Assembly (NCBI RefSeq): GCF_003143515.1 | Contig: NZ_CP029343.1 | Coordinates: 2,666,001-2,730,000 of the forward strand | Reading direction: 5' to 3' | DNA: 64,000 nt | DNA from: Massilia oculi | GTDB lineage: Bacteria; Pseudomonadota; Gammaproteobacteria; Burkholderiales; Burkholderiaceae_D | In this document: positions 1 through 64,000 of the stretch, one piece after another | Layout of the letters: each line of letters begins with the position of its first letter | Numbering within the stretch: the first letter of the stretch is position 1 | Made by a program: the position numbers and the translations under genes | Notes under the pieces: model-generated | Database searches by the model: none | The model's input: only the letters and a program-made list of their open reading frames with translations | Told to the model about the DNA's origin: nothing

Positions 1-1791
1 GTGCGCGATACCGCGCGCGGCGCCGCCACCATGGCGGCCCTGCTCGAAACGGCGCGCTCCCTGCGCGCTGCGCCGCCCGCCAACGACGTCGTGCTGCTGT
101 TCGCCGACGGCCACCACATCGGCGCGCTGGGCGCCAAGGGCTTCGCCGAACAGCATCCACTGGCCGCCACCATCGGCCTGGCGCTCAAGTTCGATCCGGC
201 CGGCGATGCGGGACTGCGCCTGGTCGAGACCAGCGGCGCGGGCGGCGCCGCGCTGGCCGGCTGGATGCGCGCCGCGCCCGAGTTGCGCGGCTCTTCGCTC
301 GAGACGACCCTGGCGCGCATGCTGAACGACGCGCCACACGTCGGTCCGCTGGCGGCGCTCGATGCGCCGGTGCTGCTGTTCGCCGGCGGCGAGCACGATC
401 CGCGGCAGCTGGGCGACGCGATGCTGCGCCTGGCGCAGGCCTACGGCGACACGCCTCTCACGCGCGGGACGCAGGCGGCCGCCGCCTATTTCTCGCTGCC
501 CGTCGTGGGCCTGGTCCAGCACGCGGCCTGGCTCGCCTGGGCGCCGGCGATCCTGTCCTGCCTGATGCTGGGATTCGCCTGGCGCCGCCAGTTCGGCGCG
601 GATGGCGCGGTCGAGGCGGCGCAGGGCGTGTTCGGCGTGTGCTTCCTGCTGCTCGTGGTGCGCGTCGGCAGCTGGACCTGGCGCGAAGAGATTGCCGCCG
701 CCGGTCTCGCGGGCGAGCAGCGCCTGCCGCTGGTGGTGTTGGTCGTGGCAAGCTGCGTCTTCGTCGCGGGGCTGTATCTGTTCCGGCGCAGCGTCGGCGC
801 CGCGGCGATGGTGCTCGGCGCGCTGGCCTGGCCTGCGCTGACGCTGCTGCTTGTCATCGTCTTCTTGCCCGGCGCCGCCTACGTGCTGGCCTGGCCGCTG
901 GCGGCGGCGCTGGCCGCCTTCCTGGTCCTGCAGTCGCGCTGGGGCCAGCGCCCGGCCTTCGCCCCGCGGCTGCTGGTATTGGTGGCCGGCCTGGCGCCGG
1001 CCGCGGCGCTGTTTCCGCCGGCGCTGCGCGATGCCTGGCTGCTGCTCGCGCCGCACCACATGTACCTGCCGCCGATGCTGATGGCGCTGCCGATGCTGTG
1101 CTTCGCCAGCCTGCTGCTGGTGCTGTCCATCGCGCCGACCGTCGGCGCCATGCTGGCGCTGCTGGCCGCAAGCTGCTTCGTCCTGCCGGGACAGGCGGCG
1201 CCGCGCGCCACTCTGGCACCCGCATCCGATGGCCTCGAACGCCTGGTCTACTACAAGGACGCGAACACCTGGCGCGCGTACTGGCTGCTGCCGGAGCAGC
1301 CTCTCGACGACTGGCGCCGCCAGCTGTTCCCCGGCCGGCAGCCGACCATCTTCGTCGAAGTCTTCGGCTGGAACAGCCCGCGCCAATGGTATGCCGAAGC
1401 GCCGCGCGAGGATGCGATCGCCTTCCCAGAATGCTTCGCCCTGCTCAACACCGTTGGCAAGGTGCGACGCGGCACGTTCACTGTGCGTTCGAAGAATCGC
1501 GCGCCGCACATCGAGCTGCGCATGTCGGGCGCCAAGGCGCTGCGCTCGCGGCTCGACGGCGTGCCGCTCACGTCGAAGGAGGCGCCGTGGCTGCTGTCGC
1601 TGTACGGGATGGAAGACCGGGTGCTGCACTTCGAGATCGAGAGCGCGCCCGATGAGATTTTCGCGATCACCGTGCAGGAGCGCATGCCCGGCCTGCCCCA
1701 GCACCTGCTACCGTCGCGCGACGAAGACGCCCCGTATTTACGGGAACAATCGGGAATGACGATGTCCACCGATATCCTGCGATTTTATTGA
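1..1791 (+). CDS. M28-like membrane peptidase, 5' end outside the window, probably inactive
   Basis: The frame is open from the first base to a TGA at 1789-1791, so the true start lies upstream. The first ~110 residues look like the end of an M28 aminopeptidase domain: a buried strand, then ADGHHIGALGAKGF, then a LKFDPAGDAG segment. About eight hydrophobic segments follow (roughly residues 170-400) and then a ~190-residue soluble C-terminal domain, the layout of membrane M28 proteins of the FXNA/Pff1 kind. In active M28 enzymes the equivalent motif is DGEE, supplying the general base and a zinc ligand. Here codons 38-39 (bases 112-117) read CAC CAC, His-His, so peptidase activity is doubtful. 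A second, apparently intact M28 gene starts 71 bases downstream on the same strand. The family call is fairly secure; function is unknown. Confidence 0.8.
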   Translation: MRDTARGAATMAALLETARSLRAAPPANDVVLLFADGHHIGALGAKGFAEQHPLAATIGLALKFDPAGDAGLRLVETSGAGGAALAGWMRAAPELRGSSLETTLARMLNDAPHVGPLAALDAPVLLFAGGEHDPRQLGDAMLRLAQAYGDTPLTRGTQAAAAYFSLPVVGLVQHAAWLAWAPAILSCLMLGFAWRRQFGADGAVEAAQGVFGVCFLLLVVRVGSWTWREEIAAAGLAGEQRLPLVVLVVASCVFVAGLYLFRRSVGAAAMVLGALAWPALTLLLVIVFLPGAAYVLAWPLAAALAAFLVLQSRWGQRPAFAPRLLVLVAGLAPAAALFPPALRDAWLLLAPHHMYLPPMLMALPMLCFASLLLVLSIAPTVGAMLALLAASCFVLPGQAAPRATLAPASDGLERLVYYKDANTWRAYWLLPEQPLDDWRRQLFPGRQPTIFVEVFGWNSPRQWYAEAPREDAIAFPECFALLNTVGKVRRGTFTVRSKNRAPHIELRMSGAKALRSRLDGVPLTSKEAPWLLSLYGMEDRVLHFEIESAPDEIFAITVQERMPGLPQHLLPSRDEDAPYLREQSGMTMSTDILRFY

Positions 1792-1862
1792 AGACTTGTC
1801 ATAGAATGTTCCGCGCACGCCACGAACGTGCCCTTCCCGATCAACTCAAGTCGCAGGATTTC

Positions 1863-3485
1863 ATGTACAAGATCGTCTCTTCCCTCGTCCTCACCGCCGT
1901 CGCCGGCAGCCTGGCGCTGGCCTATCCGGCCCACGCACAAGCTCAAACCGTCCAGGAAGCGCCGCTGCGCGCGCACCTGGCCCACCTGTCCGACGACGCC
2001 ATGGAAGGCCGCGGCACCGGCCAGCGCGGCGGCGAACTGACCGTCGCCTACCTCGAGGCGCAGGCGAAGGCCGCCGGCCTGAAGCCGGCCAACGGCAACA
2101 GCTTCCGCCAGGCGGTCAAGATCGCCGGCGTGCGTTCGCTGCCGGCCAAGAGCGACATCGCCATCACCGCCGGCGGCAAGGCGCTGCCGCTGCAGTTCGG
2201 CGCTGACTGGGTCTGGGGGCCGGGCGACGGCAAGGCCGAGCACAAGCTGGACGCCGACCTGGTCTTCGTCGGCTACGGCACCGTGGCGCCGGAAGAAGGC
2301 GGCTGGAACGACTTCAAGGGCATGAACCTGAAGGGCAAGGTGCTGGTGATGATGGTGAACGACCCGTTGCCGACCGCCGCGGAACCGAACCGCTTCAACG
2401 GCGAAGGCCTGACCTATTACGGCCGCTGGACCTATAAATTCGAGGAAGCGGCGCGCCAGGGCGCGGCCGGCGCCATCCTGATCCACACCGACAAGTCGGC
2501 CTCGTACGGCTGGAGCGTGGTGCAGAACAGCTGGGCCAACGCCGAGCGCTTCCAGCTCACCGAAGGTAAAGTGGGCACTGGGGTGCAGGGCTGGATGACC
2601 GATGACACCGCGCGCAAGGTGTTCACCGCCGCCGGCCAGGACCTGGATAAACTGCGCGCCGCCGCCGAAGACAAGAACTTCAAGCCGGTGACCCTGAAGG
2701 CCCGCCTGAAGGGCACGGCGCGCGCGGAAGTGCGCAAGCTCGAGGAGTTCAACGTGGCCGGCGTCGTGCCGGGCACCGACCCAAAACTCAAGGACGAAGT
2801 GGTGATCTACAGCGCGCACTGGGATCACATGGGCAAGCAGGGTACCGAGGGCGACACCATCTTCAACGGCGCGGTCGACAACGCCTCGGGCACCGGCGCG
2901 CTGCTGGCGATGGCGGAGCAAGCCGTCAAGCACCCGGCCAAGCGCAGCCAGATGTTCCTGTGGGTGGCCGCCGAAGAGCAAGGCCTGCTGGGCAGCGCCG
3001 CCTACGTCGCCAAGCCGCTGTGGCCGATCGAGAAGACCGCCGCCAACCTGAACCTGGACAGCCTGAACTGGGTGGGCCTGGTGAAGGACGTCAGCGTGCC
3101 GGGCAGCGAGCGCACCGAACTGGGCGCGATGGCCGCCGCCACCGCCCAGGCCATGGGCCTGACCGTGGCTCCAGCCAAGCCTGACCTCGCCGGCGGCTAC
3201 TTCCGCAGCGACCACTTCAGCTTCGCCAAGGCCGGCGTGCCGGCGTTCTCGGTGGGCGCGGGCCGCAGCTGGGTCAAGGACGTCGAAGCCAACAACGCCA
3301 AGGCCGCGACCTACCGCGACAAGTACCACCAGGCGTCGGACGAATACGATCCGAGCTGGGACCTGTCGGGTATGGTGCAGCAGGCGCAGTACACGCTGAA
3401 CCTGGGCCGCGCAGTGGCCGACGCGCCGAAGATGCCGGCGTGGAAGGAAGGCGATCCGTTCGGCAAGGCGCGCGCAGCGAAGTAA
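1863..3485 (+). CDS. Secreted M28 family zinc aminopeptidase with PA domain
   Basis: A 540-residue protein starting at ATG 1863, where a typical signal peptide begins (MYKIVSSLVLTAVAGSLALA, cleaved near AHA-QA). The in-frame start at 1788 would put 25 polar residues in front of it and is rejected. Residues ~100-260 resemble a protease-associated (PA) insert, and the M28 core follows. The usual zinc and catalytic residues are present: H319 in SAHWDH, D339 in VDNASG, E371/E372 in AAEEQGLLGS, D399 in NLDS and H451 in SDHFSF. It is expected to trim N-terminal residues from peptides in the periplasm or outside the cell. It follows another M28-like gene and is followed by an inverted pair of palindromic repeats that may end the transcript. 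Confidence 0.9.
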   Translation: MYKIVSSLVLTAVAGSLALAYPAHAQAQTVQEAPLRAHLAHLSDDAMEGRGTGQRGGELTVAYLEAQAKAAGLKPANGNSFRQAVKIAGVRSLPAKSDIAITAGGKALPLQFGADWVWGPGDGKAEHKLDADLVFVGYGTVAPEEGGWNDFKGMNLKGKVLVMMVNDPLPTAAEPNRFNGEGLTYYGRWTYKFEEAARQGAAGAILIHTDKSASYGWSVVQNSWANAERFQLTEGKVGTGVQGWMTDDTARKVFTAAGQDLDKLRAAAEDKNFKPVTLKARLKGTARAEVRKLEEFNVAGVVPGTDPKLKDEVVIYSAHWDHMGKQGTEGDTIFNGAVDNASGTGALLAMAEQAVKHPAKRSQMFLWVAAEEQGLLGSAAYVAKPLWPIEKTAANLNLDSLNWVGLVKDVSVPGSERTELGAMAAATAQAMGLTVAPAKPDLAGGYFRSDHFSFAKAGVPAFSVGAGRSWVKDVEANNAKAATYRDKYHQASDEYDPSWDLSGMVQQAQYTLNLGRAVADAPKMPAWKEGDPFGKARAAK

Positions 3486-3523
3486 TCGCACCCGCCAGGC
3501 TTCAGGTTTAGTTAGCAGTACCA

Positions 3524-3609
3524 CGTCGTTCCCGCGCAGGCGGGAACCCAGGTTGTTCGCGTTACGATAACGCTGGCACACTTGGGTTCCCGCCTCCGCG
3601 GGAACGACG
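3524..3609. repeat. Inverted pair of REP-like palindromes
   Basis: Two 29-base units face each other, at 3524-3552 and 3581-3609. Each has the core GTTCCCGC-N3-GCGGGAAC, and the second is the reverse complement of the first apart from two bases. The pair can fold into one long hairpin around a 28-base spacer. It lies between the M28 peptidase and the hydrolase. The same unit recurs at 9739-9816, 15519-15547, 19911-20019 and 55078-55103. Confidence 0.85.
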
Positions 3610-3654
3610 CGTTTGGGTCAACGATTTCCCATCCACTGACGAGAGAGGCGAACG

Positions 3655-4503
3655 ATGCGCGAAGAAGACCTGGTGCTCGGCGACGGGCGCACGCTGCACT
3701 TCTACGACCTGGCGCCACCCGGCGAGCAGGAGCTGGCAGTGTTCTGGCACCACGGCACGCCGAACATCGGCCGCCCGCCCGAGCCGCTGTTCGCGCTCGC
3801 GGATGAGCTGGGCATTCGCTTGATCGGCTACGACCGCCCGGCTTATGGCGGCTCGTCGGAACGCAGCGGGCGCGACGTCGCCTCGGCGGCCTTCGATGTC
3901 GAGCGCATCGCCGACCGGCTGGGCGTCAAGCGCTTCGCGGTGATGGGACATTCAGGTGGCGGACCGCATGCGCTGGCTTGCGCCGCCCTGCTGCCCGAGC
4001 GGGTGGTGGGCGCGGTCAGCATCGCGGGCCTGGCGCCGCCCGACGCGCAGGGACTCGACTGGTTCAAAGGCATGGGCGCCTACGGGGCGGCGGCGCTGCG
4101 TGCGGCGGCGCAGGGGCGCGCGGCCAAGGCATACCATGAGGCGCTCGGGCTCGAATTCGACCGGGAGATGTTTACGCCCGAGGATTGGGAGGCGCTGGCG
4201 GGGCCGTGGTCATGGTTCGACAGCGTGGTGGGACCGGCGGTGGCCAAGGGGCTTGACGGCTTGATCGACGACGATATCGCCTATGTGACGCCGTGGGGCT
4301 TCGATTGCACGCGCATCGCCTGTCCGGTGCTGTTCGTGCATGGGGTCCAGGATCGCGTGGTGCCGGCGTCGCACAGCGAGTGGCTGGCGCATCACTGCCG
4401 CTCGGCCGAGCTGTGGCAGCGGCCGGACGATGGACATATCTCGGTGATGAACTATGCCGCGTCGAGCCTAGTATGGCTGCGCGGGCAGGTGCGCGCGGAT
4501 TGA
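3655..4503 (+). CDS. Alpha/beta hydrolase
   Basis: A 282-residue protein with no signal peptide, so probably cytoplasmic. It has the alpha/beta-hydrolase elements in order: an oxyanion-type HHGTP near residue 33, the nucleophile elbow GHSGGG with S100, the acid D233 in VHGVQDRVVP, and H261 in DDGHISV. A purine-rich GAGAGAGG lies 6 bases before ATG 3655. The substrate cannot be read from the sequence; lipases, esterases and haloalkane- or epoxide-type hydrolases share this fold. It ends 51 bases from the convergent sodC gene and stands alone, separated from the upstream peptidase by a repeat pair. Confidence 0.88.
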   Translation: MREEDLVLGDGRTLHFYDLAPPGEQELAVFWHHGTPNIGRPPEPLFALADELGIRLIGYDRPAYGGSSERSGRDVASAAFDVERIADRLGVKRFAVMGHSGGGPHALACAALLPERVVGAVSIAGLAPPDAQGLDWFKGMGAYGAAALRAAAQGRAAKAYHEALGLEFDREMFTPEDWEALAGPWSWFDSVVGPAVAKGLDGLIDDDIAYVTPWGFDCTRIACPVLFVHGVQDRVVPASHSEWLAHHCRSAELWQRPDDGHISVMNYAASSLVWLRGQVRAD

Positions 4504-4554
4504 TCGCGGACGGCGCGCCATGCGCTGCCATCCGCTTTCAGTGTGGGTCGAGGC

Positions 4555-5076
4555 TTACTGGATCACGCCGCAAGCCATGCGGCCGCCTCCGCCACCCAGC
4601 GGCGCCGGGTGATCGGAGTGGTTGTCACCGCCGACGTGGACCATCAGGGCCTTGCCCTTAATGTCCGACATCTTCAGACGTGGCGCCAGGACCGGGTTGG
4701 TGGCCATGCCCTTGGCATCCACCGTCAGCGCCGGCAGGTCGCCCAGGTGGCCATCGCCCCACGGGGTGCCGTGCTTGTTGGTCTTGGCTGGATCGAGATG
4801 GCCACCCGCCGCGCCGGCCGGGACGGTCTTGCCGTCGGCCTGGTTCGGCGCGCAGCTGCCGTTGGCGTGGATGTGGAAGCCGTGCAGGCCCGGGGTCAGA
4901 TCCTTCAGATCCGGCGTGAGCACGACGCCATACTTGGTTTCGCTGAGCTTGACGGTGCCCACGCTGGCGCCATCGCCTTTGTCGGTGGCCAGCTTGAGAG
5001 TCACGGTGTTATCGGCGGCACTGGCGGCAGCGCATACTGCGCTCAGCAGGACGGCGCTCATCCATCGCATTTTCAT
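4555..5076 (-). CDS. sodC: Superoxide dismutase [Cu-Zn], periplasmic
   Basis: A 173-residue protein with a cleavable signal peptide ending ASA-AD. It carries the Cu,Zn-SOD signatures [10 protein letters not shown] (copper ligands, first disulfide cysteine), a GGHLDP zinc-loop segment, HLGDLPAL, and a closing [12 protein letters not shown] with the second cysteine. It should dismutate superoxide in the periplasm. ATG 5076 is preferred over the in-frame ATG at 5070 because an AGGAG (5083-5087 on the complement) is spaced correctly. It is convergent with the hydrolase gene and appears monocistronic. Confidence 0.95.
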
Positions 5077-5343
5077 TGTTTGCTCCTTCGAAGATATCTA
5101 TAGGATAGTAAAAAGCCAATCCAGTGTAGACCAATCCCATGCATTGGCGCGTCCTGCTGACTTGGGTATTACTGGCGGCAGCGGTTCTGTTCGGGTTCGT
5201 CTAATGCTACCGGGATACAGGAGTTACGTGGCGCCACAGTGATTGGATGCAATCGAATACGACGCAAGTGCGCACGTTCAAGGCGGAGCAGATTACAGCA
5301 CACCGCGCGTCTTCCTGACGAGCAGCATTACGAACCCATCAGG
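5077..5343. other. Intergenic region between sodC and the rpoC terminator
   Basis: This stretch of about 270 bases holds no convincing gene. Near sodC it carries that gene's ribosome-binding site and an AT-rich stretch (5095-5115) where its promoter could lie. A 21-codon reading frame at 5139-5204 (+) encodes one hydrophobic segment (MHWRVLLTWVLLAAAVLFGF) but has no Shine-Dalgarno sequence. I note it only as a possible membrane micro-protein. Confidence 0.4.
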
Positions 5344-5344
5344 C

Positions 5345-5372
5345 AAAAAAAACGGCACCCCTCAGGGTGCCG
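5345..5372 (-). terminator. Rho-independent terminator of the rpoBC operon
   Basis: An 8-bp stem (CGGCACCC / GGGTGCCG, 5353-5372) with a CTCA loop is followed, on the minus strand, by eight consecutive U residues (5345-5352). It starts 22 bases after the rpoC stop codon and is a textbook intrinsic terminator for the ribosomal-protein/RNA-polymerase operon. Confidence 0.93.
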
Positions 5373-5394
5373 CTTTCACTAACAACTTACGCGA

Positions 5395-8300
5395 TCACTC
5401 GCCGTCGTTATGCTGCTCAGCCGAAGCCTGTGCAGTCTGCTGGTCTTCCATCGCCTGCAGCTCTGCAGCCATATTGGCCTTCTCTTGCTGCAGCAGTGCC
5501 TGACGCTCTTCCGCTTCCCACACTTCCTTCTCCTTGCGGGCGCGGTGGAATGCCAGACCGGTACCGCCAGGGATCAGGCGGCCGACGATGACGTTCTCTT
5601 TCAGGCCGCGCAGACCGTCGCGCTTGCCCATGATCGCCGCTTCGGTCAGCACGCGGGTGGTTTCCTGGAACGATGCGGCCGAGATGAACGAATCGGTCGA
5701 CAGCGATGCCTTGGTAATACCCAGCAGCACGTTTTCGTACTGCGCCGGCAGCTTGCCGATTGCGTTCACGCGGTCGTTTTCTTCCAGCAGTTCCGAACGC
5801 TCCACCTGCTCGCCGACGATGTAGTCGGTGTCGCCTGCTTCGGTGATCTGAACACGACGAAGCATCTGGCGAACGATCACCTCGATGTGCTTGTCGTTGA
5901 TCTTCACGCCCTGCAGACGGTACACGTCCTGCACTTCGTCCACGATGTAGCGGGCCAGCGCTTCGATGCCCAGCAGGCGCAGGATGTCTTGCGGATCGGC
6001 CGGGCCGTCCACGATCATCTCGCCCTTGTTCACCACCTGGCCGTCGTGCACCAGCACTTGCTTGTCCTTGGTGATCAGGAACTCGTGCTTGTTGCCGTCC
6101 ATGTCGGTGATTTCCAGGCGCTGCTTGCCCTTGGTCTCTTTACCGAACGCCACGGTACCGGTGACTTCCGCCAGCATGCCCGCGTCTTTCGGCGAACGTG
6201 CTTCGAACAGTTCGGCAACGCGCGGCAGACCACCGGTAATGTCGCGGGTCTTCTGCGATTCGGTCGGGATACGTGCCAGCACTTCACCCACGGTCGCTTG
6301 CTGACCGTCCTTGACCATGATCAGCGCGCCGACCTGGAAGCCGATCGTCACGGCGTGTTCGGTGCCGGCGATCTTCACTTCCTGGCCTTCTTCGTTCAGC
6401 AGCTTGACCTGCGGACGCAGCACCTTGCCCGAACCACGACGCTTCGGATCGATTGCCACCAGGGTCGACAGACCGGTCACTTCATCGACCTGACGGGCGA
6501 CGGTGACGCCTTCTTCGACGTTCTCGAAGCGGATCGTACCGGCGTACTCGGTGATGATCGGACGGGTCAGCGGATCCCAGGTCGCCAGGGCGGTGCCGGC
6601 CTTGACAGCCTGGCCATCCTTGACGATCAGGGTCGCACCGTACGGCACCTTGTGACGCTCGCGCTCACGGCCGTGGTCGTCGGTGATCAGCACTTCGCCC
6701 GAACGGGTAATGACGATCTGCGCGCCCTTGCCGTTGGTGACGTAACGCATGGTCGCGGTGAAGCGGACCGTACCGTTCGACTTGGCTTCGACCGACGAGG
6801 CCACTGCCGCGCGCGATGCCGCACCACCGATGTGGAAGGTACGCATGGTCAGCTGGGTACCCGGCTCACCGATCGACTGCGCTGCCACCACACCGACTGC
6901 TTCGCCGCTGTTGACCAGCATGCCGCGGCCCAGGTCGCGGCCGTAGCACTTGGCGCACAGGCCGAAGCGCGTGTCGCAGTTCAGCGGGGTGCGGACCTTC
7001 ACTTCGTCGATGCCGACGCGTTCGATCTCTTCAACCATGTCTTCGTCCAGCAGCGTGCCGGCTTCGTACAGGGTTTCCTGGGTTTCAGGGTTGACGACGT
7101 CGGTGCCTGCCACGCGGCCGAGGATACGGTCGCGCAGGGCTTCGATGACTTCACCGCCTTCGACCAGCGCCTTCATGTGGGTGCCGTTGCTGGTGCCGCA
7201 ATCGTCTTCGATCACCACCAGGTCTTGCGTCACGTCCACCAGACGACGGGTCAGGTAACCCGAGTTCGCGGTCTTCAGTGCCGTATCCGCCAGACCTTTA
7301 CGAGCGCCGTGGGTCGAGATGAAGTACTGCAGAACGTTCAGGCCTTCGCGGAAGTTCGCGGTAATCGGCGTTTCGATAATCGAACCGTCCGGTTTCGCCA
7401 TCAGACCACGCATACCCGCCAGCTGGCGGATCTGGGCTGCCGAACCACGGGCGCCCGAGTCGGCCATCATGTAAATCGCGTTGAACGATTCCTGGGTGCC
7501 TTCGGTGCCGTCGCGCTTGGTGACCGGCTCGATCTTGAGCTGGTCCATCATCGCCTTGCCGACTTCATCCGAGGTCTTGCCCCAGATGTCGACGACCTTG
7601 TTGTAACGCTCGCCGGCGGTGACCAGACCCGAGGCGTACTGCTGCTCGATCTGTTTCACTTCGGCTTCGGCGGTCGCGATCATGCCCTTCTTGACGTCCG
7701 GGATCAGCATGTCGTCGACGGCGATCGAGATGCCGGCGCGGGTCGCCAGGCGGAAGCCCGACTGCATCAGCTTGTCCGCGAAGACGACGGTCGCACGCAG
7801 GCCGCACTTGCGGAACGACGTGTTGATCAGCTTCGAGATTTCCTTCTTCTTCAGCGCGCGGTTCAGCACCGAGAACGGCAGGCCTTTCGGCAGGATCTCG
7901 GACAGGATCGCACGGCCAACGGTGGTCTCGTAGCGGGTCAGGGTCTGGTCGAAGCCGCCTTCGGCGTTTTTCGGGAACTCGACGATACGCACGGTGATGC
8001 GGGTCGCCAGCTCGACTTCCTTGTTGTCGTACGCGCGGATGACTTCCGACACGTCCGGGAACATCATGCCTTCGCCCTTGGCGTTGATCGCCTCGCGGGT
8101 CGCGTAGTACAGACCCAGCACGATATCCTGCGACGGCACGATCGACGGTTCGCCGTTCGACGGGAACAGGATGTTGTTCGACGCCAGCATCAGCGTACGC
8201 GCTTCCATCTGCGCTTCGATCGACAGCGGCACGTGGACCGCCATCTGGTCACCGTCGAAGTCGGCGTTGAACGCCGCGCAGACCAGCGGGTGCAGCTGGA

Positions 8301-9639
8301 TCGCCTTGCCTTCGATCAGGACCGGCTCGAACGCCTGGATACCGAGACGGTGCAGCGTAGGCGCACGGTTCAGCATGACCGGGTGTTCTTTGATGACTTC
8401 TTCCAGGATGTCCCAGACCACCGGCTCTTGCACTTCGACCAGCTTCTTCGCGGCCTTGATGGTGGTCGCGAGACCCATCAGTTCCAGCTTGTTGAAGATG
8501 AACGGCTTGAACAGCTCGAGGGCCATCAGCTTCGGCAGACCGCACTGGTGCAGTTTCAGCTGTGGACCCACCACGATGACCGAACGGCCCGAGTAGTCGA
8601 CGCGCTTGCCCAGCAAGTTCTGACGGAAACGACCGCCCTTACCCTTGATCATTTCGGCCAGCGACTTCAGCGGACGCTTGTTGGCGCCGGTCATCGCTTT
8701 GCCGCGACGGCCGTTGTCCAGCAGCGAGTCGACCGCTTCCTGCAGCATGCGCTTTTCGTTACGCGTAATGATCTCTGGTGCGCGCAGTTCCATCAGGCGC
8801 TTCAGGCGGTTATTACGGTTGATGACGCGGCGGTACAGGTCGTTCAGGTCCGACGTGGCGAAACGGCCGCCGTCCAGCGGGACGAGCGGACGCAGCTCTG
8901 GCGGCAGGACCGGCAGAACTTCCATGATCATCCATTCAGGCTTGATGCCCGAACGCTGGAACGCCTCGAGCACTTTCAGGCGCTTGGCGTATTTCTTGAT
9001 CTTGGCTTCGGATTTCGACTCTTTCAGTTCCACGCGCAGGGCTTCGGCATCGCGGTGGATGTCGATCGAGCGCAGCAGTTCACGGATACCTTCGGCGCCC
9101 ATGAATGCGGTGAAGTCGTCGCCGTACTCTTCGTACTTGGCGGCGTAGTCGTCTTCCGACATGATCTGGCTCTTCTTGAGCGGGGTCATGCCAGGATCGG
9201 TGACGACGTATGCTTCGAAGTACAGCACGCGTTCGATATCGCGCAGGGTCATGTCCAGGACCATGCCCAGACGCGACGGCAGCGACTTCAGGAACCAGAT
9301 GTGAGCGACCGGCGACGCCAGTTCGATGTGGCCCATGCGCTCGCGGCGCACTTTAGCCAGGGTGACTTCGACGCCGCACTTCTCGCAGATCACACCGCGG
9401 TGCTTCAGGCGCTTGTACTTGCCGCACAGGCATTCGTAGTCCTTGATCGGGCCAAAGATCTTGGCGCAGAACAGGCCGTCACGCTCAGGCTTGAACGTAC
9501 GGTAGTTGATGGTTTCCGGCTTCTTGACTTCGCCGAACGACCACGAACGGATTTTTTCAGGCGACGCCAGGCCAATCTTGATGGCGTCGAAACTTTCGTT
9601 TTGCTGAACTTGCTTGAATAGATCGAGCAGTGCTTTCAT
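5395..9639 (-). CDS. rpoC: DNA-directed RNA polymerase subunit beta'
   Basis: A 1414-residue protein matching bacterial beta' in length and order. It has the N-terminal zinc finger (CLCGKYK ... CEKCGVEV, residues ~70-90), the catalytic [12 protein letters not shown] loop holding the active-site Mg with three aspartates (~residue 460), the second zinc site ([13 protein letters not shown]), and the trigger-loop/jaw regions. It is the catalytic half of RNA polymerase with rpoB. ATG 9639 is preceded by GGAG. It is the last gene of the operon and is followed by an intrinsic terminator. The 228-base gap to rpoB contains an inverted REP-like pair. Confidence 0.99.
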
Positions 9640-9738
9640 GTATCACTCCAAAGGTGATTGATTCTGTACTGAATACTACTACCGCCAACTTCTCGCCGAT
9701 TTTCGCCGGCGTTTGCGCGTCCCGCCAACCCTTAAAAA

Positions 9739-9816
9739 CGTCATTCCCGCGCAGGCGGGAATCCAAGTTTGCCGGCAACTCACCGGGCTTAGGTTCCCGC
9801 CTGCGCGGGAACGACG
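9739..9816. repeat. Inverted pair of REP-like palindromes between rpoB and rpoC
   Basis: Two 29-base units at 9739-9767 (with ATTCCCGC and GGGAAT in place of GTTCCCGC and GGGAAC) and 9788-9816 lie in opposite orientation, 20 bases apart. Co-transcribed with rpoBC they would form a strong hairpin between the two cistrons. They belong to the same family as the pair at 3524-3609. Confidence 0.85.
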
Positions 9817-9867
9817 TTTCAAAGGCAGCAGGCCGGGCCCGAAGGCTGGCGGCCATGCTGGCCCTGC

Positions 9868-13977
<4,110 letters not shown>

Positions 13978-14277
13978 GGACACTCCGTGAGTGACAGAAA
14001 GGATGGAGAATTCAGGAATTGCCAGTGGCGAACGCCACTACCACACGCAAGCCCTGAAGTCTCTTACTCTTTCGCGCCAGATGAAAAGGACAAGCAAACT
14101 GCTGTGATACGATGCTGCTGAAACGGGGTACTACCAGTTCCCTGTCGTCAATTCAAAACTGACGTTTGCCGCAGGGACGACAAAAGAGCCAAAGCCGCAT
14201 CCCCTGCCTTCCGGCAGGTTTTGCAAGCTTTGACTCCCGCGCTGGGCACTGTGTTTCAAGCGCCCGGTGCTGATGTA
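13978..14277 (-). promoter_or_regulatory. rplL-rpoB intercistronic region with a hairpin
   Basis: This 300-base gap holds no gene. A short perfect hairpin (CCTGCC / GGCAGG, loop TTCC, 14203-14218) lies about 60 bases after the rplL stop. In enterobacteria the equivalent gap holds a partial terminator and an RNase III site that set the rplL:rpoB ratio. The hairpin here has no U-tract on the transcribed strand, so a processing or pausing role is only an inference. Confidence 0.4.
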
Positions 14278-14655
14278 TTACTTCAGTTCGGCCTTGGCGC
14301 CAGCTTCTTCCAGCTTCTTCTTGGCGGCTTCAGCGTCAGCTTTTGGCAGGGCTTCTTTCACGGTCTTCGGTGCGCCGTCGACCAGGTCCTTGGCTTCTTT
14401 CAGGCCCAGACCGGTGATTTCACGGACTGCCTTGATGACGCCGACCTTGTTCGCGCCGACTTCCGACAGAACAACGTTGAACTCGGTCTGCTCTTCAGCA
14501 GCAGCTGCACCGCCAGCGGCGCCGCCAGCTGCCGGTGCTGCCATTGCAGCTGCCGACACGCCGAACTTCTCTTCGAATGCCTTGACCAGTTCGTTCAGGT
14601 CCATGACGGACATTTCGCTCACTGCGTTCAGGATATCGTCTTTGCTAATTGCCAT
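14278..14655 (-). CDS. rplL: 50S ribosomal protein L7/L12
   Basis: A 125-residue acidic protein with the L7/L12 plan: an N-terminal dimerisation helix ([35 protein letters not shown] begins at 14655), an Ala/Gly-rich hinge at residues ~38-52, and the C-terminal factor-binding domain ending [21 protein letters not shown] ... AKAELK. It forms the ribosomal stalk with L10 and recruits translational GTPases. It is the promoter-distal gene of the rplJL pair, 57 bases after rplJ. Confidence 0.98.
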
Positions 14656-14712
14656 TTGAAACTCCAGTTGTATATTGTGTGTAGTTAGTACTTGAGAAAA
14701 AAGGCTGCGCTA

Positions 14713-15243
14713 TTAAGCTGCAGCGGTTTCTTCGGCTGCAGGAGCAGCTTCCGAACCTTCGCCTTTTTTCGCTGCCAGTGCAGCCAGACCACGTGCAAAG
14801 CCCGACACCGGAGCCAGCATGACGCCCAACAGCTGCGAGATGAGGACTTCACGGGATGGGATGCTTGCCAACGCGGTAACACCAGCTACGTCGAGCTGCT
14901 TACCTGCGTAGTTACCGGCTTTGATGACCAGCTTGTCGTTGGTTTTAGCGAAGTCATTGATGACTTTTGCTGCAGCAACGGCGTCGTCCGAGATCGAGTA
15001 GATCAGCGGACCGGTCATGGAATCAGCCAGCGAGGCAAACTGCGTGCCTTCGACAGAGCGACGAGCCAGCGTGTTCTTCAGAACACGCAGGTACACGCCC
15101 TGGGCACGTGCGGTTGCACGGAGCTTGGTCAAGTGACTAACCTGGATGCCACGGTACTCAGCCACGACGATGGTTTGCGCAGTTGCTACTTTTGCGGAAA
15201 CTTCTTCGACGACGACCTTTTTGTCATTCAGATTAAGACCCAC
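14713..15243 (-). CDS. rplJ: 50S ribosomal protein L10
   Basis: A 176-residue protein of normal L10 length. The start is GTG 15243 ([15 protein letters not shown]), which aligns with the E. coli start MALNLQDKQAIVAEV and has an AAGGAG seven bases upstream. The longer frame from 15279 would add 12 unrelated residues and bury that ribosome-binding site. The protein anchors L7/L12 to 23S rRNA and, in other bacteria, represses its own mRNA through the leader just upstream. It ends with the usual Ala/Glu-rich tail. Confidence 0.97.
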
Positions 15244-15369
15244 GGTCAATCTCCTTAAATGATATGAACGGATGTCCATATCGGTTCGAACACACGGCGT
15301 CCGAAGTTAAGAAGTCTTAAAACTGGGCGGATACATTCACACAGCTGGACTACAAAACTTGTTCGGGTA

Positions 15370-15465
15370 CACCATCTGCGTTGGGTGGTCTATTAACCGT
15401 CAGCTCAACCTCTGCTTTCGGCCCAACGGTCTTTGATTGCCTGCCGGAGCGATGTTCAGCTCCGA
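15370..15465 (-). ncRNA. L10 leader, autoregulatory mRNA element of rplJL
   Basis: The 307-base gap between rplA and rplJ carries the hallmarks of the ribosomal-protein L10 leader on the minus strand: TCAAAGACCGTTGGGC (complement of 15421-15436), a short variable hairpin, then CCACCCAACGCAGATGG (complement of 15373-15388). The GTTGGG and CCCAAC arms pair. A further hairpin (GGAGC...GCTCC, 15448-15462) precedes it. In known cases free L10(L7/L12)4 binds this element and shuts down translation of rplJL. Recognition is by motif memory; edges are approximate. Confidence 0.65.
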
Positions 15466-15518
15466 CAGCCCAAAGATGCGCCTCGTGATATTGCGTACGA
15501 GGACTTAATTCTTGCGAA

Positions 15519-15547
15519 CTTAGGTTCCCGCCTTCGCGGGAACGACG
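15519..15547. repeat. Single REP-like palindrome just after rplA
   Basis: One copy of the 29-base palindromic unit (GGTTCCCGCCTTCGCGGGAAC core). It ends 3 bases from the rplA stop codon (15551-15553), between rplKA and the rplJ leader. Confidence 0.85.
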
Positions 15548-15550
15548 TTC

Positions 15551-16252
15551 TTAAGCAGCAGCGACGATCGAAGCGTGGTCGACACGGACGCCAGCGCCCA
15601 TGGTCGACGACAGGGCGACCTTACGCAGGTACACGCCTTTCGAGGTGGCTGGCTTGGCCTTGTTCAGGGCGTCGATCAGGGCGACCAGGTTGGTCTTCAG
15701 ATCTGCGTCGCTGAACGACTTGCGGCCGATGGTCGCGTGGACGATACCTGCCTTGTCAGTACGGTACTGGACCTGACCGGCTTTGGCGTTCTTGACGGCG
15801 GTAGCGACGTCCGGGGTCACGGTGCCGACTTTCGGGTTCGGCATCAGGCCGCGTGGGCCCAGGATCTGACCCAGGGTACCGACGATACGCATGGTGTCTG
15901 GCGAAGCGATGACGATGTCGAACGGCATGTCGCCGGCCTTCACGCGCTCTGCCAGGTCTTCCATGCCGACCACGTCGGCGCCGGCTGCTTTAGCAGCTTC
16001 AGCCTTGTCGCCCGAAGCGAACACAGCGACGCGCACGGTCTTGCCGGTGCCAGCTGGCAGCACGACCGAACCGCGAACCACTTGGTCCGACTTCTTCGGG
16101 TCCACGCCCAGTTGAACGGCGACGTCGATCGACTCGTTGAACTTGGCGGTGGCGAATTCCTTGATGATCGACACAGCGTTGTCGAACTCGTAGACCTTGT
16201 TACGGTCAACTTTTGCTTTGATTGCTTTGACGCGCTTGGACAGCTTAGCCAT
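15551..16252 (-). CDS. rplA: 50S ribosomal protein L1
   Basis: A 233-residue protein of the usual L1 length, starting [16 protein letters not shown]. It contains the L1 signature around [22 protein letters not shown], which belongs to the domain binding 23S rRNA at the L1 stalk. L1 generally also represses rplKA translation. The rplK stop and rplA start overlap by one base (TAATG), giving translational coupling. A REP-like hairpin directly after its stop could protect the mRNA end or damp read-through into rplJL. Confidence 0.98.
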
Positions 16253-16683
16253 TACAGACCCTCCACCGTGATGCCCATCGAACGTGCCGAGCCAGCGATG
16301 ATACGCACTGCTGCGTCCATGTCGGCGGCGGTCAGGTCCGGCTGCTTGGTTTTTGCGATTTCTTCAGCTTGAGCGCGGGTCAGCTTGGCAACCTTGTCGG
16401 TGTGCGGCTTGGCCGAGCCCTTGGTGATGCCGGCGGCTTTCTTGATCAGGTAGGTTGCCGGTGGGGTCTTCATCACGAAGGTGAAGGACTTGTCGGCGAA
16501 CGCGGTGATCACGACCGGGATCGGCATGCCTGGTTCCATACCCTGGGTCTGCGCGTTGAACGCCTTGCAGAATTCCATGATGTTCAGGCCACGCTGACCG
16601 AGTGCTGGACCGATCGGTGGGGATGGGTTTGCCTTACCAGCCGGGACTTGCAGCTTGATAAAGCCAATGATTTTCTTTGCCAT
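16252..16683 (-). CDS. rplK: 50S ribosomal protein L11
   Basis: A 143-residue protein beginning [30 protein letters not shown], the conserved L11 N-terminus whose proline-rich helix faces the GTPase-associated centre. The C-terminal rRNA-binding part includes [27 protein letters not shown] precedes the start at 16683. It begins the rplKA pair, about 190 bases downstream of nusG. Confidence 0.98.
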
Positions 16684-16704
16684 GTCTGGCTCCTATCTTG
16701 ACTT

Positions 16705-16732
16705 GAGTAGTAGCGCCCCACCGCGACTACTC
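16705..16732 (-). promoter_or_regulatory. Hairpin in the rplK leader
   Basis: Arms GAGTAGT (16705-16711) and ACTACTC (16726-16732), each followed by GCG/CGC, form a stem about 20 bases before the rplK start region. A leader structure binding L1 is known upstream of rplK in other bacteria, but the L1-site consensus is not clearly visible here, so the role is open. Confidence 0.35.
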
Positions 16733-16871
16733 ATCTTGGCGGGGCTCCTCTTACCGGATTCCGCCTAGTTGCTGCGACGCTCCGATTACGGCGTTGTATT
16801 TGAAGTGTTGGGGACAGAGTACCGCTGCGCCTCGCTGCGCGCGGCTTCGCTTAACTCTTTCCCGCAAAGGG

Positions 16872-17489
16872 TCATACTTTCTCTACCTGCCCGAACTCCA
16901 GTTCCACCGGAGTTGCGCGGCCGAAGATGGTGACCGAGACACGCACCTTCGATTTCTCGTAGTTGACTTCCTCGACGTTGCCGTTGAAGTCGGTGAACGG
17001 GCCTTCCTTGATGCGGACTTGCTCGCCCACTTCGTACAGCACTTTTGGCCGTGGCTTTTCGACGCCCTCTTGCACCTGCTGCATGATCTTGTCGATCTCG
17101 CGTGCTGGGATCGGGGTCGGCTTGTTCGATTTGCCGCCGATGAAGCCGGTGACCTTGCTGGTGTTCTTCACCAGGTGCCAGGTTTCGTCGGTCATTTCCA
17201 TCTCAACCAGCACGTAGCCCGGGAAGAAGCGGCGCTCGGAAACGGCTTTGGAACCGTTGCGCATCTCGACGACTTCCTCGGTCGGCACCAGGATCTGGCC
17301 GAACTGTTCTTGCATGCCCGCGCGCTCGACGCGCTCGGTCAGTGCGCGCATCACGCTCTTTTCCATGCCCGAATAGACATGGACGACGTACCAGCGCTTA
17401 TTGCTGACCGGCACGCTCAGAGGCGCACCAGCGTCAGAGGCCGGGACATCGCCCGGCACTGGTGCATTGTCTTGCACGTTATCGCTCAT
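16872..17489 (-). CDS. nusG: Transcription termination/antitermination factor NusG
   Basis: A 205-residue protein with the NGN domain ([20 protein letters not shown] ... [12 protein letters not shown]) and a C-terminal KOW domain ([19 protein letters not shown]). It binds RNA polymerase, suppresses pausing and links to Rho or ribosomal S10. The start ATG 17489 lies one base after the secE stop (TAACATG on the complement). The frame upstream to 17510 would run into secE, so the shorter start is used. A ~28-residue acidic N-terminal extension precedes the NGN domain. Confidence 0.98.
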
Positions 17490-17490
17490 G

Positions 17491-17877
17491 TTATTTCCAA
17501 CCCAGGACAAAGTCGTACAACAGGAGCTCGAGAAGCTTATCCGTGCCCCACAGGAAAATCGCCATCACGACCACGAAGGCAAACACGATGCCGGTGATCT
17601 GCATGGCTTCGCGGCGGGTAGGCCAGACGACCTTCTTGGTCTCGCGCACCGACTCCTTGGCGAAGCTCAGGAAATCACGGCCAGTGGTGGAAGTCCACAA
17701 AAGCAGGACAGCAAAAACTAAACCAGCCACGAGGGCGCCTGCGGCGACCAAGGCTGGTTTGTTCTGGCCAGTCAGGTAAAAGAACCCGACGACGCCTGCA
17801 ATCGCTGCAACCACCGCCAGCGCGACCTTGAACTTGTCATTCGAGGTGCTGACAGTTTGCACGGATTGATTAGACAT
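17491..17877 (-). CDS. secE: Preprotein translocase subunit SecE
   Basis: A 128-residue protein with three hydrophobic segments (about residues 17-36, 42-61 and 91-113), like the three-helix SecE of E. coli rather than the one-helix form. It carries the conserved cytoplasmic hinge [21 protein letters not shown] before the last helix. It clamps SecY in the inner-membrane translocon. It is co-transcribed with tRNA-Trp upstream and nusG downstream. Confidence 0.97.
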
Positions 17878-17913
17878 TCTTCTTTACTTTCGGTGCTGCG
17901 CACCAGAATTCGG

Positions 17914-17989
17914 TGGCAGGGGCGGAGGGAATCGAACCCGCGACCTTCGGTTTTGGAGACCGACGCTCTGCCAATTGAGCTACACCCCT
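17914..17989 (-). tRNA. tRNA-Trp (anticodon CCA)
   Basis: A 76-base cloverleaf reading AGGGGTGTAGCTCAATTGGC at the 5' end, anticodon CCA in CTCCAAAA, T-loop GGTTCGATTCC and an encoded 3' CCA. It lies 36 bases upstream of secE on the same strand and behind its own strong promoter. Confidence 0.97.
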
Positions 17990-18015
17990 ACGAAAACTTT
18001 ACTGCTGAATCCAGC

Positions 18016-18045
18016 ATTATACAGCAAGCGCGCGCTCACTGGCAA
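18016..18045 (-). promoter_or_regulatory. Sigma70-type promoter for tRNA-Trp-secE-nusG
   Basis: On the minus strand TTGCCA (18040-18045) is followed after 18 bases by a perfect TATAAT (18016-18021). Transcription would start about 20 bases before the tRNA-Trp gene. Confidence 0.8.
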
Positions 18046-18052
18046 TGCTGTT

Positions 18053-18086
18053 TAAGGGGAAACAGAAGTGCTTCCGTTTCCCCTTA
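18053..18086 (-). terminator. Terminator-like hairpin after tuf
   Basis: A 34-base hairpin starts 12 bases after the tuf stop: TAAGGGGAAAC and GTTTCCCCTTA arms, extended by GAAG/CTTC with one mismatch. The U-rich tail is weak (UUAAACAG), so termination may be partial or the element may mark a processed 3' end. Confidence 0.65.
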
Positions 18087-18098
18087 TCACCTAATCAA

Positions 18099-19289
18099 TT
18101 AGGCGATGATCTTGGCAACCACGCCGGCGCCGACGGTACGGCCGCCTTCGCGGATTGCGAAGCGCAGACCTTCTTCCATCGCGATCGGAGCGATCAGCTT
18201 GACGGTGATCGAGACGTTGTCGCCTGGCATGACCATTTCTTTGTCTGCTGGCAGTTCGATCGAACCGGTCACGTCAGTCGTACGGAAGTAGAACTGAGGA
18301 CGATAGTTGTTGAAGAACGGGGTGTGACGGCCGCCTTCGTCTTTCGACAGGACGTAGATCTCACCGGTGAAGTTGCTGTGCGGCTTGATCGAGCCTGGCT
18401 TGGCCAGAACTTGACCACGTTGCACGTCTTCACGCTTGGTGCCGCGCAGCAGCAGGCCGACGTTGTCGCCAGCTTGACCCTGGTCCAGCAGCTTGCGGAA
18501 CATTTCCACGCCGGTGCAGGTGGTCTTGACGGTGTCGATGATGCCGACGATTTCGATTTCTTCGCCGACTTTGATCACGCCGCGCTCGACACGACCGGTC
18601 ACGACGGTGCCGCGGCCCGAGATCGAGAACACGTCTTCGACTGGCATCAGGAAGGCGCCGTCAACGGCACGTTCCGGGGTTGGGATGTAGGTGTCCAGGG
18701 CTTCTGCCAGGCGGGTGATGCACTCTTCGCCCATTTCGCCTGGCTGGCCTTCCAGCGCCATACGTGCCGAACCCTTGATGATTGGCAGGTCGTCGCCTGG
18801 GAACTCGTACTTCGACAGGAGTTCGCGGACTTCCATTTCGACCAGTTCCAGCAGTTCTGCGTCATCGACCAGGTCGCACTTGTTCAGGAACACGATGATG
18901 TATGGAACGCCAACCTGACGCGCCAGCAGGATGTGCTCGCGGGTCTGTGGCATTGGGCCGTCAGCGGCCGAGCACACCAGGATCGCGCCGTCCATCTGCG
19001 CAGCACCGGTAATCATGTTCTTGATGTAGTCGGCGTGGCCTGGGCAGTCAACGTGAGCGTAGTGACGGTTTTCGGTTTCGTACTCGACGTGCGCGGTGTT
19101 GATGGTGATGCCGCGTGCTTTTTCTTCTGGAGCCGCGTCGATCTGGTCGTAGGCCTTGGCTTCGCCGCCGAATTTCTTCGACAGGACGGTAGCGATTGCA
19201 GCCGTCAGGGTGGTTTTACCGTGGTCAACGTGACCGATGGTGCCGACGTTCACGTGCGGCTTGGTCCGTTCGAATTTACCTTTTGCCAT
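18099..19289 (-). CDS. tuf: Elongation factor Tu
   Basis: A 396-residue EF-Tu. G1 reads GHVDHGKTT, the switch-I region [14 protein letters not shown]3 [12 protein letters not shown] and G4 NKCDLVDD, followed by the beta-barrel domains 2 and 3 ending [17 protein letters not shown]. It delivers aminoacyl-tRNA to the ribosome. GGAG precedes ATG 19289. It lies downstream of the tRNA-Tyr-Gly-Thr cluster, as in the E. coli tufB locus. Betaproteobacteria usually have a second, near-identical tuf copy elsewhere. Confidence 0.99.
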
Positions 19290-19374
19290 TTCAGACTCCT
19301 AAGATCTAACGATATTTTGGGGATTACCAGGCACACCTGACGGACGAGTGCAACGCGACTGCCGTACAAAATTC

Positions 19375-19450
<76 letters not shown>

Positions 19451-19482
19451 GATTTTTGCGATGTAGAAACCACCGCACTAAC

Positions 19483-19556
19483 TGGAGCGGGTGAAGGGAA
19501 TCGAACCCTCGTCGTAAGCTTGGAAGGCTTCTGCTCTACCATTGAGCTACACCCGC
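19483..19556 (-). tRNA. tRNA-Gly (anticodon TCC)
   Basis: A 74-base tRNA with acceptor GCGGGTG, anticodon TCC in CCTTCCAAG, T-loop GGTTCGATTCC and an encoded CCA. It is the middle tRNA of the Tyr-Gly-Thr cluster. Confidence 0.97.
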
Positions 19557-19594
19557 GAGGTACAACTTCAAATCCGACTTCACGATCTTCTTTT

Positions 19595-19679
19595 TGGTGG
19601 TGGGGGCTGGATTCGAACCAGCGTACTCAGAGAGGGCAGATTTACAGTCTGCTGCCTTTAACCACTCGGCCACCCCACC
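19595..19679 (-). tRNA. tRNA-Tyr (anticodon GTA)
   Basis: An 85-base class II tRNA with acceptor GGTGGGG, anticodon GTA in CTGTAAATC, a long variable arm, T-loop GGTTCGAATCC and an encoded CCA. It is the first gene of the cluster, directly behind a consensus promoter. Confidence 0.97.
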
Positions 19680-19693
19680 GCGAAGAACCGCAG

Positions 19694-19722
19694 AGTATGA
19701 AGCAAGCTCAACGTACTGTCAA
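19694..19722 (-). promoter_or_regulatory. Sigma70 promoter for the tRNA-Tyr-Gly-Thr-tuf operon
   Basis: On the minus strand a perfect TTGACA (19717-19722), a 17-base spacer and CATACT (19694-19699) lie 14 bases before tRNA-Tyr. A GC-rich discriminator (CTGCGG) follows the -10, as at stringently controlled stable-RNA promoters. Confidence 0.85.
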
Positions 19723-20041
19723 TCAGACTGCAGTAGAAACTTTTTCCACTTCGCCTGACAGCGTTGCTTCGGGGCGTGATTGTAACGGTCGGACTGTAAA
19801 GCTGCAAGGGTGATTTTGCCAAGTGCGAAAAAATCTTCATGAACGTGCTTGGAATTGTTTCGCTCGCAAACCCACACCGCCAGACCACGTCGTTCCTGCC
19901 ACTGACAGCAACGACTTCCCGCGGAGGCGGGAACCCAAGTTTATACGCGCAGTGTGGCGGTGAAAAATGGCCGGTTTGGCATGCGAGGATCCCGGGTTCC
20001 CGCCTTCGCGGGAACGACGGTCTTGAGGCAAGCAGTGGGAC
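19723..20041. other. Gene-free spacer with repeats
   Basis: This stretch of about 320 bases lies between the tRNA operon promoter and the HDOD gene and contains no supported gene. It holds an inverted REP-like pair (19911-20019) preceded by a short hairpin-forming segment (19888-19910) that recurs near 44284. Confidence 0.6.
19888..20019. repeat. Compound repeat: CTGCCACTG-type segment plus inverted REP-like pair
   Basis: The segment at 19888-19915 (CGTCGTTCCTGCCACTGACA onward) runs straight into REP-like unit 19911-19939. A second unit in opposite orientation is at 19991-20019. A diverged version of the first half occurs at 44284-44350. Confidence 0.75.
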
Positions 20042-21586
20042 TCAAGGTTGCGGTGTGTTCGCACCCTGCGGCGCCAGCGCCGCCAGTACCTGCGCCTTGA
20101 GCGCCTTGATCAACGCCGTCTCGTCCGGCGCCACGCCCTCGGGCGCGGTGAAGATCCGGTCGGCATAGATCAACCCGAGCCGGGCCTTGCCGACCACCAG
20201 CGGCAGCACGATGAAACTCTCGGCGTCCGGCAGCAGGGTCTTGTACCAGGCCGGCAGCAGGTCGCGGATCTTGGGGCTGAAGGCGTCCGCGATCATCATG
20301 TCGGCGTCGTTTTCCAGCGCCAGGTGGAACACGTCACGCGTGAAGGCGCAGGGGAAGGCGAAGCCGTTCTGCAGGTCGGCGCTGCCCTCGCCCAGCGACA
20401 CCCGCGCGCGGAACTGGCTGGTCCGCGCATCGCGCAGGCACACGGTGGCGAAGCGGAAGCCCAGCGCGCCGTACAGGGTCTCGAGGACGGCATTGACCAC
20501 GTCGTTGACGCCGGCGCCGGACCCGCCCAGCAGGGCGACGTCCTGCACGCCCGCCAGCAGCAGGTCGCGTGCATTCTTCGGCTTGCCGCTGGGGTGGAAC
20601 TCGCCCTCGTCGTCCTCGCCCGCGTCCAGGGTGGCCAGCGCCAGCACGTTCGGCAGGCTGCTGCCGGCCTTCGGATCGGTCTTCGGCGCGCGTTCCATGT
20701 TCATGCTCTGCAGCATGCCGTTCATGCCTTCCTGCACCTCGTCGTACAGCGCCACCATGGCCGGATGGTCGACGCCCAGCGCCGCGCCATAGCGCACGAT
20801 CAGCTCCTGGGTCTCGGGCGCGGCGGCCGGATCGTGGTGACGCCCCATCAGGCGCGCCACGTCGCGGCTGAAGGCGGCCACTTGCCGCATCCATTCGTCA
20901 CGGTCGGCCGCGCCCTCGAGCGGCCCCGGCGGCAGCGCCGCCTGGGCTTGCACGATGAGCTCCGGCATCTGCCACTCGCGCAAGACCGCCTCCGACAAGG
21001 TCTCGAAGCTGCAGCCCAGGATCAGTTGCGCAGCCTGGCTGGGGCTGTGCTTGCCAGCCGCCACGATCGCGGCGATCTCGCGGTAGCGCTCCGGCTCGCG
21101 GCTGGCCAACAGCAATGGTCCCAGGTTCTTGAACAGCGCACAGATCGCCGCTTCCTCGGCCCCGGGGATCGGGCTGTGGCGCGCCAGCTCGCGTCCGACC
21201 AGGCTGGCGCACAGGGCAGCTTCGAGTTCCACCCGCACGCCGTGCTCGGCGGTGTCGAGTGCATCGACCAGCAGCATCGCCAGCGCGGCGGCGCGCACAT
21301 TGTCGAAGCCGAGCAGGGAAATGGCGCGCGAGATCGTCGTCACCGGCGTGCCGGACAAGGTGCGGTACTGGACCGTGTTGGACAGGCGCAGGATGCGCTG
21401 GGTGAGCGCCACGTCGGACACCACGTAATACGCGAGGTCGGCCGTGCCCAGGTCGTCGTTATACCCCATGCCGATCACGTGCATGATGGCGCCGCCCAGC
21501 GTGAACATGCGCTCGGTTCCGCTGAGCTTGCGCATGAGGGCGGGGCGCACGCGGCGCGGGGCGCCGTCCTGGGAAATGTCGGTCAT
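20042..21586 (-). CDS. HDOD domain protein with C-terminal GAF-like domain
   Basis: A 514-residue cytoplasmic protein. Residues ~20-215 form an HDOD domain (LAYYVVSDVALTQRILRLSNTVQYR, ISRAISLLGFDNVRAAALAML, ALFKNLGPLLLA), which lacks the catalytic HD pair and usually acts in signalling. After a ~100-residue linker the C-terminal ~180 residues resemble a GAF sensor (GFRFATVCLRDARTSQFRARVSLG ... SFIVLPLVVGKARLGLIYADR). It starts 13 bases after the stop of the receiver-TPR gene, so the two are probably co-transcribed and work together. The ligand and output are unknown. Confidence 0.85.
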   Translation of the reverse strand: MTDISQDGAPRRVRPALMRKLSGTERMFTLGGAIMHVIGMGYNDDLGTADLAYYVVSDVALTQRILRLSNTVQYRTLSGTPVTTISRAISLLGFDNVRAAALAMLLVDALDTAEHGVRVELEAALCASLVGRELARHSPIPGAEEAAICALFKNLGPLLLASREPERYREIAAIVAAGKHSPSQAAQLILGCSFETLSEAVLREWQMPELIVQAQAALPPGPLEGAADRDEWMRQVAAFSRDVARLMGRHHDPAAAPETQELIVRYGAALGVDHPAMVALYDEVQEGMNGMLQSMNMERAPKTDPKAGSSLPNVLALATLDAGEDDEGEFHPSGKPKNARDLLLAGVQDVALLGGSGAGVNDVVNAVLETLYGALGFRFATVCLRDARTSQFRARVSLGEGSADLQNGFAFPCAFTRDVFHLALENDADMMIADAFSPKIRDLLPAWYKTLLPDAESFIVLPLVVGKARLGLIYADRIFTAPEGVAPDETALIKALKAQVLAALAPQGANTPQP

Positions 21587-21599
21587 GGCGTCGATCGGC

Positions 21600-23258
21600 T
21601 CAGCCGGCCTTGCGCAGCGGCGCGGCCGCCTGCGCGCCCTGTCGCAGTCCTTGATTGTATTGCTTCAGCACCTGCTGGTGCAGCGCCGCCAGCGCCGGCA
21701 GCTTGGGATTGAGCGCATCCAGCTTGCGCACATTGCCGATCAGGCCAGGCACCTGGGCGCCGAGGCGAGTGTCCCAGCCCTCGTGCTCGAGGCAGCGCAG
21801 CACCGCCAGCGCGGCATTGAAGGCAACCGCCGGATTGCTCGGCAACTTGGCGGCCGCTTCCAGCATCAGCCGCACCGCGCCCTGGTAGTCGCCGTTCCTG
21901 GCGCGCGCGGCGCCGCCGGCGACCAGGTCGACCACCTGCTGGCGGCTCTGTTGCGCCAGCGTCTGCGCCAGCTCGCCCTTCCCGGCCTGCTCCAGCACGC
22001 CCATGGCGCGCGTGACCATGGCGTCGCTCGAGGCATTGCTCATCACCTCGCGCACGATCTCGGAAGCACCTTCTTCGCGGCCATTGTCGATGCAGGTGCG
22101 CGCCAGCTCGAGCTTGAGGTCGGCCGACAGATTGGGCGCGTCCTTGCTTGACGCCAGGGCCGTGCCCAGCGCCTCGCCCAGGCGCTGCTCGTTGCCGGTG
22201 TACTCGTGCACCAGGGCCGAGGCGATCGCGCTGCACAGCGGAGTATTGGCGCGCCCACCCATCGAGCGGTCGAGGTCGCGTACCACGGCGGCGGCCCCGA
22301 CGGGATCGCCCTTGTGCACCAGTGCGCGCACCAGCTTGACGTGGTCCTCGGGGTCGCGGAATTCGGAATATTTCGCCTTGCCCACCACCTGGCGCAGGGC
22401 TTTTTCGGCGGTGTCGACGTCGCCCACCTCGAAGGCGGTGTCGGCCAGGGTGCGCAGGCGCCGCACAGCATGCGGCGACACCGCCACCGCGTCGCTCAGC
22501 ACCGCCTGCGATTTCTGCAGTTCGCCGACCGCCGCGTGGGTGCGCGCCAGCCAGTCGTAGGCGTCGACGAAGTTGCGGTTGGTGTCGACCAGGTCTTCCA
22601 GGATGTCGCGCGCCTCGGTGAATTGCTTGCGCACGAACAGGGTCTTGGCCAGGCCAAGCCGGGCCCAGGCGATCGCCTTGATCTCGACCAGGTGGCGATA
22701 GATCGGCTCGGCCTGGTCGGCCTGGCCCAGGAACATGTGCAGCTCGGCGCGCAGGCGCAGGAAGTCGATCGCGTAGCGCGCGTGCAGGCGCTGGCCTTCG
22801 ATGCAGGCGGCGATCGCATCGATCTGGTCGCCCGCCTCCATCAGGTTGTACACCGGGAGGAAGGCATTGCGCTTGTCGAGGGCGCGCGCGATGCGCTCGA
22901 GCAGGCGATCGGCGGTGAACGGCTTGAGGATGTAGTCGGTCGGCGCCAGCTCGGCGGCGCTGACCACCTTGCTGTGGTTGCCTTCGGCCGTGACCATGAA
23001 GAACATGGTGGCCAGCTGCATCAGCTTGTGGTGGCGCAGGTCTTCCAGCAATTGCTGGCCATCCTGGCCGCCTTCCAGGTCGTATTCGCACAGGATCATG
23101 TCGAACTGGCGCAGGCCCAGGTGTTTCACGGCCTGGTTGGAGGTGCTGGCGTGCTCGATCCGGGTCAGGCCGCACAGCGTGAGCATGCTGTGGATGCTGG
23201 CCCGCATCCCCGCGTGGGGCTCGATGATCAGGGCCGTCAGGCCTTCCAGTTCGTTCAT
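21600..23258 (-). CDS. Receiver-domain protein with TPR-like repeats; phosphoacceptor Asp replaced
   Basis: A 552-residue protein. Residues 1-125 form a CheY-like receiver, followed by about 400 residues of helical, TPR-like repeats. The receiver is degenerate: the position after strand 3 that normally carries the phosphorylated Asp is E58 (FDMILCEYD; codon GAA), and the acidic pair near the N-terminus is reduced to E13. T90 and K112 (ILKPF) are kept. A Glu there can mimic the phosphorylated state, so the protein may act as a constitutive scaffold. The start ATG 23258 is where the receiver fold begins; no strong Shine-Dalgarno is seen. It is the first gene of a pair with the HDOD protein. Confidence 0.85.
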   Translation of the reverse strand: MNELEGLTALIIEPHAGMRASIHSMLTLCGLTRIEHASTSNQAVKHLGLRQFDMILCEYDLEGGQDGQQLLEDLRHHKLMQLATMFFMVTAEGNHSKVVSAAELAPTDYILKPFTADRLLERIARALDKRNAFLPVYNLMEAGDQIDAIAACIEGQRLHARYAIDFLRLRAELHMFLGQADQAEPIYRHLVEIKAIAWARLGLAKTLFVRKQFTEARDILEDLVDTNRNFVDAYDWLARTHAAVGELQKSQAVLSDAVAVSPHAVRRLRTLADTAFEVGDVDTAEKALRQVVGKAKYSEFRDPEDHVKLVRALVHKGDPVGAAAVVRDLDRSMGGRANTPLCSAIASALVHEYTGNEQRLGEALGTALASSKDAPNLSADLKLELARTCIDNGREEGASEIVREVMSNASSDAMVTRAMGVLEQAGKGELAQTLAQQSRQQVVDLVAGGAARARNGDYQGAVRLMLEAAAKLPSNPAVAFNAALAVLRCLEHEGWDTRLGAQVPGLIGNVRKLDALNPKLPALAALHQQVLKQYNQGLRQGAQAAAPLRKAG

Positions 23259-23424
23259 GATGGTCCGTATAAGCCTGCGTTGGGCGTAGCGCCGCGGCTG
23301 CATGGGCGCGCGGCATCTGGCCAGTATATTACGGCGCGGAACGAAAATAATGAAATCGGGGTAGGCCCTGACACGAGAAAGTGTCAGTACGCCGAAAAAA
23401 CGACAGGCAGCCAGGATGACCGGA

Positions 23425-24384
23425 TTACTGGATCTCGGCCGCGGCCTGGCGCAGCGCCGTATGGCGGCCGTCGCATTCGGATTTGCTGGCGCCGTCGACC
23501 ACGTTCTGGTAACGCACCTCGTACTTGCCGGCCGCCAGCTTGTCGAAAGTAAAATTCGAACGCTGCTGCACGAAGGCGTGCCTGACGTTGGCGCGGCGGT
23601 CGAGGTCGTACAGCTTGACGAAGACCGGCGCCGCATTCGCGCTGTTGTCGATCACGACCTGCATCTCGACCCCTTCGTTGCCGACCGGGTAGCCGGGCAC
23701 ATAGGAAGACTCGAGCGGCCACGGATCGCCGCTGGGCGACGCCAGGGTCTGCAGGTCGGTGCTGCAGTCGGGGGCGCGGGCCGGCACCGCCAGCTGGGTG
23801 ACGGCGAGCGCGCGCACCGCGGGCGGCGGGCCCTTGGCGCCGTCCGGACCGATGCGGCGGGCCCAGTCGTCGCTGCTGGCGTCGACGCCCAGTGGGTCGG
23901 GACGGCCGGTCTTGACGGATTCCGGGGCGATGCCGCCCCAGGCCAGCGCGCTGGGGGTAATGTCCGGCTGTTGTTCGATCGTCAGCACGGCGGCGACGGC
24001 GCCGGCCACGAAGCAGCCCGACATGCCCAGCCACCAGCGCGGATCGCGCCACAGGCGCTTGCGGCGCGGCTTGGGCGGCGGCTGCGCATCCCATTGCTCG
24101 CCATTCTTGCGCGGCTGGCCTTCCTTGGCGCTGGAGCTTTCCAGCCACTCGACTTCCCACTCCTCGGCCGCGATCCATTCGTCGTGTTCCTTGCGGCGGA
24201 CGGGATCGGACAGGACGTTGTAGGCGGTATTGACGACCGCCATGATGCGGGCGGACTTTTCGTCGCCCGGATTCTTGTCGGGGTGGTATTTCTGGCTCAG
24301 GGCCTTGTAGGAAGCACGAATGACCTCCTGGGGCGCATGACGCGACACCTTCAGGTTGTCATAATGTGTGTGAATCTTGGCCAT
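23425..24384 (-). CDS. J-domain protein with one membrane segment
   Basis: A 319-residue protein. An N-terminal J domain (residues 1-70) has the essential HPD in YHPDKNPGDEKSARIMAVVNTAY and should stimulate a DnaK-type ATPase. A basic, proline-rich linker (PPPKPRRKRLWRDPRWW) leads into one hydrophobic segment (~residues 118-136). The remaining ~180 residues have no recognised domain and would face the periplasm if the positive-inside rule holds. It has no glycine-rich or zinc-finger region, so it is a specialised J protein, not DnaJ. The substrate is unknown. It is monocistronic by spacing (166 bases to the next gene). Confidence 0.8.
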   Translation of the reverse strand: MAKIHTHYDNLKVSRHAPQEVIRASYKALSQKYHPDKNPGDEKSARIMAVVNTAYNVLSDPVRRKEHDEWIAAEEWEVEWLESSSAKEGQPRKNGEQWDAQPPPKPRRKRLWRDPRWWLGMSGCFVAGAVAAVLTIEQQPDITPSALAWGGIAPESVKTGRPDPLGVDASSDDWARRIGPDGAKGPPPAVRALAVTQLAVPARAPDCSTDLQTLASPSGDPWPLESSYVPGYPVGNEGVEMQVVIDNSANAAPVFVKLYDLDRRANVRHAFVQQRSNFTFDKLAAGKYEVRYQNVVDGASKSECDGRHTALRQAAAEIQ

Positions 24385-24516
24385 GATCTGTCAAGTCTAC
24401 CCGCTTCTACCCTGCGCGTTCTGTCTGTCCTCGGCCGAAGCCCGTCATGTGACGAGACGCGGGAATACCTCACAGCTTAGCCGGATTTGTGTCCACTGTG
24501 CAAGATATCATAAAGT

Positions 24517-25665
24517 CTACAAGCGATGACTGCGGTCCGCGCGCACGATTGGCTCTGGCAATTCTACGTCCTGTCCGACCACCAGGACCTTGAACAATTC
24601 GCCCATTTCAGCAGGAGAAACCAGTTTTTGCACGGCCCTCGACTGGGGCAGGAACTGTTTCGCATCCTCGGGGTCGTTTTCCAGCAACAGTTCACCGATC
24701 CCGGCGCCGAGCAGGAAGGCGGCCTGGCTCATATAGGCCAGCACCGGCAGGCCGGCATCCTGGGACGCCAGCGCCATCGCCGTGAAATCGACGTGGGCCG
24801 TGATGTCCTGCAAGCCCGGCAAATAAAAGGGATCCGGGTGCGCATGGTGGCGGTAATGACACATCAAGGTGCCGCCGATGCGCTGGTCGAGGTAGTACTC
24901 GTGGGCCGGGAAGCCGTAGTCGAACAGGATGGCGGCGCCGCGGCCGCCCGAGAACATCGTCGCCAGCGAGCGCATGAAGCCGGCGCCGACCGGGTGCAGT
25001 TCGGTAACATAGCCCTCGATCATCTGCTCGTGGTCCGGCACCTGGCGCGCCAGCTGTGCGGCCAGTTCATCGCCGAGCGGCGCCTGCACGAAAGCGAAGG
25101 CGCCGTCCTCGACCGTGACCATTTGCCGGCGCCAGCCGTCGCGGGTGCGGATCACCAGCTCGACCGGCATGGCGTCGAGCACTTCGTTGGCCAGCACCAC
25201 GCCGCTGAAGCGGTCCGGCATGGCGTCCAGCCAGCGCAGCTGCGGCAGGTCGGCCAGGTTGGCCTGCTGGCGCGCGCGCAATTCGCCGGACAGTTCGATG
25301 ATCGTATACGAGCGCACTTCGACGCCCTGCCTGGCCAGCTCGGCCAGGACATCGCGCGCCAGGCGGCCGGTGCCGGCGCCGAACTCGATGATGTCGGGCG
25401 CGCTTTGGGCGATAATAGCGGCTGCCACGCGCGCCACGGCCGCTCCGAACAGCGGCGTCATCTCGGGCGCGGTGGTGAAATCGCCGCTCGCACCGAGCTT
25501 GGCTGCGCCGCCGCTGTAATACCCGAGCCTGGGCGCGTACAGCGCCAGTTCCATGAAACGAGAGAATGCGATCGCGCCGCCGTGCCGTTCGACGTCGGCG
25601 GCGATGAGCTGTTGCAGGGAATGGGACGCGGCCAGGGCGTCGGTATCGGGTGCGGGCAGGGACAT
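24517..25665 (-). CDS. Class I SAM-dependent methyltransferase, MidA/NDUFAF7 family
   Basis: A 382-residue protein with the COG1565 features. The N-terminal segment reads FSRFMELALYAPRLGYYSGG and SGDFTTAPEMTPLFG, then the SAM-binding EFGAGTGRLARDVL, ANEVLDAMPVE, and DYGFPAHEYYLDQR further on. The mitochondrial relative NDUFAF7 methylates an arginine of complex I subunit NDUFS2. The bacterial substrate is not established, so the name is kept at family level. Its start lies 44 bases from the divergent SDR gene, so both promoters must share that gap or overlap the coding ends. Confidence 0.88.
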   Translation of the reverse strand: MSLPAPDTDALAASHSLQQLIAADVERHGGAIAFSRFMELALYAPRLGYYSGGAAKLGASGDFTTAPEMTPLFGAAVARVAAAIIAQSAPDIIEFGAGTGRLARDVLAELARQGVEVRSYTIIELSGELRARQQANLADLPQLRWLDAMPDRFSGVVLANEVLDAMPVELVIRTRDGWRRQMVTVEDGAFAFVQAPLGDELAAQLARQVPDHEQMIEGYVTELHPVGAGFMRSLATMFSGGRGAAILFDYGFPAHEYYLDQRIGGTLMCHYRHHAHPDPFYLPGLQDITAHVDFTAMALASQDAGLPVLAYMSQAAFLLGAGIGELLLENDPEDAKQFLPQSRAVQKLVSPAEMGELFKVLVVGQDVELPEPIVRADRSHRL

Positions 25666-25709
25666 GCCGGCATTGTAGCCAGAATAGCTTTTATCAACAA
25701 TTTAAGACA

Positions 25710-26510
25710 ATGATGACGGACAGCCCTTCGATCTCCCTGCCCCGGGTCGCGCTCGTGACCGGCGCCGGCCGCCGCCTGGGCCGCGCGATCGCGCTCGGCC
25801 TGGCCCAGGCCGGGTGGGATCTCGCCCTGCACTACCGCCATTCCGAAAGCGACGCGATCGCGACCCGCGACGCCATCCTGGCGCTCGGCCGGCGCGCCGC
25901 GCTGCTGCAATGCGACCTGGCCGACGAGGCGGCGGTGCGGCAGCTGGTCGGCCGGGCCAGCGCTGCGCTGGGACCGCTGTCTTGCATCGTCAACAACGCT
26001 TCGTTGTTTGAATACGACAGCGCCACCGCGTTCTCCTGGGAGCTGCTCAACGCCCATATGCAGGCGAACGTGGCCGCGCCGGTGCTGCTGGCGCAGGAAC
26101 TGCATGCCGCCACCCCGGATGGGCGGCAAGCCGTCGTGGTCAACTTGCTGGACCAGAAACTGTACAATCTCAACCCGGATTTTCTGTCGTACACGCTGTC
26201 CAAGGCGGCCCTCCACACGGCGACCACGATGCTGGCCCAGGCGCTGGCGCCGAAGGTGCGCGTGGTCGGCGTCGCCCCCGGCATCACGATGGTGTCGGGC
26301 GACCAGAGCGAGCAAGGCTTCGCCGCGGCGCACCGGATGACGCCGCTGCAGCGCTCGTCGACCCCGCAGGACATCGCCGACGCCGTGGTCTACGCCGCAT
26401 CGGCGCGCGCGCTGACGGGCACCACCCTGCTGGTCGATGGCGGCCAGCACCTGATGCCCTCGCAGCGCGACGTGATGTTCCTGACCGAACCAAATAACTC
26501 CACCAAATAA
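25710..26510 (+). CDS. SDR oxidoreductase, pteridine-reductase-like
   Basis: A 266-residue short-chain dehydrogenase. The nucleotide-binding motif is TGAGRRLGRAIA, with Arg where most SDRs have Gly, as in pteridine reductases and FolM. It also has NNAS, and the catalytic Tyr-x3-Lys in YTLSKAA. It is followed 9 bases later by folB and then ttcA, which supports a role in reducing a dihydropterin or dihydrofolate with NADPH. There are two adjacent ATGs at 25710 and 25713; no clear Shine-Dalgarno selects one. An upstream ATG at 25650 would overlap the divergent gene and is rejected. Confidence 0.82.
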   Translation: MMTDSPSISLPRVALVTGAGRRLGRAIALGLAQAGWDLALHYRHSESDAIATRDAILALGRRAALLQCDLADEAAVRQLVGRASAALGPLSCIVNNASLFEYDSATAFSWELLNAHMQANVAAPVLLAQELHAATPDGRQAVVVNLLDQKLYNLNPDFLSYTLSKAALHTATTMLAQALAPKVRVVGVAPGITMVSGDQSEQGFAAAHRMTPLQRSSTPQDIADAVVYAASARALTGTTLLVDGGQHLMPSQRDVMFLTEPNNSTK

Positions 26511-26519
26511 GGCTATCCC

Positions 26520-26918
26520 ATGTTGTCCGCCCTGTCCCACCCGAGCTTGCGCGATTGCCGCCGGCTGTTCCTGCGCAATTACGAAGTGATGATCAATATC
26601 GGCGTGCACGATTTCGAGAAGAAGGGCGAGCAGCGTGTCCTGATCAATGTTGAGCTGTACATTCCGCTGGAGCTGTCGACGCCGAAGGCCGACCAGCTGG
26701 CGGAAGTGGTTGACTACGATTTCATGCGCGAGACCATTGCCCGGCGCATCGCCAAGGGCCACATCCACCTGCAGGAAACGCTGTGCGACGACGTGGTGGC
26801 CGCCATGCTGACCCACCCGCGCGTGCGCGCCGCCGGCGTGTCGACCATGAAGCCGGACGTCTATCCGGTTTGCGAAGGCGTTGGCGTCGAAGTATTCAGG
26901 ATCAAGGAAGAAGCATGA
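26520..26918 (+). CDS. folB: Dihydroneopterin aldolase family protein
   Basis: A 132-residue protein of the FolB/FolX tunnelling fold: [32 protein letters not shown] at the N-terminus, [11 protein letters not shown] in the middle and the closing helix/strand. In folate synthesis FolB converts dihydroneopterin to 6-hydroxymethyl-dihydropterin; FolX would instead epimerise the triphosphate, and the two are hard to separate by eye. It sits between a pteridine-reductase-like SDR and ttcA. Its stop overlaps the ttcA start (ATGA), so the three genes form an operon. Confidence 0.85.
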
Positions 26919-27862
26919 ACGAAACGGTGATTGAACGCGTCGTCGAAGACGACTTCCCGACCGCCGGGGCCGGCATCGACGCGAAGAAGCAAGAGAAGAT
27001 CGCGCGCGAGGACAACAAGCTGCACAAGCGCCTGTGCCGCCTGGTGGGCCAGGCGATCGGCGACTTCAATATGATCGAGGACGGCGACAAGGTGATGGTC
27101 TGCCTGTCGGGCGGCAAGGACAGCTATGCGCTGCTCGACATCCTGCTCACCCTGCGCGAGCGCGCGCCGATCCACTTCGACATCGTCGCGGTCAACCTCG
27201 ACCAGAAGCAGCCGAACTTCCCGGCCCACATTCTCCCGGCCTACCTGGACAAGCTCGGCGTGCCCTATCACATCGAAAACCAGGACACCTACAGCATCGT
27301 CAAGCGCCTGGTCCCGGAAGGCAAGACCACCTGCTCGCTGTGCTCGCGCCTGCGGCGCGGCATCCTGTACCGCGTCGCAGACGAACTCGGCTGCAACAAG
27401 ATCGCCCTGGGCCACCACCGCGACGACATCCTCGAGACCTTCTTCCTGAACATGTTCTTCGGCGGGAAGCTGAAGGGCATGCCGGCCAAGCTGGTGTCGG
27501 ACGACGGCAAGCACATGGTGATCCGCCCGATGGCCTATGTGAAGGAAGCCGACACCGAGCGCTATGCCGAAGTAAAGGGCTTCCCGATCATCCCGTGCGA
27601 CCTGTGCGGCTCGCAGGAAAACCTGCAGCGCAAGCAGATCAAGAACATGCTGCGCGAATGGGAGAAAAAGCATCCGGGCCGGGTCGAGAACACGTTCTCG
27701 GCGCTGTCGACCGTGGTGCCGTCGCATTTGCAGGATCGTGATCTGTTCGACTTCGTCGGCCTGAAGACCGATGGCGTGCCCAATCCGCTGGGCGATATCG
27801 CGTTCGACGAGGAGCCGTGTTCGACGCCGGCGGCGAACACGATTTCGTTGACGCAGCTCTGA
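26915..27862 (+). CDS. ttcA: tRNA 2-thiocytidine(32) synthetase TtcA
   Basis: A 315-residue PP-loop enzyme. The ATP-binding SGGKDS is at residues 65-70. Cysteines C140 and C143 (CSLC) and C228/C231 (CDLC) supply ligands and the sulfur site for the 4Fe-4S cluster of Ttc[20 protein letters not shown] is the family signature. It thiolates C32 in certain tRNA anticodon loops. The start ATG 26915 overlaps the folB stop (ATGA), with AAGGAAGAAG upstream acting as ribosome-binding site. A strong intrinsic terminator follows. Confidence 0.96.
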
Positions 27863-27880
27863 CAGCGGCAGATGGATGAA

Positions 27881-27907
27881 AGCAGAGGCCGGGCCTCTGC
27901 TTTTTTT
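27881..27907 (+). terminator. Rho-independent terminator after ttcA
   Basis: The arms AGCAGAGG and CCTCTGCT around a CCGGG loop (27881-27901) are followed by a run of seven T residues (27901-27907). It lies 18 bases after the ttcA stop. Confidence 0.93.
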
Positions 27908-28006
27908 CGTCCTGCGTTGTTGTTCCATCCGACGCGATCGCGCGTGGGGACGTCGCTTGCGTCGATGTCGAATGCCCGGTTCGCTTCCTCGCCGCCAGCC
28001 ATTAAT

Positions 28007-28026
28007 GATAATGCAGTATCATTATC
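28007..28026. promoter_or_regulatory. Palindromic operator-like site upstream of the membrane acyltransferase
   Basis: Perfect 7-bp arms GATAATG (28007-28013) and CATTATC (28020-28026) are separated by six bases, 54 bases before the start at 28080. The arms match the half-sites of Fur-type boxes, but the 6-base spacing is not the standard Fur arrangement. The regulator is therefore uncertain. Confidence 0.45.
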
Positions 28027-28079
28027 GCTGAGAACGATCGTGCGGCATGAAGTGCGTGCACGCCAGGCAAAGGATTCCA

Positions 28080-29291
28080 ATGAAGCAAGCTACCTCGAAC
28101 GGTTTCGATCAAGCAGTATCCATCACCCCGGTAGAGCAGGCCGCCGTCAATCGACGTCGCCTGCAGAGCCTGGACACTCTTCGCGGTTTCGTGATGGTGA
28201 TCATGTTGATCGACCATATTCGGGAGAACTGGTATCTGTACATGAACGTGCCGGACCCGGTGAATCCGGTGACGGTGGAACCGGTCATGTTTTTCCTGCG
28301 CATCGTCACCAATTTGTGCGCACCGGTGTTCGTCGCCCTGACCGGACTCGGTGCCTACCTGTATGGCCAGAATCATACGCGGGCCGAGACCGCCGCCTAC
28401 CTGGTCAAGCGCGGCCTGCTCCTGATGGCGATCGACGTCACCCTGCTCACCTTCGCCTGGACGGTCAAGCTGCCGATGACGTTCTGGCTGCAGGTGATCT
28501 GGGCTATCGGTGTGTGCATGATTGCCCTGGCCGCCCTGATCTACCTGCCGAAGAAACTGCTGCTCGCGCTCGGCCTGGCGATCGTGGCCGGCCACAATCT
28601 GCTCGATGACATTCGCCTGGTACCGGGCGAGCCCGGGTTCGTGGCCTGGGCGCTGCTGCACCAGCGCGACATGATCGCGTTGCCGTTCGGCGCGTTCGCC
28701 AGGACCTCGTATCCGGTGCTGCCGTGGATCGGCGTGATCGTGCTGGGCTACCTGCTCGGCAGCTGGTACGAACGCGACAAGAGCAGCGCCGCGGACAGCG
28801 AGCGACGTGTACGACACCTGCTGGCATTGGGATTCGCCATGCTGGCGGCATTCGTCGTGCTGCGCGCGCTGAACGTATATGGCGACAAGCCGTGGGTGGC
28901 GGGCGATACCGCCCTGCACACGATCATGGGCTTCATCGCGCTGACAAAGTATCCGCCATCACTTCTGTTCCTGCTGCAAACGCTGGGCGTGGGCGTGATC
29001 CTGCTGGCCTTGTTCGAGCGCCGGGAAGGCCATCCCTGGCTGACCGCGCTGGCGGTGTTCGGCGGCGCGCCGATGTTCTTCTACATCCTGCACATCTACG
29101 TGCTGCGCGCGCTGTACCACGTCGCGTTCATGATCTGGGGACCGACCCACGGCGTGAGCTTCGGGCTGGATAACGTCAACTGGCTCTGGCTTTGGTACGC
29201 GGTGCTGCTGCCGGTGCTATATGTGCCGACCGCATGGTACTCGCGCCTCAAGGCGCGCCGGCGCGACATCACCTGGCTCAAGTATTTCTAG
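28080..29291 (+). CDS. Multi-pass membrane protein, heparan-alpha-glucosaminide N-acetyltransferase-like (DUF1624)
   Basis: A 403-residue inner-membrane protein with about ten hydrophobic helices. The start of the hydrophobic region, RLQSLDTLRGFVMVIMLIDHIRENW, has the RLxSLDxLRGF and D-H signature of the YeiB/DUF1624/acyltransferase-3-like family, whose members move acyl groups across the membrane. AAAGGA five bases before ATG 28080 selects this start over the upstream in-frame ATG at 28047. The substrate is unknown. It lies downstream of a palindromic operator-like site and 110 bases before a histidine phosphatase gene. Confidence 0.85.
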   Translation: MKQATSNGFDQAVSITPVEQAAVNRRRLQSLDTLRGFVMVIMLIDHIRENWYLYMNVPDPVNPVTVEPVMFFLRIVTNLCAPVFVALTGLGAYLYGQNHTRAETAAYLVKRGLLLMAIDVTLLTFAWTVKLPMTFWLQVIWAIGVCMIALAALIYLPKKLLLALGLAIVAGHNLLDDIRLVPGEPGFVAWALLHQRDMIALPFGAFARTSYPVLPWIGVIVLGYLLGSWYERDKSSAADSERRVRHLLALGFAMLAAFVVLRALNVYGDKPWVAGDTALHTIMGFIALTKYPPSLLFLLQTLGVGVILLALFERREGHPWLTALAVFGGAPMFFYILHIYVLRALYHVAFMIWGPTHGVSFGLDNVNWLWLWYAVLLPVLYVPTAWYSRLKARRRDITWLKYF

Positions 29292-29401
29292 AACGTCGTT
29301 CATCGGAAAATATAACGGCCACCATGCGCTCCTGCCGGGTATCGAGCCCTGAATCCGGCCGTGCTACGCTGGCGGTCCCATTGCCTCTGAAGAGAATCTC
29401 C

Positions 29402-29935
29402 ATGCGTCTGCCCTCGATCCAGCCTGTGCGCCTGCTGCGCAATCTATCCCTGGCCCTCGCCGTGCTCGTACCGGGCATGGCCTTCGCCGAACCCAGCGCG
29501 ATCTACCTCGTTCGCCACGGCGAAAAAGCCAGCATCGGCAAGGACCCGGCGCTCACGCAGCAAGGCCAGCTGCGCGCGCAGAACATCGCGACGATCCTTC
29601 ACCGCACCGGCATCCAGGCCATCTTCAGCACGCCGACCGCGCGCACCCTGCAGACCGCACAACCGCTGGCACGGCAGCTGGGGGTGCAGGTCGGGCAGTA
29701 CGACCCCGCCCTGCCTGCAGCGCTGGTCGAGAAGGTGAAGGTGCTGCGCGGCCCGGTGCTGGTGGTCGGTCACTCGAACACCTTGCCGGAACTGGTGCGC
29801 CTGTTCGGCGGCGAGCCAGGCCTCGATATCGCGGACGACGAATACGGCCGCCTCTACCAGCTCACGCCTGACGCCAACGGCGCGGTCAGGACGGTCATCC
29901 TGAGCTCGCTACCCGCGTCCGCCGGCACGCCCTGA
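29402..29935 (+). CDS. Secreted histidine phosphatase family protein
   Basis: A 177-residue protein starting at ATG 29402, where a signal peptide begins (MRLPSIQPVRLLRNLSLALA, cleavage near AFA-EP). It has the phosphoglycerate-mutase-like catalytic motif LVRHGEK with the phosphorylated His, an FSTPTARTLQTAQPLA segment with the second Arg, and VVGHSNTLPEL with the second catalytic His. It would act in the periplasm; the substrate is unknown. Its last ~155 coding bases are duplicated at 32542-32696, on the far side of a nested mobile locus that begins 18 bases after its stop. Confidence 0.88.
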   Translation: MRLPSIQPVRLLRNLSLALAVLVPGMAFAEPSAIYLVRHGEKASIGKDPALTQQGQLRAQNIATILHRTGIQAIFSTPTARTLQTAQPLARQLGVQVGQYDPALPAALVEKVKVLRGPVLVVGHSNTLPELVRLFGGEPGLDIADDEYGRLYQLTPDANGAVRTVILSSLPASAGTP

Positions 29936-29953
29936 ACGGCAACTGCGGCGTTG
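29781..29953 (+). repeat. Left copy of a 173-bp direct duplication
   Basis: It covers the end of the phosphatase gene and 18 bases beyond. It is identical to 32542-32714 except for one base (A at 29936, G at 32697), at a constant offset of 2761 bases. The two copies flank the nested mobile locus. Confidence 0.95.
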
Positions 29954-29978
29954 GGGTCATAACTTCGGGGTCAACTTC

Positions 29979-30332
29979 GGGGTCAGGTCTGACATTTGGA
30001 CACGGCCTCTACAATAATCTGCCTTTATTTGCCTGCTCAAAGCTGGCGACCGCTCGGCTGACCGTTTTGGTCGACACACCAAAAACGCGTGCTATTTCCG
30101 ACATTGTGAACGCGGTAGACGCGTAAGCACGTGCCATTGCCTCACCCCTATCCGGGTACCGGTCCTGATAATCAGACAACGGAAGCGCAACTGCGCGTCG
30201 TTCAGATCTCTTGGTTTCTATAAGCTCTTCGGATTGTTGTAGTTGCTGATGCACCGATATGAAGGTTTCATCGCCGAGAAGGATTTGATGGCGGGTAGCC
30301 GCAAATGGGCTCGCTTGCCCAAGGCCGGCAAG
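29979..30332 (-). pseudogene. Truncated copy A of the RAYT transposase 3' end
   Basis: It repeats the terminal sequence and the last ~100 codons of the transposase (QASPFAATRHQILLGDE ... SFEQANKGRLL) with about four base differences from the copy at 30434-30787. It breaks off after GGCCGGCAAG at 30332, where another element end begins. It has no start region and no HUH motif, so it cannot encode a functional enzyme. Confidence 0.9.
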
Positions 30333-30423
30333 GGTCATAACTTCGGGGTCAGGTCTGACATTTGGACACGGCCTCTACAATAATCTGCCTTTATTTGCCT
30401 GCTCAAAGCTGGCGACCGCTCGG
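30333..30423. repeat. Truncated copy B of the element's left end (91 bp)
   Basis: It contains the GGTCATAACTTCGGGGTCAG end and the first ~75 bases inward, ending at CGACCGCTCGG, where the full element's end starts over. It is identical to 30422-30512 across the shared part. Confidence 0.9.
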
Positions 30424-31077
30424 TCATAACTTCGGGGTCAGGTCTGACATTTGGACACGGCCTCTACAATAATCTGCCTTTATTTGCCTGCTCAAAGCTG
30501 GCGACCGCTCGGCTGACCGTTTTGGTCGACACACCAAAAACGCGCGCTATTTCCGACATTGTGAAGGCGGTAGACGCGTAAGCACGTGCCATTGCCTCAC
30601 CCCTATCCGGGTACCGGTCCTGATAATCAGACAACGGAAGCGCAACTGCGCGTCGTTCGGATCTCTTGGTTTCTATAAGCTCTTCGGATTGCTGTAGTTG
30701 CTGATGCACCGATATGAAGGTTTCATCGCCGAGAAGGATTTGATGGCGGGTAGCCGCAAATGGGCTCGCTTGCCCAAGGCCGGCAAGCACAAAATCCTGG
30801 TACGCCGCGATTGCGCTCGTCGGCGTATCACCAAACTGCCTTAGAAGCCAGTCACTCTCAAGCCAGTCGGGTGAAACGTCATCACCAATAAAATAATGGT
30901 AACTGCTCCATCGCCATTCGTTCAGCGCCGCCACGGTGTTAGCGCGTATAGGATTTAGAACAATATAGCGAGAAACTTCTAGCAAATAACTATCTTTCTG
31001 CACCAGTATTGCCTTATAGCGCCCTTGAAACAAGTGCCCAGCGACACGATGCCTTCGATTGAAATGCTGTGAGTAAT

Positions 31078-32181
31078 TGTTTAGTTTCGTGTGATCATGT
31101 TCCCCGTCGCAGCATGGCCTTGTTCCGTGCAAAGGCCGTGCTCGATGAGATAATTGCTGGCTTCCCGCATCGTTCGTCAGCCCCTCGCAGAACATCACCA
31201 TATCGAGCATGAGTTCACGCATTCACCCGCAAGCCCGCACCACGCCAAAAATCCGTCAGGAGATCAAGGATTCCGGCCTGTCCGACCGTCAAGCGGCCAA
31301 GGTGTTCAATATCACTCGGGCCACCGCTGCCAAATGGCTCAAGCGGGACGACGTGCAAGACCGCTCGCATCGTGCTCACACCCTGCATACGACCCTGAGC
31401 GCAGCCCAGGAACTGGTCGTGCTGTCCCTGCGCCAGACGCTTTACTTACCGCTCGACGACCTGCTCTACATCACCCGGCAATACATCAATCCCGAGGTCT
31501 CCCGTTCAGGCATTGCGCGACTGCTCAAACGCGAAGGCATGGCACGACTGGAGGACGTGATCCCTCAAGCTGAAGGCGAAACGATCAAGGCCAAGAAGAC
31601 CTTCAAGGACTATGAGCCAGGCTTCCTGCACGTCGATATCAAGTACCTGCCACAGATGCCTGACGAAACCTCACGCCGCTACCTGTTTGTTGCCATTGAC
31701 CGCGCGACGCGCTGGGTTTTTCTGCATATTTACAACGATATGACTGAACGTAGTAGCGTCGATTTCCTGCGCCGTTTGAAGCTCGCATCGCCGATCAAGA
31801 TCACCAAGATACTGACCGACAACGGCTCGCAATTTACCGACCGCTTTGCCACCAAAGACAAGAAGCCCAGCGGCAATCACGCCTTCGACAAGGCATGTGG
31901 CAGCATGGAAGTCGAGCATCGCCTGGCGCCTCCGCGCCACCCGCAAACTAACGGCATGGTGGAACGCTTCAATGGCAGGATCAGTGAGCTGATCGCGCAG
32001 ACCCGCTTCGATAGCAGGGCCGATCTGGAGACCACATTGCACAATTACCTCAAGCTTTACAACCACCATATCCCGCAGCGAGCTATCGGCTCAACGACAC
32101 CGATTCAGGCGCTCAAGAATTGGCAGAAACGCAAACCTGATCTATTCGTCAAACGCGTCTACGATCAGACGGGACTCGACA
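31078..32181. mobile_element. IS481-family insertion sequence, 1104 bp
   Basis: It begins TGTTTAGTTTCGTGTGATCA at 31078 and its other end, read inward, begins TGTCGAGTCCCGTCTGATCG. These are imperfect inverted ends with the TGT...ACA termini typical of IS481. It is flanked by the 6-bp direct repeat AGTAAT (31072-31077 and 32182-32187), a clean target-site duplication inside the RAYT gene. Confidence 0.93.
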
Positions 32182-32186
32182 AGTAA
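31209..32186 (+). CDS. IS481-family transposase
   Basis: A 325-residue DDE transposase. An N-terminal helix-turn-helix (LSDRQAAKVFNITRATAAKWLKR) is followed by the RNase-H-like integrase core with the three acidic residues in HVDIKYLP, LTDNGSQFT and NGMVERFNGR. The reading frame runs one base past the element's right end: codon AAG takes its last two bases from the target duplication, and the TAA stop (32184-32186) lies in the flanking target repeat. It looks intact and could be active. No strong Shine-Dalgarno precedes ATG 31209. Confidence 0.93.
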   Translation: MSSRIHPQARTTPKIRQEIKDSGLSDRQAAKVFNITRATAAKWLKRDDVQDRSHRAHTLHTTLSAAQELVVLSLRQTLYLPLDDLLYITRQYINPEVSRSGIARLLKREGMARLEDVIPQAEGETIKAKKTFKDYEPGFLHVDIKYLPQMPDETSRRYLFVAIDRATRWVFLHIYNDMTERSSVDFLRRLKLASPIKITKILTDNGSQFTDRFATKDKKPSGNHAFDKACGSMEVEHRLAPPRHPQTNGMVERFNGRISELIAQTRFDSRADLETTLHNYLKLYNHHIPQRAIGSTTPIQALKNWQKRKPDLFVKRVYDQTGLDK

Positions 32187-32541
32187 TGACCATTGAGTTG
32201 GCGCATGCAACTCGGTAGGTTCCCCTCGACCGTTTCCACCAATAAGTGGTAATGGTTGGTCATCTGGCAAAAACTGTGAACGATGCAATGGTGGCGTTCG
32301 CAAACCTTCGCCAGCACATCTAGCCAAATACGCCGATCAGCGTCATCCCGAAAGATCGGTGCGCGTCGGTTTCCGCGCGACGTCACGTGGTAGAGCGCCC
32401 CAGGAAAATTGACTCTGAGTGGTCGTGTCATCCGATAACGGTAATGGATTGGCACCCACCAACGCTGAGATCGCTCAGAATCCTCAAGGACCTTGATTAC
32501 TGCTGAACTCGTGTCCAAATGTCAGACCTGACCCCGATGTT

Positions 32542-32714
32542 CCTTGCCGGAACTGGTGCGCCTGTTCGGCGGCGAGCCAGGCCTCGATATCGCGGACGAC
32601 GAATACGGCCGCCTCTACCAGCTCACGCCTGACGCCAACGGCGCGGTCAGGACGGTCATCCTGAGCTCGCTACCCGCGTCCGCCGGCACGCCCTGAGCGG
32701 CAACTGCGGCGTTG
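32542..32714 (+). pseudogene. Right copy of the 173-bp duplication: 3' fragment of the histidine phosphatase gene
   Basis: Bases 32542-32696 repeat the last ~51 codons and stop of the phosphatase gene at 29402-29935, without its start or catalytic RHG motif. The copy continues 18 bases past the stop and then runs into unique sequence at 32715. It is probably the original chromosomal continuation beyond the insertion. Confidence 0.93.
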
Positions 32715-32748
32715 TGACAACATCCTGTGTCTTAATTTTTCCACAATT

Positions 32749-32782
32749 AACAGTTGTCTCAATATTGTATCGACCAACAGTT
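32749..32782. promoter_or_regulatory. Two AACAGTT sites in the AT-rich luxR upstream region
   Basis: The near-palindromic heptamer AACAGTT occurs at 32749-32755 and 32776-32782, in TTAACAGTTG and CAACAGTTAA contexts that mirror each other. The surrounding 32715-32830 stretch is much more AT-rich than its neighbours and carries the promoter of the regulator gene at 32835. A binding site for that regulator is possible but unproven. Confidence 0.35.
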
Positions 32783-32834
32783 AAATGCCCGATAGTATTA
32801 GTATTTATGCAAAAAAAATATCGGGAGAGGAATT

Positions 32835-34049
32835 GTGGACCTGTCGCAGGCACGCTTCGACCGCATCATCAATCTCATCTACGACACATTGGACGACCGC
32901 GCCGCCTGGCGCCGCATGCTCGACAGCCTGCATGAGGCGATCGGCGGGCGCGCCGTCCACATGCTGGCCTTCGACGGCGAGCACGGCGCGCTGTCGTACA
33001 GCGACGGCGCCGCCATGGCGCCGCACATCGATCTCGAATACATCCAGCGCTACCAGTTCATCGACCCGCGCGTGGGACTGCTGCGCCAGCAATCGACCAG
33101 CGGCTGGCTGCATTGCCACGAGCACTTCGACGATGGTTTCGCCGCCTCCCACCCTTTCTACCAGGAGTTCCTGATCCCGCATGGGGCGCGCTATGTGTCG
33201 GCCTGCAAGCTGGCCGATACGCCAGAGGCGACCGTCATCCTCTCCTGCCTGCGCAGCAGCGGAGAAGGCCCGCTGCCGCCCGACGCCCTGGCCTTCCTCG
33301 ACCGCCTGCGCCCGCACATGGAGCGCGCGGTGCGGATGGGCCTGGCCCAGTTCGTGTATTCGACCCAGGCCCTGGTGGGTCATGCCCTGGTCGACAAGCT
33401 GCGCCAGCCGGTGATGCTCCTGACCGCGACCGGCGACATCGTGTTGGCCAACGCCGCGGCGCGCGACCTGCTCGCCTCCACCAGCCTGGTGCAAATAGCC
33501 GATGGCAAGCTGGTGCTGCCGCAGCGCTACCGCACGTCCTTCCTGATGCAGTGCGGCGAGCTGGAAACCCGCGTGCGCAATGCAATCGCGCAAGGCAAGC
33601 CGGACAACGAGGAGTCGCGCGCGCTGCACATGCGCAGCGAGGCCGCCTCAGGTGCGGCGCCCGATGCGCTGTACGTCTTCTTCACGATGCTGGTCCCGGA
33701 GCATACCCTCGGCAGCTTCGGCCTGCGGCCGCTGGTGATGCTGTTCTTCTACCACCCGACCTCGGTCCAGGTGATCGATTCGGCCCTGCTCACCGCCGCC
33801 TTCGGCCTGTCGCACGCCGAATGCAGGATCGCGTCGATGCTGGCCGACGGCGTGCCGCTCAAGACCATCGCCGACCTGCTCGGCGTGCAGTACGACACGG
33901 TGCGCAAGCAATTGCTGTCGATCTACCAAAAGACCGCCACCAACCGCCAGCCCGAGCTGGTTCGGCTGTTGATGAACCTGCCGGCGTCAACGCTGCAGCG
34001 CGCGCTCAGGGGTGACGGCGGTCGATGCCTTGAAAAGGATGGCACCTGA
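32835..34049 (+). CDS. LuxR-type transcriptional regulator
   Basis: A 404-residue protein starting at GTG 32835, with GAGAGG five bases upstream. The C-terminal ~65 residues form a LuxR/GerE helix-turn-helix: FGLSHAECRIASMLADGVPLKTIADLLGVQYDTVRKQLLSIYQKT. The N-terminal ~300 residues contain a sensor-like part (LLTATGDIVLANAAARDLL resembles a PAS core) but no acyl-homoserine-lactone-binding signature. It lies upstream of and in the same direction as the subtilisin-like protease, 223 bases away, and may control it or itself. It adjoins the mobile locus and an AT-rich promoter region. Confidence 0.85.
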   Translation: MDLSQARFDRIINLIYDTLDDRAAWRRMLDSLHEAIGGRAVHMLAFDGEHGALSYSDGAAMAPHIDLEYIQRYQFIDPRVGLLRQQSTSGWLHCHEHFDDGFAASHPFYQEFLIPHGARYVSACKLADTPEATVILSCLRSSGEGPLPPDALAFLDRLRPHMERAVRMGLAQFVYSTQALVGHALVDKLRQPVMLLTATGDIVLANAAARDLLASTSLVQIADGKLVLPQRYRTSFLMQCGELETRVRNAIAQGKPDNEESRALHMRSEAASGAAPDALYVFFTMLVPEHTLGSFGLRPLVMLFFYHPTSVQVIDSALLTAAFGLSHAECRIASMLADGVPLKTIADLLGVQYDTVRKQLLSIYQKTATNRQPELVRLLMNLPASTLQRALRGDGGRCLEKDGT

Positions 34050-34272
34050 CCGAACAAAGGCACGATGACTTCGACGTCACATCCGTCAGGATGTTCGTCG
34101 TTCAGGCCAGCAAGACAATGAAATGGCATCGTATTTGCGCTACACGCCCCACGTTTCGGTTATTGAACATCAAATTCTCGTTGACCGATTCCCCAGGAAG
34201 TCGTGACATGGTGATCTACATCCATGCATGGCGCATCAATGGTGGATAAATCACTGGTCACGGAGGTATGTC

Positions 34273-35781
34273 GTGGATTATGAATACAAGGTCAACGGCC
34301 AGACGGTCCGTTTGGCGGAAGATCCAGATCTGGTTGGCGTACGTTATCTGGAGCCGGCGCCGCATAGCCTGCGGGCAGCTTTCTCCAGCAGTGTCGGGGC
34401 CGACGTCACCGAACGCATCGAAATCCCTAATGAGAAATTCACCTTGCTGAAATCCCCGTCCGCGGCGCCCATGTCGGTGAGCGATGCCGTCGACGCGGCG
34501 GTCGGCAAACGACCTGCCGGCGTCGTGCGAACGACGCCGGTGTTCAAGCTGGGCGAAACCCGGGTCCTGGCCACGGACCGGATCCTGCTGGGCATGAAAG
34601 ACCCGGCCACGCCCGTCAGCGGCTTGCTCAAGGACGTGAATTACGAATCCATCACGCCACGCGGGTTCGGCGAGTACACGGTCACCCTGGCGCCCGATGT
34701 CGATCCGCTGGCGACGGTCCAGCAACTGGCGCCAAGCGAAGAGCTGGCGTATATCGAGCCGGACTTCGTCAATCTGATGGTCAAGCCCGCGCTTGACGAT
34801 GTCTCGACCGATGACGCCGCCCCGGGCAGCGAGCGCGCCTACGCCACGCGGCATTACGCGATGCAGCTGACGGCCGCCGACCAGGCCTGGAAATTAGTTA
34901 CGGGAAATCCCGCGATCAAGATCGCCGTGCTGGATGACGGCATCGATACCCGGCATCTCGACCTGCGCTCATCAGTCATCGCCGGCTACGACGCCTGCGA
35001 CAAGGACAATTTTCAGGAACCCAATGCCTGGGACGGCCACGGGACTGCGTGCGCAGGTCTTGCCGCGGCGCTTCCCAACAGCGACGATGGCGTCCGCGGG
35101 ATCGGTGGCGGATGCTCGATCCTGGCCGTCCGGATCGCCTACTCCGACCGGCCGCGCGGCGTCTGGACTACGAGTACCGGCCAGATCGCCGAGGCGGTCG
35201 ACTGGAGCTGGCAAAACGGCGCTTCGGTCTTGAGTAACAGCTGGAGCAGCACATCCGCATCGAACGCCGTCATTGCCGCTTTCGGACGTGCGCTGACGCA
35301 TGGACGCGGGGGCAAGGGCTGCGTTGTCGTCGTCGCAGCGGGCAACAGGCCAGGGCCGGTCGGCTTTCCAAGCAGCCTCCCCGGTGTGATCTGCGTGGCC
35401 GCATCCACGCCGAGAGATGAACCAAAGACGCCCTCCAGCGACGATGGAGAAGACTGGTGGGGCTCCAGTTACGGCCCTGAAGTCCTGGTCGCCGCCCCTG
35501 GAGTCAAGAACTATACGACCGACATCACGGGGCCGGCCGGCTACAATCCCGGCGGCGACTACTACCCCGGCTTCAATGGCACCTCGTCGGCCACGCCACT
35601 GGTCGCTGGGGCTTGCGCCCTGGTGCTGAGCGCCAACCCCACGCTGTCCGGCGCCCAAGTGACGGCCATCATCGCGCAGAGCGCCGACAAGGCCGGCTCG
35701 GTGCCCTATGTCAATGGACGCAACGATCAGATGGGCCATGGTCGCCTGAACGTACTGAAAGCGGTGCAGCTGGCAACGTAA
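34273..35781 (+). CDS. Subtilisin-like (S8) serine protease without signal peptide
   Basis: A 502-residue protein. GTG 34273 is chosen because GGAGG lies six bases upstream and the preceding in-frame ATG at 34228 has no ribosome-binding site. Residues ~1-170 form a propeptide-like domain (VDYEYKVNGQTVRLAEDPDL) ending in an inhibitor-I9-like segment (LAYIEPDFVNL). The S8 catalytic core follows: D221 in AVLDDGID, H256 in DGHGTACAG, oxyanion N358 in AAGNR and S438 in NGTSSATPLVAG. No signal peptide or membrane anchor is visible, so export would need another route or the enzyme acts inside the cell. A small lipoprotein gene follows 64 bases later. Confidence 0.9.
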   Translation: MDYEYKVNGQTVRLAEDPDLVGVRYLEPAPHSLRAAFSSSVGADVTERIEIPNEKFTLLKSPSAAPMSVSDAVDAAVGKRPAGVVRTTPVFKLGETRVLATDRILLGMKDPATPVSGLLKDVNYESITPRGFGEYTVTLAPDVDPLATVQQLAPSEELAYIEPDFVNLMVKPALDDVSTDDAAPGSERAYATRHYAMQLTAADQAWKLVTGNPAIKIAVLDDGIDTRHLDLRSSVIAGYDACDKDNFQEPNAWDGHGTACAGLAAALPNSDDGVRGIGGGCSILAVRIAYSDRPRGVWTTSTGQIAEAVDWSWQNGASVLSNSWSSTSASNAVIAAFGRALTHGRGGKGCVVVVAAGNRPGPVGFPSSLPGVICVAASTPRDEPKTPSSDDGEDWWGSSYGPEVLVAAPGVKNYTTDITGPAGYNPGGDYYPGFNGTSSATPLVAGACALVLSANPTLSGAQVTAIIAQSADKAGSVPYVNGRNDQMGHGRLNVLKAVQLAT

Positions 35782-35845
35782 CGGCCCGGGCATCCACGAC
35801 CCAGGCAGAGACACCATCAACGCTGGACCGGTATGGAGGCGACCC

Positions 35846-36337
35846 ATGAAAACACTGGTCACGACCTTGGCCGCGGCAGCCAGCCTGTGCGCTTGCGCCA
35901 GCTCGCTGCATATATACGATGCGGGCAACAGACTGGCGCCGGGCGTTCCGTTCAGGACGCACGAAACCTATGTCAAGACGGGGACGCATGACAAGGCGAG
36001 CGATGGCGGAAACTGCGAGCCGGCGCAATTCGTCACCAGCGCCACTCTGGCGACCGGGGCCTTGTACTACGCCAGGGTCGTCCCCGCCCAATTCGCCAAG
36101 ACGGAATTCCACGTCAAGTATGGCGACAGCGGGGCGGTCAGCGAGATCGGCCTCGGCACGGAGCCCTCCGCTGAAGCCCTGACCGCGGCCAAGGAAATCG
36201 TCAGCACCGTTATCCCGCTCGGACCGGCTGCTGGAGCCAGTCCCGCAGCGGCAGGAGCGCCGGCGAAAGCCTGTGATGCCGGCGAGCGCGACGTCAGGTT
36301 CATTCGTCTCGATGACTTCGTCCAGGGTAGCCGATAG
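35846..36337 (+). CDS. Putative small lipoprotein of unknown function
   Basis: A 163-residue protein not recognised as a member of a known family. It starts with a short signal sequence (MKTLVTTLAAAASLCACASS) whose LCAC fits a lipobox, so Cys17 would be lipidated. The mature part has no membrane helix, contains an Ala/Pro-rich stretch (PAAGASPAAAGAPAKA) and ends in RFIRLDDFVQGSR. GGAGG seven bases before ATG 35846 supports expression. It follows the S8 protease in the same direction, so it could be a partner or chaperone for it, but nothing in the sequence proves that. Confidence 0.7.
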   Translation: MKTLVTTLAAAASLCACASSLHIYDAGNRLAPGVPFRTHETYVKTGTHDKASDGGNCEPAQFVTSATLATGALYYARVVPAQFAKTEFHVKYGDSGAVSEIGLGTEPSAEALTAAKEIVSTVIPLGPAAGASPAAAGAPAKACDAGERDVRFIRLDDFVQGSR

Positions 36338-36342
36338 TCCGT

Positions 36343-38112
36343 TCAGGGAGCGACGTTCGCGCGCAGCACCGGATACAGGTTCAGGCGCTCGTCATACGAG
36401 GAATGGCGCTTGGCGAAGAATTCCAGGCGCGCTTGCGGGTTTTTGGCGAAGGCCGGATCGCTGTCCAGGCGCTCCTGGAAGGCCTTGGCCACGCTGGGGT
36501 CGGCCGCCATCTGCTCGCGCGCGACTTCCTCGGCCACGTAGTCTTCCATGTATTCCTTGCGCTCGAAGGCGGTGTTGAACGTGCCCCAGGCCAGCAGTGA
36601 ATCCGGCGCCTGCGGCTCCAGCATCGCCACCACCAGGCGCGCCTTCGGCTGCGCGATCGGCACGAACAGCGAACCCGCCGCGACCGGACGCGCCTCCTGC
36701 TTCCACTTGCCCTCCACCGTCAGGCGCTGATGGCCTTCGACCGAAGCGGCGGCCAGGGTTGCCTTGTCGGCGCGGAAGGTCTCGGCTTCGTAGCGCTCGA
36801 CCGTTTTGTCCAGGGTGCGGAACTCGACGCCGTGCTGGCGCAGCTTCTCGCCCACGATCGCGGCGTAGGCGGCAGGCACGATGTAGCCGGCGCGCGGCGC
36901 GGTGATCTGGAAGTCGGCCACGATGTCCTGCCACAGCGGCACGCGCCATACCTGCGGGCGGGTTTCGTCGTAGCGCGTCATCAGGGCGCCCGAGACTTCC
37001 GACGGCGTGCGGGTATAGGCGTAGCCGTTGAACTCGACCATCTCCTTCTTGTCGGAGGCCTTGTACGACAGCGCCACCGGCTGGTTGCCCAGCTTGGCGG
37101 CGCGCGCGTCGGCCGCATACGCCGCCTGCTGCCACTGCTTGCCGTTTTTCGCCACCTGGTCGAGCACCGACACCACGGTGTTGCGGGTGATGCGCACGCG
37201 CACCGGGTATTCCTTCCACGAGTGGGTCTCGACCAGCATCGCCATGCGGTTGCGCAGCTGGAAGTAGCCGGTCGAGAAGCGCGGATCGGACACGCTGTCC
37301 ATGAAGCCCGACATCGGATCGTCATGCTTCACGAACGACATGTAATAGGACTGCGGCGTCGAGCCTTCCCTGGCGATGTCCTTGATCACGTTGGTGCGCA
37401 GGGCCAGGCCGGCCTTGCGGAATTCCGGGTCGCCCGAATACACCGGCTCGACCTGGATCGAGATATCGTGCTGGAACTTGGCGCCGTTGGTCGCGTGCAG
37501 GTCGACGTAAACCAGCGGATCCCAGGCGTTCACCAGCGCCAGCATGGCCTGCATCTCGGGCGCGTCGGCCTTCAGGTAGTCGCGGTTCAGGTTGTAGTTC
37601 TGGGCGGTGGTGCGCCAGCCCATCTCGACCGGGCCGCGCTGGTTCGGGCGGTTCCACTTGCCGAAGCGCTCGTGGCCGTCGACGTTGAACACCGGGACGA
37701 AGATGAACACCTGCTTGTCGAGCGCGCCCTTGGCCGCGCGGCCCTCGAGCGCCTCGCGCAGCGCCAGGAAGCCGGCGTCCTTGCCGTCGATCTCGCCGGC
37801 GTGAATGCCGCCCTGCATCAGGGTGACCGGCAACCCCGCCTGCTTCGCCGCCTGCGGCGTGAGCACGCCCTTGCCGTTCACCACCAGCGCCTTCATCGGG
37901 CGGCCTTCCGGCGTGATGCCGAAATCGATGCAACGGACCTGCTGCGGATACGCTTCCTGGAACGCGGCGCACAGCGCGATCGTCTCGTCGTAGCGGCCGG
38001 TGGCGGTGAAGCCCGAGCGCTCCGACACGGTGGTCAGGTCGGGGGCGGCGTGGACGGATTGGCTGAGGGGAATGGCCGACAGCATGGCCAGCAGTAACGC
38101 AGAACGGATCAT
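36343..38112 (-). CDS. Secreted M14 family zinc carboxypeptidase
   Basis: A 589-residue protein with a signal peptide (cleavage near VHA-AP). The M14 zinc site is visible: H104 and E107 in GGIHAGEIDGKD and H206 in VDLHATNG, with R177 in NLNRDY and catalytic E295 in LVETHSWKEYP. A C-terminal ~250-residue extension of unknown function follows. ATG 38112 is chosen over an in-frame TTG at 38118 because GGAG is spaced seven bases from it. It should remove C-terminal residues from peptides or peptidoglycan stems in the periplasm. It is followed convergently by the small lipoprotein gene, 5 bases away. Confidence 0.88.
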   Translation of the reverse strand: MIRSALLLAMLSAIPLSQSVHAAPDLTTVSERSGFTATGRYDETIALCAAFQEAYPQQVRCIDFGITPEGRPMKALVVNGKGVLTPQAAKQAGLPVTLMQGGIHAGEIDGKDAGFLALREALEGRAAKGALDKQVFIFVPVFNVDGHERFGKWNRPNQRGPVEMGWRTTAQNYNLNRDYLKADAPEMQAMLALVNAWDPLVYVDLHATNGAKFQHDISIQVEPVYSGDPEFRKAGLALRTNVIKDIAREGSTPQSYYMSFVKHDDPMSGFMDSVSDPRFSTGYFQLRNRMAMLVETHSWKEYPVRVRITRNTVVSVLDQVAKNGKQWQQAAYAADARAAKLGNQPVALSYKASDKKEMVEFNGYAYTRTPSEVSGALMTRYDETRPQVWRVPLWQDIVADFQITAPRAGYIVPAAYAAIVGEKLRQHGVEFRTLDKTVERYEAETFRADKATLAAASVEGHQRLTVEGKWKQEARPVAAGSLFVPIAQPKARLVVAMLEPQAPDSLLAWGTFNTAFERKEYMEDYVAEEVAREQMAADPSVAKAFQERLDSDPAFAKNPQARLEFFAKRHSSYDERLNLYPVLRANVAP

Positions 38113-38192
38113 CGACAAGCTCCGGCAAGGACAGGAAGGAAGCCGACGATTATAGACGTGTTCTTAGCGCAACAGTTCAAGCATGGAAACAC

Positions 38193-38227
38193 GACGGGCG
38201 GGCAGCATGCGACACCGCCCGCCCGTC
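38193..38227 (-). terminator. Hairpin between the S41 and M14 peptidase genes
   Basis: Perfect 11-bp arms GACGGGCGGGC (38193-38203) and GCCCGCCCGTC (38217-38227) surround a 13-base loop, 16 bases after the S41 stop. There is no clear U-tract, so this may be a weak terminator or an mRNA 3'-end stabiliser. Confidence 0.5.
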
Positions 38228-38243
38228 AATACAGGCATCCCGC

Positions 38244-39866
38244 TCAGCGCGGCGGCGCGCCCGGCGTGGTATGGATCGAGATCTCTTTGACCTCCGGCCG
38301 CACGATCCGCATCGGCACCACGCGCGCCCGCGCGGTGGTCGAGGCCGAGGTCGACGCAGGACAAGCGCCGTTCGCGCGGTAGGCCAGCGCCGTCGCCAGC
38401 AAGCCTTCGTTCTGGTCGCCCACCGGCCGCGACAGGTCGTCGTTCGCCTGGCAGGTGGGCGTGAAGCCGTCGGTGAAGTCGCCGAAGCCCTTGTGGTTCA
38501 CGCCCTGGAACTCGATCGAGAAATAGGTCGTGCCGCAGTTCGGCACCGGCGTGAAGCCATAGGGCTTGCCGCAGGTGGTGCCGCCGATCTGGATCACTTC
38601 GATGTCGGCGCCGCGCAGGCCGTTGATCACCGATTCGCTGGCCGAGCAGGTGCCCGGGGTGCTGAGCACGGTCACGCGCTTCAGGCCCAGGGTCGGCAGC
38701 GGCGTGCCGGTGCGCAGCGGGTTGCTCGAGGCGAAGCCCCAGGCGGTCGAGCGGAACATGATCGGCTGGTAGGCCGGCGTCTTGTCGTTGTAGCGGGAAC
38801 GCTCGAACACCTTGCCGCTCGTCGACGCCGGGCCGGCGATCATGTAGGCCAGCTGGCTGGCGACGTACAGCAGGCCGCCGCCGTTGTAGCGCACGTCGAG
38901 CACCAGGTCGTTGACGCCGGCCTGCTGGAAGGTGACGAAGGCGTCGTACAGCTGTTTCTCGGAAACGGCGTTGAAGCTGTCGAAGGTCAGATAGCCGACC
39001 TTGCCGCTGGCGGTCTCGATCACCTTGACGTTCTTCACCGGCGCCAGCACCACCTCGGCCCCGGCCAGCGTCGCATCGAAAGCCACCCCACCGCGCTGCA
39101 GGGTGAAGCGGTGGGTCTCGCCGGCCGCGGCGGGGAACAGGCCGGCATTGATCCGGTCGACCGAGGCGTCGTCGTCGGCATTGACGAAGTCGACGCCATC
39201 GACCTTCAGCAGCATGTCGCCGCGCAGCAGGCCGGCGGTGGCGGCGGGCGAACCCGGCTCGACCGCCGTGATCAGCCAGGTGCGCGGCGCCCGGCCGTCG
39301 GCGTTGCGGCTCCAGGTGATGCCATAGCCCAGGTCGATGCCCTGGGTCTGCATCGCATCCCATTCGGCGGTCGGATAGGTGAAGTGATAACGGTCCTTCG
39401 GCTGGCCGCTGGCGGTCAGGGCCGGCGTCTTGAGCACCGCGAAATAGTCGAGCGCGCTCCTGAAGTCGGCCATCTTGTAGGTGTTCGGGATCTCGTCGTA
39501 CCAGAGGTAGTACTGGTTGGCCCAGGCGCGCAGGAATTTCAGTTCGTCGAGCAGGGTGCCCTGCACGTCCGGATACGGCTTGCCGCTCGCATCCAGGCCC
39601 GCGCGCGGGACGGCGCACTTGTTCCAGTAGCTGCCGTAGGCGTCGCCCAGCAGGTTCGGGTTCAGGTCCTCCGGCGTCGGCTGGGTGGCGACCGGCGGGG
39701 TCGGAACCGGCGGGGTCGGCGCCGGCTGTTGCGCCACCGGCGGCGGCGCGCCCACGTTCGGCGAACCGCCGCCACCGCCGCAACCGGCGAGGACGAGCAG
39801 CGCGGCGAGCGTGCTGGAAATCAAACGCAGAGGAGAGGTCTTGCGGAAGGTGGATGGCGTGCTCAT
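38244..39866 (-). CDS. S41 family peptidase, lipoprotein with PDZ domain
   Basis: A 540-residue protein. ATG 39866 begins a lipoprotein signal with lipobox LVLAGC (Cys29), followed by a glycine run and a Pro/Gln-rich linker. Residues ~180-270 form a PDZ-like domain (VEPGSPAATAGLLRGDMLLKVDG). The S41 catalytic domain follows, with VRYNGGG, the Ser of the SASES motif (residues 408-412) and the probable general base K434 in TTCGKPYG. It is a tail-processing or C-terminal-processing type protease anchored in the outer membrane or periplasm. The start at 39935 is rejected because it would bury the lipoprotein signal. Confidence 0.88.
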   Translation of the reverse strand: MSTPSTFRKTSPLRLISSTLAALLVLAGCGGGGGSPNVGAPPPVAQQPAPTPPVPTPPVATQPTPEDLNPNLLGDAYGSYWNKCAVPRAGLDASGKPYPDVQGTLLDELKFLRAWANQYYLWYDEIPNTYKMADFRSALDYFAVLKTPALTASGQPKDRYHFTYPTAEWDAMQTQGIDLGYGITWSRNADGRAPRTWLITAVEPGSPAATAGLLRGDMLLKVDGVDFVNADDDASVDRINAGLFPAAAGETHRFTLQRGGVAFDATLAGAEVVLAPVKNVKVIETASGKVGYLTFDSFNAVSEKQLYDAFVTFQQAGVNDLVLDVRYNGGGLLYVASQLAYMIAGPASTSGKVFERSRYNDKTPAYQPIMFRSTAWGFASSNPLRTGTPLPTLGLKRVTVLSTPGTCSASESVINGLRGADIEVIQIGGTTCGKPYGFTPVPNCGTTYFSIEFQGVNHKGFGDFTDGFTPTCQANDDLSRPVGDQNEGLLATALAYRANGACPASTSASTTARARVVPMRIVRPEVKEISIHTTPGAPPR

Positions 39867-39970
39867 GCGTCCGATTATAGACGCCGATATTCGGGCCGAA
39901 TACCACCAACTGTCACGGTTGAGGCCAAGGTACAACGAACGATATCAAGGGGACAAGTGTTGTCGCGGCC

Positions 39971-40006
39971 TGGACCGCGTGGACGGTTTCCCGTCCACGC
40001 GGTCCA
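39971..40006 (-). terminator. Strong hairpin after the indolepyruvate oxidoreductase gene
   Basis: Perfect 16-bp arms (39971-39986 and 39991-40006, starting TGGACCGCGTGG) with a 4-base loop begin four bases after the stop codon. There is no U-tract on the minus strand; the stem strength still suggests a transcript end. Confidence 0.7.
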
Positions 40007-40010
40007 CGGA

Positions 40011-43000
40011 TCAAGCCGCCCGCGGCGTCACATCCGGCGCATGAAACGCCTCCACCAGCGCCGCCTCTTTCTGCTTGGCCGCCTTCAGGTGACGCTCCTT
40101 CACGTGACCGTAACCGCGGATGTCTTCCGGGATGCTGGCGATCGCCACCGCCTGCGCCAGGTTGTCCACCGTCAGCTTCGGCAGCAGCGCCGTCACCGTC
40201 TCGCGGTATTGCCCGATCAGGGCGCGCTCCATCTTGCGTTCGGCCGTATAGCCGAACACGTCGAAGGCGGTGCCGCGCAAGCCCTTGAACTTCGCCAGCA
40301 CGCCGAAGGCGCTCATCATCCACGGGCCGTACTCGCGCTTGATGGCGCGGCCTTCCTTGTCGTGCTTGGACATCAAAGGCGGCGCCAGGTGGAACTTCAG
40401 CCTGGTGTCGCCTTCGAACATAGCGCCGATCTTGTCGCGGAAGGCCGGATCGGTATGCAGGCGCGCGACCTCGTACTCGTCCTTGTAGGCCATCAGCTTG
40501 TACAAGTAGCGCGCCACGGCTTCGGTCAGGCGCGTGCCCTTGCCGAGTTTTTCTTCCTGCGCGCGCACCTGGTCGACGAAGGCCTTGTACTGGCCGGCAT
40601 AGGCCGCGTTCTGGTAGGCGGTGAGCAGCTCGATGCGGCGGCTGACGAGGTCGTCCAAGGTCTGGATGCGCTTGAACTCGACCACCTTCGACGGCAAGGC
40701 GGCGCGGCTCACCGCGGCCAGGTCGTGCGCCGCGCTGCGGCCCCAGTTGAAGGCCGCCTTGTTGAAGGCGACCGACACGCCATTGAGTTCGATCGCCTTG
40801 AGCAGCGAATTTTCCTGCAGCGGCACGTGGCCCTTCTGGAAGGCGTAGCCGAGCATGAACATATTGGTGGCGATCGCGTCGCCCAGCAAGGCGGTGGCGA
40901 TCTGGCCGGCGTCGATGAAGTCGACGTTGTCCTTGCCGCAGGCCTGCTGGATGGCGCCGCGCGACCCCTCGGCCGGGAATTGCCAGTCCGGGTTCTTGAC
41001 GAAGGCCGCGGTGGTGGCGCCGCTGGCGTTGACCGCGGCCCAGGTGCGGCCCTCGCCCATGCGACTCAGGGCGTCGCGGCTGGCGGTGACGATCTGGTCG
41101 CAGCCGATCACCAGGTCGGCGCTACCGGTGCCGACGCGGGTCGAGTGCAGATCGGCCTGGCGCTCGGCCAGGCGCACGTGCGACATCACCGGACCGCCCT
41201 TCTGGGCCAGGCCGCTCTGGTCGAGCACGATCGCGCCCTTGCCTTCGACGTGGGCCGCCACGGCCAGGATCTGGCCGACGGTCACGACGCCGGTGCCGCC
41301 GACGCCGGCGACCAGGATGCCGTAGGGCGTCTCGACCGACGGGATGGCCGGCATCGGCAAGGCGGGTGGCGCCGCTTCGGAACTCGCCGTTTTCTTCGGC
41401 TTCTTGAGCCCGCCGCCTTCGACGGTGACGAAGCTCGGGCAGAAGCCCGACACACACGAGTAATCCTTGTTGCACGAGGACTGGTTGATCTGGCGCTTGC
41501 GGCCCAGCTCGGTTTCCAGCGGCTCGACCGACAGGCAGTTCGACTGCACCGAGCAGTCGCCGCAGCCTTCGCACACGGCTTCGTTGATCACGACGCGCTT
41601 GGCCGGGTCGGGGAACTCGCCTTTTTTCCTGCGGCGACGTTTTTCCGACGCGCAGGTCTGGTCGTAGATCACGGCGGACACGCCCGGCATCTTGCGCAGC
41701 TCGCGCTGCACGTCCATCAGCTCGGAACGGTGGCGCACCGTGGTGCCCGGCGCCCAGGCATAGTCGCTCGGATATTTATCGGGTTCGTCGGTGACGACGA
41801 TGATCGGCTTGACGCCCTCGGCCGCGATCTGGCGGCTGATCATGCCCGGGTCGAGCGGGCCGTCGACGTTCTGGCCGCCCGTCATCGCGACCGCGTCGTT
41901 GTACAGGATTTTATAGGTGATGTTGACCTTGGCCGCCACCGCGGCGCGGATCGCCAGGATCCCGGAATGGAAGTACGTCCCATCCCCCAGGTTCACGAAC
42001 ACGTGTTTCTCGTCGGTGAACGGCGACTGGCCGATCCAGGTCGTGCCTTCCGCGCCCATATGCGTGAAGGTCGACGTTTCGCGGTCCATCCACAACACCA
42101 TATAGTGGCAGCCGATGCCGGCCATGGCGCGCGAGCCTTCCGGCACCTTGGTCGAGCTGTTGTGCGGGCAGCCCGAGCAGAAGTACGGGATGCGGTCGGT
42201 CTGCGGATTCGGTTTCGCCGGAATGCTCTTGAGCACCAGCTCCTTCGCTTCCAGGAAGGCGATGCGTTCCTTGACCCGCTCGGCCACCGGGTGGCCGGCG
42301 CAGTAGTGCGAGATGCGCGAGGCGATGGCGCGCGCGATCTGGGCCGGATTGAGCTCATAGGTCGCCGGCAGCAGCCAGTCGCCGTGGCCCATGCGGTTCT
42401 TGTTGCTCCATTCGCCCGTATCGTCGAACTTGCCGACCACGCGCGGACGCTCGCCGTCCGGCAGGTTGTACAGCTCTTCCTTGAGCGCGTATTCCATCAC
42501 CTGGCGCTTCTCTTCGACCACCAGGATCTCGTCGAGGCCGCGCGCGAATTCGTGCACGCCTTCGGCTTCGAGCGGCCAGGTCATGCCGACCTTGTACAGC
42601 CGCAGGCCGATGTCGCGCGCGGCCTGCTCGTCGATGCCGAGGTCGGCCAGCGCCTGGCGCGTGTCGAGGTAGCTCTTGCCGGCGGTGATGATGCCGATCT
42701 TCGGCTGCGGGCTGTCCCAGACGATGCGGTTGAGTTTATTGGCGCGCGCATAGGCCAGCGCGGCATACCATTTGTGGTTGCTCATCCGCACTTCCTGGTC
42801 CAGCACGGCGTCCGGCCAGCGGATGTTCAGGCCATCCGGCGGCAGCTGGAAGTCAAGCGGGGTGACGATCTGCACGCGGTCCGGGTCGAGGTCGACCACG
42901 GCGCCCGATTCGATGATGTCGGTCACGCACTTCATCGACACCCACAGGCCGGTGTAGCGGCTCATGGCCCAGGCGTGCAGGCCGAAGTCGAGGTATTCCT

Positions 43001-43601
43001 GGACCGAGGACGGATACAGCACCGGGATGCCGCAGTGGGTCAGGATGTGGTCGGACTGGTGCGCGGTGGAAGACGATTTGGCCGCATGGTCGTCGCCGGC
43101 CAGCACCAGCACGCCGCCGTGCTGCGAGGAGCCGGCGTTGTTGCCGTGCTTGAACACGTCGCCGCAGCGGTCCACGCCCGGGCCCTTGCCGTACCACATG
43201 GCGAACACGCCGTCGTACTTCGCGTCCTTGTAGAGGTTGGTCTGCTGGGTGCCCCAGACGGCCGTGGCCGCCAGGTCTTCGTTCATGCCGGGATGGAACT
43301 TGACGTGGTGGGCGTCGAGGTGCTTCTTCGCCTTCATCGCGGTCTGGTCGACGGCGGTGACGGGCGAACCGCGGTAGCCGGTGATGTAGCCGGCGGTGTT
43401 CAGGCCGGCCTTCAGGTCGCGCTCGCGCTGCAGCATCGGCAGGCGGATCAGGGCCTGGGTGCCGGTCATGAAGGCGCGGCCGCGCTCGAGCGTCCATTTG
43501 TCGTCGAGCGTGATGTCGTGTTGCGGTTGTGCGGGCTGCGAAGGCGCGGTCGGGGATGGCTCCAGCGGCGCCAGATGGGCGCGGTCCGTGGGTGCGTTCA
43601 T
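40011..43601 (-). CDS. Indolepyruvate ferredoxin oxidoreductase, fused alpha/beta-type
   Basis: A 1196-residue enzyme that joins, in one chain, functions often split into IorA and IorB. The N-terminal pyrimidine-binding part reads GYRGSPVTAVDQ. The TPP-binding part has SGCPHN and GDGTYFHSG. A ferredoxin-like 4Fe-4S segment reads CEGCGDCSVQSNC, with further cysteines in SSCNKDYSCVSGFCPS. A C-terminal gamma domain starts GVGGTGVVTVGQIL. It oxidatively decarboxylates aryl-pyruvates to acyl-CoA, passing electrons to ferredoxin, in aromatic amino-acid breakdown. GGAG precedes ATG 43601. A divergent Lrp-type regulator gene adjoins, as expected for an amino-acid catabolic gene. Confidence 0.93.
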   Translation of the reverse strand: MNAPTDRAHLAPLEPSPTAPSQPAQPQHDITLDDKWTLERGRAFMTGTQALIRLPMLQRERDLKAGLNTAGYITGYRGSPVTAVDQTAMKAKKHLDAHHVKFHPGMNEDLAATAVWGTQQTNLYKDAKYDGVFAMWYGKGPGVDRCGDVFKHGNNAGSSQHGGVLVLAGDDHAAKSSSTAHQSDHILTHCGIPVLYPSSVQEYLDFGLHAWAMSRYTGLWVSMKCVTDIIESGAVVDLDPDRVQIVTPLDFQLPPDGLNIRWPDAVLDQEVRMSNHKWYAALAYARANKLNRIVWDSPQPKIGIITAGKSYLDTRQALADLGIDEQAARDIGLRLYKVGMTWPLEAEGVHEFARGLDEILVVEEKRQVMEYALKEELYNLPDGERPRVVGKFDDTGEWSNKNRMGHGDWLLPATYELNPAQIARAIASRISHYCAGHPVAERVKERIAFLEAKELVLKSIPAKPNPQTDRIPYFCSGCPHNSSTKVPEGSRAMAGIGCHYMVLWMDRETSTFTHMGAEGTTWIGQSPFTDEKHVFVNLGDGTYFHSGILAIRAAVAAKVNITYKILYNDAVAMTGGQNVDGPLDPGMISRQIAAEGVKPIIVVTDEPDKYPSDYAWAPGTTVRHRSELMDVQRELRKMPGVSAVIYDQTCASEKRRRRKKGEFPDPAKRVVINEAVCEGCGDCSVQSNCLSVEPLETELGRKRQINQSSCNKDYSCVSGFCPSFVTVEGGGLKKPKKTASSEAAPPALPMPAIPSVETPYGILVAGVGGTGVVTVGQILAVAAHVEGKGAIVLDQSGLAQKGGPVMSHVRLAERQADLHSTRVGTGSADLVIGCDQIVTASRDALSRMGEGRTWAAVNASGATTAAFVKNPDWQFPAEGSRGAIQQACGKDNVDFIDAGQIATALLGDAIATNMFMLGYAFQKGHVPLQENSLLKAIELNGVSVAFNKAAFNWGRSAAHDLAAVSRAALPSKVVEFKRIQTLDDLVSRRIELLTAYQNAAYAGQYKAFVDQVRAQEEKLGKGTRLTEAVARYLYKLMAYKDEYEVARLHTDPAFRDKIGAMFEGDTRLKFHLAPPLMSKHDKEGRAIKREYGPWMMSAFGVLAKFKGLRGTAFDVFGYTAERKMERALIGQYRETVTALLPKLTVDNLAQAVAIASIPEDIRGYGHVKERHLKAAKQKEAALVEAFHAPDVTPRAA

Positions 43602-43772
43602 GGTGTCTCCAAGATTCTCATGGCGGATACCGCAGCGGCGCATTTCCTGCATCTCGTCTGCCGTATGTGAGCCAGTATAGTCCTGCCCCCCAAGCATTAA
43701 ATTCCAAACAATTCCCCCGTCTTCTTGAATTGCGCAATAAAATTGCCATACAAAAGTCTGATTGGGGTGGGT

Positions 43773-44282
43773 ATGTCGAAGATTGAGCTGGATAAAACAG
43801 ACCGCAAGATTCTGGAGATCTTGCAAAGCGATGGCCGGCTGTCGAACCAGGATGTGGCCGAAAGGGTAAGCCTCTCGCCCTCGCCCTGTCTGCGCCGCAT
43901 CAAGCGCCTGGAAGAAGCGGGCGTCATTCGCCAGTACGTGGCGCTGCTCGACCCGGACAAGATCGGGCTGGGACTGTTGGCATATGTGAATGTGCGGCTG
44001 GAAAAGCACAGCGAGGTGGCCAGCGCCACCCGCCAGCCGGGCTTGCCGGCGACGTCGCCGCGCAACGATTTCGCGGTGTCGGTGGGCACCTGGCCCGAAG
44101 TCGTGGCCTGCTATGCGATGACCGGCGACATGGATTTCCTGCTGCGCGTCCACGTCGAAGACATGGACCATTTCTCGCGCTTCATGATGGGCACCCTGCT
44201 CAAGCATCCGGCGGTGCTGGACGTGAAGTCGAGCTTCGCGCTGCAGCGGATCAAGGAAACGACGGCCATGCCGTTGGTGTGA
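43773..44282 (+). CDS. Lrp/AsnC family transcriptional regulator
   Basis: A 169-residue protein. The N-terminal helix-turn-helix (LDKTDRKILEILQSDGRLSNQDVAERVSLSPSPCLRRIKRLEEAGVI) and the C-terminal RAM ligand-binding domain (VVACYAMTGDMDFLLRV) are typical of Lrp/AsnC. ATG 43773 is used because it aligns with the family start; the in-frame ATG at 43725 adds 16 unrelated residues. It is divergent from the indolepyruvate oxidoreductase gene with 171 bases between the starts, and probably controls it in response to an aromatic or branched amino acid. That link is an inference from position. Confidence 0.92.
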   Translation: MSKIELDKTDRKILEILQSDGRLSNQDVAERVSLSPSPCLRRIKRLEEAGVIRQYVALLDPDKIGLGLLAYVNVRLEKHSEVASATRQPGLPATSPRNDFAVSVGTWPEVVACYAMTGDMDFLLRVHVEDMDHFSRFMMGTLLKHPAVLDVKSSFALQRIKETTAMPLV

Positions 44283-44283
44283 T

Positions 44284-44350
44284 CGTCATTTCTGCCACTG
44301 GCAGAAATGATTCCCCGCCCTCGCCGGGCGCCTTGGCGGGGATCCAGGTT
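44284..44350. repeat. Compound hairpin repeat between convergent genes
   Basis: A TTTCTGCCACTGGCAGAAA hairpin (44289-44307) is followed by a second with TCCCCGCC and GGCGGGGA arms (about 44311-44342). It resembles the compound repeat at 19888-19939. It fills the gap between convergent lrp-type and GNAT genes and may stop transcripts from both sides. Confidence 0.6.
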
Positions 44351-44357
44351 GCCTTTA

Positions 44358-45008
44358 CTATTTCTTAGGCGTGAAAAACTTCACCGCGGCGCGGGTATTG
44401 GCCTTGACCGTGTAGTCGATCGCCGCGAACTGCTCTTCCAGCGCCTCGGCCATCACGCTGCCCGGGCTGGGCGGCGGCAGTTCGAGGTGGGCGTCGGCCT
44501 CGCCGTACTCGCGCTTGATGCGCATGCCGGCCTTCCTGGCGATGTGCATCATGGTCTGGTTCGAGGTCAGGCATTGCATGTAGAGCGTGTCGACGTCGGA
44601 GTTGCGGCAATGGGTCGCCGCGCGCTGGAACAGGCGCGTGCCCACGCCCTGGCCGCGCGCCGACTTCGACACCGAGACGCCGAACTCGGCCACCTGCTCC
44701 TTGGTCGTCGACTTGCGCCCGTCGGCCGAGGCGAAGGCCAGGTGGCCCATCCCGACCAGCTGGAACACATTGTTGAGCACGCCAAACACGATGTCGCGCG
44801 AGAAATCGATCTTCTCGACGTAGGCCGTGATCTGTTCGTCCGGAATCATGCTGCCGAAGCGCAGCAGGCGGTCTTCGCTGTCCAGCGCCAGCAGATGGCG
44901 CAGCACGCGGCGGCGGTCGCGCTCAGCCAGTTCCTTGACCAGCACCGGCGGCTGGCCCTTCTTGCCTCTCAGGCCCTGGATCCAGCGGCGTAAGGGATTG
45001 TCCAGCAT
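44358..45008 (-). CDS. GNAT family N-acetyltransferase
   Basis: A 216-residue protein. The central part carries the acetyl-CoA-binding motif A, VSKSARGQGVGTRLFQRAATHC (R/QxxGxG/A form), followed by TSNQTMMHIARKAGM. The N-terminal VLRHLLALDSEDRLLRFG is shared with a group of proteobacterial GNAT proteins that includes domains fused to acyl-CoA synthetases. The substrate is unknown. It is the last gene of a minus-strand run and converges on the Lrp-type regulator. Confidence 0.88.
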   Translation of the reverse strand: MLDNPLRRWIQGLRGKKGQPPVLVKELAERDRRRVLRHLLALDSEDRLLRFGSMIPDEQITAYVEKIDFSRDIVFGVLNNVFQLVGMGHLAFASADGRKSTTKEQVAEFGVSVSKSARGQGVGTRLFQRAATHCRNSDVDTLYMQCLTSNQTMMHIARKAGMRIKREYGEADAHLELPPPSPGSVMAEALEEQFAAIDYTVKANTRAAVKFFTPKK

Positions 45009-45041
45009 CTCGGTACCTTCACATACTGCAACATTTGGATT

Positions 45042-46649
45042 CTAGCCGATCGAATCGGCACTGGCGGCGCGATCCGTATTGTCGCCCGTGGCGCCGTCCA
45101 GCGCCAGCACCGATGGATGATCCTGGCCCAGCCATTGCGATTGCGGACTGACCACGAAACGGCCCTTCCCGGCCTGCTTGGCCGCGTACATGGCCTTGTC
45201 GGCGTCCGCCAGCAGCGCTTCCTGCCCGCGCGCGGCGCCCCCCTGGCCGCGCGCGCTGGCGATGCCGATGCTGGCCGAGATCGTCACCGCGTGGCCGTCG
45301 GCCTCGGTGATCGATTCGATTTCCTGCAGCGCCAGGCGCGCCACGCGCAGCGCGCCGGCTTCCGAGGCCACGTCTTCGAGCAGGATCACGAATTCGTCGC
45401 CGCCCAGGCGCGCCAGCGCGTCCTCGGCGCGCAGCCTGGCCTGCACCCGGCGCGCGACCATCTGCAGCACCAGGTCGCCGGCCGCATGGCCCCAGGTATC
45501 GTTGACCGCCTTGAAACCGTCCAGGTCGATGAACATCAGCACCACCACGCTGTCGCGGCGGTCGGCGCGCGCCAGCGCCCGCTCCAGCAGGCGGGTCAGC
45601 TGGCGATAGTTGATCAGGCCGGTCAGGCTGTCATGCTGGGCCAGGCGCTCGAGCTGGCGCGATTGCGCCTCCAGCTCGGCGGTGCGCTCGACCACGCGCT
45701 GTTCCAGCGTCTCGTTGGCCGCCTGCAGGCGGCGGTTGACGACGCCGATGATGCGGTAGCTGCGGCGCAGCCGCGCGCCGGCATACACCAGCAGCACCAT
45801 CAGCACGGCGCTGTAGGCGAACAGGTAGCCGCGAAAGCGCTGGCGCTCCAGCAGCACGGCGTCGAAGGAGCGCTCGAACTCGCGCTCCAGGCGGTCCAGC
45901 GCGGCGTCGCTGCCGGCGGCGGCGATCTGCGTCTCGAGCAGGTTTTCCAGCGGGCGTTTTTCCAGGATCACGCGGCAACTGGCGATCACGGCGTCCATCT
46001 TGTCGTTCACGGCCTTCGAAAACGCGATCTGCTGGGCCGCCACGTCGCCCAGGATCTCGTCGATGCGCGCCGCCAGCGCCGGGCTCGGCGCAATGTTGTA
46101 GCGCAGGGTCTCGGTCAGCAGCGCATTCAGGGTAGTGTCCAGCCGCACCACGATGCGGCCCGGCGCCAGCGCGCCTTCGATGCCCGAGATCTCGGTCTTG
46201 AGGTCGGCCACCGCCGGCGGCATGTGCAGCAGCGCCGCCCGCAGCGGCGGATTGTGCCTGGCGAACTGGGCGACCAGTTGCTCCTTGCCCTGCAGCGCTT
46301 CCCGCAGATCGGCGTAGGCGGTCTGGGCGGCGCTGTCGCCGGTGAGCGGCAGGGTGTCGCCCAGGCGCGCCATCAGGTCGTGCATGCGCGGCAGTTGCGA
46401 GCTGAGGTCGAGCGGCGTGGAGGCGCGTCCGGTGTGGGCGCGCAGGATGCTGGCGTCCCATTCGGCGTCGAGCTTTTCGAGTTCGCGCAGGTTCAGCATG
46501 ACACTGTTGCGGATTTCCGGGTCCACCGCGTCGGTGCGGACATAGAGGAACACCAGCACCGCGCTCATGAAGATGACCGCCAGGCTTGCCAGAAGCACAC
46601 GACGGCGCCGGCACCAACTTGCAACACGCCGTGCCAGCAAGGTGAACAT
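45042..46649 (-). CDS. Membrane-bound diguanylate cyclase (GGDEF)
   Basis: A 535-residue protein. Two hydrophobic segments (about residues 19-37 and 280-298) enclose a ~240-residue helical periplasmic sensor, possibly of the DAHL type. A coiled coil (LQAANETLEQRVVERTAELEAQSRQLERL) then connects to the cyclase domain. The active-site GGDEF is intact (residues 416-420), and RAED (407-410) lies five residues before it, the RxxD inhibitory site, so product feedback by c-di-GMP is expected. ATG 46649 has GGAG seven bases upstream; the longer frame to 46718 is rejected. Confidence 0.93.
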   Translation of the reverse strand: MFTLLARRVASWCRRRRVLLASLAVIFMSAVLVFLYVRTDAVDPEIRNSVMLNLRELEKLDAEWDASILRAHTGRASTPLDLSSQLPRMHDLMARLGDTLPLTGDSAAQTAYADLREALQGKEQLVAQFARHNPPLRAALLHMPPAVADLKTEISGIEGALAPGRIVVRLDTTLNALLTETLRYNIAPSPALAARIDEILGDVAAQQIAFSKAVNDKMDAVIASCRVILEKRPLENLLETQIAAAGSDAALDRLEREFERSFDAVLLERQRFRGYLFAYSAVLMVLLVYAGARLRRSYRIIGVVNRRLQAANETLEQRVVERTAELEAQSRQLERLAQHDSLTGLINYRQLTRLLERALARADRRDSVVVLMFIDLDGFKAVNDTWGHAAGDLVLQMVARRVQARLRAEDALARLGGDEFVILLEDVASEAGALRVARLALQEIESITEADGHAVTISASIGIASARGQGGAARGQEALLADADKAMYAAKQAGKGRFVVSPQSQWLGQDHPSVLALDGATGDNTDRAASADSIG

Positions 46650-46759
46650 CGTTTTTCTCCAACGCAACAATTTACAGTTACTGAAGGATAGCAAAACGAT
46701 CGCCCACACTGCACGCACCGTGTAACTACATGTAACAGAAACCTGTCAAACCCGGTGAT

Positions 46760-47869
46760 TTAGTTGGCTTGATGCAACATCCGCTGGACGGCGTCGACAC
46801 GCGCGGTGTGGACGGCCCCCGCAATCCCGGCCTTGCGATCGGCGTAGCGCGCCGCGACCTCGCCCGCGTTCACGGCGCGCGCCGCGTCCAGCGCTCGCGC
46901 CAGGTGCGGCCCCTGGGGCAGATCGTCGGCGCCGCAGGCGGCCGCCAACAACAGCTGGGCGAAGCGCTCCGGCTTGCGGAAGGCGTCGCTGCGTTCGAAC
47001 AGCGTGACGATGGCTTCGGCGGACAAGTCCAGGGCGCGCTTGATCCCGTCCTGCTCGCGCGCCGTCATCACGGCCAGGTCGCGGCACTCGTTGGGCACCT
47101 TGAGGCGCTTGCAGACGGCCTGGATCGGCGCGACCGCTGCCAGGGTGCGCATCAGCACGGCGAAGCGCACCTCCAGCGGGTGGTCCAGCGCCGCGGCGTG
47201 GTCGATCGTGCGCAGCAGGGATTCGCTCCACAGCGCGTCCAGTTCGGGCAGGATGCGCGCCAGCGCGCCGCAGTCGCGCAGCACGGCGAGCATGCGCGAC
47301 GGCCGGCCCTCCATCAGGCCGCGCGCCAGCTCCTGCCAGACGCGCTCGGGCACCAGGGCGTCGACCTCGCCCTCGTCGACCATGCGGCGCATCAGGGCAT
47401 TGGTGCCATCCGCCACCGTGAAGTCGGGCAGGCGCGCGGCGAAGCGGGCGATGCGCAGGATCCGCACCGGATCTTCGGCGAAGGCGTCGGACACGTGGCG
47501 GAACAGACGCGCCTGTAGGTCTTGCCGGCCGTTGTGCGGGTCGACGATGCTGCCGTCCTCGGCCTGCGCCATGGCGTTGATGGTCAGGTCGCGCCGCACC
47601 AGGTCTTGTTCCAGGGTGACGTCGGGGGCGGCGTGGAACACGAAGCCGTGGTAGCCCGGCGCGGTCTTGCGCTCGGTGCGCGCCAGCGCGTATTCCTCGT
47701 GCGTGTGCGGATGCAGGAAGACCGGGAAATCCTTGCCGACGGCGCGAAAGCCCGCCGCGATCATCTGTTCGGGGGTGGCGCCGACCACCACGTGGTCGTG
47801 GTCTTTCACGGGCAGGCCCAGCAGGGCATCGCGCACGGCGCCGCCCACGACATAGCTGCGCATCGTCAT
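46760..47869 (-). CDS. cca: CCA-adding tRNA nucleotidyltransferase
   Basis: A 369-residue class II nucleotidyltransferase close to the bacterial multifunctional CCA protein: VVGGAVRDALLGLPVKDHDHVVVGATP, FPVFLHPHTHEEYALARTERK and RRDLTINAMA, then the RNA-binding neck. It builds or repairs the tRNA 3' CCA. The C-terminal region is shorter than in E. coli (412 residues), and the HD motif present there (CHDLGK) is missing: the aligned stretch reads VRFAVLMRTLAAVAP. The extra phosphohydrolase activities are therefore probably absent. ATG 47869 overlaps the upstream GST stop (ATGA); ATG 47863 aligns better with E. coli and is a real alternative. Confidence 0.93.
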   Translation of the reverse strand: MTMRSYVVGGAVRDALLGLPVKDHDHVVVGATPEQMIAAGFRAVGKDFPVFLHPHTHEEYALARTERKTAPGYHGFVFHAAPDVTLEQDLVRRDLTINAMAQAEDGSIVDPHNGRQDLQARLFRHVSDAFAEDPVRILRIARFAARLPDFTVADGTNALMRRMVDEGEVDALVPERVWQELARGLMEGRPSRMLAVLRDCGALARILPELDALWSESLLRTIDHAAALDHPLEVRFAVLMRTLAAVAPIQAVCKRLKVPNECRDLAVMTAREQDGIKRALDLSAEAIVTLFERSDAFRKPERFAQLLLAAACGADDLPQGPHLARALDAARAVNAGEVAARYADRKAGIAGAVHTARVDAVQRMLHQAN

Positions 47870-48585
47870 TCGCCCGGCAAATCGGCGTCGTGCAGCGGGG
47901 TCGGGTCGGTCTCGGCCATGGCGTCCCTGACCCAGCGCGCCACCGCCGGGTGGGCCAGCACGCGCTCGCAATAAGCCTGCAATGCCGGGGCCAGCGCCAC
48001 GCCATAGGTCTTGAAGCGGCACACCACCGGCGCATAGAAGGCGTCGGCGATCGAGAACTCGCCGAACAGGTACTGGTGGTGGCCGAAGCGCGACAGGCAG
48101 TCTTCCCAGATCTCGCAGATGCGGCCGATGTCGGCCTGGGCGCCGGGCGTGCGGCCGCGGCCGGGCAGGCGCGCCTGGATGTTCATCGACATATGGGTGC
48201 GCAGCTCGCCGAAGCCGGAATGCATCTCGGCCACGATCGAGCGCGCCAGCGCGCGCGCGGCCACGTCCCGCGGCCACATGGGTTTATCAGGGAACTGCTC
48301 GGCCAGGTATTCGACGATGGCCAGGCTGTCCCAGACCGTCATGTCGCCCGACATCAGGACCGGCACCCGGCCAGCGTGCGAATAGCGCGCGATCTGGTTG
48401 GCGGTGTCGGGCTGGTCGAGCAGGACTTTCACTTCGGTGAACGGAATGCCGAAGGCGACCGCCGCGACCCAGGGCCGCATCGACCACGACGAGACGTTCT
48501 TGTTGCCGATGATCAGGGTTAAACCGGGGTTGCGGGTTGCGTCGAGCGTGCGTGCAAGGATGGGGTCGCGTTCGATGGTCTGCAT
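47866..48585 (-). CDS. Glutathione S-transferase family protein
   Basis: A 239-residue protein. The N-terminal thioredoxin-like domain contains GNKNVSSWSMRPWVAAVAFGIPF, with SSWS at the position of the catalytic Ser/Cys, and VPVLMSGDMTVWDSLAIVEYLAEQFP, whose DS pair binds glutathione. The C-terminal helical domain includes FSIADAFYAPVVCRF. It probably detoxifies or reduces small molecules; the substrate cannot be read. Its stop overlaps the cca start by four bases. It lies 16 bases after the upstream epimerase-like gene, in a run of minus-strand genes. Confidence 0.9.
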   Translation of the reverse strand: MQTIERDPILARTLDATRNPGLTLIIGNKNVSSWSMRPWVAAVAFGIPFTEVKVLLDQPDTANQIARYSHAGRVPVLMSGDMTVWDSLAIVEYLAEQFPDKPMWPRDVAARALARSIVAEMHSGFGELRTHMSMNIQARLPGRGRTPGAQADIGRICEIWEDCLSRFGHHQYLFGEFSIADAFYAPVVCRFKTYGVALAPALQAYCERVLAHPAVARWVRDAMAETDPTPLHDADLPGE

Positions 48586-48601
48586 AGTGGTCGTTGGTTT
48601 T

Positions 48602-49570
48602 TCAGCGTCCGGCGCGGGTGCGATGGGCGTCGAGGCGGTCGTGCCGGTTGAGGTAGTGCGGGGCGGCCGACTCGATCGACGTGAGCTTGATCCCCAGCGA
48701 CTCGGCTGTCAAGGCACCGGTGTCGGCGGCCACGACATTATCGACCAGCATCGAATCGAGGTTGTCGCGGCTGACGAGGGGATCGCCCGGCAACAGCTCG
48801 AACAGCCGCGCCTGCAGGCGCGCCGCCCAGTCGGGCAAGCCCAGCACCGGGCGCTCGCGGCCGCCGAAGCGGCCGGCCAGCCGCACCAGTTCGCCCAGGG
48901 TGTACACGGCCGGGCCGCCCAGCTCGATCGTGGCGTCGCGCAGGTCCGGGCGGGCCAGGGCGATGGAAAAGGCGGCGGCGACGTCGCCCACGTACACCGG
49001 CTGGAAGCGCGCGCGGCTGGACGCCAGCGGCACCAGCGGCAGATGGCGCTGCAGGCGCGCGAACATGGTCAGGAAGTGGTCGCCGGGGCCGAACACCACC
49101 GATGGGCGCAAGACCGTGGCCGCGACCGCCGGCTGGCTGCGCGCGGCCAGCTCGCCGTCGGCCTTGGAGCGGCCGTACATCGAGGGACTGGAAGCGCTGG
49201 CGCCGAGCGCGCTCATGTGCAGGTAGCGCGGCACGCCCACGTCGGCGCAGGCGGCGGCGATGCGGCGCGGCAGCTCGACGTGCAGGTGGCGGAAGCCTTC
49301 GCCATAGGGCCGGCCGTGGCCGCCGTGCAGCACGCCGACCAGATTGATCACGGCGTCGCGCCCGGCCAGCAGCTTGCGCAGCACGGCGTCGTCGTGGACA
49401 TTGGCCACGTCGACATCGACGCCCGGCAGCACGTTCAAATGCTTCGCGCTTTCATAATGACGCGCCGGGACCAGCACACCCACGCCGTCGTCGGACAGCC
49501 GTGCGGCCAGGTGCTGGCCGATGAAGCCGGTGCCGCCGATCAGCACCACGTTCAGTGGACGCGCGCTCAT
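48602..49570 (-). CDS. NAD(P)-binding epimerase-like protein (complex I NDUFA9 type)
   Basis: A 322-residue atypical SDR. The Rossmann motif is GGTGFIGQHLAARL. INLVGVLHG and the active-site-like YGRSKADGE with preceding MSALGA match the NDUFA9/YfcH-type NAD(P)H-binding proteins. Members assist respiratory complex I or act as nucleoside-sugar or steroid-like reductases; the precise role is not known. It starts four bases after the slt stop, so the two are likely co-transcribed. Confidence 0.88.
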   Translation of the reverse strand: MSARPLNVVLIGGTGFIGQHLAARLSDDGVGVLVPARHYESAKHLNVLPGVDVDVANVHDDAVLRKLLAGRDAVINLVGVLHGGHGRPYGEGFRHLHVELPRRIAAACADVGVPRYLHMSALGASASSPSMYGRSKADGELAARSQPAVAATVLRPSVVFGPGDHFLTMFARLQRHLPLVPLASSRARFQPVYVGDVAAAFSIALARPDLRDATIELGGPAVYTLGELVRLAGRFGGRERPVLGLPDWAARLQARLFELLPGDPLVSRDNLDSMLVDNVVAADTGALTAESLGIKLTSIESAAPHYLNRHDRLDAHRTRAGR

Positions 49571-49574
49571 CTGT

Positions 49575-51644
49575 TCAATCCAGCACCGAGCCGCTGCTCT
49601 GGCGCGGGCTGACCGTGCCCAGGCGCGCCTTCAGCGATTGCGGCTTGCCCTCGAAGATCGAGGCATAGTTGGTGGCATTGGCCATGACGTTGCGCACATA
49701 GCCGCGCGTCTCGGTGAAGGGGATGGTCTCGACGAAGATCGCGCCTTCCATCGGCGCGTCGAGCCGGCCGCGCCAGGCGCGGGAACGGCTCGGGCCGGCG
49801 TTGTAGGCCGCAGTGGCCAGCACCTGGGAGCCTTCGAAGTTCTCGAGCACCATGTTCATGTAGTTGGCGCCGAGCGTGATGTTCGTATGCAGGTCGTTGA
49901 GCATGGTGTGCACGAAGTTGTTCAGGCCGATCTTGGCCGCCACCCACTTGCCGGTGGCGGGCATCACCTGCATCAGGCCCGAGGCGCCGACGCCGGAACG
50001 GGCGTCGCGGATGAAGCGCGACTCTTGCCGGATGAGGCCGTATACCCAGGCCTTGTCGAGGCTCAGGCCCTGGGCGGTAGGCTTGAGGACCTCGAGATGG
50101 GGCGCCGGGAAGCGCTGATCATAGCTCAGTTCGGTGCGCGTGCGCAGCGAGGTCTCGACCATGCGGTCGAGGTGTTCGTTGCGGCGCGCCAGCTCGGCCG
50201 CGGCCAGCAGCTGACGTTCAGACAGCCCGCGCAAGCCCCAGTTCCATTCGCGGTTGCCTTCCGCGCGCAGGCTCAAACGGTAGAACTTCAGCGCCCGCTG
50301 CAGGCTCGGATTATTGCTTGCCTGCGACAGCTCCGGCGCCGTGATCGGCGCGACCGGCGGCGGCGCGACGACCTGGTTGCCCAGCTCTTCATGCGCCAGC
50401 TGGGTATAGAAGGTGGTCTGGGCGGCGATGCCCTGCCACAGCGCGCGCGCCTCCTGCGTGCGGCCTTCGGCCTGCAGGGCGCGGCCCAGCCAGTAGATCC
50501 AGGTGGAGTCGGCGCGCAGATTCGGCGGCATCGCCTCGATGGTGGCGCGCACTTCCTTCCAGTCGCCGCGGCGCAGCGCCATGCGGGTCTTCCACTGCAT
50601 CTGGAATTCGGTGAGCGTTGCGCCCTTCGCGCGGTCCCAGTAGCCATGCGCCTCGGGCGCCAGCGCGATCGAGGCCGCCAGCGCCACGCTGGCCCAGCCG
50701 ATGGCGCGCTCTTCGCTGGACAGTTGCGGCCCGTTCTTTTCCAGGCTCGCGACGGCGAGCTTGAGCGTGGTGCGCGCCATGCGGCCGACCGCCACCAGAT
50801 ACAGTTCGCGTTCGGCACGGGTCTTGCCGACGCCGCGCGCCAGCGCCACCGCCGGCAGGTCGACCGCCTGGGCGGCGCGCGTTTCGGGCAGGCCCAGCAG
50901 CACGGCAACGCGCCGCGCGGGTCCAGTGGTATTGTCCAGGCCGGCAATGCGCAGCTGCCACAGCAGGTCGGCCTGGGTGAACTGGCCGTTGCCCGCCAGT
51001 TGCGCGATCAGGCCGCTGCAGGCGTCGCCATAACCAGCCGGCGTTTTCAGCAGCGCGCGCGCTTCGTCGGCCACCCGTTCGCCGCGTTCGGCGCGCGCCA
51101 GCAAGGCGTAGCAACGGACCTGCAGGCTGCCGGACTGCGCCAGCGCACCGGCTTCGCGCTCGAAGGTATTCCATTCGCGCCGCTTGCCCAGCTCCATCAG
51201 CCACTCGGCGCGCAGCTGCTCGGCCACGGCCGTGCCTTCGTGGCGGCGCAGCACCTGCAGCACCTCATCCTGGATGGCATCGGGGAGGCGCGGTTTCAGA
51301 CGATAATAGTCGACATAGGATGCCAGGGAGTAATTCGACGGCAGGCGCGAGGCGATCGCATTGACGCGCGCGCCGTCGTTCTGGCGCGCCGCTTCGCGCA
51401 ACAGCAGGAAGTTGTCGTCATCGGCGCGGTTGTCCGCCACCAGGGTCGGCCCGCCGGCGGCAGGAACACCCACCGTGCCGGCGCCGGGAACGGACGGCGC
51501 ACCGGCCGGTATGGGCGGCAGCGCCACGTCGGGCGCGGGTGCATCGGGGTCTTCCTGGGCCATCACACCTGCAGGCAGTGCGCAGGACAGAACAAGGGCA
51601 ATAGCGGCCGGCCACAAGCCGGCTGACAATTTCGATTGAAACAT
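49575..51644 (-). CDS. slt: Soluble lytic murein transglycosylase
   Basis: A 689-residue periplasmic protein: signal peptide (cleavage near VMA-QE), a Pro/Ala-rich linker, a long alpha-superhelical U-shaped domain (residues ~70-500), and a C-terminal goose-lysozyme-like SLT domain. The catalytic Glu is in YGLIRQESRF, followed by GASGLMQVMPATGK and NITLGANYMN. It cleaves glycan strands to 1,6-anhydro-muropeptides. ATG 51644 is chosen over an in-frame TTG at 51650 because GAGAG is spaced seven bases away. It is divergent from the cyclo-ligase gene with only 32 bases between the starts. Confidence 0.94.
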   Translation of the reverse strand: MFQSKLSAGLWPAAIALVLSCALPAGVMAQEDPDAPAPDVALPPIPAGAPSVPGAGTVGVPAAGGPTLVADNRADDDNFLLLREAARQNDGARVNAIASRLPSNYSLASYVDYYRLKPRLPDAIQDEVLQVLRRHEGTAVAEQLRAEWLMELGKRREWNTFEREAGALAQSGSLQVRCYALLARAERGERVADEARALLKTPAGYGDACSGLIAQLAGNGQFTQADLLWQLRIAGLDNTTGPARRVAVLLGLPETRAAQAVDLPAVALARGVGKTRAERELYLVAVGRMARTTLKLAVASLEKNGPQLSSEERAIGWASVALAASIALAPEAHGYWDRAKGATLTEFQMQWKTRMALRRGDWKEVRATIEAMPPNLRADSTWIYWLGRALQAEGRTQEARALWQGIAAQTTFYTQLAHEELGNQVVAPPPVAPITAPELSQASNNPSLQRALKFYRLSLRAEGNREWNWGLRGLSERQLLAAAELARRNEHLDRMVETSLRTRTELSYDQRFPAPHLEVLKPTAQGLSLDKAWVYGLIRQESRFIRDARSGVGASGLMQVMPATGKWVAAKIGLNNFVHTMLNDLHTNITLGANYMNMVLENFEGSQVLATAAYNAGPSRSRAWRGRLDAPMEGAIFVETIPFTETRGYVRNVMANATNYASIFEGKPQSLKARLGTVSPRQSSGSVLD

Positions 51645-51676
51645 CCACAACTCTCACATTACGCTGCATTGAAACC

Positions 51677-52285
51677 ATGACCGGCGACCAAAGAATACCA
51701 CGCGCAATCGGGGCACCACCAGACGCGGCGGGGAGCAACCCTGCCCCGCACCACGACAAGGCGCTGCTGCGCAACACGCTCAAGGCGCTGCGGCGCGCGA
51801 TTGATCCGGCCACCAGGCATGCCTGGGACGACCGCATCGGCGCGCGGGTGCTCGCCTGGTGGCAAGCGCATCCTCACGAATCGCTGGGCGTGTACTGGCC
51901 GCTCGTGGGCGAACCGGACCTGCGTCCAGCCTACGCGGAATTGGCTCATGCAGGCGTACGGCTGGCATTGCCGGTGGTGGTCGAGCGCGATGCACCGCTG
52001 GGTTTTGCCGAGTGGATACCGGGGGAACCGACGGTGACGGACCGGCTGGGCGTGGCGGTGCCGGCCGAACTGCGGATGGTGGCGCGGCCACCGGCCTTGT
52101 TGGTGCCCTGCCTGGGCTTCAATGCTTCGGGGTATCGGGTGGGATATGGCGGAGGGTTTTATGACCGGACACTCGCCCCGGAGCCGAGGCCGGCGACGGT
52201 GGGGATCGCGTATGCGTGCCAGTTGGTGGCGTTCGATGGCGACGCACATGACGTCCCTCTCGATAGCGTGATTACCGAGGAATGA
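51677..52285 (+). CDS. 5-formyltetrahydrofolate cyclo-ligase
   Basis: A 202-residue protein with the family's ATP/folate site: LLVPCLGFNASGYRVGYGGGFYDRTL near the C-terminus and KALLRNTLKALRRAI near the N-terminus. It converts 5-formyl-THF to 5,10-methenyl-THF, feeding the one-carbon pool used by the convergent metF. No clear Shine-Dalgarno precedes ATG 51677, so the exact start is less certain; a ~25-residue poorly conserved N-terminal tail suggests it could begin later. Its stop lies inside a perfect 32-base palindrome. Confidence 0.9.
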   Translation: MTGDQRIPRAIGAPPDAAGSNPAPHHDKALLRNTLKALRRAIDPATRHAWDDRIGARVLAWWQAHPHESLGVYWPLVGEPDLRPAYAELAHAGVRLALPVVVERDAPLGFAEWIPGEPTVTDRLGVAVPAELRMVARPPALLVPCLGFNASGYRVGYGGGFYDRTLAPEPRPATVGIAYACQLVAFDGDAHDVPLDSVITEE

Positions 52286-52312
52286 CGGCCGGGCCCGGGC
52301 CCGGCCGTCATT
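52281..52312. terminator. Perfect 32-bp palindrome between convergent cyclo-ligase and metF genes
   Basis: AATGACGGCCGGGCCC (52281-52296) is followed directly by its exact reverse complement (52297-52312). It includes the cyclo-ligase TGA stop and ends three bases before the metF stop. It has no unpaired loop and no T-run, but could form a hairpin on both transcripts and serve as a shared end. Confidence 0.65.
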
Positions 52313-52315
52313 GGA

Positions 52316-53146
52316 TCAGGCCCGCAGGCGCTGCCAGATCGCCGTGGTCGGCGCCGCCTGGTTCATGCTGTAGAAATGCAGGCCCGGCGCGCCGCCCGCC
52401 AGCAGGCGTTCGCACAAGCCCGTCACGACGTCCAGCCCGAAGGCCTTGATCGAGGCGCTGTCGTCGCCGAAGCTGGCCAGCTTGAGACGCACCCAGCGCG
52501 GTATCTCGGCGCCGCACATATCCGAGAAACGCAGCAGCTGCATAGTGTTCGTGATCGGCATGATGCCGGCAACGACCGGCACATCGATACCCAGCTTGCG
52601 CACATTGTCGACGAACTGGAAGTACGCATCGGCATTGTAGAAATACTGGGTGATGGCGGCATTCGCCCCGGCCCCCACCTTGCGCGCGAAGGCCTGCAGG
52701 TCGTCTTGCGGCGAACGCGCCTGCGGGTGCATCTCGGGATAGGCCGCGACCTCGATGTGGAACCAGTCGCCGGTTTCCTGGCGGATGAATTCCACCAGCT
52801 CGCTGGCATAGCGCAGCTCGCCCGCGCCACCATAGCCGCTCGGCAAATCGCCGCGCAAGGCCACCACGCGCCGGATGCCGCTGTCCTGGTATTGCTTGAG
52901 GACGTCGCGGATCGACTCGCGGGTGGCGCCGATGCACGAGAGGTGGGGCGCGGCCTCGTGGCCGGCGGCCTGGATCTCGCGCACCGTCGCCAGCGTGCCC
53001 TGCTGGGTGCTGCCGCCCGCCCCGAAGGTCACCGAGAAATACTTGGGATTCAGCTCGGCCAGCTTGGCGCGCGCGATCCGCAGTTTCTCGGCGCCTTCCG
53101 GCGTCTTGGGCGGGAAGAACTCGATACTGAAATCAGGAGTTTCCAT
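52316..53146 (-). CDS. metF: Methylenetetrahydrofolate reductase
   Basis: A 276-residue FAD-dependent enzyme. It has the N-terminal SIEFFPPKTPEG, the TFGAGGSTQ segment with the catalytic-region residues, LRGDLP, and AITQYFYNADAYF. It reduces 5,10-methylene-THF to 5-methyl-THF, the methyl donor for methionine synthesis. The start overlaps the upstream holin-like gene by 14 bases, so the two are translationally linked. With ahcY and metK upstream on the same strand it forms a methyl-cycle cluster. Confidence 0.97.
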   Translation of the reverse strand: METPDFSIEFFPPKTPEGAEKLRIARAKLAELNPKYFSVTFGAGGSTQQGTLATVREIQAAGHEAAPHLSCIGATRESIRDVLKQYQDSGIRRVVALRGDLPSGYGGAGELRYASELVEFIRQETGDWFHIEVAAYPEMHPQARSPQDDLQAFARKVGAGANAAITQYFYNADAYFQFVDNVRKLGIDVPVVAGIMPITNTMQLLRFSDMCGAEIPRWVRLKLASFGDDSASIKAFGLDVVTGLCERLLAGGAPGLHFYSMNQAAPTTAIWQRLRA

Positions 53147-53489
53147 CTTTGTCGGAAAGAAGCAAGGTAGAGAGCGCCCACGAAATGATGCTGTACAGGA
53201 TGGCTGCCAGGAAGGCCGACCAGAAACCCGCCACCACGAACCCGCCGACCACGTTCGACACCAGCCAGAACAGCAAGGCGTTGATAACCAGGATAAACAG
53301 GCCCATCGAAATCAGGGTGACCGGCAGGGTCAGGATCACCAGCACCGGACGGATCAGGGTATTGACCAGTCCGAGCACCAGCGCCGCGATCAGGGCGGTG
53401 CCGATGCTGGAAACTTCGACGGAGTGCATCAGGTAAGGCAGGGCCATCAGGGCCGCGGCGTTGATCAGCCAGGTAATCAGCAAGCGCAT
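53133..53489 (-). CDS. Phage-holin-family (type IV) membrane protein
   Basis: A 118-residue protein with four hydrophobic helices (about residues 3-22, 29-48, 51-74 and 81-110), and the LGLVNTLIRPVLVILTLPVTLISMGLFILVINALLFWLV pattern starting near residue 39 of the four-TM mycobacterial holin-like family. Despite the name, these are widespread chromosomal proteins and no phage genes lie nearby. It often sits in this metF-ahcY arrangement in betaproteobacteria. Its function is unknown; a role in metabolite transport is only speculation. It overlaps metF by 14 bases. Confidence 0.85.
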   Translation of the reverse strand: MRLLITWLINAAALMALPYLMHSVEVSSIGTALIAALVLGLVNTLIRPVLVILTLPVTLISMGLFILVINALLFWLVSNVVGGFVVAGFWSAFLAAILYSIISWALSTLLLSDKDGNS

Positions 53490-53596
53490 CGGTACAGACT
53501 TTCATGGTGCGCGGACGCCGCCACGACGCGGCATCCAGTTATCAGATAAGCGAAACGTCCCGAAGGACGTTTCACATGACTACAAACCGCTACCGA

Positions 53597-55006
<1,410 letters not shown>

Positions 55007-55035
55007 CACGCCCTCCTTTCAATGTTTAGAAAAAA

Positions 55036-55128
55036 GTAACGTGAGCGCGGTTGCTGGATATCCGAGCCTGGCAATAACGTGTTTCCCGCCTACGCGGGAA
55101 CAAGCTCTTGTCGCAACGCTCCTCGGAA
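55036..55128 (-). promoter_or_regulatory. SAH riboswitch upstream of ahcY, with a REP-like hairpin insertion
   Basis: On the minus strand the conserved blocks occur in order: CCGAGGAGCGTTGCGAC (complement of 55110-55126), GCCAGGCTCGG (55062-55072) and GCGCTCACGT (complement of about 55039-55048). CCGAG pairs with CTCGG, and GAGCG with CGCTC, forming the SAH-riboswitch pseudoknot. It ends about 30 bases before the ahcY start and is an 'on' switch in known cases. The variable hairpin between the first two blocks is formed by a REP-like palindrome (55078-55103). Confidence 0.93.
55078..55103. repeat. REP-like palindrome within the SAH riboswitch
   Basis: The core GTTTCCCGCCTACGCGGGAAC matches the repeat family at 3524, 9739, 15519 and 19911. 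It occupies the variable arm of the riboswitch. Confidence 0.85.
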
Positions 55129-55224
55129 CGGGGTAGTTTAGCACGCCTGGATGGCGGGGGAATGCTTGTTGGATCGTGATATGGCGCATGGGGTCGGCGG
55201 CCTTGCCGCCGCCCCCATGAAGGC

Positions 55225-56391
<1,167 letters not shown>

Positions 56392-56588
56392 GTAGGCTCC
56401 AGTTACTGTTCACATGAATTGCCGCAGCAAACTGTTGCCTGCGACGCTTTAGCGACATTTATATTCCGCTTCGCAAGTTGTCTGTTAACTCGGCGGATCC
56501 AGCATAAAGTGGTATTTTACGCTTCCTTGGAATTTTGGTGTGGAAACGCACGCGCAATGCGGACGCGACCCGACACCCATCAATCGAC

Positions 56589-57440
56589 ATGCTAGTAGTC
56601 ATTTTCCGAATCTTATCTATTTTCCCGTTGCCATTCCTGCACGCCCTGGGCGCCGCGATGGGCTGGCTGGTCTATTGGCTGTCGCCGTCGTACAAGCGCC
56701 GCCTGCGCGCCAACCTGGCCCAGGCCGGCTATGACGCACACTGGAAACAGGCCGTCTCCGAGGCCGGCAAGGCCGCGATCGAGCTCGCCTTCGTATGGTG
56801 CGCCAAACCGGAGCGGGTTGCCAGGCATGCCACGGTAGAAAATTGGGAACTGGTCCAGGAAAAACTCGACGCGGGCCGCGGCATTGTGTTCCTGACGCCA
56901 CACCTGGGCTGCTTCGAAATGACGGCGCAGCAGATCGCGCTCAAGACGGCGTTGACGGTCATGTATCGTCCGCCGCGCAAGGACGCGCTGCGGCCGCTGG
57001 TCGAAGGCGCGCGCGCGCGCCACAACCTGCACCTGGCGCCGGCCAACCTGTCGGGCGTGCGCATCCTGGCCAAGACCCTCAAGGGCGGTCAGCCGATCGG
57101 CTTGCTGCCCGACCAGGTGCCGCAGGAAGGCGAAGGCGTGTGGGCGCCCTTCTTCGGCCGCAACGCCTATACGATGACCCTGCCGGCCAAGCTGGCCCAG
57201 CTGGGCAAGGCCGACATCCTGCTGGTGTACGCCGAGCGGCGCCCGGGCGGCGCCGGCTATATCGTGCGCTTCGTACCCTTCGACGGCGACCTGAGCGGCA
57301 GCGCCGCCGACCAGGCGGCGGCGATCAACCGCGCCATGGAGCAGCTGATCGCGCGCGCGCCGAGCCAGTATTTCTGGAGCTATAACCGCTACAAGCAGCC
57401 GGACGGCGTGGCCGGTCCGGAAAGCGAGGCCGCGGCATGA
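56589..57440 (+). CDS. Lysophospholipid/lipid A acyltransferase (LpxL-HtrB type), first of two
   Basis: A 283-residue membrane-anchored acyltransferase. A hydrophobic N-terminus (MLVVIFRILSIFPLPFLHAL) precedes the catalytic HxxxxE in TPHLGCFEM. GLLPDQVPQEGEGVWAPFFGR and FWSYNRYK are typical of late lipid A acyltransferases. It transfers a secondary acyl chain to lipid A in the inner membrane. ATG 56589 has no strong ribosome-binding site; the frame is open upstream to TTG 56535, so the start is uncertain. It overlaps the next acyltransferase gene by four bases (ATGA). Confidence 0.88.
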   Translation: MLVVIFRILSIFPLPFLHALGAAMGWLVYWLSPSYKRRLRANLAQAGYDAHWKQAVSEAGKAAIELAFVWCAKPERVARHATVENWELVQEKLDAGRGIVFLTPHLGCFEMTAQQIALKTALTVMYRPPRKDALRPLVEGARARHNLHLAPANLSGVRILAKTLKGGQPIGLLPDQVPQEGEGVWAPFFGRNAYTMTLPAKLAQLGKADILLVYAERRPGGAGYIVRFVPFDGDLSGSAADQAAAINRAMEQLIARAPSQYFWSYNRYKQPDGVAGPESEAAA

Positions 57441-58300
57441 GGGTCTTGCTCGGAATCCTGTGGCTGCTGCATTTCCTGCCGCTACCCATCCTCGGCCGCA
57501 TCGGCGAATCGATCGGCAGCCTGATGTTCGTGATCATGGGCCGGCGCCGCCATATCGCGCTGACCAATCTGCGCCTGACCATGCCGGAACTCGACGAAAA
57601 GGCAAGGCGCAGCATCGCGCACCGCCACTTCCGCGCATATGCACGCAGCATCGTCGAGCGCTCGATCCTGTGGTGGGCGCCCGAGGAACGGGTGCGCAGC
57701 CTGATCCAGGTCGAGCCGGCGGTGCCGCAGGCCGAGATGGAAGCCGGCCCCACGATCCTGCTGTGCCCGCACTTCGTGTGCCTGGACGTGGCCGGCGTCG
57801 CCTCGCGCGTGATCCCCGTGTGCAGCATGTACGTGCCGCAAAAGAACGAAGCCTTCGACCGCCTGCTGCGCCATGGCCGCGAGCGCTACGGTCCGGTGCG
57901 CCTGGTGACGCGCAAGGAAGGCATCAAGCCGATCCTGCGCGCGCTGCGCGACGGCCTGCCCTACTTCATGCTGCCGGACATGGATTTCGGCGAAAAGGAT
58001 GCCGAATTCGTGCCCTTCTTCGGTGTGCAGGCCGCGACCCTGACCGCGCTGGGACGCATCGCCGCCACCACTGGCGCCAAGGTGATCCCGGTGATCGCGA
58101 CCTACCTGCCGAACTACCAGGGCTGGCGCGTGCGTTTCTATCCCGCGTGGGAAAATTACCCGGGCGACGATATGGTCGAGGCGACCCGCCGCATGAACGC
58201 CTTCATCGAAGAGCGCGTGCGCGAGACTCCCGAGCAGTATTTCTGGACCCATAAACGCTTCAAGACCCGTCCGCCGGGTGAACCTTCGCTGTATGATTAA
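57437..58300 (+). CDS. Lysophospholipid/lipid A acyltransferase (LpxL-HtrB type), second of two
   Basis: A 287-residue paralogue of the preceding gene, starting in its stop codon (ATGA overlap). The catalytic motif here is HxxxxD, CPHFVCLDVA, followed by LPYFMLPDMDFGEKDAEFVPFFG and YFWTHKRFKTRP. The pair likely adds the two secondary acyl chains of lipid A, or one acts on another lysolipid. dapF follows three bases later, so the three genes form an operon although dapF belongs to lysine/peptidoglycan synthesis. Confidence 0.9.
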   Translation: MRVLLGILWLLHFLPLPILGRIGESIGSLMFVIMGRRRHIALTNLRLTMPELDEKARRSIAHRHFRAYARSIVERSILWWAPEERVRSLIQVEPAVPQAEMEAGPTILLCPHFVCLDVAGVASRVIPVCSMYVPQKNEAFDRLLRHGRERYGPVRLVTRKEGIKPILRALRDGLPYFMLPDMDFGEKDAEFVPFFGVQAATLTALGRIAATTGAKVIPVIATYLPNYQGWRVRFYPAWENYPGDDMVEATRRMNAFIEERVRETPEQYFWTHKRFKTRPPGEPSLYD

Positions 58301-58303
58301 TTC

Positions 58304-59164
58304 ATGAAACTGAAATTCACCAAGATGCATGGCGCCGGCAACGACTTCGTCGTGATCGACGCCATCAACCAGCAGATCGACGTCGACGGCATGAGCGCTG
58401 ACGGATGGCAGCGCCTGGCCGACCGCCGCTTCGGCATCGGCGCCGACCAGATCCTGGTCGTCGAGCGCCCGCTCGACGCCGGCGTGGACTTCCGCTACCG
58501 CATCTTCAACAACGATGGCAGCGAGGTCGAGCAATGCGGCAACGGGTCGCGCGCCTTCGTGCGCTTCGTGGTCGACAAAGGACTGACCCGGGAACGCAGC
58601 ATCCGCGTGCAGACCATGTCGGGCATCATCAACCCGCGCCTGGAAGACGACGGCAACGTGACGGTGGACATGGGCGCGCCGCGCCTGGACCCGGCCGAGG
58701 TGCCGTTCGACAGCGCCGGACTGGACGGCAAGCCCGAAGGCGAGGAAACGCTGTGGCCGTTGCCGGTCGGCGGCGAGGCCACGCAGATCTCGGTGGTCTC
58801 GATGGGCAACCCGCATGCGGTGCAGGTGGTGCACAACGTCGACACGGCGCTGGTGGAACAGACCGGCCCGCTGATCGAACACCATGAGCGCTTCCCGAAA
58901 CGCGTCAACGCCGGCTATATGCAGGTGGTCGACCGCCATCACATCCGCCTGCGCGTCCATGAACGCGGCGCCGGCGAAACGCTGGCCTGCGGCACCGGCG
59001 CCTGCGCGGCGGTGGTGGCCGGCATCCGGCGCGGCCTGCTCGATTCACCGGTGCGCGTGTCGGCCCGCGGCGGCGAACTCAGCATCGCCTGGGCGGGAGC
59101 GGGCCAGCCGGTCTACCTCAGCGGACCGGCGGTATCGGTGTTCGAAGGCGAAGTCGAGATCTGA
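58304..59164 (+). CDS. dapF: Diaminopimelate epimerase
   Basis: A 286-residue enzyme. [12 protein letters not shown] at the N-terminus, the first catalytic Cys in [13 protein letters not shown] and the second in [14 protein letters not shown] are the family signatures. It converts LL- to meso-diaminopimelate for peptidoglycan and lysine. It starts three bases after the second acyltransferase gene, so all three envelope-biosynthesis genes share a transcript. It is convergent with the Sel1-like gene. Confidence 0.97.
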
Positions 59165-59252
59165 CGCCGCCGCCGGCGCCTTTCCGGGCGCCGCTATCGC
59201 AAGACCGGACGCCGCTGGCGCCCTTTTGTTTGCCCGGGTAGTTTTGCCGGGC

Positions 59253-61016
59253 TCAGGCCGCCAGCTCGATGTCGGCGCCGCCATCGGCGTCGTTGCCGGG
59301 AAGCGCCACATTGAGCAGGGTGCGCAGCCGGTACAGGCGTTGCCGGTAATTTCCTTCCGGCCCGGTCGGGCCGCAGTCGACCTGTTCGAACAGCCGCACG
59401 ATGCGGTCCAGCGCCTCGCGCTCCTGCGCCGATTCCACCATCACCAGGCGCCGCTTGCTGCGCCCGTAGCTGGCGCGGATGTCGATGACGAGGCAATGGC
59501 CCTGGTCGGCGGCGCCCACGTCCAGCAATAGCGCCTCGGCGCGCGACAGGCCGAACAGCGCCGCCAGCTCGATGCGCGCGGCCAGCAAGGGATGCGCCGC
59601 CAGCGCATCGGCATGGCTGGCCAGCAGCCGTCCGGTCTCGGTGTATGGCGCGGCCGTGGCGCGCGGCGCGATCTTGCGCAGCAACTCGACGGCCTCCGGC
59701 GCGCCCTGGGCCGCCGCCAGCTGCAGCCAGTACACGGCGCGCACGTCGTTGTTCTCGTTTTCGCGGCGCGCGCGCCAGGCATTGTGGCCGCATTCGAGCT
59801 GGGCATCGCGATACCCCATCTCGGCGGCCCGCTCCAGGTAGCGCTGGGCATCGGCCACGTTACGCTGCGAAAACTCGGGCTTGATATAGATGCGCGACAG
59901 CGCATACCAGGCCTCGGCCAGGCCCTGCTCTCCGGCCAGGTTCAGCCAGCGGATCGCTTTCTTGAAGTTGGCGACCTGCGTGTGGGCCACTTGCGCGTGG
60001 GCGACATGCGCGTAGGCGACATGCGCGTTGGCGACATGCGCGTGGACGACATGCGCGTGGGCGACATGCGCCTCCGCGACCTGGCCATTGACAGCCCCGC
60101 CGCCATTGCTGCAACGCCTGCCATCGACCCGCATGCGCGCGCAGCGCAGGCCCAGCGCCAGCTGAGCGTGGGCGTCATGCTCGGCCGCGGCAAGCTCCCA
60201 GAACACGGCGGGTTCGCCCGGCTGGCAGCGCGCCGCCGCGCCGGCGTCCAGGGCCGGCAGGCCGCTGACGCCAGCGAGCGCCGGGTCGAGCAGGCGCGCG
60301 CAGCGCGACAGCAGGGCGATCTCGTCGGGGGCGAAACGCCGCATTTCCCCCTGCTCGCCGCGTTCACCGACCAGCGCGCGCGCCTGCGGCAGCGCATGTT
60401 CCAGGTAATCGTCCCAGCGGCGCGCCGTCCATGCCTCGTCGAGCGCGGCATACTGCGCCGCGCCGGCGCCTTGGGGGCGCCGTGCCCGCTCCCGGGCCTG
60501 CTGGCCGGCCGGCGGGCGCTCGGCGGCGCCGGAAGCAGACGCCGGCCGCGCCGCCCCGCTCGACGGCGCCGACCGCATACCGGGGATGGCCGCAGGCTGC
60601 TTGCCCTGCCGCTGCGACAGCAGCCATTGCGCATGCGGGAAGCCGGCGCGCGCCGCGTCCTCGAGCGCCTGCACGGCCTTCGGATGCTGCTGGGATGACG
60701 CTGCCGCCGGATCGAGCACCAGCTGGGCAAACACCAGGCCGGCATGCAGGCTGCCGTCGTCATAGGCGCGCTCGTACCACTGGGCGACGGCGGTGGCGTG
60801 ATGCTGGGCGAGCTCAAGAGGGATATGGTTACCGATCAACTGCCAGGCAGATGGGCAGTCTTGTCGAGCCGCACGCTCGAGCCAGTGCAGCGCCGTCGGC
60901 AGGCTCTGCGGGAGTCCGGCGCTGCCGAACAAATACAGCTTGCCCAGCTCGAGCTGGGCCGCCACCTGCCCGGCGCGGGCGTTGCGAATGATCGCCAATT
61001 CTTCGCGGTTAGCCAT
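59253..61016 (-). CDS. Sel1-like repeat protein with a histidine-rich tandem repeat
   Basis: A 587-residue protein from ATG 61016 (MANREELAIIRNARAGQ). Two groups of Sel1/TPR-like helical repeats (residues ~15-115: AAQLELGKLYLFGSAGLPQSLPTALHWLERAA; residues ~350-450: AIRWLNLAGEQGLAEAWYALSRIYI) flank a low-complexity Ala/Pro/Arg linker. Between the linker and the second group sits a pentapeptide repeat of the form A-H-V-A-x, encoded by a 15-bp DNA repeat (59971-60075). No signal peptide is seen. Such proteins act as scaffolds, often in signalling; the partner is unknown. The frame is open upstream to 61325, but no earlier start has domain support. Confidence 0.8.
   Translation of the reverse strand: MANREELAIIRNARAGQVAAQLELGKLYLFGSAGLPQSLPTALHWLERAARQDCPSAWQLIGNHIPLELAQHHATAVAQWYERAYDDGSLHAGLVFAQLVLDPAAASSQQHPKAVQALEDAARAGFPHAQWLLSQRQGKQPAAIPGMRSAPSSGAARPASASGAAERPPAGQQARERARRPQGAGAAQYAALDEAWTARRWDDYLEHALPQARALVGERGEQGEMRRFAPDEIALLSRCARLLDPALAGVSGLPALDAGAAARCQPGEPAVFWELAAAEHDAHAQLALGLRCARMRVDGRRCSNGGGAVNGQVAEAHVAHAHVVHAHVANAHVAYAHVAHAQVAHTQVANFKKAIRWLNLAGEQGLAEAWYALSRIYIKPEFSQRNVADAQRYLERAAEMGYRDAQLECGHNAWRARRENENNDVRAVYWLQLAAAQGAPEAVELLRKIAPRATAAPYTETGRLLASHADALAAHPLLAARIELAALFGLSRAEALLLDVGAADQGHCLVIDIRASYGRSKRRLVMVESAQEREALDRIVRLFEQVDCGPTGPEGNYRQRLYRLRTLLNVALPGNDADGGADIELAA
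59971..60090. repeat. 15-bp tandem repeat inside the Sel1-like gene
   Basis: Seven units of GCGACATGCGCGTGG and close variants at 59971-60075, with a decayed eighth to 60090. Because 15 is a multiple of three, gain or loss of a unit keeps the frame and changes the number of A-H-V-A-x pentapeptides. Confidence 0.9.
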
Positions 61017-61518
61017 CGTTGGAAGACATAAAAAAGTGAGTCGGCAACACGCAGCGGCGACGGCATCACGATTGCCAGGCCTTGGCGCAAGCCGGCCTGG
61101 CGAGCTTGCCAATATACAAGGTATTGACAGGGCCTGTCGCCGCTCAGGCAAATCTGGCCAAAGTCTAAGCCGCTGTCGCCGTCGATTCGATTCGATTCCG
61201 GGCTGAGTTGACGGGGCACAAAGCTGGTTGAAGCGGATGAAACCGGCCACCGTCGCCGCACGACATCGGAACAGGCTCGCGGGTAGCCCGATGGAAGAAC
61301 GCCGCCGCCTCTTTCTCGGATGCAAAACGACCGCCTGGATGTCATGCGCGTGGCATACGTTTCAAAAATACAACAGCACGATTGGATTTATTAGCGATCT
61401 ACCAAGCGCGCCACTGATAATTGACCAAATAGCCAGCGCTGAAGCTTGAAACAATCGAGGTTACCCGACCGGCCTCGACGCTCTGCATGCGCTCACCTCG
61501 ATCCTGGAAACACCGATA
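61017..61518. other. Gene-free region between the Sel1-like gene and the first porin
   Basis: These 502 bases contain no supported gene. On the Sel1 side there is a leader hairpin (GCCAGGCC 61074-61081 and GGCCTGGC 61094-61101). The middle has an imperfect ATTCG tandem run (61196-61202 area). The stretch 61365-61440 is AT-rich and probably carries the porin promoter; I could not pick a confident -35/-10 pair. A 73-codon frame at 61228-61449 (+) has no family features and is not called. Confidence 0.5.
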
Positions 61519-62568
61519 ATGAAACCATCTCTCCTGGCTGTCGCACTGCTCGGCGCTTGCGCCGGCGCGGCCCATGCGCAGACGTCGGTGCAGGTCTACG
61601 GCAACCTCGATGCCGGCATCGTCAAGCGCAGCGGCGAGAACATCAGCATCGGCAAGCGCGCCGCCAACACCCTCGGCATCCGGGGCACCGAAGACCTGGG
61701 CAATGGTTTCAAAGCCCTGTTCCATCTTGAAATGCGCTATGAGCCGGATACCGGCAGCAGCGAGATCGGTCCTGGCGGCAACCAGCGCCAGCTATTCCAG
61801 GGCCAGAGCCGTGTCGGCCTGCAAGGCGACTTCGGCATGCTGCGCATCGGCCGCGGCCTGACTCCATTCCACGAGACCATCGGCAACTTCGAACCCTTCC
61901 ATGCGATCCCGACCGCGGGCGGCTTCTATACCGACCTGAGCGTTGCCGGCTACAGCTCGCAGCCGCTCGACCCGGTCGGCGCATCGAGCAACCGCTGGTC
62001 GAACGCCATCTGGTACAACTCACCGGTCACCAACGGCTTCCAGCTCAACACCGCGATCGCGACGAAGGAAAACAACGGCGGCGTCGCCGTGATCGGCCGC
62101 GGCAGCGCCGGCGCGCCCCAGTATCCGGCCGGCGCCGAAGCCTCGGCCAATCCGTTCTCGGTCTCGGCCACCTACAACAACGGCCCCGCCGCCCTGATGG
62201 CGGCCTATGAACGCAATGCGATCGAATCGAAGGTCTGGTCGGTCGGCGCCGCGGTCCAGGCGACTCCGGAACTCAAGCTCATGGGCACGTTCACCAGGCT
62301 GGACGAAGACCATACCCGGGTCTTCAACAACGATACGACCTCGTGGGTGCTGGGCGCCAACTATGCGCTGGGCCCGGGCAGGTTCCTGGCGGGCTATGGC
62401 CAGAAAGATACCGACGGCCTGGAGAAGGTCAGGCAGCTGTCGCTGGGCTATGAATACAGCCTGTCGAAGCGAACCTATCTGTACATCGACGCCTCGCGCA
62501 AGAAGGGCCTGCTGACCAGGCCAGGCAGCGTCAACCAATACGACATCGGCATCAACCACGCGTTCTGA
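61519..62568 (+). CDS. Trimeric general porin (Gram-negative porin family), first of two
   Basis: A 349-residue outer-membrane protein with a signal peptide (cleavage at AHA-QT). VQVYGNLDAGI and LGIRGTEDLGNGFKALFHLEMRY form the typical start of betaproteobacterial porins, and LGYEYSLSKRTYLYIDASRKK and the terminal ...NHAF (aromatic last residue for BAM assembly) the typical end. Sixteen beta-strands are expected. It admits small hydrophilic solutes; specificity cannot be read. A second porin gene follows 145 bases later. Confidence 0.93.
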   Translation: MKPSLLAVALLGACAGAAHAQTSVQVYGNLDAGIVKRSGENISIGKRAANTLGIRGTEDLGNGFKALFHLEMRYEPDTGSSEIGPGGNQRQLFQGQSRVGLQGDFGMLRIGRGLTPFHETIGNFEPFHAIPTAGGFYTDLSVAGYSSQPLDPVGASSNRWSNAIWYNSPVTNGFQLNTAIATKENNGGVAVIGRGSAGAPQYPAGAEASANPFSVSATYNNGPAALMAAYERNAIESKVWSVGAAVQATPELKLMGTFTRLDEDHTRVFNNDTTSWVLGANYALGPGRFLAGYGQKDTDGLEKVRQLSLGYEYSLSKRTYLYIDASRKKGLLTRPGSVNQYDIGINHAF

Positions 62569-62713
62569 GCGCTCCTGTTCCATGTAGTGTTTTCACAACG
62601 TCTGATCGTCCCCAGCGCATCCGCGAACGAGCGTTCTGTACAGTGCGCCATGGCAATGGCATATTGCTTGGGCGAGCGCACGCATCGCAATAAGAAAATA
62701 ATATGGAGACACG

Positions 62714-63994
62714 ATGAAGAAAAGCCTGATCGCCGGCCTGCTCGGCGCGACGTTTGCATGCTCCGCCCTGGCCCAGACCAGTATCCAGATCTACGGCATC
62801 GCCGATGCCGGCGTGATGTGGCAAAAGGGTGGCCCGACCAAGGTCTATAGCGGCGGCGCCGACGGCTCGCGCCTCGGCATCCGGGGTAGCGAAGACCTCG
62901 GCAATGGCTACAAGGCCATCTTCAATCTCGAGGCCCGTGTCGAACTCGATAACGGTTCGCAGCAGCCGGCCCTGATGAACGACAATCCGGGCGTCTACCT
63001 GCTGCGCGGCATGAACCAGATTCCACAAGCCATCCGCGACCGCCTGCAGGCGGCGATCCAGCCGCCGGGCGCGCCGGCCGTCAACCAGGAAAAAGCCCTG
63101 TTCGACCGCACCTCGATGGTCGGCCTGATCACCCCGATCGGCGCCGTGATGCTGGGCCGCATGTACACCCCGGGCTACGAGGTGTTCAACATGGCCGACG
63201 CCTTCGAATCGGGCACCGCCGGCACCTGGGGCCACATCACCGGCGGCACCGCCGGCTTCACCGCGCTGGGCGCCGACATCCGCTCGCAGGAATCGGTCCA
63301 GTACCGCATCGCCCTGCCGAACGGCCTGGGCGGCTCGGTGATGTATGGCGCGCGCAATTCCGGCTATCTCGGCCGCTACAAGAAATTCCGCGGTGGCGCC
63401 ATCACCTACAAGGCCAATGGCTTCGACGTCGGCATCGGCTACAACCACGGTTACGACATGCAGAACCGTCCGAGCCTGCGCACCACGACGGTGGGCGGTT
63501 CCTACACCCTGGGCGAGCGCTGGAAATTCTTCGCCGGCTTCCACAGCCAGCGCAACCAGAATTCGGCGTTGCTGCCCGATTACCTGGACGGATGGAAGCA
63601 GGCCGTGGTGCCGGCGCTGATCGCGCAAGGCGTGCCCGAGGGCACCCGGAATGCCCTCCTCGGCATTTTCCAGACGAATATCAGGGCCAACACCCAGCAG
63701 GATGCCAACAGCTACCAGGTCGGCGCCCATTACAAGATCGGCAACGGCCGCATCGTGGCTTCGTACGCGCACCAGAACGACCGCACGGCATCCAACAGCG
63801 ACGCCAACCTGTATGCGGTGGGCTACAACTACTTCCTGTCCAAGCGCACCGACCTGTACACCGCGCTCGCCTTCATCAAGAACGACAACGAGGCGCAGTA
63901 TTCGCCGGGCACCTCGGGCAACCCGGGCGGCTTCACCGAAGCGCCGGGCGCCGATGGCCGCGCCCTGCAGCTGGGTGTCCGCCACCGCTTCTGA
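62714..63994 (+). CDS. Trimeric general porin (Gram-negative porin family), second of two
   Basis: A 426-residue porin, longer than the first by about 75 residues. It has a signal peptide (cleavage at ALA-QT), IQIYGIADAGVMW, LGIRGSEDLGNGYKAIFNLEARVEL, an unusual insertion around residues 80-125 (LMNDNPGVYLLRGMNQIPQA onward) that probably forms a long loop, and a C-terminal ...VRHRF ending. GGAG lies nine bases before ATG 62714. The long loop may narrow the channel or bind a partner; its role is unknown. Six bases remain after the stop before the window ends. Confidence 0.93.
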   Translation: MKKSLIAGLLGATFACSALAQTSIQIYGIADAGVMWQKGGPTKVYSGGADGSRLGIRGSEDLGNGYKAIFNLEARVELDNGSQQPALMNDNPGVYLLRGMNQIPQAIRDRLQAAIQPPGAPAVNQEKALFDRTSMVGLITPIGAVMLGRMYTPGYEVFNMADAFESGTAGTWGHITGGTAGFTALGADIRSQESVQYRIALPNGLGGSVMYGARNSGYLGRYKKFRGGAITYKANGFDVGIGYNHGYDMQNRPSLRTTTVGGSYTLGERWKFFAGFHSQRNQNSALLPDYLDGWKQAVVPALIAQGVPEGTRNALLGIFQTNIRANTQQDANSYQVGAHYKIGNGRIVASYAHQNDRTASNSDANLYAVGYNYFLSKRTDLYTALAFIKNDNEAQYSPGTSGNPGGFTEAPGADGRALQLGVRHRF

Positions 63995-64000
63995 CGCCTG

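Follow-up and report, generated by a model that had tools for sequence, protein, structure and literature searches.

The stretch of DNA that was analysed, hereafter the window, comprises 64,000 nucleotides of the Massilia oculi genome and carries on its minus strand a SAH riboswitch, directly downstream of which lies an intact open frame of 470 amino acids, taken as ahcY from its riboswitch context. The leader scores 50.5 bits with cmscan against a gathering cut-off of 37 for RF01057, and there is no second match to this family elsewhere in the window's genome. In its association with ahcY, its score above the cut-off and its conserved core, the element resembles the SAH riboswitches described upstream of ahcY in proteobacteria (PMC4239095). 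Across a comparison that spans the extended −10-like box TGCTAAACT, the aptamer and the sequence up to the start of ahcY, the window's leader has no departures outside P2 at columns which at least 95% of the remaining 61 leaders in the genus share. Nothing has changed in the ligand core or the P1 strands, nor in the promoter-like box or the ribosome-site hairpin, and both this comparison and the score of the covariance model uphold the initial annotation, which had described the conserved SAH-riboswitch blocks upstream of ahcY as intact. The −10-like box may itself be the promoter element of the ahcY leader. The features of the locus, together with the related repeats in the window, are collected in Table 1.

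Table 1. Coordinates in the window of the ahcY leader, its structural elements and the other repeat loci.
Feature	Position	Strand	Basis
Inverted REP-core pair	3529..3604		core scan
Inverted REP-core pair	9744..9811		core scan
Single REP core	15525..15542	+	core scan
Inverted REP-core pair	19916..20014		core scan
Expression platform hairpin over Shine-Dalgarno GGAG and ahcY start codon	54998..55050	−	RNAfold, −23.7 kcal/mol
ahcY start codon	55004..55006	−	sequence
SAH riboswitch aptamer (RF01057), 5′ of ahcY	55036..55130	−	cmscan 50.5 bits and conserved columns
Putative P4 3′ strand GCAACCGCGCUC, also part of ribosome-site hairpin	55043..55054	−	sequence
P1 3′ strand CUCGGA	55061..55066	−	Rfam alignment
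P2 arm, 39 nt (18 nt in nearest relatives)	55072..55110	−	coordinates counted from sequence
18-nt REP core UUCCCGC-GUAG-GCGGGAA (RNA strand), apical P2 hairpin	55083..55100	−	exact core match
Putative P4 pseudoknot 5′ strand GAGCGUUGC	55113..55121	−	complementarity read from sequence
P1 5′ strand UCCGAG	55122..55127	−	Rfam alignment
Extended −10-like box TGCTAAACT, adjoining aptamer 5′ side	55135..55143	−	conserved in 62-leader alignment

The expression platform is predicted to adopt essentially the same hairpin in the five leaders that were folded (−22.4 to −23.7 kcal/mol, RNAfold), and the Shine-Dalgarno site within it has a pairing probability of 0.993 in the window's leader, with a median of 0.993 over all 62. 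The outer strand of this hairpin, GCGCUC, is at the same time the 3′ strand that the putative P4 requires, a pairing which is read from the sequence, and the usual on-switch logic therefore follows. In other words, without SAH the leader hairpin would close over the Shine-Dalgarno site and the start codon, and with SAH the P1, P2 and P4 pseudoknot helices would form and draw GCGCUC off the platform hairpin, such that ahcY would be translated. P4 is here assigned to what we take to be the pseudoknot helix of the SAH riboswitch; the Rfam model does not score it.

What distinguishes this leader is the tip of its P2 arm (55100-55083), the opposite strand of which reads TTCCCGCCTACGCGGGAA and belongs, without a mismatch, to a dispersed repeat. 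The 21-mer GTTTCCCGCCTACGCGGGAAC, located at 55081-55101, matches the window eight times when as many as 3 mismatches are allowed (shuffled sequences give a mean of 0.01): once in the riboswitch itself and seven times at four other loci (3.5, 9.7, 15.5 and 19.9 kb). In the 5.84-Mb genome as a whole the 18-nt palindrome core TTCCCGCCTNCGCGGGAA occurs in 39 exact copies, that in the riboswitch included, and its reversed control in none. The four further loci had been reported as intergenic; their number stands, but open reading frames of at least 100 amino acids overlap three of the four, although some of these frames are probably spurious.

The class to which the repeat belongs is best judged from the dispersed copies. 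Read in a common orientation, the 29 other exact copies that were inspected (of 38) give the consensus nACGTC-R-TTCCCGC-GNAG-GCGGGAA-Y-CCAAGT, with CGTC present in 21 of the 29, CCA in 18 and a standard outer pair in 26. CGTC-tagged matches number 54 in the genome (none in the control), and exact cores are found in 43 of the 62 genomes of the genus. According to the description by Di Nocera et al. 2013 (PMC3733652), CGTC-1 REPs are characterised by a CGTC tag, an 8-bp stem, a 4-nt loop and a CCA tail, occur mostly as inverted pairs, lack a dedicated transposase and are linked to the Neisseria dRS3 and Rickettsia RPE elements. In so far as they are described there, the likeness extends to the tag, the stem and loop lengths, the tail, the frequent inverted pairs and the absence of a nearby transposase. 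The same description, however, gives A–T as almost invariable at the first two stem positions of CGTC-1, whereas the first pair is A–T in only 5 of the 29 dispersed copies and G–C in 19, the second position being T–A by construction of the core. These sequence features place the repeat among the CGTC-type REPs, nearest to CGTC-1 although, because of the first stem position, not strictly within it. In four copies (L021, L024, L029 and L031) the CGTC tag gives way to a second, different hairpin centred on CAGTG or CACTG (GTCGTTTCCGCCAGTGGCGGGAACGAC in L029), which suggests that these four are composite repeats.

A cognate transposase, as in a REP/RAYT or REPtron system, was considered and rejected, since neither the window's own Y1_Tnp fragment (32183-32395) nor 11 of the 12 other Y1_Tnp loci has a core beside it. 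Overall, no core was found at 12 of the 13 loci scanned in six genomes (about 1.5 kb, up to 3 mismatches), the exception, L264, having a single core with 2 mismatches. This absence agrees with what PMC3733652 describes for CGTC repeats. The Y1-type fragment in the window lies in a 117-aa open reading frame (32165-32518, minus strand), which abuts a 325-aa frame (31209-32186, plus strand) for an integrase-type transposase-like protein; the Y1 frame may be a tyrosine transposase gene cut off by an insertion sequence.

The riboswitch copy departs from this pattern in its flanks. It keeps seven inner stem pairs and the 4-nt loop, such that seven of the eight pairs of a CGTC-1 stem are present and the loop fits, but the outer pair is open (G opposite A), GCTT stands in place of the CGTC tag, CAC in place of the CCA tail, and no inverted partner copy lies beside it, which sets it apart from the CGTC-1 REPs described in PMC3733652. 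The possibility that the flanks are retained in degraded form was scored and dismissed, neither the tag position (P = 0.37) nor the tail position (P = 0.11, or 0.18 allowing one indel) being significant against random sequence. Single losses are found elsewhere, the open outer pair for example in 3 of the 29 other copies, whereas loss of both flanks is confined to the riboswitch copy among the 30 copies inspected of 39. Since the tag, the tail and the closed outer pair are missing, the copy is not filed as a complete REP, and our reading is that of a captured core, apparently remodelled to extend the P2 stem. The proposal that the variable hairpin is a copy of the dispersed repeat hence stands for the 18-nt core and falls for the flanks. 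Among 18 REP loci submitted to Rfam (30 had been fetched of the 39 present), none of the copies lies inside another known RNA family at the cut-off.

The initial annotation had left two alternatives, that the aptamer received the repeat in a permissive loop or that a riboswitch arm resembles the repeat by chance. The latter would require that ordinary hairpin growth lengthened P2 and that the tip came to resemble the REP core fortuitously, or because stable GC-rich stems are preferred in both. P2 is certainly variable: among the matches listed, long arms bearing unrelated hairpins are common across the betaproteobacteria, for example in Cupriavidus and Oxalobacter, and the P2 spacer measures 26 to 56 nt in 15 out of 392 genomes from the family (exact pattern). 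Moreover, the second hairpin of the Cupriavidus arms is not dispersed (1 to 3 copies in each of four genomes), and the CGTC tag and CCA tail are missing from the window's riboswitch copy. Set against this, the match to the core is exact at 17 of 17 specified positions, and in 20000 pair-preserving permutations of the window's arm not one came within 1 mismatch of it. Of the 118 distinct long P2 arms among the matches listed, that of the window shows 0 mismatches to the core and the remaining 117 differ from it at 4 to 13 positions, arms of other groups being compared with this REP core only and not with repeats of their own genomes. A tip of the form CCCGC-loop-GCGGG is likewise confined, among the matches listed, to 2 of 156 distinct arms, namely the window's and that of a second genome of this genus, G048. 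Chance growth is accordingly improbable as an explanation, even though the hairpins of relatives are unrelated to the repeat. Insertion into a permissive loop is favoured instead, in that the leader is scored by the model, the relatives' hairpin is some 21 nt shorter rather than of the same length, and the match exceeds that expected of a hairpin of this composition.

The distribution of arm lengths in the genus gives the direction of the change. The RF01057 riboswitch is above the cut-off in all 62 genomes compared, and the P2 spacer, which separates GAGGAGCG from CCAGGCTC, comprises 21 nt in one of them, 23 in 16 and 24 in 43; in the other two, G048 and the window's genome, it reaches 45 nt. 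As the initial annotation had proposed for comparison, relatives do lack the repeat in this arm: 60 of the 62 leaders have the short spacer of 21–24 nt, and in the nearest ahcY relatives (G059 with 97% identity, G010, G005 and G035, from 61 of the 62 rows after the partial L089 was dropped) the arm is 18 nt long and its stem 7 bp. Since the short form is held by these 60, the nearest included, the long arm is derived. On the ahcY tree the two long-arm genomes fall in separate clades and the long arm needs two changes; a tree uniting them is rejected (p-AU 4e-6), the pair having been picked by arm length before any tree was made. Both strands of the basal P2 arm in the window's leader also differ from those of its relatives, and for this reason neither a target duplication nor a clean empty site can be drawn.

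The score of 50.5 bits is the second lowest of the 62, after the 47.7 bits of G048, and might be regarded as a sign that the insert damaged the switch and that the ahcY leader is degenerating. The loss in score, however, fits the longer arm, no position that is at least 95% conserved has changed and the downstream frame remains open, all of which makes degeneration very improbable.

The second long arm was at first treated as a plain control without a repeat, a role that has been reversed in part. Its tip is GUACCCGC-AUUA-GCGGGCAC, and the same P2 arm is found in L222 (Massilia sp. RYN_540). Of a subfamily of the same REP type, GTACCCGC/GCGGGTAC, G005 has ten copies, G010 about fifteen and G061, from a neighbouring group of the ahcY tree, three, and a variant stem GTACCCGC/GCGGGCAC with a REP-type loop is found in G010 and G036. 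The G048 stem matches the GTACCCGC subfamily at 15 of 16 positions; none of 20000 permutations of the arm is as close to it, with 73 of the 20000 giving a CCCGC/GCGGG tip. Its loop, on the other hand, is ATTA rather than GNAG, the tag and tail are absent, and in G055 this stem pattern is matched once around a loop that is not of REP type. The hairpin occurs a single time in its own genome, with no further copy in 158 kb of it (runs of N included), and CGTC REPs in G048 (84% complete) and four members of its clade number 0 or 1, which is the control level. That the G048 arm is a second, independent REP capture is on balance probable, and only probable because the ATTA loop misfits and because of the non-REP loop in G055; the capture looks older than that in the window's genome.

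Folding predictions show that the two arms have more in common than their 45-nt spacers and missing flanks. The window's P2 arm is the most stable of the 62 (−16.0 versus a median of −5.5 kcal/mol), and at all three basal pairs it has the lowest pairing probability of the set (0.741, 0.776 and 0.66); G048 comes second in stability and second lowest on all three basal pairs. Such a combination, in which a stable tip might nucleate the arm, is what would be expected had the REP hairpin been adopted and selected for altering how the ahcY leader folds during transcription, how stable the RNA is or how it responds to SAH, and the full-leader minimum-energy fold, in which GAGCUUG beside the repeat pairs with CAGGCUC of the core, could be taken in the same sense. 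The energetics argue otherwise. The aptamer-only cost of forming P1 and P2 is 2.9 kcal/mol, equal to the median, and although the full-leader cost of 2.77 kcal/mol ranks 59 of 62 (median 1.3), it lies within the range of the four nearest relatives (1.89–2.87 kcal/mol; G059 2.54, G010 2.60, G005 2.87). Misfolding of the aptamer through the competing helix was rejected on the same grounds, the ensemble costs being those of the nearest relatives. Moreover, this REP hairpin is present in the arm of one genome only. Adoption under selection is thus quite unlikely, and the comparison of folds, put forward together with the suggestion of a changed folding rate, provides no clear indication that the switch has changed, at a cost like that of the nearest relatives. 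The switch in the window's genome probably works and the insertion is probably neutral.

Taken together, the likely explanation is in our view that a REP core was inserted into the permissive P2 loop and tolerated there, with the aptamer otherwise unchanged. A copy of a CGTC-type REP, presumably the product of transposition or template switching at another REP, would have entered the loop of a short P2 hairpin in the lineage of the window's genome. The tag, the tail and the outer stem pair would then have been lost or rewritten, and the repeat would therefore now sit on a weaker basal P2 helix. The REP hairpin would merely lengthen the distal end of P2, where it is tolerated.

The surroundings of the riboswitch in other genomes are informative in this regard. 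REP cores with up to 2 mismatches lie upstream of it in 11 of the 62 genomes (L055, L058, L034, L038, L043, L056, L065, L067, L081, L083 and L088, the last carrying a different stem), six of the 11 with inverted pairs, among them G005 and G010; there are none upstream in the window's genome or G059 at this threshold, and in L089 only about 60 nt were available to the scan. REPs therefore often reach this neighbourhood. The upstream copies lie 5′ of the conserved −10-like box and are therefore probably outside the ahcY mRNA. Within the leaders themselves, the sole REP in any of the 62 at up to 2 mismatches is that in the P2 loop of the window's genome, which points to REPs being tolerated in this loop and removed elsewhere in the leader. 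It is slightly more probable than the converse that the P2 loop is a recurrent landing site, colonised twice independently within one genus by two subfamilies of a single REP type, TTCCCGC in the window's genome and GTACCCGC in G048.

The peripheral arms of riboswitches vary greatly, and where new arm sequence comes from can seldom be seen. In the window's leader the likely source can be identified, close relatives still have the short arm, and G048, as a probable second case, serves as a replicate. The leader differs from other SAH riboswitches in that its P2 spacer exceeds that of 60 of 62 relatives by about 21 nt and terminates in a dispersed repeat. The nearest precedent is that of the Rickettsia palindromic elements, which, in the summary given in PMC2229807 of Ogata et al. 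2002, are found in the tmRNA and RNase P RNA genes. In both systems, as far as that summary goes, a dispersed palindrome lies within a conserved structured RNA and is apparently tolerated, but the Rickettsia elements are of 105–146 bp and lie in housekeeping RNAs, whereas the present insert is an 18-nt REP core in a metabolite-sensing leader. The present case would add a metabolite sensor to the structured RNAs in which palindrome insertion is known, and offers a natural test both of the tolerance of an aptamer in its distal arm and of the effect of a very stable tip on a switch. No earlier report of a REP in a riboswitch was found among the open-licence papers listed; in their relevant passages PMC2267715 and PMC2873474 treat riboswitches and palindromes separately, and those of PMC11790956 and PMC11188199 concern split SAH aptamers.

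Other leaders of the family and beyond show further variation in length. In Cupriavidus (L125, L136, L145 and L158) the spacers are of 57–58 nt, with two hairpins predicted on one stem; that the second of these is a dispersed repeat was rejected on the copy numbers given above. Six further leaders of the family were fetched, of which G395, G189 and G101 were covered and G096, G182 and G076 left out. No REP core lies within the stretch scanned in the former three, which are lengthened between P1 and P4 (G395, L271), both there and in P2 (G189, L276) or in P2 (G101), the stretch between P1 and the P4 3′ strand being unusually long in L276 and L271. Finally, L142, a record titled Alistipes senegalensis, has the same SAH riboswitch arm as Oxalobacter L117, and this metagenome-assembled record looks mislabelled or mixed.
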